Positions 1 through 64,000 of a stretch of DNA of 64,000 bases are shown here, piece by piece. The position numbers and the translations under genes were made by a program. The notes under the pieces are model-generated. The model saw only the letters and a program-made list of their open reading frames with translations. It did no database searches and had not been told where the DNA came from. Position 1 is the first letter of the stretch; each line of letters begins with the position of its first letter. Source of the stretch: Synechococcus sp. PCC 7502 (GTDB lineage: Bacteria > Cyanobacteriota > Cyanobacteriia > Pseudanabaenales > Pseudanabaenaceae); the NCBI RefSeq assembly GCF_000317085.1, contig NC_019702.1:464394-528393 (forward strand), written 5' to 3'.

Positions 1-106
1 TGAAGCAGCCCTATCCCTAAATCCTGAATTTAAGGAGGCATATAGTAATCTAGGCTTCATGACCACCCAAGCCCCAAATTTATCGATCAATTCAAATGCA
101 AGTTAA
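1..106 (+). CDS. C-terminal end of a TPR-repeat protein (partial)
   Basis: The gene enters from the left edge and only the last 34 codons are visible, read from base 2 to the TAA at 104-106. The residues fit the second half of a tetratricopeptide repeat: A-x-x-L-N-P-x-F-x-E-A-Y-x-N-L-G. A short Ser/Asn-rich tail without repeat character follows. TPR proteins are protein-interaction scaffolds; which one this is cannot be told from the fragment. About 105 bases without a gene separate it from the next coding region. Confidence 0.6.
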   Translation, partial: EAALSLNPEFKEAYSNLGFMTTQAPNLSINSNAS

Positions 107-210
107 AGTCCAAAATGAAATTTAAATTAAATCTTTACAAGATTGACTAGACAAGATCAGTGATTACCAATACAATGTATCGGCAAACAAAGGTATCCTG
201 TCACCTTTTA

Positions 211-215
211 GGAGG
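211..215 (+). promoter_or_regulatory. Shine-Dalgarno GGAGG pointing to an ATT codon
   Basis: A perfect GGAGG lies 5 bases before ATT at 221, in the frame of the STAS gene. The frame is open from 212, just after a TAG at 209-211. The first conventional start (GTG at 245) has no Shine-Dalgarno near it. This suggests that translation may begin at AUU. Confidence 0.5.
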
Positions 216-244
216 TCGCTATTCCCGAACAACTAAACCTGACT

Positions 245-595
245 GTGAGTTTGAGAGGCAGCCGCGAAGTCAAGGAAAACTATCAAATATTTCGCCTCAC
301 TGGTCTGTTAGATGCTTTCTCTGAACCCGATTTTCGTCGAGTTGTCAGTAAATGTATTGATGATGGACCCACAAATATAATTTTAGACCTGTCAGCAATT
401 GATTTTATTGACAGTTCAGGTTTAGGCGTGTTGGTGCAGATGGCAAAAAAAACCCAAAGTGTAAATGGGAAGCTTCAAGTAATCAGTAACCCCCGTGTAA
501 CCCAGACTGTAAAATTAGTAAGATTAGAACAGTTTTTGTCTCTACAACCAAATATTGAATCAGCTCTTGAGAATTTGGCGAGTGGTGCGGCTTAG
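245..595 (+). CDS. STAS-domain anti-sigma factor antagonist
   Basis: The product is a single STAS domain of the SpoIIAA/RsbV type, about 116 residues from the GTG at 245. The loop D-F-I-D-S-S-G-L-G (residues 53-61) holds the serine that the partner kinase phosphorylates in this family, so the phospho-switch looks intact. Such proteins release sigma factors or other targets by binding an anti-sigma kinase. No kinase gene lies next to it. The frame is open upstream to 212. An in-frame ATT at 221 with GGAGG at 211-215 would add eight residues (I-P-E-Q-L-N-L-T) and may be the real start. The next gene begins 11 bases downstream, so the two may be co-transcribed. Confidence 0.85.
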   Translation: MSLRGSREVKENYQIFRLTGLLDAFSEPDFRRVVSKCIDDGPTNIILDLSAIDFIDSSGLGVLVQMAKKTQSVNGKLQVISNPRVTQTVKLVRLEQFLSLQPNIESALENLASGAA

Positions 596-606
596 GGGAT
601 GACTTA

Positions 607-999
607 ATGTCATTATTCAAGATTCCAAATGCTACGGTCGCTGAAATTTCTACACCCTCACTTGCCTATATTGGTGATGCGGTATATGAGTTGCATGTTA
701 GAATGTACTACCTCAGTCCTCCGCGTACAGCCAGTGCCTATCATCAACTTGTCGTAGCAAAAGTTAGGGCTGAAAATCAAGCCAAGCAACTTGATCGCCT
801 CATTCAAACGCTATTTCTTAATGATGCAGAGTCTGACCTAGTGAAAAGAGGACGTAATGCCGCAGGTTACGCCTCTCGGAACATTGATCCAGCAATTTAT
901 CAAAAAGCAACGGGTTTTGAGACTTTAATTGGTTACCTCTACCTCACTGATCACGATCGCCTGCACCAAATTTTTGAACAAATAGACCATGAAATTTAA
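607..999 (+). CDS. mrnC: Mini-ribonuclease III
   Basis: This is a stand-alone RNase III catalytic domain of 130 residues with no double-stranded-RNA-binding domain, which defines Mini-III. The signature Y-I-G-D-A-V-Y-E (residues 21-28) contains the metal-binding Asp24, and the second acidic patch is near [10 protein letters not shown] (about 104-113). In Bacillus this enzyme matures 23S rRNA ends. The stop overlaps the start of the following rRNA methyltransferase gene by 11 bases, so the two are translationally coupled and probably both serve 23S rRNA maturation. Confidence 0.9.
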
Positions 1000-2398
1000 A
1001 AACAAAGCCTCCATCGGCAAGCCCAAGCGTTCTTCTGAGCAATCCTCTAGTGGGGATCAGTATGAGCGCAGAGATAATTGGGAAAAACCAGATCGATCTC
1101 AGGCTTATGATCGGCGAGATCGGCATGAGCATGATCGTTCCTTTGATCGAAATAGAGAGCGCTCTGAAGAAAGACTAAATGAAAGACCGAATAGATATAC
1201 TCCCCCTCGTCCACAACGCAAATCATCGGAAGAGTGGGATCGTCCAGAGCGTCTTGATCGCCGCGATCGCCAGCCCTTATCTCATAATCAATCAAATCAA
1301 GAGCCTAGTAAGCCAGTGCTTAAGGCTTCGGGTTATGTGCCTAGACCTGATCGTGATCGTTCTGATTCCCCTGATCGCTCATTTAATCAAGAAGATGATC
1401 GTGGGTTTGAACCACCTATTAAGCCAATCAGAAATCGTAACTCAGATTATAGCGATCGCTATTCGGGCTATGGATCAGATCGACCAGAAGGAAAGAAAAT
1501 TGAAAGATCGGAAGGTCGTAAATTTATAGCTACTAGATCGTCAGACCTTAAAGGATTTAAATCAGAGCAAAGATTTGATCGCAATAAAGATAATTCTGAC
1601 TCCCAAACTTCTGCTAGTTATGACCTAGAAGAAAATCCAGACTTAATCTATGGTCGCCATGCGGTTTCCTCTGCAATTTCTGAAGGGGGAAGGTCAATTC
1701 ATCGCATTTGGGTTACACCGAAACTGCGCTATGCCCCAGATTTTTTACCCTTGGTTACAGCCGCTAAGGCGATCGGAGCCGTAATTGATGAAGTTGATAT
1801 TAGTCGCCTCAATCAAATTACTAACTATGCTAAACATCAAGGTATTGTGGCACAGGTGGCTGCCTACGAATATGTGGAACTAGATGAATTGATTGCTACA
1901 GCCAAAGCCAAATCTAATCAGCCCGTGATTATTGTTGCAGACAGCATTACTGATCCTCATAACTTAGGTGCCATAATTCGCTCGGCAGAGGCTTTAGGTG
2001 CACAGGGAATTGTGATTCCCCAACGTCGGGCAGTGGGAGTAACTTCTGCGGTTGCTAAGGTGGCGGCAGGAGCTTTGGAAAACTTTCCTGTGGCAAGGGT
2101 AATTAATCTGAATCGGGCGTTAGAGCAGTTAAAAACTGACGGATTTTGGATTTATGGTACGGCTGCTGATGCGGGGCAACCTGTGCATAAGGTTAAATTT
2201 GATGGGGCGATCGCTTTAGTCGTCGGGGCAGAAGGAGAAGGATTAAGCTTAACGATTCAGCGATCCTGTGATATTTTAGTCTCAATTCCCCTTGAAGGAA
2301 AAACCAACTGTTTAAATGCTTCTGTAGCTACAGGTATGGCGTTATATGAAATATTTAGGCAGAGATGGGTAAATAAGTTAAGTTTGAACACTATGTAA
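989..2398 (+). CDS. rlmB: TrmH/SpoU-family 23S rRNA 2'-O-ribose methyltransferase
   Basis: The C-terminal half (from about residue 217, [11 protein letters not shown]) is a complete SpoU methyltransferase. It has the substrate-binding L30e-like part, motif 1 around [11 protein letters not shown], motif 2 [10 protein letters not shown] and motif 3 [15 protein letters not shown]. The trefoil-knot fold uses S-adenosylmethionine to methylate a guanosine ribose; RlmB acts at G2251 of 23S rRNA. About 215 N-terminal residues form a disordered-looking extension extremely rich in Arg, Asp, Ser and Pro. The gene overlaps mrnC by 11 bases. The exact target nucleotide is inferred from the family. Confidence 0.88.
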
Positions 2399-2446
2399 GA
2401 AATACCTAGTGTAAGATAGTTGTAAATTTTTATTAAAGGTGTTTCA

Positions 2447-2758
2447 GTGATGGAAGTAACTGATAACTTAAAGGAAATATTTATCTCTTTTGTAGATACA
2501 ATTGGAGTCGCTGTATGGGTAGAAATAGTTACTGAGTCTCCAACTTGCACATACTACTTTGGTCCTTTTTCTGGTATTGCTGAAGCAGAAATTGTTAAAA
2601 GCGGCTATGTGGAAGACCTAGAGAGCGAAAAAGCCATAATTAAGTCAATAGTAGTTAAACGCTGTAAGCCTCAAGAATTAACCATCTTTGACGAATCTGC
2701 GGATGATCTCCTTAACGGCAGTACCCACAAATTAGTTTTGACCAATCAGATTAGTTAA
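2447..2758 (+). CDS. DUF1816-domain protein
   Basis: A 103-residue protein of the cyanobacterial DUF1816 family. The recognisable core is V-A-V-W-V-E-I-V-T, then C-T-Y-Y-F-G-P-F (about residues 35-42), then a segment resembling the family's surface loop. The family's function is unknown; some members occur near phycobilisome genes. The start is either GTG 2447 or ATG 2450, both just after AAAGGTG. The gene converges on pgl with a 15-base gap. Confidence 0.75.
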   Translation: MMEVTDNLKEIFISFVDTIGVAVWVEIVTESPTCTYYFGPFSGIAEAEIVKSGYVEDLESEKAIIKSIVVKRCKPQELTIFDESADDLLNGSTHKLVLTNQIS

Positions 2759-2773
2759 TTGCAGATATAAATA

Positions 2774-3481
2774 CTAGGTAATTAGCCAAGTTGCGGTTTT
2801 AGTGATTAGGCGGGCGGGATAAAGTTGATCATCCTCTGATTCTGCCATCACTGCTTTTAAGGCATTTTCCTTACCTGCGCTTGGGACTAGGAATAGAATT
2901 TGTTTGGCTTGATTAATTAACTGGGCAGTAAAGGTTAAACGCGGTTGTTGATCTTTCTCTCCGACAGTAATTAAGCGATCGCTCACAGTTAGAGCCTTGG
3001 TATGGGGAAATAAAGATGCGGTATGTCCATCATCGCCCAGCCCCAATAAAATTAAATCAAAATTGGGATATTCACCAATATTAAGGTTAAAAAATTCCTG
3101 TAAGTGGGTTTCATATTTTTGAGCAGCGATCGCTGGATCAGATTCATCCGTAGGCATTGGATGGATATTTTCGGGTGGAATAGCCACATGATCTAACCAA
3201 GCTTTACGGGTCATACCTTCATTACTTTGGGGATCGGTAACAGGGACATAACGTTCATCGCCCCAAAATACATGCACTTTTTGCCAATCTAGGTTTTGTT
3301 CTGCCAATTTTTCGTAAAGGAGCTTGGGAGTACTGCCGCCAGAGGCTACTAACGTAAATTTATTATTAACAGCTATAGATTCTTGGTAAGCATTTAACAC
3401 TAACTCTAAAGCTCTAGCAGTTAAGGCAGAGCGATCGCTTAAAGTTTCAACATGTCTAGAAATATGAATATTCTTAACCAT
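2774..3481 (-). CDS. pgl: 6-phosphogluconolactonase
   Basis: A 235-residue protein of the SugarP_isomerase/NagB-like fold. Diagnostic motifs are A-S-G-G-S-T-P-K (near residue 47), W-G-D-E-R-Y-V-P (near 73) and L-G-L-G-D-D-G-H-T-A-S-L-F-P (near 146), typical of Pgl and distinct from NagB. It hydrolyses 6-phosphoglucono-1,5-lactone in the oxidative pentose phosphate pathway, the main route for cyanobacterial glycogen breakdown in the dark. Length is normal for the family. A KDPG-type aldolase gene at 18.8 kb could use a related intermediate, but the two genes are not linked. Confidence 0.92.
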   Translation of the reverse strand: MVKNIHISRHVETLSDRSALTARALELVLNAYQESIAVNNKFTLVASGGSTPKLLYEKLAEQNLDWQKVHVFWGDERYVPVTDPQSNEGMTRKAWLDHVAIPPENIHPMPTDESDPAIAAQKYETHLQEFFNLNIGEYPNFDLILLGLGDDGHTASLFPHTKALTVSDRLITVGEKDQQPRLTFTAQLINQAKQILFLVPSAGKENALKAVMAESEDDQLYPARLITKTATWLIT

Positions 3482-3601
3482 AATCTGAGTGGATTTCTAA
3501 AATTTTGTAGTGTTTTGTGTGATCTTTGACTGTTCAGCTTTTCAATGGTTTAATTTGGGAAAGGCAATTGTTACGGAAATCTTAAGCCGAGGTACTGCCC
3601 T

Positions 3602-3811
3602 ATGACTCCATCTATTATGCGTTTGTTTTGGAACTTAGTATATCAAGCCCAACCTAATCTGATCCTGCACCTTGAAGATGATAAGCTAACAAACTGGTTG
3701 ACCGATCAGGTAAGACAAAGATTATGTCTAGATCGCCACCAAGAAGACGATCTAAGTAGTTATATTAGCGATCGCATTCCTCTAATTCGGGATATTGCCA
3801 GTAATCAATAA
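3602..3811 (+). CDS. Small conserved-looking hypothetical protein
   Basis: A 69-residue soluble protein with no membrane segment and no family I recognise. It has an N-terminal hydrophobic helix-like stretch (F-W-N-L-V-Y) and an acidic middle (H-L-E-D-D-K, H-Q-E-D-D-L). It ends 13 bases before the aminotransferase start on the same strand, which supports an operon and real coding status. No function can be assigned. Confidence 0.6.
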   Translation: MTPSIMRLFWNLVYQAQPNLILHLEDDKLTNWLTDQVRQRLCLDRHQEDDLSSYISDRIPLIRDIASNQ

Positions 3812-3824
3812 AAAATGCAAATAA

Positions 3825-5000
3825 ATGCAGTTTAGCGATCGCCTTAAGCCCATAGCTCATAATGTCTTTGCCGATATGGACAAAGCCAAGAGCCTAATTC
3901 AAGGGCATAGCTTAATTGATTTATCCTTAGGTTCTTCAGATTTACCCACATCTCCAAAAATTTTAGAAGCGATCTCCACCGCTTTAAAAGATCCCCAGAC
4001 CCACGGTTATTCCTTATTTGCCAGTACTAAAGACTTTCGCATTGCCGTCTCGAATTGGCTCATTAACCGATTTGGTATAACTGTCGATCCCGAAACCGAG
4101 GTTTTACCATTAATTGGCTCTCAAGAAGGAACAGCGCACTTACCCCTAGCTATTCTTAATCCCGGCGACTATGCCCTTTTACAAGACCCTGGCTATCCGT
4201 CCCACTATGGCGGTATTCATTTAGCCTCTGGACAAATTTATGGGATGCCTTTACGGGCAGGGAATCAGTATTTACCTGTATTTGCTGATATTCCCAAGCC
4301 GATTGTGACTGCGGCAAAAATGATGGTGTTGAGCTACCCCCATAATCCGACGACGGCGATCGCTTCTTTAGAATTTTTGCAGTCGGCAGTGGCATTTTGT
4401 CAGCTTCACAATCTAGTTTTAGTCCATGATTTTCCTTACCTTGATCTAGTGTTTAATGGGGCAAAGGCTCCATCGATTCTCCAAGCAGACCCCGATCGCA
4501 GTGTTAGCATTGAGTTTTTTACCCTGTCTAAGTCCTATAACATGGGGGGATTTAGGGTTGGGTTTGCCGTTGGTAATCGCAATTTAATTCAGGCACTACG
4601 TGAAGTCAAAGCTGTAGTGGATTTTAATCAATATCAAGGCATTATGCGGGGAGCAATCGCGGCTCTAAATAGTAAAGACGGGGAAATTCTGGCAGTCGCA
4701 AACACATTTAAACACCGTCGAGACGTTATGGTAAATGCCCTTCATACCATTGGCTGGGACGTACCGATCCCCGATGCAACTATGTATATTTGGGCGCAGC
4801 TACCACAGCAACTGAGGAAAAAGTTTGATTCCGTAAAATACTGCTTAAATTTAATCCAATCTACGGGAGTGGCTTTATCACCCGGTAATGGCTTTGGTAA
4901 ATGTGGAGAGGGTTATGTGCGGTTAGCATTGGTACATCCGCCTGAATTGCTTACGACAGCAGCACAGCGTATTGGTGATTTTAATTCTGGACAATTTTAG
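3825..5000 (+). CDS. PLP-dependent aminotransferase, class I/II (DapL/AspC-like)
   Basis: A fold-type I aminotransferase of 391 residues. The PLP lysine is Lys236 in T-L-S-K-S-Y-N-M-G-G-F-R-V-G. The substrate/PLP motifs S-Y-P-H-N-P-T-T (near 167) and D-F-P-Y-L-D (near 200) are present, as is the C-terminal carboxylate-binding Arg in E-G-Y-V-R-L-A-L. The sequence style resembles the LL-diaminopimelate/succinyl-diaminopimelate aminotransferase group, which would place it in lysine or cell-wall biosynthesis. Substrate specificity cannot be fixed by reading alone. No terminator is visible after the stop. Confidence 0.85.
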   Translation: MQFSDRLKPIAHNVFADMDKAKSLIQGHSLIDLSLGSSDLPTSPKILEAISTALKDPQTHGYSLFASTKDFRIAVSNWLINRFGITVDPETEVLPLIGSQEGTAHLPLAILNPGDYALLQDPGYPSHYGGIHLASGQIYGMPLRAGNQYLPVFADIPKPIVTAAKMMVLSYPHNPTTAIASLEFLQSAVAFCQLHNLVLVHDFPYLDLVFNGAKAPSILQADPDRSVSIEFFTLSKSYNMGGFRVGFAVGNRNLIQALREVKAVVDFNQYQGIMRGAIAALNSKDGEILAVANTFKHRRDVMVNALHTIGWDVPIPDATMYIWAQLPQQLRKKFDSVKYCLNLIQSTGVALSPGNGFGKCGEGYVRLALVHPPELLTTAAQRIGDFNSGQF

Positions 5001-5163
5001 GACACAAATTTAAGACGCAAATTTAATAATTAATGCAATAACTGGCTCAAAATCTGATTCTGCCCTATATGATTAATCTTAATCAAAGCTATGGAGATCG
5101 CAGCCAATAAGTATAAATAGGCATTAGGCAAATCACAAAAACTAGAGCAAACAATATCTTAAG

Positions 5164-5502
5164 ATGAATATGGTTTGGATTGTTGTTACTATACACTTGC
5201 TATTGAGCTTGGGACTACTCTGGGCTAGTTGGCAAGCTTGGCAATTGAGGGTAGTTTTAAATTCTGTAGCTAATACAGTAAATGGCTACGCCCGTGCCTG
5301 TGAGCAAGGATTATCGGTTTCACCACCAGCAATTCTAATTGCCCAGCAAGGGGCGGCTGTTGCTAAAGTGCAGTATAAAAATTTATTACCGCAAATCAAA
5401 CGAGTCCAACTGATTCTATCTATCGTCAGTCGGTTACAGTCATTGGGTAAATTTCGGAAGAATTCTAGAAGGAGCGATCGCTATGGCAAACGGCACAGGT
5501 AA
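5164..5502 (+). CDS. Small single-pass membrane protein
   Basis: A 112-residue protein with one N-terminal hydrophobic helix (about residues 3-24, I-V-V-T-I-H-L-L-L-S-L-G-L-L-W-A). A central cytosolic or periplasmic region and a strongly basic C-terminus (R-K-N-S-R-R-S-D-R-Y-G-K-R-H-R) follow. Its last 20 bases overlap the YtxH gene, and it heads a run of four co-directional, closely packed genes. I do not recognise the family. Position suggests a role with the two envelope-type proteins that follow. Confidence 0.7.
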   Translation: MNMVWIVVTIHLLLSLGLLWASWQAWQLRVVLNSVANTVNGYARACEQGLSVSPPAILIAQQGAAVAKVQYKNLLPQIKRVQLILSIVSRLQSLGKFRKNSRRSDRYGKRHR

Positions 5503-5830
5503 ATTTATCGGCGGATTTTTAATCGGTGGTGCTGTGGGTACGGTTTTAGGTTTATTGCTTGCTCCCAAAACTGGGAAAGAAACCCGCAGACTATTGCGTA
5601 AATCGGCAGATGCCATTCCTGAAATTGCCAGCGATATTGCCAATGATATTAGTGCCAACGTGCAGCAGCAAGCTGATCGCTTTACAGAACAAGCAGGAAA
5701 AACCATTGATAGTACGATTGAAAGAATGCAGGAGGCGATCGCAGTGGGGAAAGATGCCAGCCAAAAGTTACGCCAAGAACTCAATGCTATGAAGGTTCCC
5801 AGCATCAATGCAGATGAAGATAATTTATGA
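5483..5830 (+). CDS. YtxH-domain protein
   Basis: A 115-residue protein with the YtxH signature: an N-terminal Gly/Ala-rich membrane helix (G-G-F-L-I-G-G-A-V-G-T-V-L-G-L-L-L-A-P, about 9-27), then the conserved K-T-G-K-E-T-R and a long amphipathic/coiled-coil tail. Relatives are general-stress or envelope proteins of unknown mechanism. The start is set by AAGGAG just upstream; a HIP1 octamer (5474-5481) fills most of the space between Shine-Dalgarno and ATG. It overlaps the previous gene by 20 bases and the next by 4 (ATGA), so all three are coupled. Confidence 0.85.
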   Translation: MANGTGKFIGGFLIGGAVGTVLGLLLAPKTGKETRRLLRKSADAIPEIASDIANDISANVQQQADRFTEQAGKTIDSTIERMQEAIAVGKDASQKLRQELNAMKVPSINADEDNL

Positions 5831-6297
5831 TCGAGCCGTTGTTTTGGTTGGGATTATCAATTTTACTGGTGGCAGCAAGTTTAACTGCTCTGCTAGTAAC
5901 TGCTATTCCTGCCTTTCAAGAGTTAGCCAAAGCGGGGCGCAGTGTCCAAAAACTAGCAGATACCCTTTCCCGTGAACTTCCTCCCACCCTCGAGGCAATC
6001 CGATTAACTGGACTGGAAATCAGTGAATTAAGCGACGAATTAAATCAGGGTGCCAAAAATGCTGGGGAAGCGGTTAAGCAGGTAAATGACAGTATTAAAG
6101 GGGTTAAGAAGCAGGCAGAGAGTGTATCTATAACTACCCGTAGTGCTTTTGCGGGCTTAAAAGCAGGGTGGAAGGCATTTAGTAAGCCTAAACGTAAAAA
6201 TGGTAATCCCCTTAGGCAACTCCCTGAGGCATCACAACGCAATCAAATAGCTGATCGAACTGATAGAGATGATGTAATTAATTCAAGAGATGAATAA
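5827..6297 (+). CDS. DUF948-type membrane protein
   Basis: A 156-residue protein with one N-terminal transmembrane helix (about 5-28). A long heptad-like helical region follows, typical of DUF948 proteins, with repeats of the kind L-S-D-E-L-N-Q-G-A and V-K-Q-V-N-D-S-I. The tail is basic and hydrophilic. DUF948 and YtxH proteins are often neighbours in bacteria, and here the start codon overlaps the ytxH stop (ATGA). Function is unknown; an envelope or stress role is an inference from the family pairing. Confidence 0.75.
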   Translation: MIEPLFWLGLSILLVAASLTALLVTAIPAFQELAKAGRSVQKLADTLSRELPPTLEAIRLTGLEISELSDELNQGAKNAGEAVKQVNDSIKGVKKQAESVSITTRSAFAGLKAGWKAFSKPKRKNGNPLRQLPEASQRNQIADRTDRDDVINSRDE

Positions 6298-6300
6298 GTT

Positions 6301-6897
6301 ATGGTGCTTTGGAACTATGCCACACCTGGGATCCCCGATGAGATGTTTGACCGCTTACCTGGTATTCCCCTGAGTAAATGTGAGGTGAGGTTACTCCTAA
6401 TTAGTCATTTACGCCTGCGATCGCATTCTGTATTTTGGGACATTGGCGCAGGTACAGGCACGATCCCAGTGGAAGTAGGATTACTATGTCCTAGCTGTAA
6501 AATTGTAGCGATCGAGCGGGATCAAGAGGTAACGGGTTTAATTGATCGCAATTGCCAGAAATTTGGGATTAAAAATGCAGAAATTATTAATGGGAGTGCG
6601 CCAGAATGCCTAGATGTTCTTACAGATATTCCAGATCGAATTCTAGTAGAGGGTGGGCTAACAATTAAAGAAATTTTGGAGTACTGCTGGAATCGATTAG
6701 CGACCGGGGGCAGAATCATCGCCACTGCTGCCACCCTTGAAGGACTGTATAAAATATCTGAAAGCTTTTCTCAACTACAAGTTCGCAATATAGAAGTAGT
6801 ACAGTCATCTTTTAACCGCCTTGAAACTAGAGGTAACCGCCAAATTTTTGCGGCAGTTAACCCAATTTTTATTTTAAGTGGGGATAAAATTAGTTAA
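6301..6897 (+). CDS. cbiT: Precorrin-6B/cobalt-precorrin-6B C15-methyltransferase, decarboxylating domain (CbiT)
   Basis: A 198-residue class I methyltransferase with the CbiT opening (G-I-P-D-x-x-F near residue 10) and SAM-binding motif D-I-G-A-G-T-G-T-I-P-V-E (near 47). The motif V-A-I-E-R-D (near 69) follows, where the acid binds the ribose. CbiT methylates C15 and decarboxylates the C12 acetate side chain of cobalt-precorrin. The CbiE partner domain is not fused and not seen in the window. It starts 3 bases after the DUF948 stop, so it is expressed with a membrane-protein operon unrelated to corrinoids. Confidence 0.9.
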   Translation: MVLWNYATPGIPDEMFDRLPGIPLSKCEVRLLLISHLRLRSHSVFWDIGAGTGTIPVEVGLLCPSCKIVAIERDQEVTGLIDRNCQKFGIKNAEIINGSAPECLDVLTDIPDRILVEGGLTIKEILEYCWNRLATGGRIIATAATLEGLYKISESFSQLQVRNIEVVQSSFNRLETRGNRQIFAAVNPIFILSGDKIS

Positions 6898-6905
6898 AAA
6901 ATTAG

Positions 6906-7922
6906 TTAACGATTAATTAAGTCTCGAACCGTACTAGATGCTGCAATCCCGGAACAGTAGGCACCCTCAAGATTTTTGCCAGCACACCAATCCCCTGCAC
7001 AAACCAAAGGTAAAGGCATTTTAGTAGTTAAACAATCAACTTCTAAAGCCTCTTCCACAAGGGCATATCGCCACCGTTGCAACTGCCACCACTCTGGTTG
7101 ACTCAACCAACTGTCCAAGTATTCCCCCGCCTTCAGTAAAATTGCCTTACCTACTTTCTCTAAGTCGGTTTCTTCTAGGGAATGTCGTGCAAACTGCGAG
7201 GTACTTTGAAACACAAATACTGGTTGGGTAACTTGGTCGGGATGTTTACTGCTGTCATAGCTGATCCAACTTAAGATAAAATCATCAACGCAGCGAAAAG
7301 CTCGCCATTGCTCAGGTATAGCTTGAGTTTTAGCATATCCCGCCATAACTGTAATATTGGGATGAAACTTGACTGACTGCACGGTCTTAAGTAATTGAGA
7401 GTTTGCCCCCAGCACGCTTTGAAATAATCCTAAAAATTGTGGTGCAGGTATAGTGGAAACGATTGCGGACGCAAATATTTGTTCACCAGTTTCGGTAGTC
7501 AGATACCATTGTTGGTCTTGAACTTTAACCTCAACAATTCTAGTTTTCAGTAAAATATCTTGATCTGTGGCTAAATGTTTGGCGATCGCTGTCATCCCGA
7601 AGGGAGAAGTATAGCGGGGATAAAGCCAACCCGAACTAGAGAATTGACTACCATCTGGACTCAATTGAGTGATCGAACGTGTCCATTCTTTGACAATACC
7701 CTGTTGTTCCAGACTATGAATAAATCTACCAAATACTTCATTGTGGACACTGACATACTGAGCACCGTGATCTGCCCAAGTTCCCTGCAATCTTCTGGTC
7801 GCTAGCCGTCCGCCAACACCTGCCGCCTTTTCTACAATTTTGATATTTAGCCCTGCCTGTCGTAATTCCTTCCCACAGCTTAACCCTGCTAAACCTGCCC
7901 CAATCACCACCACATCATACAT
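6906..7922 (-). CDS. FAD-dependent oxidoreductase (renalase/amine-oxidase-like)
   Basis: A 338-residue flavoprotein. The N-terminus is a classical dinucleotide-binding motif V-V-I-G-A-G-L-A-G-L-S-C (residues 5-16). It is followed by V-G-G-R-L-A-T-R (near 42-49) and W-A-D-H-G-A-Q-Y, as in renalase-type NAD(P)/FAD oxidoreductases. The C-terminal C-A-G-D-W-C-A-G-K-N-L-E-G-A fits the second FAD motif. The substrate is unknown; plant and cyanobacterial relatives are annotated only as oxidoreductases. Its ATG shares one base with the rimO stop (TAATG), so it is translated after rimO. Confidence 0.85.
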   Translation of the reverse strand: MYDVVVIGAGLAGLSCGKELRQAGLNIKIVEKAAGVGGRLATRRLQGTWADHGAQYVSVHNEVFGRFIHSLEQQGIVKEWTRSITQLSPDGSQFSSSGWLYPRYTSPFGMTAIAKHLATDQDILLKTRIVEVKVQDQQWYLTTETGEQIFASAIVSTIPAPQFLGLFQSVLGANSQLLKTVQSVKFHPNITVMAGYAKTQAIPEQWRAFRCVDDFILSWISYDSSKHPDQVTQPVFVFQSTSQFARHSLEETDLEKVGKAILLKAGEYLDSWLSQPEWWQLQRWRYALVEEALEVDCLTTKMPLPLVCAGDWCAGKNLEGAYCSGIAASSTVRDLINR

Positions 7923-9250
7923 TACTTAATTTCTCCAAATAGGTCGTAATGATCAGCACCCGTAATTTGCACAGAGAGCATTTCTCCCAAGCTCGCTTTA
8001 TGCTGAGGGTCTTTAAGATATACTACTCCATCCACATCCGGGGCAAACCTAGGCGATCGCCCAATTAATTCTCCAGTTTCAGGATGCTCTTGCTCAATTA
8101 AAACATTAACGATCTTACCGATTTCCGCCTGATTTTTACGCAATGAAATGTCCTGCTGGACAGCCATAATTGCATCTTTTCTTGCCTCTTTAATTTCTTC
8201 AGGAATTTGATCAGGCAAGTCATAGGCAGGAGTACCCTCTTCCGCCGAATAGGTAAATACCCCAACGTGATCAAACTCATGACGCTGTACAAATTCTAAA
8301 AGATGTTGAAACTGTGCCTCGGTTTCGCCCGGAAATCCTACAATTAAAGTCGTTCGCATCACCGCATTGGGAATTGCCGTTTTAATTTGTTCAATAATTT
8401 TGTCATTAACCCGACCATGCCAAGGACGATTCATTGCCCTGAGCATATCAGGATGGGAGTGCTGAAGTGGTAAATCTAAATAAGGCAATACATTTGGGAT
8501 AGATTGCATAGCTTTAATTACTTTCGGGGTCAAGCCTGTAGGATAGGCATAGTGCATCCGAATCCAAGGGACATCTACCTCACCCAAAGCTGTTAAGAGT
8601 TCTGCAAGTCTAGGTTGCCCATATAAATCTAGCCCGTAATTAGTAGTAATTTGGGAAATTAGGATCAGTTCTTTGACCCCCTCACTCGCAAGGCGATGTG
8701 CCTCAGTCACGATGGATTCAATAGATCGCGATCGCTGATTACCTCTAAGATGGGGGATTATACAAAAAGCACAGCGATAGTCACAACCCTCTGCTACCCG
8801 CACATAAGCCACAGACTGATTAGTAGTACGGTACCTTGGCACAGTTTCATCGGCAATATATGTTGGCTCTTGGGATATTTCCTTAACTCGTTCTCCCGCC
8901 TCTGCCCGCTCAATTACATTCACAATTTTATGGTAGTCTCCCGTTCCCACCAATGCCACTGCCTCTGGAATTTCATCAAGTAGGGTTTGTTGGAAATGTT
9001 GCGCCATACATCCTGCTATTACGATTCGTTTTCCCATTTCCGCCAGTTCTACCAAAGCTCTAACAGATTCTTCTCGCGCTGCTTCAATAAAACTACAGGT
9101 ATTAACAATTACATAGTCTGCCAACTCTTCATTACTATCCACCCCATAGCCAGCTTGCACCAGTAGTCCTAGCATATGTTCAGTATCTACACGATTTTTT
9201 TCACAGCCCAAATGGGAAATGGCGATCGTGGGCTTGATAGTTGGAATCAT
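7922..9250 (-). CDS. rimO: Ribosomal protein S12 methylthiotransferase RimO
   Basis: This radical-SAM methylthiotransferase adds a methylthio group to an aspartate of ribosomal protein S12. The N-terminal MTTase domain has its three cluster cysteines ([21 protein letters not shown]). The radical-SAM motif C-D-Y-R-C-A-F-C follows, and a C-terminal TRAM domain ends the protein. The frame extends to a TTG at 9304, but the ATG at 9250 starts right before the conserved strand, so I prefer it (442 residues). It lies downstream of psbB-psbT on the same strand with a possible weak terminator between. Confidence 0.93.
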
Positions 9251-9331
9251 AAATGTCTTGCCAGAAATAACTTTTGCGTGCTGTTTAACTTTAGGTATTG
9301 TCAATAAATAGAGATGAAATGATCAAAACTT

Positions 9332-9365
9332 AAAACCCCCAAAAGGTGGATTTCCAATCAGGGGT
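9332..9365 (-). terminator. Possible terminator after psbT
   Basis: On the minus strand ACCCC (9365-9361) can pair with GGGGT (9337-9333), enclosing a small inner TGG/CCA stem, and is followed by T-rich DNA. It lies between psbT and rimO. The outer stem is only 5 bp with a long loop, so this is a weak call. Confidence 0.3.
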
Positions 9366-9417
9366 AATTTTGTAAGAAATTGACTTTAGAAATAGACCTT
9401 AGAAATAAATTAAATGA

Positions 9418-9525
9418 CTATTTTTTCTTCCCAGTATTAATTTTAGGTGGCTCTCTAAAGAAGATCGCAAAGAAAAATAGACCGATTAGACTAGCAAAGA
9501 TTAGAACGTAGGTAATAGTTTCCAT
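9418..9525 (-). CDS. psbT: Photosystem II protein T
   Basis: A 35-residue single-helix protein starting M-E-T-I-T-Y-V-L-I-F-A. A hydrophobic span rich in Phe and Leu follows, then the hallmark F-F-R-E-P-P and a Lys-rich tail. PsbT sits at the photosystem II dimer interface near the D1-D2 heterodimer and helps the acceptor side recover from photodamage. The gene lies 29 bases downstream of psbB on the same strand, the usual arrangement. The tail after R-E-P-P (K-I-N-T-G-K-K-K) is a little longer than in many cyanobacteria. Confidence 0.95.
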   Translation of the reverse strand: METITYVLIFASLIGLFFFAIFFREPPKINTGKKK

Positions 9526-9554
9526 AATTTTTCCGTAAATTGTTAAGCCTTAAA

Positions 9555-11087
9555 TTAAGCCTCAGCTCTAACACGAGTAGATTTGTCTCCAACTTTTTGG
9601 AAGGCACCCCATTCTACTTGCTCTTCATCAAGCTCTGGGTCAATACCTGCAAATACATCACGGAACAGAGTTCTAGAACCATGCCAAATATGACCAAAGA
9701 AGAAGAACAGAGCAAACACTGCATGGGCAAAGGTAAACCAACCCCTAGGGCTAGTGCGGAATACCCCATCCGAACTGAACTTATCTACATCAAAGTTAAA
9801 GGTTTCGCCTAGTTGTGCTTGACGAGCGATTTTCTTAACAGTAGGAGCATCAGTAAAAGTTTTACCGTTTAGCTCTCCTCCATATAGGGTTACAGAAATA
9901 CCCGCTTGCTCAAAACTATATTTAGATTCAGCTCTCCGGAAAGGAATATCAGCTTTAACTATCCCATCTTTATCCTGTAAAACCACAGGGAAGGTTTCAA
10001 AGAAGTTAGGTAAACGTCTTACAGTTAATTCACTACCATCTTTATCTTTAAATACTGGATGTCCAGCCCAAGCTTGAGCTACACCATCACCACTGTTCAT
10101 GGCACCAACACGGAATAATCCACCCTTAGCTGGGCTATTACCTACATAGTCGTAGAATGCTAGTTTATCGGGAATAGATGACCAAGCTTCGGATAGGGTT
10201 GCTCCCGATCTTAATTCTGCTTGAACACGGCGATCAATTTCCTGTTGGAAGTAGCTATTATCCCACTGATAGCGAGTAGGTCCAAACAATTCAATCGGCG
10301 TAGTTGCTGCACCGTACCACATAGTTCCCGCTACAACAAAGGCTGCGAAAAATACCGCTGCAATACTACTAGAAAGAACAGTTTCAATATTTCCCATTCT
10401 GAGAGCCTTGTATAAACGCTCAGGTGGACGTACAGTCAGATGAAATAGCCCCGCCAAAATGCCAACGATACCTGCGGCAATATGGTGAGCCACAACCCCT
10501 CCTGGATTAAAAGGATTAAATCCGTTAGGTCCCCATTCAGGAGCCACAGGTTGAACATGTCCAGTCAGTCCGTAGGGATCGGACACCCACATTCCAGGTC
10601 CAAATAAACCAGTTAAGTGGAATGCGCCAAAGCCAAAACAGAGGATGCCAGATAAAAATAAGTGAATTCCGAACATTTTGGGCAAGTCTAGGGCTGGCTC
10701 ACCAGTGCGTGGGTCTCTAAAGAGTTCCAAATCCCAGTTAACCCAATGCCAACAGGCAGCCAAAAACAATAACCCTGAAAGGACAATGTGAGCTACAGCT
10801 GTACCTTCAAAAGTCCATAAACCTGTATATTTTGCTGCTTCACCAGTTACACTCCAACCACCCCAAGAATCAGTAATTCCTAGCCTCGCCATAAAAGGCA
10901 ATACGAACATACCCTGTCTCCACATGGGATTGAGAATAGGATCGCTAGGATCGAAAGTTGCTGTTTCATAGAGAGCCATTGAACCTGCCCATCCAGCGAC
11001 AAGGGCGGTGTGCATGAGGTGAGTAGCAATCAGTCTACCTGGATCATTCAGGAGAACTGTATGCACTCGATACCAAGGTAATCCCAT
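9555..11087 (-). CDS. psbB: Photosystem II chlorophyll-binding protein CP47
   Basis: The 510-residue product is the core antenna protein CP47, beginning [11 protein letters not shown]. Six transmembrane helices carry the chlorophyll-ligand histidines (for example H-L-M-H-T-A, H-W-V-N-W, H-H-I-A-A-G), with the large lumenal loop between helices 5 and 6 (roughly residues 257-450). It passes excitation energy to the D1/D2 reaction centre. Length is normal. On the coding strand AAAGGAAATTAGCAA precedes the ATG. The upstream 250 bases contain two palindromic sites listed separately. It forms an operon with psbT. Confidence 0.98.
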
Positions 11088-11145
11088 TTGCTAATTTCCT
11101 TTATATAAATGATCTTAACGATTTTTATTTTATGCCAACGGGACA

Positions 11146-11158
11146 TTCAATTGTTGAA
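11146..11158. promoter_or_regulatory. Palindrome upstream of psbB
   Basis: TTCAATTGTTGAA is a perfect 5-bp inverted repeat with a 3-base centre, about 60 bases before the psbB ATG. On the psbB strand a TAAAAT-like -10 follows it by about 13 bases. It could be an operator, but nothing ties it to a known regulator. Confidence 0.3.
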
Positions 11159-11180
11159 CATAACAATCTTGAGAAGTCCT

Positions 11181-11204
11181 AATTGGGTTAATATTACCCT
11201 AATT
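11181..11204. promoter_or_regulatory. Imperfect 24-bp palindrome between psbB and a divergent gene
   Basis: The 24 bases centred on AATATT match their own reverse complement at 20 positions (AATT-G-GG...CC-C-TAATT arms). The site lies in the 251-bp divergent intergenic region between psbB and the secreted-protein gene at 11339, so a regulator here could affect both. Inferred only from symmetry. Confidence 0.3.
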
Positions 11205-11338
11205 ATGTAGGTTTATGTGAATGATTGCTCCATTATTTTGCTGACTTGTACTGATTTGATCTAGGTATCGTGGTCTTTTAGCGAAATTGCTGCTATGGGG
11301 TAATTTGTTTTTTATTAATTGCAGATCCTCAAAAAATT

Positions 11339-11809
11339 ATGAATTTCATGATATTACGCACGTTTGCTACCGCTATTTTGCCCATACTTATACTAGTAAA
11401 TTTACCTTTGGGTGCTAAATCTCAGCCAATTTTGCCCTCCGAAGCTCCTCCCGTGTTGACTGCTCCTCCGATTGAAGCCATCCAGACTCCTGATGGCAAT
11501 GTCACGCCTGTGAATGGGAGTGTGACGGTTAAATTGATTAATAAGACTAACGCTAGGATTAAATTCCAATTTTTGGGTAATTTGGGTACCCGTCAAACTA
11601 TTCTGGAGGGGCAAGCTGAGTCTCGTTTGTTTAAGTTGTCATTACCTATATCCTTAACTTTTAGGCGTATAGATAACGGATTTTTAAAAGTTGATTTACG
11701 GACAAGGGATAATGGGCTGCTGGAAGTAGAGTTTGACTTGACCGCAGATTTTAATGTCGATCGCATTAGTTTATGGGTGAGTCCATCTGGGGAAATTTAT
11801 CTGAATTGA
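11339..11809 (+). CDS. Secreted hypothetical protein
   Basis: A 156-residue protein with a clear N-terminal signal peptide (hydrophobic residues about 5-23, then G-A-K-S-Q). A Pro-rich linker and a beta-rich region with conserved-looking V-T-V-K-L-I-N-K-T-N-A follow. It is probably periplasmic or envelope-associated. I recognise no domain. It is transcribed divergently from psbB and stands alone, since the next gene starts 102 bases later without an evident terminator. Confidence 0.65.
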   Translation: MNFMILRTFATAILPILILVNLPLGAKSQPILPSEAPPVLTAPPIEAIQTPDGNVTPVNGSVTVKLINKTNARIKFQFLGNLGTRQTILEGQAESRLFKLSLPISLTFRRIDNGFLKVDLRTRDNGLLEVEFDLTADFNVDRISLWVSPSGEIYLN

Positions 11810-11911
11810 CTTTATAAAATGACTTCCAAGTTAAATTCCAGAACGAGTTTTAGTGTGACTCTATAGGTGAACATGTTAGCCTAAGGTAAAAGCAGGATTT
11901 TTAGTTGTTAA

Positions 11912-13390
11912 ATGAATTCAAATACTTTTTTCCCATTGTTGGTTCTAGGCTTTGCCTGCTTAATTTTAGGCTGGAGTTTACGCAAAGCTAATGGCTTTAA
12001 TAAGCTTAGTTTTTTAGCTTGGCTACAGGGATCAATGTTGGTTTTACCTTGGATTGCCTATTTTGGTTTATTTTTAAGCGGTATATTTATCAGCCTTGCT
12101 GGGCTTTTATTATTGCTTTCTATATCGACGATCGCCTACATCTGGTTAGGAAGATTTGTGCGTAAAGTTCAGAATGAGCAACCTAAGCCTACTTTAAAAA
12201 AACAGGTGATTGCTCCAATCCTTGAAATAAAGCCAGAACCTAATTTAAAAAGCAAGTCAGAAGTAGAGATAGGCTCTAAACTTCAACCTGAAGATATTAA
12301 AAAGATGCAGGGCATATTTGGCATTGAAACTTTTTATGCCACCGAGATCGTCCCCTTTCAACAGGGATTAGTATTTAAAGGCAATATGAGGGGGGAAGCT
12401 GAAGCAGTTTATCATCATTTATCTAAGAGTTTAAGCGATCGCCTTGGGCAAAGGTATGAGTTATTTCTTTTGTCTGGTCAAGACTCCAAACCTGTGGTTA
12501 TGATTTTGCCAAATCGAGGAGAATTAGTAACTGAGACTAAACCTCAGCAAATTTTAGCGGTGATTTTAATAATTTGTACAATACTCACCTGTCTTGCATT
12601 GGGAGCGCAGTTGGGAAATATTGATTTGAGTCTGCATCCTGAGCGGTTTTTAGAAGGTTTACCGTTTGGTTTGGGGATTGGGGCAATTTTACTGGTGCGG
12701 GAGTTAGGCTGGCGATGGATAGGACAGAAGTATGAGGTCAAGTTGGGTTTGCCTTTTTTCTTGCCTTCTTCGCAAATGGGAGCTTTCGGTGCTTTTAGTC
12801 GAATTCAGTCGTCATTACCTAATCGTCAAGTTTTGTTTGATTTAGCGATCGCTCCTGCTATTTGTAGTGGGTTATTATCTCTACTATTTTTAGTGGTGGG
12901 TTTATTACTCTCAGGTCACCATGATGGCAACTTGCAGATTCCTAGCCAAATTTTCCAAGCGTCGGTATTGGTAGGAATTTTAGGAAAGCTAACTTTGGGT
13001 GGGGCATTGCATATCGATTTAGTGGAAATTCACCCTTTGGTAGTTTTAGGTTGGTTGGGACTGGTAATTACGGCATTAAATCTTTTGCCTGCGGGTCAGC
13101 TAGATGGGGGCAGAATTATTCAGGCTATGTATGGCAGAAAAACTGCTGGTACGGCTACATTGTTGACTTTATTGGTGTTGGCGATCGCTACTTTAATTAA
13201 TCCTTTAGCACTGTATTGGGGCGGAATTATTTTGATTTTACTTAGGGATCAAGAGGGGATTATGCACAATGAGTTGAGTGATTTAGATGGCGATCGTGAT
13301 GCTTTGGGCATATTTGCTCTATTTTGGATGTTGATAACTTTACTACCCATGACGGCAACCGTAGCGGAGAAATTGGGCATAGGAGGCTAG
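11912..13390 (+). CDS. Site-2-protease-family (M50/EGY-like) membrane protein with altered zinc motif
   Basis: A 492-residue membrane protein. Two or three N-terminal helices and a soluble region (about 100-195) precede an S2P-type membrane core. Where M50 proteases carry the zinc motif HExxH, this protein reads R-E-L-G-W-R-W, so both histidine ligands are replaced by Arg and Trp while Glu stays. The second motif, N-L-L-P-A-G-Q-L-D-G-G-R, is intact, as is the G-A-F-G-A-F-S-R-I loop typical of EGY proteins. Plant EGY3 similarly lacks HExxH. It is probably a non-catalytic pseudoprotease, perhaps a chaperone or partner. Its TAG shares a base with the GTG start of a CPBP protease gene. Confidence 0.8.
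   Translation: MNSNTFFPLLVLGFACLILGWSLRKANGFNKLSFLAWLQGSMLVLPWIAYFGLFLSGIFISLAGLLLLLSISTIAYIWLGRFVRKVQNEQPKPTLKKQVIAPILEIKPEPNLKSKSEVEIGSKLQPEDIKKMQGIFGIETFYATEIVPFQQGLVFKGNMRGEAEAVYHHLSKSLSDRLGQRYELFLLSGQDSKPVVMILPNRGELVTETKPQQILAVILIICTILTCLALGAQLGNIDLSLHPERFLEGLPFGLGIGAILLVRELGWRWIGQKYEVKLGLPFFLPSSQMGAFGAFSRIQSSLPNRQVLFDLAIAPAICSGLLSLLFLVVGLLLSGHHDGNLQIPSQIFQASVLVGILGKLTLGGALHIDLVEIHPLVVLGWLGLVITALNLLPAGQLDGGRIIQAMYGRKTAGTATLLTLLVLAIATLINPLALYWGGIILILLRDQEGIMHNELSDLDGDRDALGIFALFWMLITLLPMTATVAEKLGIGG
13381..13386 (+). promoter_or_regulatory. AGGAGG Shine-Dalgarno inside the M50-like gene end
   Basis: A consensus AGGAGG lies within the last codons of the upstream gene, 3 bases before the GTG at 13390. 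This decides the start of the CPBP gene against the longer TTG frame at 13324. The spacing is short, so the coupling TAGTG probably matters. Confidence 0.6.
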
Positions 13391-14199
13391 TGGCTAAATA
13401 TCCATTTTTACTGAGACTAGGAGCATTTTTAGGAATTTTATTAGGGTTATGGCTCCCCATAGCTTTGCCAGTTTATTTAATCTTCAAAGAAGCCAGTAGT
13501 GTATCCCTCGGAATTTTACTCTACATTTTATTCGTAGGATTAATTTGGGTATGGGGACGTAAGGTTGAAGGCGTAGGTCGCCCCTATTATTACTATGGCT
13601 TGGGAAGGCATCCTGAAGGAAATCATTACTTTTTTTTAGAGCTTTTAGCAGGTTTTGGTGTTGGCTTTATGGCTTTATTTTTATTGATGGAGCTGCAAGT
13701 TAGTTGGGGGTGGTTAAGTTGGCAGCCAAATATTGATTGGATTAGTGCTATCGGTTCAGGCGTGTTAACAGGTCTAGGGGTAGGTTTTGCAGAAGAATTA
13801 CTATTTCGGGGGTTGCTATTAACTGAAATGGAAAAGGATTTTGGCACGGGGCGATCGCTGTGGTTGAATAGCAGCTTTTTTGCGATTACCCATTTCATTA
13901 AATCTGAACCCATTCAAGTCTTAATCTCTCGTTTGGTGCAGTTTCCGGGTTTGATGTTGTTAGGAATGACTTTAGTTTGGGCAAGGCGATCGCAAAATGG
14001 CAGTCTGGGCTTAGCAATTGGTTTACACGGTGGATTAGTTGGAGCCTTTTACATTGTTAATACCACTAGCTGGATTCGAGCTAATCAAGTCGTACCTGAA
14101 TGGATCACAGGCATAGGAGGTAATCCTTTAGCAGGCATTATGGGTTTATTGTTTTTAGGAGCGATCGCCTTGGGGATTAGATTAAAACCCAAATCTTAA
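13390..14199 (+). CDS. CPBP-family intramembrane glutamic endopeptidase
   Basis: A polytopic membrane protein of about 269 residues from the GTG at 13390. It carries the CPBP/ABI signature: E-E-L-L-F-R-G (motif 1, paired glutamates with Arg), F-F-A-I-T-H-F (motif 2, His) and G-L-H-G-G-L-V-G (motif 3). These are the catalytic residues of Rce1-like intramembrane proteases, so unlike its upstream neighbour this protein looks active. The frame extends upstream to TTG 13324, but that stretch codes for the neighbour. The gene is coupled to the S2P-like gene by a one-base overlap. Substrate unknown. Confidence 0.85.
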   Translation: MAKYPFLLRLGAFLGILLGLWLPIALPVYLIFKEASSVSLGILLYILFVGLIWVWGRKVEGVGRPYYYYGLGRHPEGNHYFFLELLAGFGVGFMALFLLMELQVSWGWLSWQPNIDWISAIGSGVLTGLGVGFAEELLFRGLLLTEMEKDFGTGRSLWLNSSFFAITHFIKSEPIQVLISRLVQFPGLMLLGMTLVWARRSQNGSLGLAIGLHGGLVGAFYIVNTTSWIRANQVVPEWITGIGGNPLAGIMGLLFLGAIALGIRLKPKS

Positions 14200-14234
14200 G
14201 TATCTAAACCTTAAGTAAAATGCTTTAGTAAAAA

Positions 14235-14744
14235 TTACGACACCCGTTTTTGTAGAGATGCTGCTCTTCGTTTTGCAGTTTCATTGTCAGGAGCGATTTC
14301 TAGTACCCGTTGATAGGACTCTAGGGCCTGAGGGATTAATTTTTTCTTCTCATACACATGCCCCAAGTTATTTATCGCAATTACATATTCGGGTTGGAGA
14401 GCGATCGCTTCTTTATATTTTCTAATTGCCAGATCAAACTGTTGCTGAGAGAAATAGGCAAAACCTAGGGCATTATGCACTTCTGCCATTCCTTCTCCCC
14501 CAGATTTTAGGGATTTTTCAAACTCAGAAATTGCCTTAGCATAGAGTTTTTTATTTAGGTACACGCTCCCCAGTTTGTAATAATCGATGGGCGTTCCCGT
14601 CTCTTTTTGTAGTTTTGGCTGTAAATCACTAATTACTGATTCTAACTGCCGACTTTTATAAATTTGTCTTACTACTAACCACCCCAAGATACCTAAAATT
14701 GTGACTAATGTGGTGAGGTAGGCGATCGCTAATAAACTATCCAT
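14235..14744 (-). CDS. ycf37: Ycf37-like TPR membrane protein
   Basis: A 169-residue protein with an N-terminal membrane helix (about 5-25), a short linker and three tetratricopeptide repeats (about 52-155). An example repeat is A-L-G-F-A-Y-F-S-Q-Q-Q-F-D-L-A-I-R-K-Y. Size, membrane anchor and TPR number match Ycf37/PYG7, a factor for photosystem I assembly and stability in cyanobacteria and chloroplasts. The assignment rests on remembered family layout and could also fit another anchored TPR protein. It converges on the CPBP gene with a 35-base gap. Confidence 0.7.
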   Translation of the reverse strand: MDSLLAIAYLTTLVTILGILGWLVVRQIYKSRQLESVISDLQPKLQKETGTPIDYYKLGSVYLNKKLYAKAISEFEKSLKSGGEGMAEVHNALGFAYFSQQQFDLAIRKYKEAIALQPEYVIAINNLGHVYEKKKLIPQALESYQRVLEIAPDNETAKRRAASLQKRVS

Positions 14745-14812
14745 GAAGATTCTATAAAATTTTATCCTTAGTAATCCTATGGTAAATTACCTCATTACCT
14801 AAGTGTAATTAA

Positions 14813-14839
14813 TAAAATATTCCTCTATAAAATATTTCT
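14813..14839. repeat. Short direct repeat in AT-rich divergent promoter region
   Basis: TAAAATATTCCT (14813-14824) recurs as TAAAATATTTCT (14828-14839), one base different, 15 bases apart. It lies in the 221-bp divergent region between the Ycf37-like and DUF4189 genes. It could be a pair of binding sites or AT-rich coincidence. Confidence 0.3.
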
Positions 14840-14965
14840 GTGTAAACATAACTTTAAACTTATAAACAAACTGAGAAACAAATCAGCAATTAAACTTTGG
14901 AATAAATTATTCATACTAGCTTCATAGTATATTAATTCTTAATTCAAAGAAAAACCCTAAAACCT

Positions 14966-15355
14966 ATGTCTTTCAATCTTGGTAAGCCCATAACCTTAGC
15001 AATGTTAACAATGATGCCGATCTTATTTGGTGGTGAGCTAGTAGCTCTGGCAGACAATTTTGGAGCGATCGCCCGTTCTCGTAATACTGGAGATAAAGGC
15101 TATGCTTGGAATTTTTCTACTAGAGAGCAAGCAGAACGCAGGGCAAGACGGGAATGTGCAAATGTTTCAGGTGCTGATGATTGTAGAGCATTACTGTGGT
15201 TTAAAAATGCCTGTGGTAGCATCGCTGAGGCATCCAATGGGGGAGCAGGTACAGGTTGGGGTACTGATGAGGCTCTGGCAGAACGGTATGCCCTTGAATC
15301 CTGCAGCACAGTGGGTTCTCGGTGCCGTGTGGTTAGGACCTTCTGCACTGATTAG
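14966..15355 (+). CDS. Secreted DUF4189-domain protein
   Basis: A 129-residue exported protein. The signal peptide is about residues 8-30, ending A-L-A-D-N. A DUF4189 domain follows with F-G-A-I-A-R-S, W-N-F-S-T-R-E-Q-A-E-R-R-A and paired cysteines (C-A-N-V...D-D-C, C-G-S, S-C-S-T-V, R-C, F-C) expected to form disulphides outside the cytoplasm. Family function is unknown. Two overlapping shadow frames in this gene were discarded. Confidence 0.8.
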   Translation: MSFNLGKPITLAMLTMMPILFGGELVALADNFGAIARSRNTGDKGYAWNFSTREQAERRARRECANVSGADDCRALLWFKNACGSIAEASNGGAGTGWGTDEALAERYALESCSTVGSRCRVVRTFCTD

Positions 15356-15420
15356 TATTACTGACTAGGATTTATTCTGAGTATCATGGTAGATAAGTAA
15401 AATCAACTGAAAAGCTAATC

Positions 15421-16104
15421 ATGGCAAATGACGGTTTCAATGTATTAGTTGTTGATGATAACGAGATGAATCGTGATACTCTACGTCGTCGCTTAAAATA
15501 TGAAGGCTTCACGGCAGAGTTAGCTTCTAGCGGTAAAGAGGCAATGACAATGCTGCGATCGCAACCCTTTGATTTAGTATTACTAGATATTATGATGCCA
15601 GGTATGGACGGCTATCAGGTACTGGAGGCAATTAAAGCCGATAAAGCCTTAAGTAGTATTGCCGTGATCATGGTGTCTGCCATTGATGACCTAGATAGCA
15701 TGATGCGATGTACAGAACTTGGTGCCGATGACTATTTAACTAAACCTTTTGATCCTGTCTTATTGAGAGCAGCGATCGCCCGATCCTTAAAGCGCACACC
15801 CACAGTTGCTCCTAAACCAGTCAACCAAAAAATTACTACCCTCCAGAGTGAAACTAAGCTCCAATCTGATCCCCAAATCTCTAAGACATCTAAGGAACCC
15901 ACAAATCCTCCAGACATAAGTTTGCAAGAAATTGTGACCCAGATAATCAATACAGGGCAACTAACGCGCAAGTCTTATATGCACTTCAGTAAAGCCATTT
16001 TTAATGGTTTATTTTCCTCTACTCCTCTAACCCAAGTTCAGTACGGGCAGATTAATATTATATTTACCTATCTCCAGTCTGGACGCATCAAAGTTATAGA
16101 CTAA
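15421..16104 (+). CDS. Response regulator with C-terminal unassigned domain
   Basis: A 227-residue protein. Residues about 7-122 form a receiver domain: V-V-D-D-N (acidic pocket), phospho-acceptor Asp in L-L-D-I-M-M-P-G-M-D-G, the switch Ser in V-S-A and Lys in T-K-P-F. A Pro/Thr/Lys-rich linker of about 40 residues follows. The last 65 or so residues (from D-I-S-L-Q-E-I-V to I-K-V-I-D) look folded but match no output domain I recognise. It is not a DNA-binding helix-turn-helix by eye. No histidine kinase is adjacent. Confidence 0.85.
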   Translation: MANDGFNVLVVDDNEMNRDTLRRRLKYEGFTAELASSGKEAMTMLRSQPFDLVLLDIMMPGMDGYQVLEAIKADKALSSIAVIMVSAIDDLDSMMRCTELGADDYLTKPFDPVLLRAAIARSLKRTPTVAPKPVNQKITTLQSETKLQSDPQISKTSKEPTNPPDISLQEIVTQIINTGQLTRKSYMHFSKAIFNGLFSSTPLTQVQYGQINIIFTYLQSGRIKVID

Positions 16105-16306
16105 GACTTCCTCCCTCTGAAACCAGTTTTTTAGAAATGCCTACCCAAAGATACTTATGTAAGGAATTGGCATAACTTTCTATTTTAAATTCCTAGCAGG
16201 ATTTAGAATTGTCTTTATAACTAATCTATAAACTAACTAATCTATTAGCTTCTCGATCGCTATCAATACATTGAATTACATTGAATAATGCTAAATGGAG
16301 AATAAA

Positions 16307-16660
16307 ATGCCTTACGAAAATGCTGTACTAGATGATAAAGACCTTCAAGCTGGTTTATCGGGAATTAATCCCAAATTTGGAGACTTTGTTACCCGTGTTG
16401 CGGGCGAAGCTTGGGGGTTACCTCTAATCGATCAAAAAACCAAAGCCTTTATCACTATTGCGGTTGATCTAGTTAATAATACCCAGATCGGGATTGGTAG
16501 TCCTTTTGAAGCTCATGTCAATATGGCGCTCAAGCAAGGTGCAACTCGTGAAGAAATCGAAGAACTGTTACTATTTATGGCAGTTTATGCTGGCTTTAAT
16601 AAATCTGCTAGTGCCTTTGTTGCCCTCAATCAAGTTCTCGGCAGTTCTAATTCCGATTAA
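16307..16660 (+). CDS. Carboxymuconolactone-decarboxylase-like protein
   Basis: A 117-residue AhpD/CMD-fold protein. The helix with K-A-F-I-T-I-A-V-D-L-V and the segment E-A-H-V-N-M-A-L-K-Q-G-A-T-R-E-E-I-E-E are characteristic. The redox C-x-x-C of AhpD is absent; at that place it reads E-A-H-V-N, as in the decarboxylase-type branch with a histidine. The true start is the ATG at 16307, which GGAG (16297-16300) precedes by 6 bases; a first ATG at 16295 overlaps that Shine-Dalgarno. It is the first gene of a three-gene run with an NTF2-like and a DJ-1-like gene. Confidence 0.8.
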   Translation: MPYENAVLDDKDLQAGLSGINPKFGDFVTRVAGEAWGLPLIDQKTKAFITIAVDLVNNTQIGIGSPFEAHVNMALKQGATREEIEELLLFMAVYAGFNKSASAFVALNQVLGSSNSD

Positions 16661-16692
16661 ATACTTAAATTAGCCTTATCCATTGCATCCTA

Positions 16693-17298
16693 GTGTATGC
16701 TTTCACCCAAAAGAATTTATCTGTAGAAACTATGAAAAAAAGGACTAACTACTACAAAGATTTATCTGCTGATTATTCAAAACCTGGACTAGTTTCTGAA
16801 GAATTAAAGGCAAAACTTATAGGTGATGCTGAAGCATTTATTGCTCTCAAAGAAGCAACTCTACCTCAAATCGGAGATGATTATACTACCGCCCAAATTG
16901 AGCTAGAAAATAAAGAATGGTGGCCCACCCACTGCGAGGCACTTCGACAAGGCAGGGGTGACTTATTAACTGGTGAATATCGAGATGACTTAGTTTATCT
17001 TTGCCAAGATGGACCTTTTTATGGACTAGGTGAGCAGAAAGAACGAGAACAACATTGGTGGGCATTAATTGCTCAACCCGGGGTAACTATGTGTTGGCCA
17101 ATTGTGCAGTTTTGGTCAGAATTTGTCCACTTTGAGTGGAAATGTGTTGATGATGCAACCAATGAAACTCTTGCCAAAGGTATGGTTTGCTGGGTAAGAC
17201 GTGGACACCGTGGTGGTTGCTACTTTAAGAGCGAACAATTAACCTTCTATAGGGATGTCTTTGCTGCCCCTGAGTTACTAACATTAATCACTACATAA
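16693..17298 (+). CDS. NTF2-like/SnoaL-type protein, tentative
   Basis: A 201-residue soluble protein. An N-terminal helix (Y-Y-K-D-L-S-A-D-Y) is followed by a region that looks like a cone-shaped alpha+beta barrel of the NTF2 superfamily: W-W-P-T-H-C-E-A-L, then L-L-T-G-E-Y-R-D-D-L-V-Y, then strands W-S-E-F-V-H-F-E-W and G-M-V-C-W-V-R-R-G-H-R-G-G. It is unusually rich in Trp and Cys. The start is GTG 16693 or ATG 16732. It lies between the CMD-like and DJ-1-like genes, 32 bases after the first. Function unknown; the fold call is moderate. Confidence 0.6.
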   Translation: MYAFTQKNLSVETMKKRTNYYKDLSADYSKPGLVSEELKAKLIGDAEAFIALKEATLPQIGDDYTTAQIELENKEWWPTHCEALRQGRGDLLTGEYRDDLVYLCQDGPFYGLGEQKEREQHWWALIAQPGVTMCWPIVQFWSEFVHFEWKCVDDATNETLAKGMVCWVRRGHRGGCYFKSEQLTFYRDVFAAPELLTLITT

Positions 17299-17414
17299 TC
17301 AATCAATATAAATCAATACATAAGTTTGGCAGAGATTTGGGTAGATAAAGGCTCATTCCCTAATCTAAATCCTGCCAATTTAGTCCTCAATAAACATCCT
17401 ACGGAGATAAAGAT

Positions 17415-18023
17415 ATGACTGAAATCAAAGGTAAAATTGGCGTAATTATTGAAGACCATTTCGATCAAACTGAATACCGTCTCTTTAATGCTCACTTCCC
17501 TGAGTATGGCTATGAAGTAGAATATATTTCCCATCTTTGGGGACAGCCTGCTTTGCATTTTGGTGGTAATCCCGATGATGGAATTTATGACCCCATTGAA
17601 AAAGTTACAGTTACCACAGAAATTAATGACATTAACCCAGATGACTATAAAGGGTTTATTTGTATCGGTGCCTATGCCACAGATCGATTGAGGTATCAGG
17701 CTAGTGTTAAAAAAGGGCAAAAAAATCAAGCTCCTGCCGTTGTATTTCTGCGTAAGGTAATTAATAATCCTAAGATTAAGCTTGGGACAATTTGCCACAG
17801 TCTATGGCTATTTTGTGCTGATTCCGATTTAATTAGAGGAAAAAAAGTTACCTGCGCCCATAATATTATTTGTGATGTGGAAAATGCTGGTGGTGATGTG
17901 ATTTACGAAGGTGATGCCACCGCAGATTTAGTAATTGACGGCAATTTGATTACAGGTAAACATCCGGGTGTAACTATGCAGTTTATCGAAGCCTTTGTTA
18001 AAGAAATCGAATCTGCGTCTTAG
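17415..18023 (+). CDS. DJ-1/PfpI superfamily protein
   Basis: A 202-residue protein with the flavodoxin-like DJ-1/PfpI core. The nucleophile-elbow cysteine is in [10 protein letters not shown] (about residues 123-132). The acidic partner is likely the Glu in V-I-I-E-D-H-F near the N-terminus. A typical later segment D-V-E-N-A-G-G-D-V and L-I-T-G-K-H-P supports the family. Members act as glyoxalase III/deglycase-like or chaperone proteins; which applies here is unknown. GGAG lies 7 bases before the ATG at 17415. It is third in the CMD-NTF2-DJ-1 run, 37 bases before pdxJ. Confidence 0.85.
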
Positions 18024-18060
18024 TTACTCATTACTCTATATATTTCAACTATTCTCACCT

Positions 18061-18777
18061 ATGGCTCCTACCCTTGGCGTTAACATTGATCACGTGGCGA
18101 CAATTAGACAGGCACGCAGGGGTATAGAACCTGATCCAGTGGCGGCGGCTGTGATTGCTGAATTAGCTGGGGCAGACGGGATTACAGTGCATTTGCGCGA
18201 AGATCGGCGACATATTCAAGATCGTGATGTTCGCATTTTACGGCAGACGATTCGCACTCACTTAAATCTGGAAATGGCAGCAACGCCTGAGATGGTGGAA
18301 ATTGCCCTAGATATTAAGCCCGACTACGTTACTCTGGTTCCTGAAAAACGGGAAGAGATTACTACGGAAGGAGGCTTGGATGTGATTGGTTTGGGCGATC
18401 GCCTAACTAAAATCGTAGTAGAATTACAAAATGCCCAAATTCCTGTCAGTCTATTTGTTGATGCTGATCCCAGTCAAATTAAAGCTTCAAGCCAAACAGG
18501 GGCAAAATTTGTGGAACTGCACACTGGTACCTATGCCAATGCCAAAACCGAAGACACCTTAAAACACGAACTAGACTTTTTATCCCTAGGTTGTGAACTA
18601 GCACTGGAACTGGGGCTACGAGTTAATGCTGGACATGGGCTAACTTACTGGAATACGAAAGCAATCGCCCAGCTTAGGGGGATGGAAGAATTAAATATTG
18701 GTCATAGTATTATCAGTCGTGCTGTCTTGGTGGGCTTAGATCAAGCGGTTAGAGAAATGAAAGCATTAATAATTTAA
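18061..18777 (+). CDS. pdxJ: Pyridoxine 5'-phosphate synthase
   Basis: A 238-residue TIM-barrel enzyme that condenses 3-amino-1-hydroxyacetone phosphate with deoxyxylulose 5-phosphate to pyridoxine 5'-phosphate. Diagnostic motifs are [15 protein letters not shown] (residues 4-18), [13 protein letters not shown] and V-N-A-G-H-G-L-T-Y. The frame opens at 17995 inside the DJ-1 gene, but the ATG at 18061 begins directly before the conserved motif and is chosen. PLP made here serves the window's aminotransferase and decarboxylase among others. Confidence 0.96.
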
Positions 18778-18810
18778 AATTTTTAAAATTTAACTTAATG
18801 GCACCGTGAT

Positions 18811-19476
18811 TCAAAACAATCCCTTGATCTGATTGATATGCTGATTAAATTCCTCAACTTGAGTACAAATTAACTTTGCCCGATCGCTAATTTTTTGCCA
18901 ATCTTGATTATGAATTGCTTGGGGTAAAAATAAATCCGTAGAAATGCCCACTGCGATCGCCCCAGATTTAAGAAAATCGATCGTATTATCCACCGTCACT
19001 CCACCCGTAGGAATCAGGGGAATATTTTCCAGTACGGGCTTAAGACATTTAATATATTCTTGCCCCCCAAGGGTTTTTATAGGAAATATCTTGACTGCAT
19101 CCGCTCCCCACTGCCAAGCTTGCAAAATTTCAGTTGGAGTCATAGCACCAGCAATAATTGGGATATGGGCATGATTAGCTAATTGAATTAAGTTTTGATC
19201 GACATGGGGCGTGAATACGAATTTACAGCCGATCTTGATCGCTTGCCTAGCCATATCTATATTTAAAACTGTACCCGTCCCAATTTGACAATGGGGTAAC
19301 TCTGCCACAAGTTGAGGAATTAAAAGCTCTACAGATTCAGTATTCCAAGTAATTTCTAGGAGTCTAATCCCGCCATAAGCAGCAGCGATCGCCATTTTAT
19401 AGGCAGTACTAACATTGGCAGCACGAATTACTGCGAAAATCCGATATTGTTGAAGTAAACTAATCCAGTGGTTCAT
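18811..19476 (-). CDS. eda: KDPG/KHG-type aldolase
   Basis: A 221-residue class I aldolase of the Eda family. The Schiff-base lysine is in D-A-V-K-I-F-P (about residue 131). Other motifs are the general-base Glu in L-L-E-I-T-W-N-T (near 40), G-T-G-T-V-L and P-T-G-G-V. It would cleave 2-keto-3-deoxy-6-phosphogluconate to pyruvate and glyceraldehyde 3-phosphate, the last step of the Entner-Doudoroff pathway, or 4-hydroxy-2-oxoglutarate. No edd is in the window. It converges with pdxJ and is divergent from the DnaJ-domain gene. Confidence 0.88.
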   Translation of the reverse strand: MNHWISLLQQYRIFAVIRAANVSTAYKMAIAAAYGGIRLLEITWNTESVELLIPQLVAELPHCQIGTGTVLNIDMARQAIKIGCKFVFTPHVDQNLIQLANHAHIPIIAGAMTPTEILQAWQWGADAVKIFPIKTLGGQEYIKCLKPVLENIPLIPTGGVTVDNTIDFLKSGAIAVGISTDLFLPQAIHNQDWQKISDRAKLICTQVEEFNQHINQIKGLF

Positions 19477-19498
19477 AACGATTAAATTAGACTAGATC

Positions 19499-20194
19499 AT
19501 GTCACGGGCGGGAAATAATTATTACCATACTTTGCAAGTGCATTACCAAGCTCCCCAAGCGGAGATCAAACTTGCCTATCGGAAACTAGTAAAAAAATTT
19601 CATCCCGACTGCAATCACGACCTCAATAACCACGATCAAATTTCCGCAATTAATATTGCCTACGAAATCCTAAGTAATCCCCAAACCCGTGCCTCCTACG
19701 ATCAAAGTATGGGACTTAGCACTAAGGTTTCTAAAAACTCTAATACCTCTAATGTTTCTACCGTAGTTAAAAAGCGATCACAGGGGTTAGATGAAGATGG
19801 CAAACTTGATCTATGGCTAACCCAAGTATATGAGCCGATCATAGAAATTCTTAACCAAATTCTGGACAACCTCGATGATCAGATTGATCAACTTGCTGAT
19901 GATCCCTTTGATCAGGATTTATTAGATAACTTCCAAGAATATATTCAAAATTGCCGCAATGCCTTTAACTATGCCCAGATATTATTCCGTAAAATGCCCA
20001 ATCCTGCTTCGGCGGCGGGAGTAGCTGCATACCTATATCACTGCCTTAACCAAGTGGGAGATGGTATTGAAGAGCTTAATTATTTCACCCTTAATTTTGA
20101 TGATCATCACTTGCACACGGGGCAGGAACTATGGCGAATTGCCGATGAAATGCGTAGCTATGCTTTTGATGCGGTGAGAAATTTATCCCGATGA
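19499..20194 (+). CDS. DnaJ-domain protein
   Basis: A 231-residue protein whose first 70 residues are a J domain. The invariant H-P-D is in K-K-F-H-P-D-C-N (about residues 34-41) between the usual helices (Y-Y-H-T-L-Q-V, A-Y-E-I-L-S-N-P-Q-T-R-A-S-Y-D). A Ser/Asn-rich linker and a C-terminal helical region rich in Asp and Gln follow, with no Gly/Phe stretch and no zinc fingers, so it is a type III J protein. The C-terminal domain probably selects its client; I do not recognise it. It is followed 7 bases later by the bestrophin gene. Confidence 0.88.
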   Translation: MSRAGNNYYHTLQVHYQAPQAEIKLAYRKLVKKFHPDCNHDLNNHDQISAINIAYEILSNPQTRASYDQSMGLSTKVSKNSNTSNVSTVVKKRSQGLDEDGKLDLWLTQVYEPIIEILNQILDNLDDQIDQLADDPFDQDLLDNFQEYIQNCRNAFNYAQILFRKMPNPASAAGVAAYLYHCLNQVGDGIEELNYFTLNFDDHHLHTGQELWRIADEMRSYAFDAVRNLSR

Positions 20195-20201
20195 AACCTT
20201 A

Positions 20202-21119
20202 ATGAGAAGTTGGCAATGGCTAATTATGGCATTACATTTTCGGGGATCGGTTGCCCCCATTGTTTTGCCACGGGTGTTAATGTTTACAGGGTTTGCCTAT
20301 GGGGTGGCATGGCTTTATAAGCTCCACTATATTCCCACGTCTGAAGTCCTAGAAAGCCTTACGGGTAATGTAGTTTATAACTTGGTCTTGGGGTTGTTAC
20401 TGGTATTTAGGACAAATGCTGCCTATGACAAGTTTTGGGAAGGACGGAAATTGTGGGGAACTCTGGTAGTTAATATTCGGAATCTGGCTAGGGAAATCCA
20501 ACTAGGAATTATTGAAACTGATGAGAAGTCTAAGGCTGCAAAAATCAGGGCTATTAGGCTTTTAAGTGCCTTTGCGATCGCGACTAAGCTGCATTTACGC
20601 CAAGAACCCATTGATCAATCTCTCCAATCTTTAGTTTCACCATCGGAAGTTCTCAAACTAGAACAAGTGTCAAATCCCCCCTTAGAAATTACATTTTGGA
20701 TTAGCGCATACCTGCATCAGCAATATCGTTGTCATCAGCTAGATAGTACACATTTGCATCTGGCAACTGATACGCTAAATAGCTTAATAGAAGGTTTAAC
20801 AGGCTGTGAACGCATTAGTAAAACCCCTATTCCCCTTGCCTATAGTATTTATCTGAAACGCTTGATTTTAATCTATTGCCTTAGTCTGCCCTTTCATTTT
20901 GTCGCAAGTTTGGGACTATGGACAGCCGCCTTTGTGGGATTGGTGAGCTTTATTTTATTGGGTGTCGAAGAAATTGCTAATGAAATTGAAATGCCCTTTG
21001 GTACCGATCCCAATGATTTACCCTTGGAGCAAATTTGTCAAAATATTATCGACAACGGCGAAGCTGTAATCGCTTTTACCCCCGATACATTAAACTTCAA
21101 TCCCGAGCATAGCCTTTAA
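20202..21119 (+). CDS. Bestrophin-like anion channel
   Basis: A 305-residue membrane protein of the bestrophin (UPF0187) family. Features are the early H-F-R-G-S-V-A-P-I-V-L-P-R, the helix G-L-L-L-V-F-R-T-N-A-A-Y-D-K-F-W-E-G-R (about 67-85), and the C-terminal G-T-D-P-N-D-L-P-L-E-Q-I-C. Family members form pentameric chloride/bicarbonate channels; in photosynthetic organisms thylakoid bestrophins tune proton motive force and inorganic carbon supply. The gene starts 7 bases after the DnaJ-like gene, and its end overlaps the converging DUF751 gene by 30 bases. Confidence 0.88.
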   Translation: MRSWQWLIMALHFRGSVAPIVLPRVLMFTGFAYGVAWLYKLHYIPTSEVLESLTGNVVYNLVLGLLLVFRTNAAYDKFWEGRKLWGTLVVNIRNLAREIQLGIIETDEKSKAAKIRAIRLLSAFAIATKLHLRQEPIDQSLQSLVSPSEVLKLEQVSNPPLEITFWISAYLHQQYRCHQLDSTHLHLATDTLNSLIEGLTGCERISKTPIPLAYSIYLKRLILIYCLSLPFHFVASLGLWTAAFVGLVSFILLGVEEIANEIEMPFGTDPNDLPLEQICQNIIDNGEAVIAFTPDTLNFNPEHSL

Positions 21120-21290
21120 TACAAAATATAAGCCGATAAATCCACTGATGACAGCACTGAATAGAGCGATCGCTGTAACTGGTTTTTTCAGAAATGGTGC
21201 CAGGGGTTGCAATGCCGCCGTAAATATTCCTACTACAATCACAATTAAGTATTTAGGATAGTTCAGAACATTTTTAAAGAATTCTTTCAT
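21090..21290 (-). CDS. ycf33: Ycf33/DUF751 small membrane protein
   Basis: A 66-residue protein with two hydrophobic helices (about 13-30 and 40-60). It shows the DUF751/Ycf33 pattern F-x-x-V-x-x-Y-P-K-Y-L (residues 5-15) and L-K-K-P-V-T-A-I-A-L near residue 35. It occurs in cyanobacteria and some plastids; function is not established. Its last 30 bases overlap the converging bestrophin gene, so transcription of the pair is antisense there. Confidence 0.8.
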   Translation of the reverse strand: MKEFFKNVLNYPKYLIVIVVGIFTAALQPLAPFLKKPVTAIALFSAVISGFIGLYFVLKAMLGIEV

Positions 21291-21317
21291 ATAAATTTTT
21301 CAGTAGTTATTTCCTTA

Positions 21318-22652
21318 TCATCCTAAACTCAAAACTGGATTTGGCAAACTTTCAATAATTTGGATCATCTCTGACTCAAAGCCCACCAACGCCCGATTAG
21401 TTTTACCGCCGATATAAAGACTATTACCAGATTTAAGTACCCAAATTTGCGAGTGACTCACATAGCTCATGATTACACCTAGCATCAATAGCCCAAAGCC
21501 AGTATAGGCAATAGGAATACCCGGATCAGATTTAATTTGTAACCCCGTGCTACCTACCAGTTCTTTAATGGTTAAAGTTACGCCATTAACTTCGGTGCTA
21601 CCTCCTGCTCTCACCGTGGATACTAAGTTGCCTTTCTCGTCATAGATCAGTAATGTGCCTTGTAAATCAGGAGTGATTAGGGTTACTCCCGCACTGAGAT
21701 CGGGTTTAGTTGGTAACCATGCTCCCCACACCTTATTATTAGTACCCTTTGCCTGTAACGCCGTCATCGGTAATTGCAGGACTGGACTGGCATTTAGGGT
21801 AAAACGTACCGCCGCAATATCCCAGTTCGCTTGATAAAAAGTAATGCCATCGTAACGCAGGGGTTTATTAACATAAATAGTCTGACGATCCAGTTCTTGT
21901 CCAGATTTGTTATCTAAGACGGAAAGATCGGAATAGAACTGATCGATCGCCCCACTGGGTGTATATTCAATCCAAAAGCGATTAACTTTTACAGACCAAG
22001 TTTTGGGAATATGTGACCAAATACCCGCTTCAGTGACATTTTTAATTGAAAAAGTTTGCCCACTGGGGATCATCTCCTGCCCGATAAAACCTGCCAATGC
22101 CCCCCAAATTGCCCCTAATAAAATTAGCAACATACTGGCATGAACCAAAATCGGTCCAATTCTGCCCACAAGTCCTTTACGGGCATAGAGTTGATCATTC
22201 TCTTGAAACACAGCATAGCCAAATTTAGTTAAAACGGGCGCAATTTGATCCAGCGATCGCCCTACTAATTCAGTACTTAATGCCAACTTATTAAAACTTT
22301 GGGGCTTGGTATAGTAATGCCAGCGTTTTGCCACCTTGAGCATGGGTAGCTGACGGGTAAATGTACAAACGGTTAAACTAGTACCGAATAAAATTAGTAA
22401 TGCTAAAAACCACCAAGTGCTATATACATGATTAAGCCCCGCTAATAGCAAAACCTTATAGGTTAAAAACCCAAATAAAGCGGGATGCTCAGGATAGTTC
22501 TGCTGATAGAAATCTAGGGTCTCTCCCTGCTCAATGACGGTACCAGACACACTAAAAAGGGCAATGATTAGCAACAAAGCGATCGCAAACTTTAAGTTTC
22601 CTAGGATTGGTAATAGTTCACGGCGCAGAAATTTGGGATTGAAGTTTAGCAA
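21318..22652 (-). CDS. ccsB: Cytochrome c biogenesis protein Ccs1/ResB
   Basis: A 444-residue membrane protein of system II cytochrome c maturation. Three N-terminal transmembrane helices (for example [11 protein letters not shown], near 23-40), a large lumenal domain (about 190-380) and a final helix with Y-V-S-H-S-Q-I-W follow the Ccs1 plan. With the CcsA partner (not in the window) it delivers haem to apocytochromes f and c6 in the thylakoid lumen. The start is a TTG at 22652; I see no ATG upstream in frame. It is 27 bases before the DUF751 gene. Confidence 0.9.
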
Positions 22653-22710
22653 GATACTTAGGTACTGTAAATGAGAAAGTAAGCGAAACAGTAAACTTCT
22701 ATTTTAATAT

Positions 22711-23373
22711 TTACTTGCTCGCAACTTGGGTTTGTAAAGCCTTAATCTCACGCAAAATAATCATTAATCCTTTATTTTGATGCTCTAGTTTTTGAGAAAT
22801 ACTGTCTAGCTTCTTGTCGAGGATATTTAAGGCAGCCTCTTGTTTTTGGACTCGGGTAGATAACGTATTGATGCGGGCTACTACTTCTCGTTGAATGAGG
22901 TTTTCAATACCCTGAGCAAGCAGAGTTTCAGTAGCAGTAAGGCGATCGAGTACTCGTTGGGAATTGCGGGAGTCCTCAGTGGGGATAGCCCCGGCAACTG
23001 CTGGCACGCCAGTATGCAGGAGATGGTCAATTTTAGAAATTAACACCTCTGGTTCAAACGGCTTTTCCAGAAAATCAAAGTCCCAAGGTTCAGGTACATT
23101 TTCCGCCACTTGTTCCCTTAGCCCCGAAATCATAATTACGGGAATGTCCTTGAGGGTATCAACTCGACGCAGTGCCTGTAAAGTCTGGTAGCCATTATAT
23201 TTAGGCATTACAAAGTCAAGCAAAATTAGATTTGGTGCCACTTTTTTCGCCGTATCAAGCCCTGACATCCCATCATTTGCTTCTAGAACTTCAAACTTGT
23301 CTGCCAATATGCTCTTTACCATTTTGCGGATCATGATGCTGTCATCAATCACCAGTACTTTACTTATACTCAT
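22711..23373 (-). CDS. Response regulator with C-terminal coiled coil
   Basis: A receiver domain (about residues 4-120) with V-I-D-D-S, acceptor Asp in L-L-D-F-V-M-P and Lys in E-K-P-F. It is followed by roughly 90 residues of helical heptads (E-A-A-L-N-I-L-D-K-K-L-D-S-I-S-Q-K-L), probably a dimerising coiled coil. No DNA-binding domain is present, so output is likely by protein interaction. A TTG at 23379 is in frame, but the ATG at 23373 with GGCGGG upstream is preferred. It lies downstream of FHA and VWA genes on the same strand. Confidence 0.85.
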   Translation of the reverse strand: MSISKVLVIDDSIMIRKMVKSILADKFEVLEANDGMSGLDTAKKVAPNLILLDFVMPKYNGYQTLQALRRVDTLKDIPVIMISGLREQVAENVPEPWDFDFLEKPFEPEVLISKIDHLLHTGVPAVAGAIPTEDSRNSQRVLDRLTATETLLAQGIENLIQREVVARINTLSTRVQKQEAALNILDKKLDSISQKLEHQNKGLMIILREIKALQTQVASK

Positions 23374-23462
23374 GTACAACCCGCCTACTAATTTGTATGA
23401 TTGTCAGGGTTCTTAAAGGTTTAGTCAAGAGCATGATAAGCCAATCCACAGATCTTGAAAAA

Positions 23463-24116
23463 TTAGGACTCTTGAAAAATAAAGCTAACTCGATCACCCT
23501 TACCTAAAGCAATGCGATCGCCTGCGCGTAATTTATGGCGGTTACCTGCGGGTAAAGCAACATTATTTACATAGGTACCATTGGAGCTACCAGTATCTTC
23601 AAAATAAAAGGCATTACCTTCAAACCTAATGTCAGCGTGAACACGGGAAACAATATCTGAGTCGGGGAAACCAGAAACATCAATGTCGGGAGGAATCATA
23701 TTATTGGGTTTACCAATGTGAATCACCTGTAAATTAGTTGGTAGTTCTAACTTGATGTTAGTTTGCACATGAATTAAAAAAGCTCCCAATTGCTGAAGTT
23801 GGGTACGAGGGTTAGGTTCTACAGCAACAGGCTCAATCAACTCATTTAAATCGGCTTCCGATAAATTAGGAACTGGTAGAGATTCTTCTTCATGGAGGCT
23901 GGATGTATTTTCAGTTTCTTCTGGCATATTTTTAATAGATTGACTAGCAGATTTTAAGTTAAAACCACAACTTCCACAAAAGCTGGCATCGGACTGAACG
24001 GTACCACCACAACTTGGACAAGTGCTGATAGTAATTATGGGTAAAGGCGTATAACAGGAATCACAATATTCTGCACCATCTGGATTTTCATGGGAACAGT
24101 TAGGGCAAATAATCAT
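23463..24116 (-). CDS. Zinc-ribbon and FHA-domain protein
   Basis: A 217-residue protein with two N-terminal zinc ribbons (C-P-N-C...C-D-S-C at about 4-19 and C-P-S-C...C-G-S-C at about 33-50). An acidic linker and a C-terminal FHA domain follow (about 125-215), with its phosphothreonine-binding residues in S-R-V-H-A and D-T-G-S-S-N-G-T-Y-V-N. It is expected to read Ser/Thr phosphorylation. It lies directly after a VWA-domain gene (32-base gap) and before a receiver-protein gene. No Ser/Thr kinase is nearby. Confidence 0.9.
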   Translation of the reverse strand: MIICPNCSHENPDGAEYCDSCYTPLPIITISTCPSCGGTVQSDASFCGSCGFNLKSASQSIKNMPEETENTSSLHEEESLPVPNLSEADLNELIEPVAVEPNPRTQLQQLGAFLIHVQTNIKLELPTNLQVIHIGKPNNMIPPDIDVSGFPDSDIVSRVHADIRFEGNAFYFEDTGSSNGTYVNNVALPAGNRHKLRAGDRIALGKGDRVSFIFQES

Positions 24117-24148
24117 GGTTAATTATTTTGGGAAGTTTAGTTTGATAT

Positions 24149-25432
24149 TTAGTTTGGTATCTGCAAAATGGTTTTGGACACCATTCGAGTTTGCTTGCGT
24201 TCTGCTTCACTGAGATCGGTTCCTGACTGTAAAGTCGTAGCATTGGCTTGTAAGACCGTTGCTGCTTGATGATCCCCCATTTGCAAAGCGGTTTTTGCTG
24301 CTGATTGTAGCATTGTTACTGCCCCAGTGCGATCGCCCTGTTTTAATTTAGTTTCTGCTAATTGGGTCTGACGATATTTTGCCACTGCAAGCATACTGGT
24401 CTGCACTTGGGGATTGATTTGCGGGCGGAAGTCTTTAATTAAAGTTAGATCGGCTGTAACTTCTGGAGATAGGATATTTTCCCGTTGGGTTTGCGGATCA
24501 TCGTAGCGAATTTGGGCAGTTACGGCTGTAAATGTATTGGTATTGGGGATTGAGACATTTTGCTGTGGATTAGGGTTAATATTTTGGTTAATATACAAGT
24601 TGACGAGAATTGTGCGATCGTTCCCTAACATTAAGTCTCCCAACCGCACAGTATAGGTATCTAAAATTTTTTCGGGGTCTAGTTCAATGGTTTCGGGCAT
24701 AACTTGGGCGATCGGTTTAAGTTCAGCCAGCCGTACATTAGGTGCAAGTTTAAGAATTAAATGGGCATTGGTTAAACTAACGGACTGCACCCGCCGTAAG
24801 AGTTTATGAAATTCAGAGGTGGCTTGACTGGGGTTTTCAATATATGCCATAGCACCGCCTCCCGCATCGGCAATTTTTTCTAAAACATCTTGATTCCAAT
24901 AGTCACCAAAACCCAGAGTATGAAGGGTCATGCCATATTCGGCGGCTAGTTGGGAAAACTGCAAACAGCGATCGTTACTACCATGCTCATTTTCCCCATC
25001 GGTGAGGACAAATGCCTGACTAATAGCGTTTTTCTTTGCCTTGCTCAGTTCTTGGAGGGCGAGTTTAATTCCTTCATCAATGCTGGTACCACCCGATGCA
25101 CGTAGAGATTGAATATTGTCCTTAACGGCTTCAGGATTGGTTAAGGTTTGACTAGCTACTACTACTTTGGCTTTGTGATCAAATCCCACGACGCTGATGT
25201 AGTCTGTATAGCTCATTTGATCGATAAGCTCTCTAGCCGCCTTTTTAACCGTATCAAGGGGTTGTCCGCCCATAGAGCCACTGTGATCTAGAACTAAGCA
25301 TAGATTTAGTGGACTAGTGCTAGTAGTAATACTGCCATCGACTGAAACCGTAATTGCCAGTTGACGTTGGCTGGTGCTTAAAGAACTATCAAGGTAGCGA
25401 TCGCTAAAGTCGCAGGACAGATTTACACTCAT
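24149..25432 (-). CDS. VWA-domain protein
   Basis: A 427-residue cytoplasmic protein with a von Willebrand factor A domain (about residues 40-220). The metal-ion-dependent adhesion site is complete: D-H-S-G-S (about 49-53), the Thr in G-G-T-S-I-D-E-G and the Asp in L-T-D-G-E-N. A beta-rich middle and a C-terminal helical region (rich in Ala, Gln and Thr) follow. There is no signal peptide. VWA plus FHA proteins are often partners in phospho-signalling or AAA-chaperone assemblies; that role here is inferred from the adjacent FHA gene. Confidence 0.88.
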   Translation of the reverse strand: MSVNLSCDFSDRYLDSSLSTSQRQLAITVSVDGSITTSTSPLNLCLVLDHSGSMGGQPLDTVKKAARELIDQMSYTDYISVVGFDHKAKVVVASQTLTNPEAVKDNIQSLRASGGTSIDEGIKLALQELSKAKKNAISQAFVLTDGENEHGSNDRCLQFSQLAAEYGMTLHTLGFGDYWNQDVLEKIADAGGGAMAYIENPSQATSEFHKLLRRVQSVSLTNAHLILKLAPNVRLAELKPIAQVMPETIELDPEKILDTYTVRLGDLMLGNDRTILVNLYINQNINPNPQQNVSIPNTNTFTAVTAQIRYDDPQTQRENILSPEVTADLTLIKDFRPQINPQVQTSMLAVAKYRQTQLAETKLKQGDRTGAVTMLQSAAKTALQMGDHQAATVLQANATTLQSGTDLSEAERKQTRMVSKTILQIPN

Positions 25433-25545
25433 ACAGATAGCTTTTGGTTAAGATTTACCTAGATCATATCTAACTCGAGGCAAATATCTCTATGAAAACC
25501 ATCACCACAGGGAATATTTTAAATAATGGCAATAATGGAGCCGCT

Positions 25546-25959
25546 ATGGGAGCAGTTCGAGTAAAGGTGAAGCTAACAAGTGTTTTTGAGGAAGGATTAG
25601 TGAGCCTAGGTTCTTTACATCCTAAACATCTCCGTACCTATGAAACTATAGGACTAGTGGATACGGGTGCCTTAACTCTGGTGATTCCGCCTGAAGTTGC
25701 AGATACCCTAGGATTAAAGATACGAAAACAACAGGTTGCTCGCTTTGCCATTGGGGCGCAGGAAGTAGTAGGGTTAACTGAGTCTGTTCTAGTTGAATGT
25801 CAGGGTAGAACTGCGGCTATAGAGGCATTAGTAGTTGGCGATGAGGTTTTAATTGGGCAAGTAGTTTTAGAATTGATGGACTTTGTAGTAGATTGCAAAA
25901 ATCAACAACTGATTCCTAATCCCCAAAATCCTGATTATCCCGTCGCCATGATTAAGTAA
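25546..25959 (+). CDS. Retropepsin-like clan AA aspartic protease
   Basis: A protein of about 137 residues with the single-domain aspartic protease pattern. The catalytic motif is L-V-D-T-G-A-L-T-L-V-I-P, followed by the second strand E-A-L-V-V-G-D-E-V-L-I-G. Such proteins must dimerise to form an active site. The frame begins at ATG 25492, but the ATG at 25546 has GGAG five bases upstream and gives the family's usual M-G-x-V-x-V-K-V-K-L opening. Its TAA shares one base with the ATG of the PLP decarboxylase gene, so the two are co-translated. Confidence 0.8.
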   Translation: MGAVRVKVKLTSVFEEGLVSLGSLHPKHLRTYETIGLVDTGALTLVIPPEVADTLGLKIRKQQVARFAIGAQEVVGLTESVLVECQGRTAAIEALVVGDEVLIGQVVLELMDFVVDCKNQQLIPNPQNPDYPVAMIK

Positions 25960-27356
25960 TGCCCAACAATTTTTTAGATTCCCAATTCAGTAGTCAATTT
26001 AATAGTCAATTAAACAGCCAATTTATTAAGCCAGATGGTTCCAATCGAGAAGTGATCCGCCAAATGGGTTATGCGTTTGTGGACTTAATTACGGATGAGG
26101 TGTTGGCTAATCAGTCCCAAGATTTTGTGAAGGATGCCTCGGTATTAAAATTAGATATTCCCAAGGTGGGTATGGATTGGCAAGATTTGCTCCTAGAAGT
26201 GCGATCGCAGGTATTACCCCGTAGTCTTAACCTTAACAATCCCCGTTATATGGGACACATGGATAGCGTACCTTTAGCAATTACGATTTGGGCGGATGCT
26301 TTAGCCAGTGCCATTAATAACAATATGCTTAGTAGTGAGTTGGCTCCACTATTTACCCGCATTGAGGCAGATTTAATGTCATGGTTTGGACAGTTATTTG
26401 GTTTGGGCGATTGCAGTTTCGGCACATTAACCAGTGGTGGCAGTTTGGCGAATATTACGGCATTGTTAATAGCACGCAATCATAAACTTCCTGAAATTAA
26501 ATCCGATGGGATTAAGAATAGTATTAATGATAAATTAGTCGCTTTTATTTCCGATGCTGCCCATACTTCCTTTGATAAGGGCATGAACGTGATTGGACTG
26601 GGTAGTAAAAATTTGATCAGGGTCGAAACTAATGCTTCAGGACAGGTTAAGCCAGATATTTTAGAGGCAAAGATTCAAGAGCAGTTAAAGTTAGGTAATA
26701 TTCCTTTTTTGGTCGGGGCGATCGCAGGTACAACGATTACAGGGGTAGTAGATCATATTCAATCAGTTGGAGAAATCGCTCGGAAATATAATTGTTGGTT
26801 TCATGTGGATGCCGCCTACGGAGGAGCCGCAATCCTTTCCCCCAAATGGCAACATTTATTATCTGGCATAGAACAAGCAGACTCTATTACCTTTAATCCC
26901 CAAAAATGGATGTGGATTGCCCGCACCTGTGCCATGCTCTTGGTTAACGATCGACAGCACTTAATTGATGGCTTTGATCATACACTGCCCTATATGGCGG
27001 ATAATTCCTTAAATTTTGGTAATTTTAACTTGCAGGGAACAAGGCGCACGGATAGTTTAAAACTCTGGCTGGCGTTGCGATCGCTAGGTTTAGATGGTTA
27101 CGCTCAACTTATAGATAACTCCATGCACAAAGCTCAGGCATTAAGAGTGTGGGTTGATAATTCTGCTGATTTGGAACTAGTTTGTGAACCGACGATGAAT
27201 ATTGTCTGTATACGATCGCTTAATCCCGATCTAGATAATAGGAAACTCCGCCAACAATGGATTGATCAGGGTAAGTTATGGTTATCTTTACCACTATGGC
27301 AGGGAGAACGCATTCTTAAAGCTGTAGTTCTGCATCCCTATGCTCAGTGGGATTAA
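25959..27356 (+). CDS. Group II PLP-dependent amino acid decarboxylase
   Basis: A 465-residue fold-type I decarboxylase. The PLP pocket is recognisable in G-T-L-T-S-G-G-S-L-A-N (about 150-160), F-H-V-D-A-A-Y-G-G (about 280-288) and the Schiff-base lysine in N-P-Q-K-W-M (about 312). This matches the glutamate/diaminobutyrate/aromatic decarboxylase group. Substrate cannot be read from sequence. It begins with the overlap TAATG at 25959, and its N-terminus carries repeated S-Q-F/N-S-Q units (S-Q-F-S-S-Q-F-N-S-Q) of low complexity. Confidence 0.85.
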   Translation: MPNNFLDSQFSSQFNSQLNSQFIKPDGSNREVIRQMGYAFVDLITDEVLANQSQDFVKDASVLKLDIPKVGMDWQDLLLEVRSQVLPRSLNLNNPRYMGHMDSVPLAITIWADALASAINNNMLSSELAPLFTRIEADLMSWFGQLFGLGDCSFGTLTSGGSLANITALLIARNHKLPEIKSDGIKNSINDKLVAFISDAAHTSFDKGMNVIGLGSKNLIRVETNASGQVKPDILEAKIQEQLKLGNIPFLVGAIAGTTITGVVDHIQSVGEIARKYNCWFHVDAAYGGAAILSPKWQHLLSGIEQADSITFNPQKWMWIARTCAMLLVNDRQHLIDGFDHTLPYMADNSLNFGNFNLQGTRRTDSLKLWLALRSLGLDGYAQLIDNSMHKAQALRVWVDNSADLELVCEPTMNIVCIRSLNPDLDNRKLRQQWIDQGKLWLSLPLWQGERILKAVVLHPYAQWD

Positions 27357-27417
27357 GCACTTGATCCTTGGAGTCATTAAAACTATCTATAGAACTTAAG
27401 TTTGGGCTTTTAGTAGA

Positions 27418-28803
27418 TTATTTGCCAATACAAAATTTACTAAAGATTGTATCTAAGACTGATTCAGTAATCTCTTCACCTGTGATTTGTCCCAAGGCAT
27501 GAATAGCTTCGCGCAGATCGATTGTCCAAAAGTCCAGAGGTAGAGCGATCGCTCCTAAAACTCTTTCCAAAGCTTGGACTGCTGTTAATAAACTTGCCTT
27601 TTGTCTTTGATTAATCGCAACTTCCAAATTAGCGGAACTGATTGAGCCTTGATGGACAGAATTAAGAATAGCTAACTCCAATTGATCAATGCCTTGAGCA
27701 AGGGCAGCCGCCGTATAGACAATGGGCTTTTTCTCAAAAACTGATGGCAGTATGGGCGGATAAGTTGGTAAATCCATTTTATTAATTACTAAAATTATGG
27801 GGTGATCGCCATCTGTCTTTAAGTCAGTAATTAGTTCATAAATTTCTTGATCCTGATCTGTCCAGCCAATTTGGGCATCAATTACCAGTAAAACTAAATC
27901 AGCAGACTTTACGCTAATTAGCGATCGCTCCACACCAATTTTTTCCACAATATCCTCCGTCGCTCGAATCCCCGCCGTATCCAAAACCGTAACGGGAATA
28001 CCGCTGACAATTAGCTGAGAATCCACCACATCACGGGTGGTACCAGGAAGATCGGTGACGATTGCCCGATCAGTTTGACTCCAAGCATTTAGTAAGCTAG
28101 ATTTACCGACATTTGGTCGCCCTGCGATCGCAATTTTTAAGCCCGAACGTAATAGTTGTCCTCGATCTGCGGTTGCCATTAATGTATGTGCCTGATCGGT
28201 CACTTCCTGTAAATCCCTGAGTAGATTATCCAGATTTAAAGGGACTAAATCATCATCGAAATCTATTCTTGCTTCTATTTCCGCCAGAATATCTACACAT
28301 TTAGCCCGCATTTGGCGAATGGGATGTGCTAATTTCCCTTGGAGGGAGGCGATCGCAGTTTGGGCGGCTTGGGGAGATTTTGCCCCGACTAATTCTTGAA
28401 TACTTTCCGCTTGGGTTAAATCGATTCTGCCATTCAGAAATGCCCTTAAACTAAACTCACCTGCTTCGGCTAGTCTTGCTCCTTGTTCTAAACAAAGATT
28501 TAATACCCTTTGTACGGGCATAATGCCACCATGACAATGGAACTCAATCACATCTTCACGGGTAAAGGAGCGCGGAGCTTTCATTATGAGCATGAGGCTT
28601 TCATCAATTACTTCCTTCGTAACTGGATGTTTAATATAGCCGTAGAGAATGCGATGGGTTTCCCAAATTTGATTATTTGAATTATGAAAAAGAGAACGGG
28701 CAATTACTTCGGATTTAGAACCTGATAACCTAACTATACCAACACTTCCTTGTTCTGGAGCTATGGCAGTGGCGATCGCTGCGATCGTGTCATGATGATT
28801 CAT
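27418..28803 (-). CDS. mnmE: tRNA uridine-5-carboxymethylaminomethyl GTPase MnmE
   Basis: A 461-residue protein with MnmE architecture. An N-terminal folate-binding domain opens [19 protein letters not shown] helical domain contains an inserted G domain: [10 protein letters not shown] (P-loop, near 227), D-L-P-G-T-T-R-D (switch), D-T-A-G-I-R and N-K-M-D. The C-terminal F-C-I-G-K holds the catalytic cysteine. With MnmG it modifies wobble uridines in tRNA. It lies 20 bases downstream of trpE on the same strand. Confidence 0.96.
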
Positions 28804-28823
28804 TAATTTAATTAAGTCTATGT

Positions 28824-30344
28824 TTATGGTGGGAAGGGAGTATTTGGGGTAATTCCTAAACCTCGGATTGCTTCCAACATCCCTTTCGCTTTATTTAGAG
28901 TTTCTTGATATTCCATTTTTGGATCGGAATCGGCAACTATACCTGCCCCTGCTTGGACGCTGAGAACTCCATCTTTGACAATCATTGTCCGAATAGTGAT
29001 GGCAGTATTTAATTGTCCTTCAAAGTCGTAATAGCCATACGCCCCAGCATAGGTACCTCGGCGATCGCCCTCTAGGTTATGAATAATTTCCATAGCTCGA
29101 ATTTTAGGCGCACCACTGACCGTACCCGCAGGGAAACAAGCAGCCAGTAAATCCCAAGCGGTTTTATCGGGTTTAAGTTCACCCACAACATTACTAACAA
29201 TGTGCATGACATGGGAATAACGTTCAATGGTCATCAACTCATCCACAACTACTGTGCCGCTTTGACATACTCGCCCTAGATCATTTCTACCCAAGTCAAC
29301 TAACATGACGTGTTCGGACACTTCCTTGGGATCATTAAGTAGGTCTTCAGCTAATGCCAAATCTTCGGCTATGGTTTGTCCACGGGGTCTAGTGCCTGCG
29401 ATCGGGCGGACGGTGGCTTTAGTTTTCCCATCAATTTTATCTGCTTTAACCATCACCTCTGGACTAGAACCAATTACCTGCCAATCGCCAAAATTAAGGT
29501 ATGCCATGTAGGGGGAGGGATTGACTATGCACAGGGAACGGTACAAATTAAAAGGATCACTACTATAGGGAGTGGAAAAACGCTGAGATAGTACCACTTG
29601 GAAAATATCCCCCGCCTTAATATGCTCTTTTGCCTTTTCTACACCCTGCTGGAATGCTTCGGCAGTAAAATTACTGGAAAAATTTACAGGTGGTTGAGTC
29701 TTAGGGTTTGTCCAATTCAGAATATTCTGCTCATAATTAAAAGGCGATCGCAATTTAGCAATTAATAAACTCACTCGATCACAGGCATTTTCATAGGCAA
29801 TTTTAGGATCGGTATGATTGCGTAAATCCGCATAGGCGATCGCCCAAATTTTGCGTTTAACCTGATCAAATACTAATAAACTATCAATCTGCATCCACAG
29901 TCCATCGGGCAGATCATGATCTCCACAGGCATACACTGGTACCCTTGGCTCAATCCATTTAATTAATTCATAGCCCCAAAATCCAATTAAGCCACCCGTG
30001 GGGAAATCTAATAACTTCACAGGTTTAATCGGTTCTAAACAAGCAGCTAAATGCTCTAGCGGGTTGCCAATATGAGTTTCAGTGGTGCCATCTCGCCAAG
30101 TTTGGATCGTGCGATCGCCCCGTGCCTCTAGTCTCCACAATGGATCACAGCCTAATAAGCTATAGCGTCCTATCCGTTCTCCACCTTCCACTGATTCCAG
30201 TAAAAAACTATAGGGCTGTCCTGCACATACCCGATACCACGCCGCCACAGGTGTATCCATATCTGCCACTAATTCTTGGTAAACAGGAATGAAATTACCG
30301 TTCTGGCAAAGTTGAGAAAAATCAGAGAAGCTAGGCAGAGTCAT
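28824..30344 (-). CDS. trpE: Anthranilate synthase component I
   Basis: A 506-residue chorismate-using enzyme that makes anthranilate, the first step to tryptophan. It carries the feedback-site motif S-F-L-L-E-S (about 46-51), where tryptophan binds in the family. The chorismate domain has [27 protein letters not shown] and [10 protein letters not shown]. The glutaminase TrpG is not fused and not in the window. The 130-base leader region holds a short GTCTC/GAGAC hairpin (30371-30389) but no Trp-codon leader peptide. Confidence 0.94.
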
Positions 30345-30474
30345 GGGATTTTAGCAAGATGTTATTAGAAGTCTCACGGATTCAGAGACCTAATTAATTA
30401 TTAATTCTATGTATTAATTCTATGGTTATCAGGGATCAAATCATAGCGAGCTTTGTGATTGCTTTCCTTCTTGC

Positions 30475-30684
30475 TTATTTTCTGAGGACAGAAGTAATGA
30501 TCACAGTGATAGTAGCGGAAGCGATGAGGCTAAAGGCAAGTTGAACTACCCATTGCGTAGCTTTCTGGTAATTGTCAAACTTATCATTAAATGCCTTATT
30601 CTCTGAAGATAAAGCATCAAGCTTAGTTAATATTTCCCTAAGATAACCATCATTGTCCACTTTTTCTTCTTGTGTAGATGTCAT
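30475..30684 (-). CDS. Small coiled-coil membrane protein
   Basis: A 69-residue protein. The first 40 residues are charged and heptad-like (L-R-E-I-L-T-K-L-D-A-L-S-S-E-N-K-A-F-N), followed by one hydrophobic helix (about 46-66, V-V-Q-L-A-F-S-L-I-A-S-A-T-I-T-V-I-I) and a basic end. The plan resembles small XhlA/holin-accessory type proteins, but no phage genes are nearby. GGAG precedes the ATG by about 10 bases. Function unknown. Confidence 0.55.
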   Translation of the reverse strand: MTSTQEEKVDNDGYLREILTKLDALSSENKAFNDKFDNYQKATQWVVQLAFSLIASATITVIITSVLRK

Positions 30685-30828
30685 AATCCATAAATCTCCG
30701 TATGTTACTTACTATCGTTAGAATTACCAACTAATTTAATTCTAGTTGATTCTACTTGAGCCTGATTCTTACTAAACTTGCTGTCAAACACTTTGCTAGA
30801 ATAACTGCGCCATCGTTACTCACTACCC

Positions 30829-32604
30829 ATGCTAAAAGCTTATAGATATTCTGTTCCTACTACTGTTCTAGCGATCGCCTTAACTAGTCAATTAATCGCA
30901 ATCAATCCTAGTTATGCTGAGCAGGGCAGGACAATTCAGCTTAATGGACAACCTTGGGTAGGGCAGTGGATTAAAGATAATTCCAGTATTTACCTCCAAG
31001 ATGATTGGATGCGGGTCGCCTTGGGCATAGAACTCATGGATAGCGATCGCCCCCAAGCACAAAGATTACGGTGGTTTTCCGTGCCATTTTTTGCCGCCGT
31101 TACCTACGATCAGCCTGTGCAAAGACGGTTTTTAGATATTAAGGATATTTCTAAAGAGTGGCGGACAGAGATTGTTGGTGAAATTTTACGCATCTCTACT
31201 CCCAATAGTTTGATCAGTTCTATTCGCCGTTCTAAACAAAACTATGGACAGAACTTTGGCAAAAATCTTGGTGATCGGATCGTAATTGATCTAGATCGGG
31301 CAACTCCGTGGCAAGTGCAACGAGATAAAAATGTCATTAGTTTAGCGATCGCTGCGGACTTAGCTGCTAATCTCCCCAAATCCTTAAATAATCAATCGGG
31401 AAATCTGGTCAAAGCCGTTGAAATTCAATCTGAACCCAAGCAGACTATTATTAAAATTCAGACTACCCAGCCAATTACCCCTACAATTCAAACCCTTGGT
31501 AATCCCTATCGACTGATCGTAGATATTCAGCCCACCTATCAACCGCCCGATCTAACAATTGCTTGGGCAAAAGGTTTAATTCGTAAGCAACAAACCGTTA
31601 CCCTAGTTGAGGCGGGGCAACCCTTACGATTTTCCGTAAATTCCTTAATTGTGAACTTAAAAGAACCCAGTATTTCCATGCGACCAATTTGGAGTGATCC
31701 CGATGGTATGGTTGGGACTTCATCTTTGCGGGCGATCGCTGAGGTTTGGCAAGCAGCAGGGGCAATTAATGGTGGGTTTTTCAACCGTGATCGAAAAATG
31801 CCCGTGGGCGCAATTAGAGAAAGTAAACGCTGGATGGCTGGAGGAGTATTAACCCGTGGCGCAGTGGCATGGAATCCATCAGGTAATGTATTTATGGATC
31901 GCCTGATTTTTGGGGAAGAAATTATCACTAACCAAGGCAATATTGCTTTAACCCATCTAAATAGTGGCTTTGTCCAAAATGGTTTAGCACGATATACCCC
32001 TAACTGGGGATTGACCTATACCCCCCTAACCGAGAATGAAGTAATTTTTGTCATCACAGGCGATCGCATCACCGCTCAATTGCAATCAGGAGCAGCAGGT
32101 GACGGTAAAATTAATATTCCTGATAATGGTTATCTGCTTGTGGCACGCAAGTCCCCAGAGCTTTTATCCCGACTATCTGTGGGAGATCAAATTAAAGGAA
32201 TCACCAATATTAAACCCGAAGCGTTTAGTGATTTTCCCAATATCCTCGGAGCTGGACCACTCTTACTTAAAAATGGAAACCTCGTCCTTGATGCTGCCTT
32301 AGAACGCTTTTTACCTCCCTTTGATACCCGTGGAGCCTCTCGTAGTGCGATCGCTACAACTAATATTCCCGCACAAGTTCTCCTGACCACAATTCAAGCT
32401 ACACCCGAGGGCATCCTACCCAGTCTTAGACAAACCGCAGATATTCTTAAGAAAATGGGGGCAGTCAATGCTCTAAATCTTGATGGTGGCGGCTCTACAA
32501 CTTTATACTTAGGCGGAGCTATATTGAATCGTTCAGTGGGTAGCGTTGCGCCTGTACATAATGGACTGGGCATTTTTATTAATTCTACGGAATCCCTAAG
32601 ATAA
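30829..32604 (+). CDS. Exported phosphodiester glycosidase (NAGPA-domain) protein
   Basis: A 591-residue protein with a signal peptide (about 5-30, ending S-Y-A-E-Q). An AMIN-like beta region (about 75-240) and a C-terminal phosphodiester glycosidase/NAGPA domain (about 285-590) follow. The latter shows G-G-F-F-N-R-D-R-K-M-P-V-G, N-L-D-G-G-G-S-T-T-L-Y and A-P-V-H-N-G-L-G. Bacterial members are thought to hydrolyse phosphodiester-linked sugars in the envelope. The AMIN-like front part suggests cell-wall attachment. rnhB follows 23 bases later. Confidence 0.85.
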   Translation: MLKAYRYSVPTTVLAIALTSQLIAINPSYAEQGRTIQLNGQPWVGQWIKDNSSIYLQDDWMRVALGIELMDSDRPQAQRLRWFSVPFFAAVTYDQPVQRRFLDIKDISKEWRTEIVGEILRISTPNSLISSIRRSKQNYGQNFGKNLGDRIVIDLDRATPWQVQRDKNVISLAIAADLAANLPKSLNNQSGNLVKAVEIQSEPKQTIIKIQTTQPITPTIQTLGNPYRLIVDIQPTYQPPDLTIAWAKGLIRKQQTVTLVEAGQPLRFSVNSLIVNLKEPSISMRPIWSDPDGMVGTSSLRAIAEVWQAAGAINGGFFNRDRKMPVGAIRESKRWMAGGVLTRGAVAWNPSGNVFMDRLIFGEEIITNQGNIALTHLNSGFVQNGLARYTPNWGLTYTPLTENEVIFVITGDRITAQLQSGAAGDGKINIPDNGYLLVARKSPELLSRLSVGDQIKGITNIKPEAFSDFPNILGAGPLLLKNGNLVLDAALERFLPPFDTRGASRSAIATTNIPAQVLLTTIQATPEGILPSLRQTADILKKMGAVNALNLDGGGSTTLYLGGAILNRSVGSVAPVHNGLGIFINSTESLR

Positions 32605-32627
32605 TCACTCACATAACCTTTCACAAT

Positions 32628-33206
32628 ATGGAAACAGGTGTCGATGAAGTTGGTAGAGGAGCAATTTTTGGCGTGGTTGTGGCAGGGGCAGTTACCATAC
32701 CCGATCATCAGTTTGACTACCTGAAGAGTATGGGGGTTAAAGATAGCAAAAAACTTAGTCCTAACCAAAGAGCTAAATTAGATCGGGTTATTCGTGCCGT
32801 AGCCGATTGTGGCATTGGCTTAGCCACAGTTGCTGAAATTGAAGAGCTTAATATTCTTAACGCTAGCCTTCTGGCAATGGAACGGGCGATCGCTCAACTA
32901 AATACTTTTCCAGCCCATTGTTTCATAGATGGCAATCAACGCCTTAAATTTCAGGAAATTCCCATGATTCCCCACACCACCGTTATTAAGGGTGATTCCA
33001 TTTACCTATCCATAGCAGCAGCTAGTATTATTGCCAAGGTATGGCGCGATCGCCTGATTACAGAACTGGCACAGGAATATCCTAAATATGATCTAGCCCG
33101 AAATAAAGGCTATGCCACTCAAAGACATCGAGATGCACTTTCAATCTATGGCATCACTAATTTGCATCGTCAGTCCTTTTGTACTAATTTCTTAGCCGCA
33201 AAATAG
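32628..33206 (+). CDS. rnhB: Ribonuclease HII
   Basis: A 192-residue RNase HII, which removes ribonucleotides from DNA. Catalytic acids are in G-V-D-E-V-G-R-G (Asp6, Glu7), the Asp of F-I-D-G-N-Q-R and a C-terminal Asp in the H-R-D-A-L region. The start is very close to the first catalytic residue. Where most family members read G-P-V-V, this one reads F-G-V-V-V, a small departure. It may be co-transcribed with the glycosidase gene. Confidence 0.93.
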   Translation: METGVDEVGRGAIFGVVVAGAVTIPDHQFDYLKSMGVKDSKKLSPNQRAKLDRVIRAVADCGIGLATVAEIEELNILNASLLAMERAIAQLNTFPAHCFIDGNQRLKFQEIPMIPHTTVIKGDSIYLSIAAASIIAKVWRDRLITELAQEYPKYDLARNKGYATQRHRDALSIYGITNLHRQSFCTNFLAAK

Positions 33207-33231
33207 CTTAAAAATAACAAGCAATCAGAAT

Positions 33232-33549
33232 TTAAAGCCAAGCAGTCAGGCGATCGTAGAGCTTGTCAGTCGGAATTACGCCTTCAATTCGATCCACAGG
33301 CTGTCCATTTTTAAAAATCACCATAGTCGGCAAAGCACTAATTTTATATTGGGTAGCAAGGGCGGGATAGGTATCGGTGTTAATTTTGACAACTTGAGCT
33401 TGATCCTTAACCTTTGCACTTACTTGCTCTAAAATTCCTGCCATAATTTGACAGGGACCACACCAAGGAGCGTAGAAATCAACTAAAAGTGGTAGTTCTG
33501 AACCTTCAATTAATTCCTCAAAACTATTAAATTGCTTTTTGACAGACAT
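33232..33549 (-). CDS. trxA: Thioredoxin
   Basis: A 105-residue classic thioredoxin with active site W-C-G-P-C (near residue 30) in F-Y-A-P-W-C-G-P-C and the cis-proline loop A-L-P-T-M. It reduces protein disulphides in the cytosol. A TTG at 33555 is in frame, but GAGG lies 8 bases before the ATG at 33549, which I choose. The N-terminus and the C-terminal helix differ from the abundant m-type, so it may be an x/y- or b-like isoform; that cannot be settled here. Confidence 0.92.
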   Translation of the reverse strand: MSVKKQFNSFEELIEGSELPLLVDFYAPWCGPCQIMAGILEQVSAKVKDQAQVVKINTDTYPALATQYKISALPTMVIFKNGQPVDRIEGVIPTDKLYDRLTAWL

Positions 33550-33729
33550 ACGCAAGACCTCATGATTTCTACACTTATTTTACTACTACCAGTCAAGACG
33601 AGTAAATGCGATTTGCGTAACTTTAGAGTAACAATAGAGAGATATGCTTTGGTTTTGACTCCTAGTTATCTCTGAATCAAGATGTCCAAATCAAGTCTAG
33701 TATGTACTTTTGGGTAGTTAAGGTAATTA

Positions 33730-35175
33730 ATGAAAGAAGAATTATTAGTACAGCTAGCTAAGTCTCTTTTATATGAAAAAGCTTTAGTCAAGTTAGATGG
33801 AAAATTTGTTGGGGCGATCGCTTCAATTCCCAAAAATAAAAATAGTCAAGACTTGAACTACAACGAAGTTTTTATTCGGGATAATGTGCCTGTTATGATT
33901 TATCTATTACTTGAGGGAAAGTATGAGATTGTCAGACATTTTTTAAATACCTGTCTAAGGTTGCAGAGCAGTCAATTCCAAACTAGAGGGATATTTCCTA
34001 CCAGTTTTGCCGAGATTGAGGGAAAGTTAGTTGCTGATTATGGACAAAGAGCAATTGGAAGGGTTTGTTCAGTAGATGCCAGTTTATGGTGGGTAATTTT
34101 AGCTTATATCTATGTGAAAAAATCTGGCGATCGCACTTGGGCAGCTACCTTTGAAGTTCAGAGCGGTATCCAACATCTACTCAATTTAATTCTGCATCCC
34201 TCCTTCCGTGATTCTCCTACCCTATTCGTACCCGATGGGGCATTTATGATTGATCGAGCGCTGGATGTGTGGGGAAATCCTGTGGAAATCCAAGTGCTTC
34301 TGTATGGTGCCCTCCTAAGTGCTGTGGGCTTAATTCAAGTTGATTTAGAAGAGAAAGGATATACCGATTGCCAATCTTCGGCTAGTGCTTTAATTGATCG
34401 ACAACTCTATCAAAAATCCTATGCGATCGCTTGGCTAAAAAATCTGAGAAGCTATATGCTCAAGCATTATTGGGTTAATTCCAAAATCGTCCAAACTCTG
34501 CGCCGTCGCCCCACGGAACAATATGGAGATAGTGTTACTAATGAATACAATATCCAAACTGAAACCATTCCCCATTGGTTACAGGAGTGGTTAGGCGATC
34601 AGGGGGGATATTTAATTGGTAATGTACGCACGGGCAGACCTGATTTTCGTTTTTTTACCCTCGGGAACTGTCTAGGGGCAACCTTTGATTTAATTAGTCC
34701 CGCCCAACAGCGATCGCTTTTCCATTTAATGTGCCAAAATCAGACAGCTTTATTTGCCCAAATGCCTTTAAGAATATGCCATCCCCCGTTGGATAATGAG
34801 GACTGGCGTAAAAAAACGGGATACGATCGCAAAAATCTACCTTGGTGTTATCACAATGCGGGACATTGGCCCTGTCTATTTTGGTTTTTTGTGATTGCTA
34901 CTTTGCGCCATAAATGCCATCAATCTTCTGTCGATCATCTGGGGATCGATATTTTGTTACAAGATAACTACGAACTCTTGGCAAGAAGGTTACCCCAGCA
35001 GAATTGGGCAGAGTATTTTGATGGACCAAATGGGGTTTGGGTCGGTCAACAGGCAAGACTATATCAAACTTGGACAATTGTCGGATTTTTATTAACCCAT
35101 CACTTCCTAAAAGTGAATCCAGAAGATACTAATATTATGGACTTACCAAGTCTGAAGGATATCGAAAATGCTTAA
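33730..35175 (+). CDS. invA: Neutral/alkaline invertase (GH100)
   Basis: A 481-residue glycoside hydrolase of family GH100, which splits sucrose to glucose and fructose in the cytoplasm. Conserved stretches include F-I-R-D-N-V-P-V-M-I-Y (about 48-58), G-R-V-C-S-V-D-A-S-L-W-W with the catalytic Asp, the G-R-P-D-F-R-F-F-T-L-G-N loop and W-C-Y-H-N-A-G-H-W-P. Length matches cyanobacterial InvA. Its last 8 bases overlap the sucrose-phosphate phosphatase gene, so an enzyme that makes sucrose and one that breaks it down are coupled. Confidence 0.93.
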   Translation: MKEELLVQLAKSLLYEKALVKLDGKFVGAIASIPKNKNSQDLNYNEVFIRDNVPVMIYLLLEGKYEIVRHFLNTCLRLQSSQFQTRGIFPTSFAEIEGKLVADYGQRAIGRVCSVDASLWWVILAYIYVKKSGDRTWAATFEVQSGIQHLLNLILHPSFRDSPTLFVPDGAFMIDRALDVWGNPVEIQVLLYGALLSAVGLIQVDLEEKGYTDCQSSASALIDRQLYQKSYAIAWLKNLRSYMLKHYWVNSKIVQTLRRRPTEQYGDSVTNEYNIQTETIPHWLQEWLGDQGGYLIGNVRTGRPDFRFFTLGNCLGATFDLISPAQQRSLFHLMCQNQTALFAQMPLRICHPPLDNEDWRKKTGYDRKNLPWCYHNAGHWPCLFWFFVIATLRHKCHQSSVDHLGIDILLQDNYELLARRLPQQNWAEYFDGPNGVWVGQQARLYQTWTIVGFLLTHHFLKVNPEDTNIMDLPSLKDIENA

Positions 35176-35914
35176 TTTTCAGACCAGTAAACTTTTAGAA
35201 GCCAATCGCCTATTAATTTCTGATATTGATCATACTTTACTAGGCGATCGCATTGCGCTAAAGGAACTCATTGATTATCTGCAATCATCAGAAATTGCCT
35301 TTGGTGTCGCTACTGGGCGTTCGATTGAAAGTGCTAAACAAATTCTTGAAGAATGGGAAGTTCCATTTCCTGATCTATGGATTACATCGGTTGGTAGCGA
35401 AATTCATTATGGAGAAGCTACGCAAGTAGATAATGATTGGGGCGAACATATTCATGATCAATGGCAACCTGAACTAGTGTGCGAGGCGATCGCTAAGTTA
35501 TCAGGAATTAAGCTGCAAAGTGCTGAAGGACAACGCACCCACAAAATCAGTTATCTTGTTGATCCCACAAAATCACCTTCGATTAGCGAAATTCAATCAC
35601 ATCTGCGGCAACATCAGCTTCAAGTTCAAGCAATTTATTCCCATCAGGAATTCTTAGATATACTGCCCCTAAGGGCTTCTAAAGGTAATGCGGTGAGTTA
35701 TTGTGCAAATAAATGGAACTTCTCAATGGAAAAAATCTTAGTAGCAGGAGACTCAGGCAATGATGAGCAAATGCTGACTAGTGGAGCAAATGCCGTAGTC
35801 GTAGGAAACTATAGTTCAGAATTAGAAAAATTGCGTGGACGGGATCAGATATACTTCGCTAATGATAAGTATGCTCAAGGGATTTTAGAGGCGATAGCCC
35901 ACTATAAGTTTTGA
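35168..35914 (+). CDS. Sucrose-phosphate phosphatase
   Basis: A 248-residue HAD-superfamily hydrolase. The nucleophile motif is S-D-I-D-H-T-L-L-G (about 17-25), the second motif is T-G-R-S-I-E-S, and the last is A-G-D-S-G-N-D-E-Q-M-L. The arrangement matches sucrose-6-phosphate phosphatase, which completes sucrose synthesis. It overlaps invA by 8 bases. No sucrose-phosphate synthase gene is in the window. Other Cof-type HAD phosphatases are possible, but the invertase neighbour favours sucrose. Confidence 0.85.
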   Translation: MLNFQTSKLLEANRLLISDIDHTLLGDRIALKELIDYLQSSEIAFGVATGRSIESAKQILEEWEVPFPDLWITSVGSEIHYGEATQVDNDWGEHIHDQWQPELVCEAIAKLSGIKLQSAEGQRTHKISYLVDPTKSPSISEIQSHLRQHQLQVQAIYSHQEFLDILPLRASKGNAVSYCANKWNFSMEKILVAGDSGNDEQMLTSGANAVVVGNYSSELEKLRGRDQIYFANDKYAQGILEAIAHYKF

Positions 35915-35929
35915 ATCTAAAGGGATAAA

Positions 35930-37972
<2,043 letters not shown>

Positions 37973-38045
37973 TTATTGATGATGCAACGATAGAATTTAA
38001 TTCTAATTGAGGAATAAATCTACAAATCCCCTAACTTGTAATTTT

Positions 38046-41000
38046 ATGAAGTTAAATTCTTCAAACCTGACTACCCTCGATCGCCCTAAGCATTATTATC
38101 TGTGGCTATGGGTGGGAATTGTGGCTGTGGTCTTAACCAGTGAAATTGTGGCAAGACTAGGGGGAGAGATGCTGTGGTTTCAAGAAGTAGGCTATTTATA
38201 CATGTATTGGCGGCGGCTGGCAATCCAGATTGGTTTAGGAGGTACTGTCTTAGCGATCGCTTTAGTATATCTATTCCGAAATTTACAAATTGCCCAAAAG
38301 CTTAAATATGCCGATCTGCCCAGTGATTCTTCACAGAGAGCACAGTTAAAGTATCAGATAAAAGCCCAATTCCGTCCAAATGATCCCCAATCACTAGCAC
38401 TTAGGACTCAAGTTAGAAATCAAGTATCGGCAGCATTTAAGTATGTACCGACTTCTCTACGCTTAAGGTGGCTACTGCCTTTGGTTTTGGGGTTAAGTTT
38501 TTTGATTTGTTTATTAGTGATTCACTATGGACAGGTAGCGATCGCTCCGATCACTCAATGGCAGACCACATTAAATCAGTCCAGTATTGCCCCCCCTGCA
38601 TTATTTCGACCAGAGCTAATTAGCCAATTAATTCAAACCTTAACCGAAACTCGCTTGGCAGTTCTAACTTTTGGTGTAGCGATCGCTATGTTAGTTTATC
38701 CTCAGTTTTTGCTTAGGGCGATCGCCGTTTTAATCAGTGTATTCACAGCATGGGTGATCTCACGGCAATGGATGCGGATTATTCCTTACTTCCAACCCAC
38801 CAGTTTTGAGCGCACTGAACCAGTTTTTAATCAAGACTTGAGTTTTTATATATTCAATTTACCCACCTTAGAAATTTTAGAGTTTGGGCTGGTTGGTATT
38901 TGTCTATATGGTTTTATCGCTGTATTTTTAACCTATTTACTATCGGGAAATAGTCTGAGTGAAGGTAAATTTATCGGCATTTCCCACAATCAGCAGCGTC
39001 ATCTTTACGGACTTGGTGGCGTATTAATGTTGGTGGTTAGCTTCAGCTATTGGTTGAATCGCTATGAGCTTTTATATTCCCCACGGGGCGTTTCCTATGG
39101 TGCCAGCTATACCGATATTGTAGTGCAATTACCTGTTTATACAGGCTTGAGTATTTTGGCATTGGCGATCGCTGGGTACTTAATTTTGCGCTGGCTTAAA
39201 TTTCATCGTCAGCCAGTCAGCCGTAAACCAATATTTGCATCTATAGCTATCTATTTATTAATGGCGATCGGTTTAGGTGTGGGTTTACCAAGTACTGTGC
39301 AATCTTTGATCGTGCAGCCCAATGAGCTTGCCCGTGAACAGCCCTATATTAAGCGCACCATTGCTTTCACCCGTGAGGCGTTTGGACTAGAAAGTATTGA
39401 TACTCAAGTTTTTAATCCCCAGGGCAAATTAACGGAACAATTAATTCAAAAAAATGACCTCACAGTTCGCAATATTCGGCTTTGGGATAAACAACCACTC
39501 CTTGCTACTAATCGTCAACTGCAACAAATTCGGCTTTATTATAGTTTCCCCGATGCCGACATAGATCGCTATACCATTACTGAAGAGAATCTAGCCACAA
39601 CTCCCAATAGTCAGCAACAGGTACTAATCGCCGCTAGAGAACTAGACTATGCTGTCGTACCACTAGAAGCACAAACTTGGGTAAACCAGCATTTAATTTA
39701 TACCCACGGCTATGGCTTTACCCTTAGTCCCGTTAATCGCGTGGGAGCAGGAGGATTGCCTGAATATTTTATTAAAGATATTGGTGCGACCGCAGGCAGT
39801 CCCCTTACCACCTCTAGTAAAGGCATACGGAATAGTATCCCCATTGGGCAGCCTCGCATCTATTACGGGGAGAATACAAATACATACGTGATGACGGGTA
39901 CAAAGGTCAAGGAACTAGACTATCCCAGTGACAATGATAATGTCTATAACATTTACGACGGCAGAGGCGGAATTTCCCTTAATTCGTTTTGGCGCAGGAT
40001 ACTTTTTTCCAAATATTTGAATGATTGGCGGATGGCGGTAACTCCAGAATTCCTACCCGATACCAAGTTAATGTTTCGGAGGAATATTAGGCAAAGAATT
40101 AAGGCGATCGCTCCGTTTTTACGCTATGACAGTGATCCATACCTAGTGGCAGCCGATGCTAAATCTCAGCCCGATGATCCTAATTCGCTCTATTGGATTG
40201 TTGATGCCTATACCACTAGCGATCGCTATCCCTATTCTGATATTGCGAACGAAGGCATTAACTACATTCGGGACTCTGTCAAAGTTGTAATTGATGCCTA
40301 TCACGGCACAGTAAATTTCTATATTGCCGAACCTAGGGATCCAATGATCCGCACATGGGCAAAGATTTTTCCTGAGTTATTTAAGCCCCTAAGTGCGATG
40401 CCTGAGGCTTTACGTCAGCATTTGCGCTATCCTGTGGATTTATTCTCGATTCAATCGGAACGCTTGATGACCTATCACATGACCGATCCTCAAGTATTCT
40501 ATAACCGTGAAGATCAGTGGCAAATTCCCAACGAAGTCTATGGCGACAAACCCCGTCCTGTCGAACCCTATTACCTAATTACTAGCTTGCCCAGCGTTCC
40601 CTTTGAAGAATTTATTCTATTATTGCCATTTACACCTAAACAACGCACAAATTTAGTAGCTTGGCTGGCGGCGCGATCAGATGGGGAAAATTACGGGAAA
40701 CTTCTCCTTTATACATTCCCTAAACAAATCCTTGTCTATGGCACCGAACAAATCGAGGCAAGAATTAATCAAGATCCTATTATTTCCCAACAAATTTCCC
40801 TGTGGAATCGTCAAGGCTCTAGGGTAATTCAAGGTAATTTATTAATCATTCCCATTGAGCAGTCTTTGCTGTATGTGGAGCCAATTTATCTGGAATCTAC
40901 TCAAAATAAATTACCTACCCTCGTGCGTGTAGTTGTTGCCTATGAAAATCAGATTGTGATGGCGCAGACTTTACCACAGGCGATCGCAGCAATCTTTAAA

Positions 41001-41051
41001 CCAGAGGCAGAGGTAACATCACCCATAGTTAGACCAGTTAACTCTCCCTGA
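38046..41051 (+). CDS. UPF0182 family large membrane protein
   Basis: A protein of about 1001 residues from the ATG at 38046 (the frame opens at TTG 38007). The N-terminal third has seven or so transmembrane helices (for example [11 protein letters not shown], near 20), and the rest is a large soluble part. The UPF0182 signature [10 protein letters not shown] and the segments G-R-G-G-I-S-L and [15 protein letters not shown] are clear. The family is widespread in actinobacteria and cyanobacteria, but its function is not established. Confidence 0.88.
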
Positions 41052-41261
41052 ATATAGATTAAATACAGAGATTTTTAATGAAATTTTTCGTCTAGCCTGA
41101 ATTCGCAATTATTAGATTTTTGTTAAGGTTTGGAATGATGCGATCTAGGGTGTTCCAGAATACAAATTTAACCTCTGGGCATTTTCTAGCATAGAGCTAA
41201 CATATAAATCTAGTTAATTTATTTCTTAGAATACTTAAAATTTATTTTAAAGACGGGCATT

Positions 41262-42227
41262 ATGAAAACTAAGCTGAAGAGCAAAAATAATTCCATATCG
41301 GGAATCCCCAAGAGTAACCTGTCCTTAGCAAGTTTAAAGAAGAAAGACAAAAAGAAAGATAAGAATAAACTTAAGAAACAACAAAAGGCTAAACTCCGTA
41401 TCCCTGAACGCAAGGTTTTCTATCACATTTCCGAAGCAGAGGGTAGTTCCAAACTCTCTGGTAAAGCCTATGAGAGAGAACTCGCGCGCTTACAAGTGGA
41501 ATTAGTGAAAATGCAATACTGGGTTAAACAGACAAATACCCGCATTGTGATTATTTTTGAGGGGCGTGATGCTGCCGGCAAAGGTGGAACGATTAAACGG
41601 ATTACTGAACCACTAAATCCTCGTGGTTGTAGAGTTGTGGCATTGGGTACCCCCAGCGATCGCGAAAAAACGGAATGGTATTTTCAACGTTATGTGACGC
41701 ATTTACCCGCCGCAGGAGAAATTGTCTGCTTTGACCGCAGTTGGTATAACCGTGCTGGGGTAGAGCATGTCATGGGGTTTTGTACTGATGCCGAGTATCA
41801 AGAATTTTTACAAACCTGTCCCGAATTTGAGCGGATGTTAGTGCGATCGGGAATTATTTTGATCAAGTATTGGTTTTCCGTCAGTGATGATGAACAGGAA
41901 CGCCGTTTTCAATCTCGTACTACGGATCCCGCCCGTCGATGGAAACTCAGTCCAATGGATTTAGAATCCCGCGATCGCTGGGTAGAATATTCCCAAGCCA
42001 AGGACACCATGTTTGCCTACACGAATATTCCCGAAGCTCACTGGTTCACCGTAGAGGCAGATGATAAAAAATGCGCCCGTCTTAACTGCATTAGTCATTT
42101 CCTCAGTAAAATTCCCTATGTGGATATGACCCCCGCACCTTTGCAGCTAGCTCCGCGCAAAAAAGCTCCCCATGACTATGTTCGTCCACCCCACAATGAG
42201 CAATTCTTTGTGCCGAAGCGATATTAA
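41262..42227 (+). CDS. ppk2: Polyphosphate kinase 2
   Basis: A 321-residue P-loop kinase of the PPK2 family. Walker A is G-R-D-A-A-G-K-G-G-T-I-K-R-I (about 100-113), the Walker B-like Asp-Arg is in F-D-R-S-W-Y-N-R-A-G-V-E (about 164) and the lid has R-W-K-L-S-P-M-D. It transfers phosphate between polyphosphate and nucleoside di/monophosphates; which direction dominates depends on the class. About 45 N-terminal residues are extremely Lys-rich and probably unstructured. It converges on the DUF2993 gene. Confidence 0.92.
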   Translation: MKTKLKSKNNSISGIPKSNLSLASLKKKDKKKDKNKLKKQQKAKLRIPERKVFYHISEAEGSSKLSGKAYERELARLQVELVKMQYWVKQTNTRIVIIFEGRDAAGKGGTIKRITEPLNPRGCRVVALGTPSDREKTEWYFQRYVTHLPAAGEIVCFDRSWYNRAGVEHVMGFCTDAEYQEFLQTCPEFERMLVRSGIILIKYWFSVSDDEQERRFQSRTTDPARRWKLSPMDLESRDRWVEYSQAKDTMFAYTNIPEAHWFTVEADDKKCARLNCISHFLSKIPYVDMTPAPLQLAPRKKAPHDYVRPPHNEQFFVPKRY

Positions 42228-42239
42228 ACCTAATTAAAC

Positions 42240-42740
42240 CTAGGTAGCTCTAACTGTAAATATGCCCTGACAGTAACAGGAACCGTTAACTATTGATAAA
42301 TCATTAAGCTTAAATTCGTCGCCAAGTTTTTTTAATATTTCCGTCAAGCTTGCCAAAATATCTGCATCTTCGGTAATCGCGATAAAATTTCTGCCAACAG
42401 CTTCCGTGAATAGTGATGCCTCTAGGCAGTGCTGTAGATCGTTAGGGGTTAACTGTAATTCCAAATTTACTTGAATTGGCTCTAATAGTTTCAGTGCCTC
42501 TCGACGTAAAACTTGGGGGGTATTGAGATGGATTTGGCTAGAGGTTAAAGATAAATTGCTTAAATGTAAGCCCTGATAGACAACGCCCGTAGCTGCAACT
42601 TTGGCACTGGGAATAAAGCCCTTGAGAATTTCGCCATCTTTGCCCCCAATTTCAATGTCGAGGGAGTGTACTGCTTCTACCTGCGATCGCAGCCACAACT
42701 TAATTAGGGGGGATAACACCGAACGAATAACTGCTGACAT
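42240..42740 (-). CDS. DUF2993 (LmeA-like) protein
   Basis: A 166-residue protein with the DUF2993/LmeA pattern: repeated strands such as A-A-T-G-V-V-Y-Q-G-L-H-L-S-N-L-S-L and a Pro-Leu-containing N-terminal helix. Actinobacterial LmeA binds phospholipids in the envelope; cyanobacterial members are uncharacterised. There is no signal peptide I can define. It lies 49 bases downstream of cobA on the same strand. Confidence 0.75.
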   Translation of the reverse strand: MSAVIRSVLSPLIKLWLRSQVEAVHSLDIEIGGKDGEILKGFIPSAKVAATGVVYQGLHLSNLSLTSSQIHLNTPQVLRREALKLLEPIQVNLELQLTPNDLQHCLEASLFTEAVGRNFIAITEDADILASLTEILKKLGDEFKLNDLSIVNGSCYCQGIFTVRAT

Positions 42741-42789
42741 GAAAATTTAAAGCAAGAATTAAATAGAAAAATTTTAAAGATTGGAAGAT

Positions 42790-43533
42790 TTAGGAAAATA
42801 AAGGAGCTAGGGTATCTCGAAATTTAACCACATTACCAATTACAGCGATCGCTGGCGGTTGAAATTCAGAGTCATGCACTTTTTCGATCATATCCCCAAG
42901 GGTTCCCACCAGTTCGGCTTGGTCAGCACAGGTACCTTGACGAATCAAAATCATAGGCGTATCAATCGCTAACCCTGCATTAATTAACTGGGGAATAATT
43001 TCAGGCAGATTGTGCAACCCCATATAGATCACAATTGTTTCTGAGCCTGTGGCGATCGCTTGCCAGTTAATCTTAGGAGAATATCTACCTGCGGCTTCAT
43101 GTCCAGTCACAAAGGTCACAGAGGAACTATAATCTCGATGGGTTAACGGAATTTGAGCATAGGCAGGAACGGCAATCCCAGAGGTAATCCCCGGTACCAC
43201 TTCGACTTCAATCCCTGCTGCCAGTAAATCCGCCATTTCTTCACCACCACGCCCAAAGATAAATGGATCACCACCCTTGAGTCGAACGACAACAGCCTGC
43301 TCCTGAGCTTTAGTAATTAGTAACTCTGTAGTTTGGGATTGCAAAAGCGAGTGATTACCCCGCCGTTTACCTGCATTAATTTTTTCTGCTAGAGGGTTGA
43401 TCATTGCCAAAATTTCGGGACTGACCAAGGCATCATAAATTGCCACATCACAATGTTCGAGGAGACTTTTACCCCTAATGGTCATTAACCCCGGATCGCC
43501 CGGTCCCGCTCCAACTAAATAAACTTTACCCAT
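42790..43533 (-). CDS. cobA: Uroporphyrinogen-III C-methyltransferase
   Basis: A 247-residue SUMT enzyme that methylates C2 and C7 of uroporphyrinogen III to precorrin-2, the branch point to B12 and siroheme. Hallmarks are [12 protein letters not shown] (residues 5-16), [16 protein letters not shown] and the P-G-I-T-S-G motif. It is a single-domain CobA, not a CysG fusion. It follows scpA on the same strand after 75 bases. Confidence 0.95.
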
Positions 43534-43608
43534 CCTGCTGTCTAAATATTGACCTGATTAAAATTACAATAGCTGATAAAAGATGGTGTAGGTTCTCAAG
43601 TTTTTAAC

Positions 43609-44352
43609 CTATGGATTTTGGAGTAAAAAAGGCTGCACCCGAATTTGCCCATAGAAGTCTGACTGTACCAGTTCTACTTTAGCCTGAGCTGATAAAAATA
43701 ACAGTCCTGTAAACACGCCCACTCGATCGCCAAAAACTTTAGCTAACTCAGTAATATCAGTTTCCATAGGGTTTTGATGAAAAAACAACTCTAGCTGCAT
43801 TGCCATTTCCGAAAGGTTTTCTTTGTGTGCTAACTGGGCGATCGCTCGTAATGCTACCTGTCGGGCTTGGGGACGGTTACGACTGGGATTAGGACGCTTA
43901 CCAGGTTTCTGTCCCATAGTTTGTGCCATTTCTTCCAACTGGGCAATTAACTCGGCTAGGGTGGTTTTTCGACCTACGGGAGGCAGTGCCACAGGGCGGC
44001 GTTTAATTACCTGATCAAAGTTAATGGGCTTATTAGTGGGATCGATGCCAGAAGATTCGGCAAAATCTAAAAATTCATCGACTGCTTCTTGATTCAAAGT
44101 TACAGCTTGAGATAGGGTCTGAGCCTTCAGTAAAACCAGCATCGAGGCATAGAGTAAAGCCTGTCCTGATTCATAGAGATCACGGCGATCGTCACTAATC
44201 AGTCTTGCTAAAAACCGATCAACCACATCTATAACCTGCACGTCCCACGGATCAATCTCACCCCGTTCGGCAAGATCAATTAATAGGGCGATCGCTTCTT
44301 TAGTTACAGAATCAGTTACTGAAGAAGTTATAGAGCCTGTTTCATATCTCAT
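43609..44352 (-). CDS. scpA: Segregation and condensation protein A, 5' end replaced by an IS
   Basis: A 247-residue kleisin. Its core starts at A-I-A-L-L-I-D-L-A-E-R-G-E-I-D-P-W-D-V (about 17-35), as in ScpA, which bridges SMC heads in chromosome condensation. The N-terminal codons are not original. The IS5-type element ends inside the gene, so the present first seven residues (M-R-Y-E-T-G-S) come from its inverted repeat. Rejoining the flanks restores a GTG start (45264-45262) one base after the ndhB stop, reading M-A-E-A-V-T-T before the shared S-I-T-S-S. A TTG at 44361 is an alternative start. The coding core appears intact; expression now depends on IS-derived signals. Confidence 0.9.
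   Translation of the reverse strand: MRYETGSITSSVTDSVTKEAIALLIDLAERGEIDPWDVQVIDVVDRFLARLISDDRRDLYESGQALLYASMLVLLKAQTLSQAVTLNQEAVDEFLDFAESSGIDPTNKPINFDQVIKRRPVALPPVGRKTTLAELIAQLEEMAQTMGQKPGKRPNPSRNRPQARQVALRAIAQLAHKENLSEMAMQLELFFHQNPMETDITELAKVFGDRVGVFTGLLFLSAQAKVELVQSDFYGQIRVQPFLLQNP
44329..44332. repeat. TATA target-site duplication, left copy
   Basis: TATA directly abuts the left inverted repeat (GAGCC begins at 44333) and recurs next to the right end at 45238-45241. A 4-bp duplication of a palindrome suits an IS5-type element, but its palindromic nature makes the boundary uncertain by a few bases. Confidence 0.6.
44333..44349. repeat. Left terminal inverted repeat
   Basis: 17 bases identical to the right end in inverted orientation. 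Part of it now codes the N-terminus of scpA on the minus strand. Confidence 0.9.
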
Positions 44353-45190
44353 GAGTAGCAATTCTTTTTAGCATCAAACGAATAAAGCAAAGATTGAGTT
44401 TAGCTGTAGCATTAACGAGAGTTCTCTCAAAGTTCTTAACTAAGATTTTGCATCTTTCAACCCAAGCATTTGACCTTTCAATTACCCACCTTGTCGGCAC
44501 AACTACAAACCCAGACAGACCTTTTTCTGCCTTCTGTTGCTTTGATACCTTAGGAGAAATTTCAAACCTAATCTTAGTCATAATCTCAGGATATATCTTC
44601 TCTAGTTCTTGGATCAGTTTCTCGATATGATAACCACTATCCAGCAATATCGTAGTTAGCGTAATGTCATCTGGTTTCGATTTGAAGTAATCAATGTTAA
44701 TCGTTAACATCTCAATCAGTCCTTGGTCATCTGATACATTTGCTCTTGTTAAATAGGTAAAGAAAGGAAATCCCAGAGTGTCAACGGCTAAATGTCTTTT
44801 GATCCCGTTAGTTGCTTTGTAGGAGCAGAAGCCCTTGGATTCTATACTTGCATTACAAGTATTTTTCACTGCTTGTGAGTCAATGATGATTAAAGTTGTC
44901 CATTTTGATTTTTTTGACTGTTCACGGGCTGTTGAATGCAAGGTTTCCATAATCGCAGTAAATGTACCTGTATCTTTCCACTCCTTGTAGTATCGATAGA
45001 CTGTAGAGAATGGTGGTAAGTCTCGGGGCATATCTCGCCAATTACAACCGTTTTTGAGTTGGTAGAGTATGCCGTCTAAAATTTGTCTTTTTGTCCAAGT
45101 TGGCGGTCTAGTTTGCTTTTTCTTTGGGAGCAATGGTTCTATAATTTCCCATTCTTTATCTGTTAGGCTACTTGAGTATGGATTTAGCAT
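44342..45190 (-). CDS. IS5-family transposase
   Basis: A 282-residue DDE transposase. The N-terminal domain has L-T-D-K-E-W-E-I-I-E-P-L-L-P (about 9-22), with the W-R-D-M-P region. The catalytic acids fit I-I-I-D-S-Q-A-V-K, L-L-D-S-G-Y-H and the final E-R in V-I-E-R-S-N-A-W-V-E-R. The frame is uninterrupted. Its stop codon lies inside the left inverted repeat, and the 3' end overlaps the present start of scpA (TGA 44344-44342 versus ATG 44352), so ribosomes finishing transposase are close to the scpA start. Confidence 0.95.
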   Translation of the reverse strand: MLNPYSSSLTDKEWEIIEPLLPKKKQTRPPTWTKRQILDGILYQLKNGCNWRDMPRDLPPFSTVYRYYKEWKDTGTFTAIMETLHSTAREQSKKSKWTTLIIIDSQAVKNTCNASIESKGFCSYKATNGIKRHLAVDTLGFPFFTYLTRANVSDDQGLIEMLTINIDYFKSKPDDITLTTILLDSGYHIEKLIQELEKIYPEIMTKIRFEISPKVSKQQKAEKGLSGFVVVPTRWVIERSNAWVERCKILVKNFERTLVNATAKLNLCFIRLMLKRIATHEI

Positions 45191-45220
45191 TTTCTAAGCA
45201 TCATACATCTTGCTCATAAT

Positions 45221-45237
45221 AGATATGAAACAGGCTC
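45221..45237. repeat. Right terminal inverted repeat
   Basis: 17 bases, reverse complement of 44333-44349. Beyond it the two ends diverge after a short further similarity. Confidence 0.9.
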
Positions 45238-45241
45238 TATA
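45238..45241. repeat. TATA target-site duplication, right copy
   Basis: TATA follows the right inverted repeat and matches 44329-44332. After it comes the orphaned 5' end of scpA. Confidence 0.6.
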
Positions 45242-45264
45242 GATGTAGTTACGGCTTCTGCCAC
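45242..45264 (-). pseudogene. scpA: Orphan 5' fragment of scpA
   Basis: This is the original GTG start and first codons of scpA (M-A-E-A-V-T-T), cut off from the gene body by the IS. The GTG lies one base after the ndhB TAG and is preceded by GGAG inside ndhB, which points to a former tightly coupled ndhB-scpA pair. The fragment reads on into the IS right end. Confidence 0.8.
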
Positions 45265-45265
45265 G

Positions 45266-46822
45266 CTAGTTTTTCACTCCTTGCTCTTGAGCTTTAATTT
45301 GCTCACTAATCGCATAGGCTTGGATCGAAGAGCTAAGGAATGGAGTATCTCGAACGGACTGATTTGCCAATGTGAAGATGGGATTTGAGGCAATACCTGC
45401 CACACTGGTAAAAATTAAAGTTACCACGATCGCCACCTGCAAAGACTTCATACCGTCTGCCGTCCAAGTTGGATTAACTGGGTAATTTTTCACCGCCTCA
45501 GACATTTCTTGCGGTTCCTTCACCACCATCATTTTTACTACCCGAATGTAGTAGTAAATAGACACAACACTCATTGCCAATGCCAAAATGACTAAACCGT
45601 AAGCCTGAGCTTGCCAGCCCGCCCAGAAAATGTAAATCTTGCCAAAGAAACCCGCCAATGGGGGAATTCCACCCAAAGATAGCAAGCACACGCTTAAACA
45701 CAGGGTTAATAAAGGGTCTTTTTGGTACAAACCGCTATACTCACTGATTTGATCGGTTCCAGTTTTCAGAGCGAATAGGATCACGCAGCCAAAGGCACCC
45801 ATATTCATAAATAGGTACACCAACATATAAAACACCATACTGGCATAACCCGCTTCGGTACCAATTGCCATCCCCAGAATTACGAATCCTGCTTGTCCAA
45901 TGGAGGAATAGGCTAACATTCGCTTCATACTGGTTTGGGCGATCGCTACCACATTTCCTAAAACCATACTCAAAATTGCTAACACCACAAAAACGTAGTG
46001 CCACTGGTCATAGATCATTGGAAATACAGTGACCATAAAGCGAATGGCAAGGGCAAAACCTGCAACTTTAGAACCTATGGATAAAAATGCTACCACTGGG
46101 GTCGGTGAACCTTCATATACATCGGGAGTCCATTGGTGAAAAGGTACCGCCGAAAGCTTAAAGGAAATACCTGCAACCACAAATACCATAGCAATAATTA
46201 ACCCCAGACCACCAAGGGGCAGACGGGCAGCAATTTCATGCAAATTCGTATAACCACCTGACAAACCATAGAGCAGGGACATGCCGTATAAAAATACCGC
46301 CGAACTAGATGCTCCAATTAATAAATATTTTAAGGCTGCCTCATTGGAACGGGGATCACGCTTGGCATAACCAGACAGCAAGTAGGATGAAATACTCAAT
46401 GTTTCTATGGATACAAACACCATCACCAAATCATCGGCACCCGCAAGGAACATGCCACCCAGAGTAGCCGAAAGCAAGATCGTAATGTATTCACTGATGG
46501 CGATGCCTGATTGCAGAAAATATCGCTCGGAAATTAGGATCGTAAGGACTGAAGATAAAGCAATTGTGCCTCTAAAAATAATACTGAGCTTATCTCCATT
46601 AAAGCTATCCACAAACGACAAAGGATTAGGCAAGCTAGACCACTGCCAGATCAGTACCACGACTGCACCCAATAATCCACTAATAGCGATCGCAGGCAAC
46701 CACTTGGAAGTTTTAGAAGAGACTAAATCTGCAACTAATGCTACGAGCAAGGCTACGACTATAATTGCTTCTGGTAGGATCACCCCAGAGTTTAATACGA
46801 CATTGAGATTTGCAAAGTCCAT
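45266..46822 (-). CDS. ndhB: NAD(P)H-quinone oxidoreductase subunit 2 (NdhB)
   Basis: A 518-residue membrane subunit of the NDH-1 complex, homologous to NuoN. The start is placed at ATG 46822 (M-D-F-A-N-L-N), which matches the usual NdhB start; the frame runs 26 codons further upstream. About 14 transmembrane helices carry proton-channel lysines and glutamates, for example in A-L-K-Y-L-L-I-G and [11 protein letters not shown]-1 drives cyclic electron flow, respiration and CO2 uptake. It was followed directly by scpA before the IS insertion. Confidence 0.96.
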
Positions 46823-46945
46823 ACGCGTTGGAAGTATTAGAGAAATTTTACCTAAGCTAGATTGTATCTCCCAATGCAATCCTAAAGTTAGCATAGCCAT
46901 TGAAATTATTAAGGATCAACATAAACCATAGATTAAGCGATCGAC

Positions 46946-49393
46946 TTAAGTAAAAATTGCGCCTCCCTGTAAACGTTGATAGTGATGTTGAAATTCGGTT
47001 TTTAAGGCGGGAAATAACTCTAGGGTTGGGTCTTTTTTCATAATGCGCTCGGCGGCAGCACGGGCAATGGTATAGATTTCTTGACGGGCAGCCTCATCAC
47101 TGAGGCGATCGTCTATGGAAAAACCAGCATGACCCGATTGTTCCTTACCTTCATCTTTACCCTTACCACGCAGTTCAAAGTCCCGTTCCGCAATAAAAAA
47201 ACCATCTTGGGATTGTTCTAATACTTTTAAGCGTTCGATCGCCGTCTCGGATTTAGAAGCACTCATTAATAAACAAAAAGATTGGGCTGCGCCTCTGCCT
47301 ACCCTACCCCGTAATTGATGCAGTTGTGCCAAACCAAAGCGATCGCTATGCTCAATTAACATCACCGAGGCATTGGGAATATCAACGCCGACTTCGACTA
47401 CGGTGGTTGCTACTAAAATCTGGGTTTCTAAGCGACGAAATTGACTGATTGCTTCATCTTTTTCGGCACTACTCATCTGTCCATGCAGTAATCCCACCTT
47501 AAAATTCGGAAATATACTGGCTTGCAAATGTTCTCGCTCCTGCACTGCTGCCCTAATATTCTCCATTTTTTCTGATTCTTCCACCAAGGGCAGAACTATA
47601 TAAGCCTGTCGTCCCTGTGCTACTTCTCGGCGAATTAGATCGTAGGCATCCTTTCGTTGTCCCGCTTTTAATAGGGTGGTGTGAATCGGTTTGCGTCCGG
47701 GGGGTAATTCATCAATAATACTGACTTCGATTTCGGAATTAGTGAGATAAAGTGTCCGAGGAATGGGAGTCGCCGTCATAATCAACACATGGGGATCTTC
47801 CCCTTTCTGTAATAGCTGCGATCGCTGATCCCGCCCAAATCTATGCTGCTCATCAATTACTGCTAAACCCAACTGATTGAAATTTACCGTATCTTGAATT
47901 AGGGCATGGGTACCGATCAGTAAAGGTAATTCTCCCGTTTCCAGTTGGCTTAAAATTTGGCGGCGTTTCGCAGTTTTAGTCGAGCCAGTTAGCAATTCCA
48001 CGGGTAGATGCAGCAGAGTAAACCATTCCAATAATTTGCGATAATGCTGCTCTGCTAATACTTCGGTGGGAGCCATAAACGCTGTTTGGTAGCCTGACTC
48101 GATCGCTGACAATAAAGCATATACAGCCACAATGGTTTTACCCGAACCCACATCTCCTTGGACAAGACGATTCATGGGATTTGGTCTTTGTAAATCTTCT
48201 CTAATCTCGGCGATCGCGCGCTTTTGGGCATTAGTTAACTGAAACGGTAAAATCTCCTCTAGCTTCTCAATTAACTGACTACGAGGAATAAACTGGATCG
48301 CTTTTTGTTGTTGACGACGATAGAGAGCTACTAAACGACGGTAAAAATATTTATCAAAACTAAGCCGCTTAATTGCTGCATTTAATTTTTCGGTATCATC
48401 GGGGTAATGAATCTGGGCGATCGCTTCGGGTAATCCCAGCAAATCATAATCATCCTTAAGCTTTTGGGGAATTGGATCGGCAAGCTTACCAACCGCAGGT
48501 AAACATTTAATAATTGTGCCTCTGACTAATTCGGGACTGACTCCTTCAGTTAAAGGATATACAGGTACTACTCTGCCAATGGTATTTGATTCAATGCGAT
48601 CGCCTGTATGATCCAAAATTTCTAAATCATAATTCTCCAACGTCAAACCATATTTACTCCGCTTTACCATTCCTGATGCTGCCACGGTAGAACCCACAGG
48701 ATATAAACGTTTTTGTTGTTCTTGCCAACCCCGATTGCTGTAGCGTTTCCCCATCCAAAAACGATTGAGCTTAATCTGTCCAGAGCGATCGCGCAAAAGA
48801 ATTTCTACAATCGTTAAGTTCTCATTTTTAGGACTGGTAAAGCAATTAAACCGCCGAATCGTACCAATTACTGTAACTGTATCACCATCATTTAAATCAG
48901 CGATCGCCACCTGTCGTGCATAATCAATGTGATCACGGGGAAAATACCGCAACATATCCCCCACAGTTTCAATATCCAGCAGCTTTAATTTAGAAATTTG
49001 ACTACCATTTAGACCTTCCACCTCACTCAACAGAGTTTCAGGCTTGAGGAATTTAGTTTTAGTAGTAACTAAAGGTTGAGTTTTCGGTTTTTTCTGCTTC
49101 GGTGGCGGGGATTCTGCACTAATTTCCTTACGCCGCACTTCATACAGTAGTCTTCGGGTTTCTGCCACAATAAACTGACGACGGGCAATGGATAAAGAGT
49201 CATATTGCTTAAATTCCTGAGCTAAAGTTTTGGCTTTGCGGCGATCGCTCTCCTCCCAATTTAATTGCTGTGCCAAGCTCAAGTGCATAAAATCAGCAAA
49301 TAGATATTGCCTACCCTGCAAATTACTAAAACTATGCTCTACTTCAATGGTTAATGCTTGTTGTAGCCGACCGATATCAACTGGACTCACCAT
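46946..49393 (-). CDS. recG: ATP-dependent DNA helicase RecG
   Basis: An 815-residue superfamily 2 helicase that remodels stalled forks. After an N-terminal extension of about 120 residues (common in cyanobacteria) comes the wedge/OB domain (T-V-T-V-I-G-T-I-R-R-F, near 172). Helicase motifs follow: G-D-V-G-S-G-K-T (Walker A, about 414), D-E-Q-H-R-F-G (Walker B), T-A-T-P-I-P-R-T and the Q-L-R-G-R-V-G-R-G arginine-finger motif. The gene is intact. Confidence 0.96.
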   Translation of the reverse strand: MVSPVDIGRLQQALTIEVEHSFSNLQGRQYLFADFMHLSLAQQLNWEESDRRKAKTLAQEFKQYDSLSIARRQFIVAETRRLLYEVRRKEISAESPPPKQKKPKTQPLVTTKTKFLKPETLLSEVEGLNGSQISKLKLLDIETVGDMLRYFPRDHIDYARQVAIADLNDGDTVTVIGTIRRFNCFTSPKNENLTIVEILLRDRSGQIKLNRFWMGKRYSNRGWQEQQKRLYPVGSTVAASGMVKRSKYGLTLENYDLEILDHTGDRIESNTIGRVVPVYPLTEGVSPELVRGTIIKCLPAVGKLADPIPQKLKDDYDLLGLPEAIAQIHYPDDTEKLNAAIKRLSFDKYFYRRLVALYRRQQQKAIQFIPRSQLIEKLEEILPFQLTNAQKRAIAEIREDLQRPNPMNRLVQGDVGSGKTIVAVYALLSAIESGYQTAFMAPTEVLAEQHYRKLLEWFTLLHLPVELLTGSTKTAKRRQILSQLETGELPLLIGTHALIQDTVNFNQLGLAVIDEQHRFGRDQRSQLLQKGEDPHVLIMTATPIPRTLYLTNSEIEVSIIDELPPGRKPIHTTLLKAGQRKDAYDLIRREVAQGRQAYIVLPLVEESEKMENIRAAVQEREHLQASIFPNFKVGLLHGQMSSAEKDEAISQFRRLETQILVATTVVEVGVDIPNASVMLIEHSDRFGLAQLHQLRGRVGRGAAQSFCLLMSASKSETAIERLKVLEQSQDGFFIAERDFELRGKGKDEGKEQSGHAGFSIDDRLSDEAARQEIYTIARAAAERIMKKDPTLELFPALKTEFQHHYQRLQGGAIFT

Positions 49394-49692
49394 AGCTAAT
49401 TAGCAGTTCCAAACCATTTTTATTTAAGGATATCTATTAGTTTAGTTGACTAGGCAAGGGCAGCAAAAATATGATCTCCCTCAAGATCGCCTATCTCAAA
49501 AATCTGGATTAAAAAAGTGGCGATCGCTTGGATTACTAAATTTTTGGTTTCAGTTACAATAACTGAGAAGATTATGATTAGTCGGAGGTTAGTATGCTTG
49601 TTTAAATTCCTCAAAAGAGAGCCAGTAATCACAGTACCATTAATCAAATAAGTGGACAGCAACAACAGGAAAAGAAGCTCGAAGGAGGAAGA
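49394..49692. other. Intergenic region upstream of the vapD pseudogene
   Basis: About 300 bases between recG and the vapD remnant. A HIP1 octamer lies near 49520. A minus-strand frame (49450-49665) and short plus-strand frames are open, but none has a family signature or good start signal. On the plus strand a stretch directly before vapD and in frame with it (Q-Q-Q-Q-E-K-K-L-E-G-G-R) might be the tail of a lost partner gene, but I cannot identify it. Confidence 0.4.
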
Positions 49693-49973
49693 GTGTACGC
49701 TATTGCCTTTGACATGGATATTGAGTCGCTGAAGTTGAACTACGGAGACCCCTATAATAGGTATTGCAAAGAAATGGGTTTACCCGCCAGCAAGGTAGTG
49801 TCTATATTTGGGAATAAAAATAAAATATTAATGCTGTTTCCTGCGTTGTAGCTGCGATCGAAGTCTCCAGATCGCTTCCTTAGTTTTCTACATCGGTAAG
49901 AGATATTCGTATGCTGAGAATTGAAGAACTTAACGATCTAATGCCAGCCGTTCAGCAAGGTGGAAGAACATAA
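49693..49973 (+). pseudogene. vapD: VapD-type ribonuclease pseudogene
   Basis: A strong AAGGAGG (49682-49688) precedes GTG 49693, from which reads the VapD opening Y-A-I-A-F-D-M-D-I-E-S-L-K. The catalytic-type aspartates and Y-G-D-P-Y-N-R follow. The frame then fails: the next VapD block, G-F-T-R-Q-Q-G-S-V-Y-I, is in another frame from 49776. It is followed by V-S-C-V-V-A-A-I-E-V-S-R and S-V-R-D-I-R-M-L-R-I-E-E-L, interrupted by in-frame TAA, TAA and TAG. Roughly 10 codons seem lost at the junction. Intact VapD is about 90-95 residues with a Cas2-like RNase fold. Only a 52-residue remnant could be made. Confidence 0.82.
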
Positions 49974-50126
49974 CAAATCTATTTTCTCTTGGGCTGAGAG
50001 TTATAAGTTAAGAGTTAGGAGCTTCTCGAGGAGATTGTGAGAGCCACCTGAAAAGACACCTGTGAGATTTTTAGTAACTTATTTAGGAACTTATATGGCT
50101 TACCCTAACCTTCTGCTAAACATGAA

Positions 50127-51476
50127 ATGGCTGTAATTATTGCAGGAGAACGGAGTGGAGTAGGTAAGACCACAGTAACCTTGGCTTTATTGGCAGCAAT
50201 GGTATCTCAGGATCAAAGTGTCCAGTCTTTTAAAATTGGTCCCGACTACATTGACCCCATGTTTCATAGCAAAATTACGGGAAGAGCCTGTCGGAATCTT
50301 GATCCAGTTTTAACGTCAGAACAGTATGTGCAGTCATGCTTTGCTAAATACTCTCAACCTGCTGAATATGCCCTAATTGAAGGGGTAATGGGATTATTTG
50401 ATGGGTCAACGGGTCGGGATGATACTGCCAGCACTGCCCATATTGCGCGGTTACTAAATATTCCCGTAGTTTTAATTTTGAACTGTGCTAGTACTTCTCG
50501 ATCTATAGCAGCGATCTCCCACGGGTATCGAACCTTTGATCCAAGAATAAATATAGCTGGGGTAATTTTGAATCGGGTGGGTAGCGATCGCCACTTAGAA
50601 TTATTAACACAGGCATTAGAACCCTTGCATCTACCAATTTTAGGAGTGCTACGCCGTCAAGATGACATTACTATTCCCGATCGCCACTTAGGATTAATAC
50701 CCACAGGTGAAATAACTAATTTTAATTTAGTGCTGGATCGCCTCACACAATTGGGTAAAACCTGTTTTGATTGGCAAAAATTATTACCTTTAATGAAAAC
50801 CGAAGCCCCGACCACCGCAAATATCTTGGAATCAAATCTAATTAAACAGCCAGTCAGAATTGCGATCGCCCAAGATGCTGCCTTTAACTTTTACTATGCA
50901 GATAACTTAGATATGCTTAGCAATATGGGAGCCGAACTAGTCCCGTGGAGTCCAATTCAAGATACAGCTATACCTCCAAATATTCAAGGTTTATATTTTG
51001 GTGGTGGATTTCCTGAAGTCTTTGCCCCACAGCTATCCGCTAATCAATCAGCAAGGAACTCGGTAAAAACAGCAATTAAATCAGGCATACCCACGATCGC
51101 TGAATGTGGCGGTTTAATGTATCTCTGCGATCGCCTTGAAGATTTTGATCATAATTTATATGCAATGGTGGGGATTTTTCCAACTACGGCAGTAATGGGT
51201 AAAAGGTTAACCCTTGGCTACCGTCAGGCTCTAGCATTAACAGATTCTTGCTTAGTTAAAACTGGCGATCGCATTTGGGGGCATGAGTTCCATCGTTCTA
51301 CTTTAACGGAATCTAGTAATTTGCCTTTATTTAACCTATCGGGTTTTGACTCTGGATTACAATTCCCCGCCGAAGGGTGGCAGAAATATCAAGTTCATGC
51401 TTCCTATGTGCATCTGCATTTTGGGGCGCAACCGCATTTAGTAGAGAGATTCTTAGGTTGCTGTTTGGGATATTAG
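50127..51476 (+). CDS. cobB: Cobyrinate a,c-diamide synthase
   Basis: A 449-residue glutamine amidotransferase (CobB/CbiA). The N-terminal P-loop domain opens V-I-I-A-G-E-R-S-G-V-G-K-T-T. The C-terminal class I amidotransferase-like domain contains G-L-Y-F-G-G-G-F-P-E and the catalytic cysteine in I-A-E-C-G-G-L-M-Y-L, with the late His in H-A-S-Y-V-H-L-H. It amidates the a and c side chains of cobyrinic acid using glutamine and ATP. I found no B12 riboswitch in the 150 bases upstream. It converges on the cobW-type gene. Confidence 0.93.
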   Translation: MAVIIAGERSGVGKTTVTLALLAAMVSQDQSVQSFKIGPDYIDPMFHSKITGRACRNLDPVLTSEQYVQSCFAKYSQPAEYALIEGVMGLFDGSTGRDDTASTAHIARLLNIPVVLILNCASTSRSIAAISHGYRTFDPRINIAGVILNRVGSDRHLELLTQALEPLHLPILGVLRRQDDITIPDRHLGLIPTGEITNFNLVLDRLTQLGKTCFDWQKLLPLMKTEAPTTANILESNLIKQPVRIAIAQDAAFNFYYADNLDMLSNMGAELVPWSPIQDTAIPPNIQGLYFGGGFPEVFAPQLSANQSARNSVKTAIKSGIPTIAECGGLMYLCDRLEDFDHNLYAMVGIFPTTAVMGKRLTLGYRQALALTDSCLVKTGDRIWGHEFHRSTLTESSNLPLFNLSGFDSGLQFPAEGWQKYQVHASYVHLHFGAQPHLVERFLGCCLGY

Positions 51477-51492
51477 ATATTAGTCATATCTT

Positions 51493-52497
51493 CTAAGCTT
51501 TGCATCCTAGGAATCCTTGCCGCAGTTCTGTTTCATTTAAGTTCCGTCCAATAAAGACGATTTCATTTTTACGAGTTTCCTCTTTTTGCCAAGGGCGATC
51601 GCTTTTCCCATCAAAGATCATGTGAACTCCTTGAAATACAAATCGATTAGCTTCTCCATCAATATTTAGAATCCCTTTCATCCGAAAAATATCTGCACCT
51701 TTGGTACTTAAAAGCTGATCCAGCCACTCATTGAGCTTGATGCCGTCCATTGCCCCACTTTCGACAATTGCCACAGATTTAACGGTTTGATCATGTTCAT
51801 GATGGTGGTGGTGATCATGGTGATGTTCGTGATCGTGATGATCAACTTCCTTATGCAGAAAGTGCGGATCGATTTCTAAGGCTCGGCTAAGGTCAAAGGC
51901 TCCCACATCTAAAATAGAAGACATTTCCACCTGAGCGGATTGAGTATGATAAATTTTGGCGATCGCATTCATGGATCGGATTTTTGTTTCCAGTGCTGTG
52001 AGGATTTCTGGAGTAACAAGGTCAATCTTATTTAATAAAATTACATCGGCAAAGGCAATTTGTTCTTGGGCTTCGCTACTATCCCAATGCTGAGAAATAT
52101 GCTTAGTATCAACCACAGTTACCACAGCATCTAAATGAGTTTTAGCTTTGACATCATCATCACTAAAAAAGGTTTGAATTACTGGCGCAGGATCAGCCAA
52201 ACCCGTAGTCTCTATTAATAAATGATCAAAGTTGCGTCGCATCAGTTTAGTGATAATACGGATCAAATCACCCCTAACTGTGCAGCAAATACAGCCATTA
52301 TTCATTTCAAAAATTTCTTCATCGGTGCTGACAACTAGTTGCTGATCAATGCCAATTTCGCCAAATTCATTGACAATAACTGCCACTTTCTTACCATGCT
52401 CATAGGTCAAAATATGATTGAGTAGGGTGGTTTTTCCTGCCCCTAAATATCCTGTGAGTACGGTTACAGGCACGGATGGTTTGGCAATCACATTCAT
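51493..52497 (-). CDS. CobW/COG0523-family G3E GTPase, His-rich metallochaperone
   Basis: A 334-residue G3E GTPase. It shows [13 protein letters not shown] (P-loop, about 16-28), the metal-binding motif C-I-C-C-T-V-R (about 69-75), T-T-G-L-A-D-P and N-K-I-D. An internal histidine-rich run (about residues 216-238) alternates H with D and E and probably binds zinc or another metal. Relatives are zinc or cobalt chaperones; the CobW name comes from B12 clusters, and a cobB gene does sit next door in convergent orientation. No Zur-type palindrome was seen upstream. Confidence 0.9.
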
Positions 52498-52631
52498 AAT
52501 ATCTAAATTAATCGATAACTTAAAATCGCAATACTGTTTATAGGTTAGCTTATTAGGCTAGCTCATAGGTTAACTAATCAATACAAGTACTGGCTCGGAA
52601 ATATCTTATAAACCTAAGTACTTAGTAATAA

Positions 52632-53162
52632 TTACTCATGACAGGAATAATAAAAACCTAAGGCGATCGCTACCATATAGACCATAAATGCCACTACATA
52701 CACAAAGTTACCAATAGCTACATCTGCTTGGAGAAGATTGAGTTTGCCAAAAATGTAAAACCAATCATGGGTAACAGCTTCACCCCCAAGTAAAGGTAAA
52801 AATTGAGTTCTAGCATCTTTCATATAGCGGGAAACATCAAAAAGATTGATCGAAACCCAAAATAGAGTGATAGCCCCAGAATATCTTTCTTGACGGATGA
52901 AAAAGTAGACTGTAATACCTATGGGAACAATAAGCTGCATCAGAGTTCCCCCCAGAAACATGATGAATTCACCCAAGAGCCTAAAAATAGCATGACCTGC
53001 TTCATGCACGATTAGATCAAAGTTATGAATAAATAAAAAGTTGTCATAATCCATCGCTCCCCTAAACCCATAGATAGCGAGTAAAAATATAAACCCTGCC
53101 TTGCCGAGATCAATTCTTATCTTTGGCTGTTGAGGAGAAGAATTAGGATTACGAGGTGTCAT
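52632..53162 (-). CDS. Membrane protein with HExxH motif
   Basis: A 176-residue protein with about four or five transmembrane helices and a zinc-protease-like motif H-E-A-G-H (about residues 53-57, in L-I-V-H-E-A-G-H-A-I-F). The layout (HExxH at a helix start, short protein) recalls minimal M50-like or other membrane metalloproteins. No second ligand motif is certain. It begins 5 bases after the Rubisco activase stop on the same strand, so the two are an operon. Function unknown. Confidence 0.7.
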   Translation of the reverse strand: MTPRNPNSSPQQPKIRIDLGKAGFIFLLAIYGFRGAMDYDNFLFIHNFDLIVHEAGHAIFRLLGEFIMFLGGTLMQLIVPIGITVYFFIRQERYSGAITLFWVSINLFDVSRYMKDARTQFLPLLGGEAVTHDWFYIFGKLNLLQADVAIGNFVYVVAFMVYMVAIALGFYYSCHE

Positions 53163-53167
53163 AGTTC

Positions 53168-54424
53168 CTAGGGGCGAATAATTACCTCTTGCAGAACTCG
53201 GATTTGAGTTTTAGGGTTGTATCCTACTAAGCGAATGAAAGATTTAGGATGATCTTCCACACAGGATTGAATTTCCTGCATAGCTTCGGTTACATTCTGG
53301 GGTTGATGCTGCCACTGCCAACTCCGCCAACTATTTTGTGCCTTTTCACGGGGTGTGGCAATTTCCAAACTTAAACGTCCACCCTGTCTAAGTCCATTTT
53401 CTAGTAAGCGTTCAATCTCAGTGTAAGTGCCAGATAAATTATTAGGTAATTCTTGTAATGGAGTTGATGCGTGATCTTTAGATAAATAATCCTTGGCAGG
53501 TTCTGAAGTAGATATTGGTGGTACGGCGATCGCAATAGTTTTTTGCCCAGTGGTGTACTCCTCAACCAATCCCCTAGACTGCACCCGTTGCTGTTCATGT
53601 ACCATCATATTTCCCAACTTAATCAAGTAGGGTAAGCCAAAGTTAGGAGACTGTTGGAACTTTACAGTTAGATCAGGATTATTAACGATATGGGTGGAGA
53701 CCTTATTTATGCCAATTTCCCGAATAAAATCTCGTACCTGTTGATCATAAACCTGCGATCGCAATGCTCCAAAAAAGTCTATAGATTGATGAGGAAAATT
53801 ACTAATTAGTTCTTCAACATTCTGTTCAGTTAAGCCATCTGCTTTAAAAATTCCCGTCACAATCCCAATCCGATCTTCCTTTGTTGGCTCCCAATAAAAT
53901 TTCTCCATTCTGCCATCTCGCAACAACGGCGCATACAGAGTGGAAAAGTCATTACCTGTAAGTAAAATTGGCACACGACTAATAGGTTCAGTTTCATAGC
54001 TACCGGGCAACTGCACATCGGTTGGGTTATCAGCAATATTCATCAAGGTGCCATTTACAAGCTGAGTGTTCACCGTGTATTGGGTAGAGCTATCAACCCT
54101 TCCCGCCCCAGCATCAATATCATTAATGAGTAGCACACACATTTTGCCCCTAACTTTAATGAGGTCGGCTGCCTCACGATACCGAGTCCGAATTAGCCGC
54201 ACTGGATCACCAGCATCGGGACTTTCCAACTCACCTGCGGACATTCTGACTGGCTCAATTCCCATGAGCTTAAAGACTAATTCACACTGAAATGATTTAC
54301 CTTCACCTTTTCTACCATGAATACCCAAGATTAAGGGCACAGTTAAACCGGGAAGATTGAGAAAATTTTTGGTGATATGTACCGCCAACTTATCCAAAAA
54401 ACGGGGAGAAATGTAATAGTTCAT
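53168..54424 (-). CDS. rca: Rubisco activase with C-terminal SSU-like domain
   Basis: A 418-residue AAA+ protein. The N-terminal part matches plant and cyanobacterial Rca: G-I-H-G-R-K-G-E-G-K-S-F-Q-C-E-L-V-F (Walker A, about 33-50), I-N-D-I-D-A-G-A-G-R (Walker B) and R-D-G-R-M-E-K-F-Y-W-E-P (arginine region). After a linker of about 35 residues comes a domain like the Rubisco-small-subunit-like (SSUL) modules of CcmM: L-R-Q-G-G-R-L-S-L-E-I-A, W-R-S-W-Q-W, then F-I-R-L-V-G-Y-N-P-K-T. SSUL domains tether activase to Rubisco in carboxysomes. It heads a pair with the HExxH membrane gene. Confidence 0.9.
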   Translation of the reverse strand: MNYYISPRFLDKLAVHITKNFLNLPGLTVPLILGIHGRKGEGKSFQCELVFKLMGIEPVRMSAGELESPDAGDPVRLIRTRYREAADLIKVRGKMCVLLINDIDAGAGRVDSSTQYTVNTQLVNGTLMNIADNPTDVQLPGSYETEPISRVPILLTGNDFSTLYAPLLRDGRMEKFYWEPTKEDRIGIVTGIFKADGLTEQNVEELISNFPHQSIDFFGALRSQVYDQQVRDFIREIGINKVSTHIVNNPDLTVKFQQSPNFGLPYLIKLGNMMVHEQQRVQSRGLVEEYTTGQKTIAIAVPPISTSEPAKDYLSKDHASTPLQELPNNLSGTYTEIERLLENGLRQGGRLSLEIATPREKAQNSWRSWQWQHQPQNVTEAMQEIQSCVEDHPKSFIRLVGYNPKTQIRVLQEVIIRP

Positions 54425-54560
54425 GATCAGTGAGCAGAACCCAGATTTTGATCTAGGTAAATATTGTAGTTAAATTTACATTTAGTCCTAAAAGTTAGCA
54501 TATTTATTGAAAATCTATTTGCAGTGGTGTTATAAATTAGTTTTATTAAATAATTAGGAT

Positions 54561-54782
54561 ATGATCACAGCCGCTGTTGTTTACATAGTAGTATCAGTTC
54601 TGCTCATAGTGGCATCATCTCTAATTTTTCTCAAGGCGTTGCAGTCCTTAAGACAGGGAAGCAGTATAAAGCCTACAGAAATTTCAGGCTCTAAACCTGT
54701 GGTATTGAGTGAGCTTAAAAACCGTGAAGAAATTATTGCCCAACTGGAACGGCAATTTCGCAGCAGTCCATCAGACCTATAA
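54561..54782 (+). CDS. Small single-pass membrane protein
   Basis: A 73-residue protein with one N-terminal helix (about 3-24, A-A-V-V-Y-I-V-V-S-V-L-L-I-V-A-S) and a hydrophilic tail containing N-R-E-E-I-I-A-Q-L-E-R-Q-F-R. It stands 40 bases before ftsQ on the same strand. I do not recognise the family. Confidence 0.55.
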   Translation: MITAAVVYIVVSVLLIVASSLIFLKALQSLRQGSSIKPTEISGSKPVVLSELKNREEIIAQLERQFRSSPSDL

Positions 54783-54822
54783 CCATGTCTATAAATCAAG
54801 CTTGATCTATAGATTATAAACT

Positions 54823-55659
54823 ATGTCTAATCGGTATCCTGAATATCCCGAAGGGGATGTAAACTTTGCAGAGCGACGTCGGCAACGCAAACAAAAGCTG
54901 CGTGAAGAATTTTTTAAAGATAAAGCTCCTGCCCTAAAGATGGCTTGGCGAATTTTTGTGTCATCGGGCATATTAATAGCTGGGGTTTGGCTGGTCTCCT
55001 TACCAATGTGGAACTTAACCAGTTCTAATCAAATACAGGTGCAGGGGGTGCGCTTACTATCAGCTAATCAATTAAAAGAACAAATTGTAATTCAGTATCC
55101 TTTATATATTTTTCGGGTGCAGGCACAGGCGATCGCCGCCCAGTTGGAAAAAAAGGCTCCAGTTTATAATGTGGTTGTGAAACGGTCTTTATTCCCTTTG
55201 AAATTGACTGTAATCGTGCAGGAACGTCAGCCAGTTGCCAATGCGATTTTAGATGGGCAGTCAGGATATATAGACCTGAAAGGAGTGTGGATTTCTGAAA
55301 AAAGTTATCCTCCTAATTTGAAAAAACCTGAACTTACGGTACTTGGGATAAATCAACGGGTTTTAGGGTTATGGCGGCGGCTTTATACCCAGATTAGTCG
55401 TAGTCCTATTAAAATTTTTAAACTAGATTTTCGCAGTGCTGATAACTTAATTTTAAGTACGGAACTGGGCTTAATTCATTGTGGTGACTATACCTACGAC
55501 AAAATGGAAAAACAAATCCAAATGTTAGATCGCCTCAGAAATTTACCGAAATCCACAACCAATCTGAAATTCACCCATATAGACTTAATTAACCCTAACT
55601 TTCCCGTAGTCGATGGGGTAAAGCCCACTCAAACTGAGACTAAGCCACAGGTAAATTGA
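54823..55659 (+). CDS. ftsQ: Cell division protein FtsQ
   Basis: A 278-residue divisome protein. A charged cytoplasmic N-terminus is followed by one transmembrane helix (about 42-62) and a POTRA domain (Q-V-Q-G-V-R-L-L-S-A-N-Q-L, about 72-84). The FtsQ beta domain comes next, with V-K-R-S-L-F-P-L-K-L-T-V and R-Q-P-V-A. It links FtsZ-ring components to wall synthesis. In many cyanobacteria ftsZ follows ftsQ; here an LpxB-related gene follows after 102 bases instead. Confidence 0.9.
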   Translation: MSNRYPEYPEGDVNFAERRRQRKQKLREEFFKDKAPALKMAWRIFVSSGILIAGVWLVSLPMWNLTSSNQIQVQGVRLLSANQLKEQIVIQYPLYIFRVQAQAIAAQLEKKAPVYNVVVKRSLFPLKLTVIVQERQPVANAILDGQSGYIDLKGVWISEKSYPPNLKKPELTVLGINQRVLGLWRRLYTQISRSPIKIFKLDFRSADNLILSTELGLIHCGDYTYDKMEKQIQMLDRLRNLPKSTTNLKFTHIDLINPNFPVVDGVKPTQTETKPQVN

Positions 55660-55761
55660 TATTGGTAATTGTAGTAACAGATGTCACTGATTTGGAAAAC
55701 TAGCTTAAAAACTAAAATTTATACTGTCACTTAACTATTACTCAAAAACTGCGATCGCATA

Positions 55762-56970
55762 ATGACATCGGATAAATCCAAACAAACAGTCTTATTCATT
55801 AGTAATGGACATGGGGAAGACTTAAATGCCAGTGAAGTCTTAAAGGCACTAAAAGAAAATTATCCCAATATTAAAGTTGCCGCCCTGCCCATGGTTGGGG
55901 AAGGTAATGCCTATAGAAAATTAGGAGTTGAGATTATTGCGCCAACGTTGAGTTTGCCGTCGGGTGGATTTGTATATATGGACAAACGCCAATTATTCAC
56001 AGATGTGCAGAAGGGCTTATTAAAACTGACATGGCAACAAATTAAAGCGGCAAGGGCATTTGCTCAAAATTGTGATCTAATATTTGCGACAGGAGATATT
56101 GTGCCTCTAGCGATCGCCCGTCTGACTGGATGTCCATATACCGCTTTTATTGTTTCTTCCTCCGCCCATTATGAAAATCGGATGCAGCCTCCTTTTGTAA
56201 TAAATTGGTTAATGCGATCGCCTTTATGCAAGAAAATTTTTACCCGTGATGCCTTTACTGCCCAGTTAATGAAACAGCAGGGTATATCTAAGGCAATATT
56301 TGCGGGTTATCCGATTATGGATGTACTTGAACCTAAAGGTATAGATTTGGGACTTAACCCTGAGATACCGATGATTGCCCTATTACCAGGTAGCCGACTC
56401 CCTGAAGCCTGTCAAAATTTGGGCTTAATGTTGGATTTAGTAGTAGCGATCGCTGAGGAATTTTCCCCCAGTCCAGTGCAGTTTAGAGCAGCCTTAGTTC
56501 CTAGTATGTTGTCACCTGAAATATTAGAAAAAATTGCCCATGACCATAATTGGCAGTTTGAGCCGCCGCATAAATTTATGATTGATCAAGGAGAAAAGCT
56601 GATTGAAGTTCTTTGCCCTAATAATAGCTTTGCCGATGTTTTGCATCAATGTAACTTAGTAATTGGTATGGCAGGAACTGCTGTAGAGCAAGCTGTGGGG
56701 CTAGGTAAACCTGTAATTCAAATTTTGGGGCAGGGACCACAATTTACCTATTCCTTCGCCGAAGCACAAATGCGCTTATTAGGAATATCAGTTCAAACTA
56801 TCGGTAAAACTTCTGCTACTGCAACCATCTTAAAAGAGGCAGCCAACCAAGTTAAGCTAACCTTACACAATCCTGAATACCTTAATGCTTGCAAAAATAA
56901 TGGCATTGAACGAGTGGGATTAAAGGGAGGTTCTGCCCGCATTGCCGATCACATTGCCAAACTGATTTAA
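55762..56970 (+). CDS. Lipid-A-disaccharide-synthase-related glycosyltransferase
   Basis: A 402-residue GT-B fold protein related to LpxB but of a separate cyanobacterial/plant-type subfamily. The opening is F-I-S-N-G-H-G-E-D-L-N-A-S (about 11-23). D-L-I-F-A-T-G-D, L-L-P-G-S-R-L-P-E-A and V-I-G-M-A-G-T-A-V-E-Q follow, the last being the nucleotide-sugar-binding region. Its acceptor is unknown; a lipid A step should not be assumed, since many cyanobacteria lack typical lipid A. Confidence 0.85.
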   Translation: MTSDKSKQTVLFISNGHGEDLNASEVLKALKENYPNIKVAALPMVGEGNAYRKLGVEIIAPTLSLPSGGFVYMDKRQLFTDVQKGLLKLTWQQIKAARAFAQNCDLIFATGDIVPLAIARLTGCPYTAFIVSSSAHYENRMQPPFVINWLMRSPLCKKIFTRDAFTAQLMKQQGISKAIFAGYPIMDVLEPKGIDLGLNPEIPMIALLPGSRLPEACQNLGLMLDLVVAIAEEFSPSPVQFRAALVPSMLSPEILEKIAHDHNWQFEPPHKFMIDQGEKLIEVLCPNNSFADVLHQCNLVIGMAGTAVEQAVGLGKPVIQILGQGPQFTYSFAEAQMRLLGISVQTIGKTSATATILKEAANQVKLTLHNPEYLNACKNNGIERVGLKGGSARIADHIAKLI

Positions 56971-57302
56971 CAGATCATCATAAGTACATTTGCTTAGGCT
57001 TCACCCCCTGTGGGATAGTTCTTTGAAGCATTTTGAGGCTATAAAATCTAAATTCGATTTTCCCATACCTACAAACGTAAAGATGTGTTAAGCTGTCTCA
57101 ATAATAGTTGCTACATAATAGGTTAAACCTAAGGTAGAATCTTATTATTTAGCAACAAAATTTTCCAGTTCAACGCTTTATCAGCAAATACTGGTTGTCA
57201 GTTTTAGAGTTACGGGTTTCGTGATTTCTGAAAACGGCAGCAATAATTAGTTAACTCAAATTAAGTCTGTTTAAGTTTATTAGGTTTAGAGGATTTTAAT
57301 TT
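56971..57302 (+). other. Long 5' region of psbD
   Basis: About 330 bases without a gene. It holds no tRNA or ORF I can support. A perfect palindrome lies at 57119-57131, a possible -10 TAGAAT at about 57134, and GAGG about 11 bases before the psbD ATG. The rest is AT-rich and probably carries the psbD promoter and leader, where light-dependent control of psbD often acts. Confidence 0.5.
57119..57131. promoter_or_regulatory. Palindrome in the psbD upstream region
   Basis: TAGGTTAAACCTA is a perfect 6-bp inverted repeat around one base, directly upstream of a TAGAAT that could serve as -10. A regulator bound here could block or assist psbD transcription. Nothing known to me uses this exact site. 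Confidence 0.35.
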
Positions 57303-58364
57303 ATGACCATTGCAATCGGGCGATCGCAGCAAGCTGAAAGAGGATGGTTTGACATCCTTGACGACTGGCTAAAGCGTGATCGATTTGTATTTATCGGCTG
57401 GAGCGGTCTTTTGCTCTTCCCTACTGCATTTTTAGCGGTTGGTGGCTGGATGACTGGCACCACATTTGCTTCTTCTTGGTACACCCACGGATTGGCTTCT
57501 AGCTACCTTGAAGGTGCTAACTTTTTGACTGTTGCTGTGTCTTCTCCTGCTCTCAGCATGGGACACTCTCTCTTACTACTTTGGGGACCTGAGGCACAGG
57601 GTGACTTTACCAGATGGATTCAAATTGGTGGTCTATGGACATTTGTAGCACTACATGGTGCTTTTGGATTGATTGGCTTTATGCTCCGTCAATTTGAAAT
57701 TTCCCGTCTAGTTGGTATTCGTCCTTACAATGCGATCGCATTTTCTGGTCCAATCGCTGTATTCGTATCTGTATTTTTACTCTACCCCCTAGGACAATCT
57801 GGCTGGTTCTTTGGACCTAGCTTTGGTGTTGCTGGCATTTTCCGCTTTATCTTGTTCCTACAAGGCTTCCATAACTGGACACTTAACCCCTTCCACATGA
57901 TGGGTGTAGCTGGTATTCTCGGTGGAGCTTTACTCTGCGCTATTCATGGTGCAACCGTAGAAAACACCTTATACGATGATGGTGAAGGTTCTAATACTTT
58001 TGTAGCGTTCAATCCAACCCAAGCAGAAGAAACCTATTCCATGGTGACTGCTAACCGTTTCTGGAGCCAAATCTTCGGGATCGCTTTCTCTAACAAGCGT
58101 TGGTTACACTTCTTTATGCTTTTCGTACCTGTCACTGGATTATGGTTTAGTAGTGTTGGTATCGTTGGGTTAGCTTTGAACCTCCGTGCCTATGACTTTA
58201 TTTCCCAAGAAGTTAGAGCTGCAGAAGACCCAGAATTTGAAACCTTCTACACCAAGAATTTATTGTTAAATGAAGGTATTCGCGCATGGATGGCTCCTCA
58301 AGACCAACCTGCAGAAAAATTCATCTTCCCTGAGGAAGTTCTACCTCGCGGTAACGCACTATAA
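57303..58364 (+). CDS. psbD: Photosystem II D2 reaction centre protein
   Basis: A 353-residue D2 protein, opening M-T-I-A-I-G-R and ending E-V-L-P-R-G-N-A-L as in other cyanobacteria. Five transmembrane helices hold the chlorophyll and non-haem-iron histidines, for example H-M-M-G-V-A-G and [11 protein letters not shown]2 forms the reaction centre with D1 and binds QA. The C-terminal 50 bases, which usually overlap the psbC start, contain no psbC start here; psbC begins beyond the stop. Confidence 0.98.
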
Positions 58365-58381
58365 ATTCGTCTGAAAGGAAT

Positions 58382-58422
58382 AGGGTGTTGGCTTCTAAGT
58401 AAATTTTGGCAGCTAACACCTT
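58382..58422 (+). promoter_or_regulatory. Long hairpin between psbD and psbC
   Basis: AGGGTGTTGGCT (58382-58393) pairs with AGCTAACACCTT (58411-58422): 12 bp with two G-U pairs, around a 17-base loop. No T run follows, so it is not a standard terminator. It sits in the 116-base gap between psbD and the probable psbC start and may be a processing or stability element in the shared mRNA. Confidence 0.6.
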
Positions 58423-58480
58423 TACCCGTTATAACTGTAATATTAGAAATCTTAAGAAACCATACGGGAGAAACTACCTC

Positions 58481-59872
58481 GTGACTGCAACTATTAATTT
58501 CAATAATTCTCTAGGAGTAGGCGGACGTACCCAAGATACTACAGGCTTTGCTTGGTGGTCTGGGAATGCCCGTCTTATTAATTTGTCTGGAAAGCTTTTG
58601 GGTGCTCATGTTGCCCATGCTGGCTTAATTGTATTTTGGGCAGGTGCTATGTGCTTGTTCGAGGTCGCTCACTTTGTCCCTGAAAAGCCCATGTATGAGC
58701 AAGGGCTAATCCTATTACCTCATCTTGCCAGCCAAGGTTGGGGTGTTGGTGCTGGTGGTGAAGTAATTGATACCTTTCCATATTTTGTTGTCGCCGTACT
58801 TCACCTGATTTCATCGGCGGTTTTAGGTTTAGGTGGTATTTACCATGCTCTGCGTGGACCTGAGGTATTAGAGAACTACTCAGCTTTCTTTGGTTATGAC
58901 TGGAAAGACAAAAACAAAATGACCACCATTTTGGGTATTCACCTAATTTTGTTGGGACTCGGTGCTTTCTTATTGGTAATCAAAGCCATGTTCTTTGGTG
59001 GTCTTTATGATACTTGGGCACCTGGTGGTGGTGATGTTCGTGTTATTACTAACCCTACCGTTAATCCATTGGTGATTTTTGGCTATATCCTTAGCTCTCC
59101 CTTTGGTGGTTCAGGTAATATCATCGGTGTAAATAACCTTGAAGATGTGGTTGGTGGTCATATTTGGATTGGCATCATTTGCATCAGTGGTGGGATTTGG
59201 CATATTGTTACTAAGCCTTTTGGTTGGGCAAGGCGTGCGCTGGTTTGGTCTGGTGAAGCATACCTTTCCTATAGTTTAGGCGCGTTATCTTTGATGGCAT
59301 TTATTGCTACTTGCTATGTGTGGTTTAACAATACTGTTTACCCCAGTGAGTTCTATGGTCCCACTGGTCCTGAAGCTTCCCAAGCTCAAGCTTTGACCTT
59401 TATCATCCGTGACCAAAAATTGGGTGCAAATATCGGTACTTCCCAAGGTCCTACTGGTCTTGGTAAATATTTAATGAGATCGCCTTCTGGAGAAATTATC
59501 TTCGGTGGTGAAACCATGCGTTTCTGGGATGTGCGCGCTCCTTGGATTGAGCCTTTGCGTGGTCCTAGCGGCTTAGATATTGACAAGCTCAAGAATGACA
59601 TTCAACCTTGGCAAGCTCGTCGTGCGGCAGAATACATGACCCATGCGCCTTTGGGTTCAATCAACTCTGTCGGTGGAGTTATCACTGAAATCAATGCCGT
59701 TAACTTTGTATCACCTCGCTCTTGGTTATCAACTTCTCACTTTGTCTTATTCTTCTTCTTCTTAGTCGGACACCTCTGGCATGCTGGTCGTGCGCGTGCG
59801 GCTGTCGCTGGCTTTGAAAAAGGAATTTCCCGTGAGTCTGAGGCTGTGCTTTCGATGCCAGACCTTGATTAA
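58481..59872 (+). CDS. psbC: Photosystem II chlorophyll-binding protein CP43
   Basis: The 463-residue core antenna protein from GTG 58481; the conserved part starts [15 protein letters not shown]. Six helices carry chlorophyll histidines (G-A-H-V-A-H-A-G). The lumenal loop ligand region has G-G-E-T-M-R-F-W-D, where Glu and Arg near the manganese cluster lie. The frame extends to TTG 58406, but those 25 residues resemble no CP43 and overlap the hairpin. GGGAG at 58466-58470 precedes the GTG by 10 bases. Unlike the usual arrangement, it does not overlap psbD. Confidence 0.97.
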
Positions 59873-59916
59873 TTTGCTAAGTTAATTGGCTAAATAGTTA
59901 GGGCAAAAGGTTTACT

Positions 59917-59947
59917 ATCCCTCGGTGATGAAACTGGGGGATTTTTT
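59917..59947 (+). terminator. Rho-independent terminator after psbC
   Basis: ATCCCTCGGT pairs with ACTGGGGGAT (10 bp, two G-U pairs) around a 6-base loop and is followed by six T's. It lies 45 bases after the psbC stop and is the clearest terminator in the window. Confidence 0.85.
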
Positions 59948-59999
59948 ATGGGGATTTATCCTTCTTCAACAATACTCCCGATTTATCGGCGGGAAAATA

Positions 60000-61220
60000 T
60001 CAATGCAACCCCAAGGCACTGAGATATAGAGGTAAAACTTGACCTATAGTAAAATTTTGTTCAAAATACAGACGAGAGTTGATTTCTAAGGTCTGCTGCA
60101 AGCTAGGATTATCTGCTAGTTTACATATATATTCGGCGAGTCCTGCGGCATCACCATTACTAAAATATGCCCCACATTTACCTTGGTCTATTAAATCTCT
60201 GAGATAGCTATTTTGAGGACAAATTGCCGCGATTGCGCGTCCAGAAGCAAGAACACCGTAGAGCTTTGATGGAGTGACAATCCCCTCCATATCAGATTTA
60301 ATGGTGACAAGGGATAAATCAGCAGAACTTAAAGAGTAAGACAGGTGTTCTCGAGGCTGATAGGGTAATAGGATCGCATTTGGTAAGTTGCCACTTAGGA
60401 CTTCAGCCTCTACCTTTTTCTTTCCGTCTCCATCTCCAACAAATACAAATCTAATGCGGGGATGATCTTTTAAGATCGTGGCGCAGTCAATCAGGGTTTT
60501 TTCATCATGACAGCGTCCGAGATTGCCAGAGTGCATAACAATGAAGTAGTCTTCCCAGTTATTTTGCTTGATGAACCAGTTATCAGCTTTCGGAACTGGC
60601 TTAATTTCCTCTGGATTAGCCCAGCTAGGAATGACGTAGATTTTATCTTTGAGACTGGCATCCTTTGCTAAAATTATGGTTTTCATGGATTCGCTCAGGA
60701 CAATTAGCGATTTAGCTCTCCGCCAGATTTTATGATTAGCATATTGCCAAAACTTAGCGATCCAGTTTGCTTCGCTGATTACACCTAACTTGATCGCAGC
60801 ATCAGGATAAATGTCATAAATTAAGCAGGTATAGGAATGCCCAAATAATTTGTGATAGAGCCATCCCACCAAAGGCAAGAAAGGGGGAGCGGAGGTAATT
60901 AGAAGATGAGAGCCACGGGACATTCTGCGCCGCATTTTGACTGTGCTACGCAGAAAAAAGATAATGCCATTAAGTAACTTACCCCTAATCCGTTTAGATA
61001 AAAGCCTTGAACTACGGGAGCGTTTTACAAAAACCTGATCAAAAAATTCTTCTACAGGGGCATCTAGTTGGTTATAGGCGTAGCCAGGTTGACCCGTAAA
61101 TACTTGAATAGAATGTCCTTCCCTAGCGATCGCTACCGCCAATTCACTAATTAGCTGTCCTGTGGGTGCATAATCAGGGGGATAGAATTGCGTAATTATA
61201 GTTATCTTGACTGGCTGCAC
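60000..61220 (-). CDS. Glycosyltransferase family 4 (WbuB-like)
   Basis: A 406-residue GT-B glycosyltransferase. The N-terminus I-I-T-Q-F-Y-P-P-D-Y-A-P-T-G (about 8-21) and the C-terminal S-G-N-L-G-R-C-H-D (about 231) plus V-T-P-S-K-L-Y-G-V-L-A-S-G-R with the nucleotide-sugar residues resemble WbuB/WcaI-type enzymes of exopolysaccharide or O-antigen synthesis. The acceptor is unknown. It lies near an acetyltransferase and a methyltransferase gene on the same strand, so a polysaccharide role is plausible. Confidence 0.88.
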   Translation of the reverse strand: MQPVKITIITQFYPPDYAPTGQLISELAVAIAREGHSIQVFTGQPGYAYNQLDAPVEEFFDQVFVKRSRSSRLLSKRIRGKLLNGIIFFLRSTVKMRRRMSRGSHLLITSAPPFLPLVGWLYHKLFGHSYTCLIYDIYPDAAIKLGVISEANWIAKFWQYANHKIWRRAKSLIVLSESMKTIILAKDASLKDKIYVIPSWANPEEIKPVPKADNWFIKQNNWEDYFIVMHSGNLGRCHDEKTLIDCATILKDHPRIRFVFVGDGDGKKKVEAEVLSGNLPNAILLPYQPREHLSYSLSSADLSLVTIKSDMEGIVTPSKLYGVLASGRAIAAICPQNSYLRDLIDQGKCGAYFSNGDAAGLAEYICKLADNPSLQQTLEINSRLYFEQNFTIGQVLPLYLSALGLH

Positions 61221-61323
61221 AATTTAATCACTATTGATAACTGTTGCTACTAATCATAGTTAGCTAGTTATTTATACCATAAAATTTCGATTAAGGTTGC
61301 GTTAAGAAAAGCTCAAAACGTAC

Positions 61324-61869
61324 TCAAGAATTTATAACTCTTGTTTTTACAGGTTCGGCGGGGTTGCCCACATATATAGTCATGGGTTCTAGCGATCGCC
61401 CTGTAACAGCCCCAAGACCAAGAACAGCCCCTTTCCCTACGGTAACTCCAGGTCCGATTATCGCTTTTGCCGCAATCCAACTTCCCTCGTGAATATGAAT
61501 TTCCCTTGCTATGAGCTTAAAGTGGCGATCGCTCCAGTCATGATTACCCGTACACAGATAAACTCCTTGGGATACGCAAACGTGATTTTCAATATGGACA
61601 GGGGCAACATTATCAATCCAAGCATTTTCGCCAATCCATACGTGATCGCCAATGGTTAACCGCCACGGAAATTTGATTGAGACATTAGATTTAATTCTGA
61701 CTTGAGTACCAATCTTGGCACCAAATAAACGCAGTAACCATACTTTAAACCTAGAAAATGGTAACCAATAGGAACGTACCAAAGGAAATCCCCCATAGTA
61801 CCAAAGCAGTTGCTTAACTAATGAGGCTCCGGGTGTATATGTACCCAAGGTGTATTGGTCTAACTGCAT
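61324..61869 (-). CDS. Hexapeptide-repeat acetyltransferase (WcaF-like)
   Basis: A left-handed beta-helix acyltransferase of about 181 residues. An N-terminal helix-rich part with Y-G-G-F-P-L-V-R-S-Y-W is followed by hexapeptide turns such as I-G-D-H-V-W-I-G-E-N-A-W-I. The catalytic-type His is in C-T-G-N-H-D-W-S. It fits the colanic-acid acetyltransferase WcaF group. The second ATG (61869) is favoured because AGGA lies just before it, whereas the first (61875) overlaps that site. Probably works with the neighbouring glycosyltransferase. Confidence 0.88.
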   Translation of the reverse strand: MQLDQYTLGTYTPGASLVKQLLWYYGGFPLVRSYWLPFSRFKVWLLRLFGAKIGTQVRIKSNVSIKFPWRLTIGDHVWIGENAWIDNVAPVHIENHVCVSQGVYLCTGNHDWSDRHFKLIAREIHIHEGSWIAAKAIIGPGVTVGKGAVLGLGAVTGRSLEPMTIYVGNPAEPVKTRVINS

Positions 61870-61917
61870 GAACATCCTATGCCTAAATTATGATCTGTTG
61901 ATTTTAACGATTTAATT

Positions 61918-62550
61918 TTAACTGTTTAATTTTAATCCTTGAATTACTTGTAGGCTATTACCCGCATAGAGGCGATCGCTAATATTAGTAAAACCAGTTT
62001 CAGTTAAAAGCTTTGACACATCAGTATCGATAAATTGCCAAGCAGTCTCGGTTTCAAATAGTTGAAAAAATATAGTTACTCCCGCTTTAAAGAACCAATG
62101 ATTAGACTTATGAAAATCCACGATCGCAAAGGTACCATTAGGTTTTAAGACTCGATAAACTTCTTTAAAGATTTGCTTAAGTTGATCGGGCTGCATTTCG
62201 TGCATAGCAGTATTGGTTAACACTAGATCAAATAGGCAATCACTAAAGGGCATTTCCTCGGCAAAGGCTTGAATATACTGTGCCTGCGGAACATTCTTCT
62301 TAGCTCTTTTGAGAGACAGGGGCGAAGCATCTAAACCCGTAACATCCTGGGAATACTGCACTAAAATTTCCGTTGCCTGCCCACTACCGCAGCATAAATC
62401 CAAAACTTTAGTATCTGGCTGAATATCTAAATCTCGCAAAAATAGTCGCCGAAACCTATAGTCGCCGCCTACGCTAATTGCCGCTAGTTTAGATACAGTA
62501 TCGTAGAGCCATTGGTAACGATAGCTCCATTCTCTGAGAATTGTTGCCAT
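61918..62550 (-). CDS. Class I SAM-dependent methyltransferase
   Basis: A 210-residue methyltransferase with motif I V-L-D-L-C-C-G-S-G-Q-A-T (about 49-60). Next come V-T-G-L-D-A-S (about 70) and the downstream L-V-L-T-N-T-A-M-H-E. The style is close to UbiE/COQ5 and to cyanobacterial tocopherol/quinone methyltransferases, but the substrate cannot be read. It is divergent from the nitroreductase gene. Confidence 0.85.
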   Translation of the reverse strand: MATILREWSYRYQWLYDTVSKLAAISVGGDYRFRRLFLRDLDIQPDTKVLDLCCGSGQATEILVQYSQDVTGLDASPLSLKRAKKNVPQAQYIQAFAEEMPFSDCLFDLVLTNTAMHEMQPDQLKQIFKEVYRVLKPNGTFAIVDFHKSNHWFFKAGVTIFFQLFETETAWQFIDTDVSKLLTETGFTNISDRLYAGNSLQVIQGLKLNS

Positions 62551-62614
62551 GATCTTGCGGTTCTCTAGGTTATATTTAATTTACCTACATATTCTATATC
62601 CATCAAAAATATCT

Positions 62615-63196
62615 ATGGAAAAACCTGCTGTTACCGACTACACAATTAATCCTGCGATCGCTAAGCGATGGAGTCCTAGAACTTTTGCCAATACACCCGT
62701 AGCTCCTGAACATTTATCTAGTCTATTTGAAGCCGCAAGGTGGTCAGCTTCCTGTTATAACGATCAGCCTTGGAATTTTATTGTTGGTACCACTGAAACT
62801 CCTGATACCTATAACCAAATCCTCGATTGCCTGGTTCCCTTTAATGTCAGTTGGGCAAAATCGGCACCTGTATTAATCTTGGCGATCGCTAGAACCACTT
62901 TTAGCCATAACAACAAGCTGAACGACTGGGCAGTTTATGATGTGGGACAAGCTGTAGGCACCTTAGCAGTCCAAGCCACAAGTTTAGGTTTATATCTGCA
63001 CCAAATGGCGGGATTTGATCCAGCAAAAGCCGTTGCCAATTTTAACTTGCCTGAAAATTTTAAACCAGTTGCGGCGATCGCCTTGGGCTATATCGGTGAT
63101 CTTGATGGTCTGCCTGAGGATATTAAAATCAAGGAACTCCAGCCCCGTACCCGTAATCCCATCTCCAGTTTTGTTTTTGATAAAGCCCTATCTTGA
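62615..63196 (+). CDS. Nitroreductase-family flavoprotein
   Basis: About 193 residues of nitroreductase fold from the ATG at 62615 (the open frame begins at 62549). Signature stretches are R-W-S-P-R-T-F-A (FMN phosphate), A-A-R-W-S-A-S-C-Y-N-D-Q-P-W and D-V-G-Q-A-V-G-T-L-A-V-Q-A. It would reduce nitro or quinone compounds using NAD(P)H and FMN. Its stop overlaps the possible TTG start of the next gene (TTGA). Confidence 0.88.
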   Translation: MEKPAVTDYTINPAIAKRWSPRTFANTPVAPEHLSSLFEAARWSASCYNDQPWNFIVGTTETPDTYNQILDCLVPFNVSWAKSAPVLILAIARTTFSHNNKLNDWAVYDVGQAVGTLAVQATSLGLYLHQMAGFDPAKAVANFNLPENFKPVAAIALGYIGDLDGLPEDIKIKELQPRTRNPISSFVFDKALS

Positions 63197-64000
63197 AAGT
63201 TTCTAGCAGTCAACCACCAGCGATCATAATTTTAAGTGAATCTAACATAGCGATCGCTCGGCAGATTCAAAATCATCTATCTGGGGCAGTAATCTATGGC
63301 TTAGAGCATCGCACCCAATCCGCAGATGTAACCTATGCCAAATTTAGTGATCTGCTCCAGTTACTTTTTAGTCAGGGGCATCCGATTATTGGTATTTGTG
63401 CCGCAGGAATTTTAATTCGCACCTTAGCACCACTACTGACAAGCAAAAGAGCCGAACCGCCCGTAATTGCGATCGCTGAAGATGGAAGTGTAGTAGTACC
63501 TTTGCTCGGTGGTTTAAATGGTGCCAATGATCTGGCTAGACAAATTGCTGATGGACTAAGTACTAAAGCGGCAATTACAACGGCGGGGGATTTACGATTT
63601 AAGACCACACTTCTGTCTCCGCCGATGGGGTGGCGTTTGGCTAATACCGATGATCAGGCTAAGACCTTTTTAGCAGATTTACTGGGGGGCGCACAGGTGC
63701 GGTTAATTGGTCATGCCCCTTGGTTAAGTAATCTACCCCTATCTACCATAGCTCAGGATGCAAGTCATACCATTGAAATTATCGAAAATTTGGAACAAGA
63801 GCCGCAACCAATACCTAGTTCAACCTACCTAATTTATAAGCGCATACCCAGTTCGGGAAAGGTGTCAATTATTGGTACAGGACCTGGTTCAAACCAATGG
63901 ATATCGGCACAAGTTAAAGCGATCTTGCAATCAGCTACGGACTTTGTTGGCTATAAAACCTACTTAAATCTGGTGGCAGAATTTACTAAAAATCGCCAAG
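63193..64000 (+). CDS. cobJ: CbiG/CobJ fusion, precorrin-3B C17-methyltransferase (partial)
   Basis: The frame is open to the right edge, so only the first 269 codons are seen. Residues about 45-200 match CbiG: G-I-C-A-A-G-I-L-I-R-T-L-A-P and P-L-L-G-G-L-N-G-A-N. This domain opens the cobalt-precorrin-5A lactone. From about residue 224 the SAM-methyltransferase start V-S-I-I-G-T-G-P-G-S-N-Q-W begins CobJ/CbiH, which contracts the ring at C17. Such fusions occur in cyanobacteria. The start is a TTG overlapping the nitroreductase stop, without a clear Shine-Dalgarno, so it is uncertain. Confidence 0.85.
   Translation, partial: MKVSSSQPPAIIILSESNIAIARQIQNHLSGAVIYGLEHRTQSADVTYAKFSDLLQLLFSQGHPIIGICAAGILIRTLAPLLTSKRAEPPVIAIAEDGSVVVPLLGGLNGANDLARQIADGLSTKAAITTAGDLRFKTTLLSPPMGWRLANTDDQAKTFLADLLGGAQVRLIGHAPWLSNLPLSTIAQDASHTIEIIENLEQEPQPIPSSTYLIYKRIPSSGKVSIIGTGPGSNQWISAQVKAILQSATDFVGYKTYLNLVAEFTKNRQ

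Follow-up and report, generated by a model that had tools for sequence, protein, structure and literature searches.

Do the psbD and psbC genes of all cyanobacteria share the interlocked arrangement for which they are known, and if not, what takes its place? These genes encode D2 and CP43, and their overlap has been reported as conserved across cyanobacteria, with its evolution unexplained; its origin has been proposed to have disrupted ligands at the ancestral D2 C-terminus (PMC8047818). A further account places the overlap in most cyanobacteria and all plastids (PMC9325196), and since it says "most", exceptions are already known in general. Our literature search found no description of three things reported below, namely loss of the overlap throughout an order, the hairpin, and the relic psbD tail, and the overlap lengths in Table S6 of PMC8047818 may list exceptions.

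Here we examine such an exception in Synechococcus sp. PCC 7502, a member of the Pseudanabaenaceae with a 3.58 Mb genome in three contigs. The window is a stretch of 64,000 nt (contig NC_019702.1, positions 464,394 to 528,393), and all coordinates count from its first base. The junction of the window was compared with those of other cyanobacteria, and the space between the genes was searched for structure, repeats, known RNA families, terminators and promoters.

The psbD-psbC junction in the window

The two genes are separated by an intercistronic gap (Table 1). A TAA in the psbC frame within this gap makes a psbC start inside psbD impossible; the likely start is the GTG at 58481, and the only earlier ATG, GTG or TTG candidate listed for psbC is a TTG at 58406, inside a hairpin described below. 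This bears out the first-pass annotation, which had placed psbC, free of overlap, at a likely GTG 116 bases past the psbD stop. Neither hallmark of an overlapping junction is found: no psbC GTG lies within the psbD coding sequence, where GCG stands at 58348-58350 (cGCGGTAACGC, against cGTGGTAACGC at the point where other cyanobacteria start psbC), and the Shine-Dalgarno (SD) GAGG that other cyanobacteria embed in psbD, 10 nt before that GTG, reads GAAG (58335-58338). The GAG-10-GTG arrangement is instead present at 58468-58483. Both psbD and psbC are single-copy in the genome and belong to this non-overlapping pair; a search for psbD returned one gene, the remaining matches being 33% identical and read as psbA. 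The closest public relative found was the MAG PMM_0082, whose psbC is 99% identical. The operon likely ends at the terminator-like site downstream of psbC.

Table 1. Features of the psbD-psbC junction, in window coordinates
Feature	Position	Strand	Basis or remark
psbD (D2)	57303..58364	+	ORF and translation; TAA at 58362-58364
psbD 3' end, former psbC start zone	58335..58364	+	Glu GAA replaces GAG, Arg CGC replaces CGT
psbD-psbC intercistronic gap	58365..58480	+	116 nt; single copy in genome
Hairpin	58382..58422	+	58382-58393 with 58411-58422 (12 bp); 58395-58399 with 58405-58409 (5 bp); loop 58400-58404
TAA in psbC frame, upstream of psbC	58400..58402	+	Rules out start inside psbD
psbC Shine-Dalgarno GGGAG	58466..58470	+	GAG at -13, as in overlapping genomes
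psbC ribosome site GAGAAACTACCTCGTG	58468..58483	+	Likely relic of psbD 3' end (GAGGTnCTnCCnCGTG)
psbC (CP43), likely GTG start	58481..59872	+	ORF and start candidates, family search
Terminator-like hairpin with T run, 3' of psbC	59917..59942	+	Terminator scan

Two other matches in the window concern related sequences. The second and best-scoring match to the PSII antenna family, an open frame of 511 aa on the minus strand (9585-11087), is most likely psbB (CP47). Opposite psbC lies an Rfam match to IsrR, the antisense of isiA (190 bits; 58901-59087, minus strand). It recurs in psbC of every relative tried, including Nostoc, and for this reason is probably a cross-match through the homology of CP43 and IsiA and not an RNA antisense to psbC.

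Distribution of the gap among cyanobacteria

The gap is a trait of the whole order Pseudanabaenales, and it also recurs in other lineages. Within the order it is present in 37 of the 37 genomes with a readable junction, with 83 to 268 nt between the psbD stop and the psbC GTG, and in-frame psbC stops occur shortly 5' of the GTG in many relatives. Outside the order nearly all sampled junctions overlap by one design, GAGGTnCTnCCnCGTGGnAACGC, in agreement with the initial assertion that psbC usually starts inside psbD in cyanobacteria. The overlap extends to a Gloeobacter-like family (f47, which has a single psbD and whose rows form the deepest group in the psbC tree) and a Gloeomargarita-like one (f18), labels that are approximate and have tree position among their bases. 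Because these two and almost all other genomes overlap, the ancestral state, as read from this distribution, is the overlap.

Gaps outside Pseudanabaenales were found in f26 (one member of which we take to be Thermostichus JA-2-3B'a), in f53, in parts of f2 and f11, and in Chamaesiphon polymorphus. On a psbC protein tree, which leaves the gapped f2 row outside, overlap and gap interchange at least four times among its rows. This disfavours one common origin of all gaps, although a single gapped clade is not formally rejected (AU p 0.09); nor is a single origin for Pseudanabaenales, f26 and f53 (AU p 0.59).

The copy number of psbD was surveyed as well. One psbD per genome was counted in 38 of 38 Pseudanabaenales; the other complete genomes sampled mostly have two, apart from the small picocyanobacterial ones. 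The single psbD is not a general cause of the gap, since two copies persist in gapped lineages outside the order, and the Gloeobacter-like and Gloeomargarita-like genomes have one psbD yet overlap. Within the order, it suggests a possible reason for expressing D2 apart from CP43.

Decay of the embedded start and origin of the new one

The 3' end of psbD differs in its codons between the two types of junction. In the overlapping type (95 junctions), GAG encodes the last Glu in 94 cases and CGT the Arg in all 95, as the embedded SD and GTG require, while 49 gapped junctions have GAA in 46 and CGC in 40 cases (some rows in these counts being the same or near-identical genomes). Embedded SD and GTG occur together in 94 of the 95 overlapping junctions and in none of the 49 gapped ones, and psbD copies with no psbC downstream show mixed codon usage at these positions. 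The D2 C-terminal end, meanwhile, is unchanged in every gapped Pseudanabaenales genome; taken with the codon decay, this implies that the nucleotide constraint went with the overlap and the protein constraint was kept.

The ribosome site that psbC uses in gapped genomes, GAG-10 nt-GTG, is probably itself a relic of a psbD tail, as several sequence comparisons indicate. In the window the site matches the psbD tail at 5 of 7 positions, against a window null mean of 2.1, and in the leaders of gapped genomes GAG stands at exactly -13 in all but genus g6, which is the spacing inside psbD of overlapping genomes. Across 11 groups the ten bases between GAG and GTG resemble the psbD tail above chance (p about 1e-4, with the window's SD-like sites as the comparison), in a test that counts lineages as independent, the groups being partly dependent; genus g7 has no such resemblance (1/7). 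In f11 (L147, L165, L166) and in Chamaesiphon (L113) a second psbD tail, intact or nearly so (e.g. GGAGGTTCTACCGCGTGGTAACGCTCTCTAA), precedes psbC and stands behind a hairpin and a complete psbD. It is apparently what the rearrangement that ended the overlap left behind. The arrival of a psbD copy upstream, with the old tail kept as the psbC ribosome site, can thus be read almost directly from f11 and Chamaesiphon, and for Pseudanabaenales we infer it.

These observations bear on the further proposal of the first-pass annotation, a change from translational coupling to separate initiation. The latter half holds, in that the overlap is lost and psbC must initiate in the gap, but the proposed loss of a prior coupling is supported only in part. 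The RNA processing that the annotation also raised may occur. In tobacco, psbC translation was found in vivo to be uncoupled or only marginally coupled (PMC8133689); because coupling is disputed in overlapping genomes, and because the SD-10 nt-GTG unit is kept in the gap, speaking of a change from coupling is too strong. Initiation of psbC may be less changed than the gene architecture suggests.

In some Pseudanabaena species (L032 and several other loci), a TCTCC directly after the psbD stop could pair with the psbC SD across the whole gap. Masking of the SD by the start of the gap, by which coupling would be kept across it, is suggestive in some Pseudanabaena, but the window's sister genome and most genera lack it. 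The fold of the window's gap includes a 5-bp CCCGU/ACGGG pairing, which is impossible in the sister genome (G006).

A hairpin in the gap

The gap holds a strong hairpin at exactly the position, and with the 12-bp stem and lack of a T run, that had been noticed at first reading. Its 12-bp and 5-bp stems are separated by a 1x1 mismatch and capped by a 5-nt loop. A local fold of 53 nt has a minimum free energy of -23.3 kcal/mol, compared with -10.8 +/- 2.6 for dinucleotide shuffles (z -4.85; 0/200), and a scan of the whole gap gives p = 0.008; this local fold is the relevant significance test, a fold of 151 nt diluting the signal to z -1.0. No Rfam covariance model matched the gap, either in the window or in relatives.

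The main alternative to the explanation that we prefer, set out below, is that the hairpin is a partial terminator (attenuator), with psbC expressed by readthrough, from a promoter of its own located in the gap's distal half, or both. Such a role would fit Chamaesiphon, whose gap hairpin has the canonical form of a terminator, TTTTTT included, and the Pseudanabaena-type genomes, where the arms of the first hairpin have A/T runs; a promoter would fit the AT-rich TAATAT/TAAAAT-like stretches that several genera have upstream of the psbC ribosome site. In the window, however, no U run directly follows the stem, the 3' flank being TTTACCCG, and plus-strand terminator scans, which do mark a good terminator-like site after psbC, made no call in the gap of the window or in that of Pseudanabaena L033. 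A sigma-70 promoter scan of the gap likewise made no call, and a literature search for psbC transcription starts in Pseudanabaena found none. We regard this alternative as somewhat unlikely.

Conservation was assessed across the order, and a strong hairpin was found in the gap of every Pseudanabaenales genus tested, its sequence varying between genera with the pairing kept. A hairpin stronger than shuffles is present in every gapped lineage tested (p 0.002-0.03). In an alignment of four genera built only from sequence, 88.4% of cells were paired and 9 of 14 pairs had changes on both sides (20 cells), and none of 500 shuffles did as well; with the partner slid by 1-3 columns, 22-53% of cells paired, in a comparison that favours the original structures, these having been read from the same alignments. 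The first hairpin of Pseudanabaena-type genomes is paired in 95% of cells over 16 sequences, with 12 of 15 pairs doubly changed. The two covariation sets are small (8 and 16 sequences), and both display what is expected of a conserved structured RNA, namely pairing kept by two-sided changes. A survey of relatives together with stem covariation had been set beforehand as the test of the initial reading, and both parts came out in its favour. What these alignments show to be conserved is base pairing rather than sequence, and the hairpin very likely has a function in D2/CP43 production.

The same data make it very improbable that gap and hairpin are a neutral or insertional remnant, such as a MITE- or REP-like palindrome with no function. 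The gaps of f11 do hold CCAAAATCCAAAATC repeats of insertional look, but the gap is single-copy in the tested Pseudanabaena genomes as well as in that of the window, where the sole match longer than 30 nt is the gap itself and a REP/MITE-like repeat was rejected, and pairing kept through double changes across the order largely refutes such an origin.

An extended element in Pseudanabaena

About 25 Pseudanabaena genomes have a structured element of some 150 nt directly 5' of psbC (L033:1347-1500 and equivalents), with the motifs TTAGCTATCAG...CTGATAGCT and an inner GATTATGATGATTCTCATC. Over 21 distinct Pseudanabaena-type sequences it is highly conserved, with 98.5% of cells paired; it is single-copy in the Pseudanabaena genomes tested, and no Rfam family matched it. 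These properties make it a candidate new leader RNA. They would also agree with an explanation in which the gap is mainly a 5' leader of psbC, most developed in Pseudanabaena, whose structure regulates psbC translation by binding an accessory protein or small RNA. Covariation of the element within Pseudanabaena is weak, however, with 2 pairs doubly changed, the gap of the window lacks the extended element altogether, and the SD masking described above is not conserved, so that this account of the gap seems to us distinctly unlikely.

Discussion

The explanation that we tentatively favour, at a little short of an even chance, is that the overlap was lost and that the gap hairpin protects or processes the 3' end of the psbD mRNA, D2 and CP43 being expressed separately. 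Such a role is preferred because the stem is conserved, has no U tract, and lies directly after the first stop codon and within one operon. A psbD copy, together with the flank at its 3' end, would have landed upstream, the overlap would have been lost, and the old psbD tail would have been left as the psbC ribosome site. The hairpin would act in the mRNA, protecting or defining the 3' end of the psbD message, either by stopping 3'-5' exonucleases or by serving as a processing site. Transcription would still continue through it into psbC, which would be translated from its own relic SD and GTG. The output of D2 and CP43 could then be adjusted separately, which may matter with a single psbD. 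The origin by psbD rearrangement, the protection or processing of mRNA, and the separate dosage are all steps that we infer, and a partial terminator would likewise leave a hairpin 3' of psbD. A bolder proposal, which we consider unlikely, is that the Pseudanabaenales spacer is a dedicated and previously undescribed PSII regulatory RNA. It would have taken the place of the overlap once a second psbD copy had been used to rebuild the operon, and would set the D2:CP43 ratio with a single psbD, the 150-nt Pseudanabaena form being a new structured leader RNA.

Loss of the overlap with an unchanged D2 end amounts to a natural experiment, separating what the embedded start holds in the psbD codons (GAG, CGT) from what the protein holds, and the overlap-less lineages offer another on whether matched synthesis of D2 and CP43 depends on the overlap. 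A relic of the event that broke it persists in two lineages, and the hairpin provides a concrete, testable element.

Comparison with known systems

The window shares with the overlapping psbD-psbC operon of cyanobacteria and plastids, in which the psbC GUG lies inside psbD (PMC8047818, PMC8133689), the same genes in the same order and strand, the GTG start, the GAG-10 nt-GTG site and the D2 C-terminus. It differs in having the psbC start and SD outside psbD, a 116-nt untranslated gap with a conserved hairpin, and the single psbD of its order. The lack of overlap as such is shared with known psbD/psbC genes that do not overlap, whereas here the sole psbD and sole psbC are affected and the hairpin is conserved over the order. 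Like a rho-independent terminator, the hairpin has a stable GC-containing stem lying immediately past a stop codon; unlike one, it has no U tract, and the next gene of the pathway comes directly after it. Intercistronic stem-loops in bacterial operons protect mRNA segments and allow unequal expression. With these stabilising structures the hairpin has in common a stem-loop between co-directional genes, no U tract and conserved pairing; unlike them it is known from sequence alone, is not a REP element, and is tied to the loss of a gene overlap.
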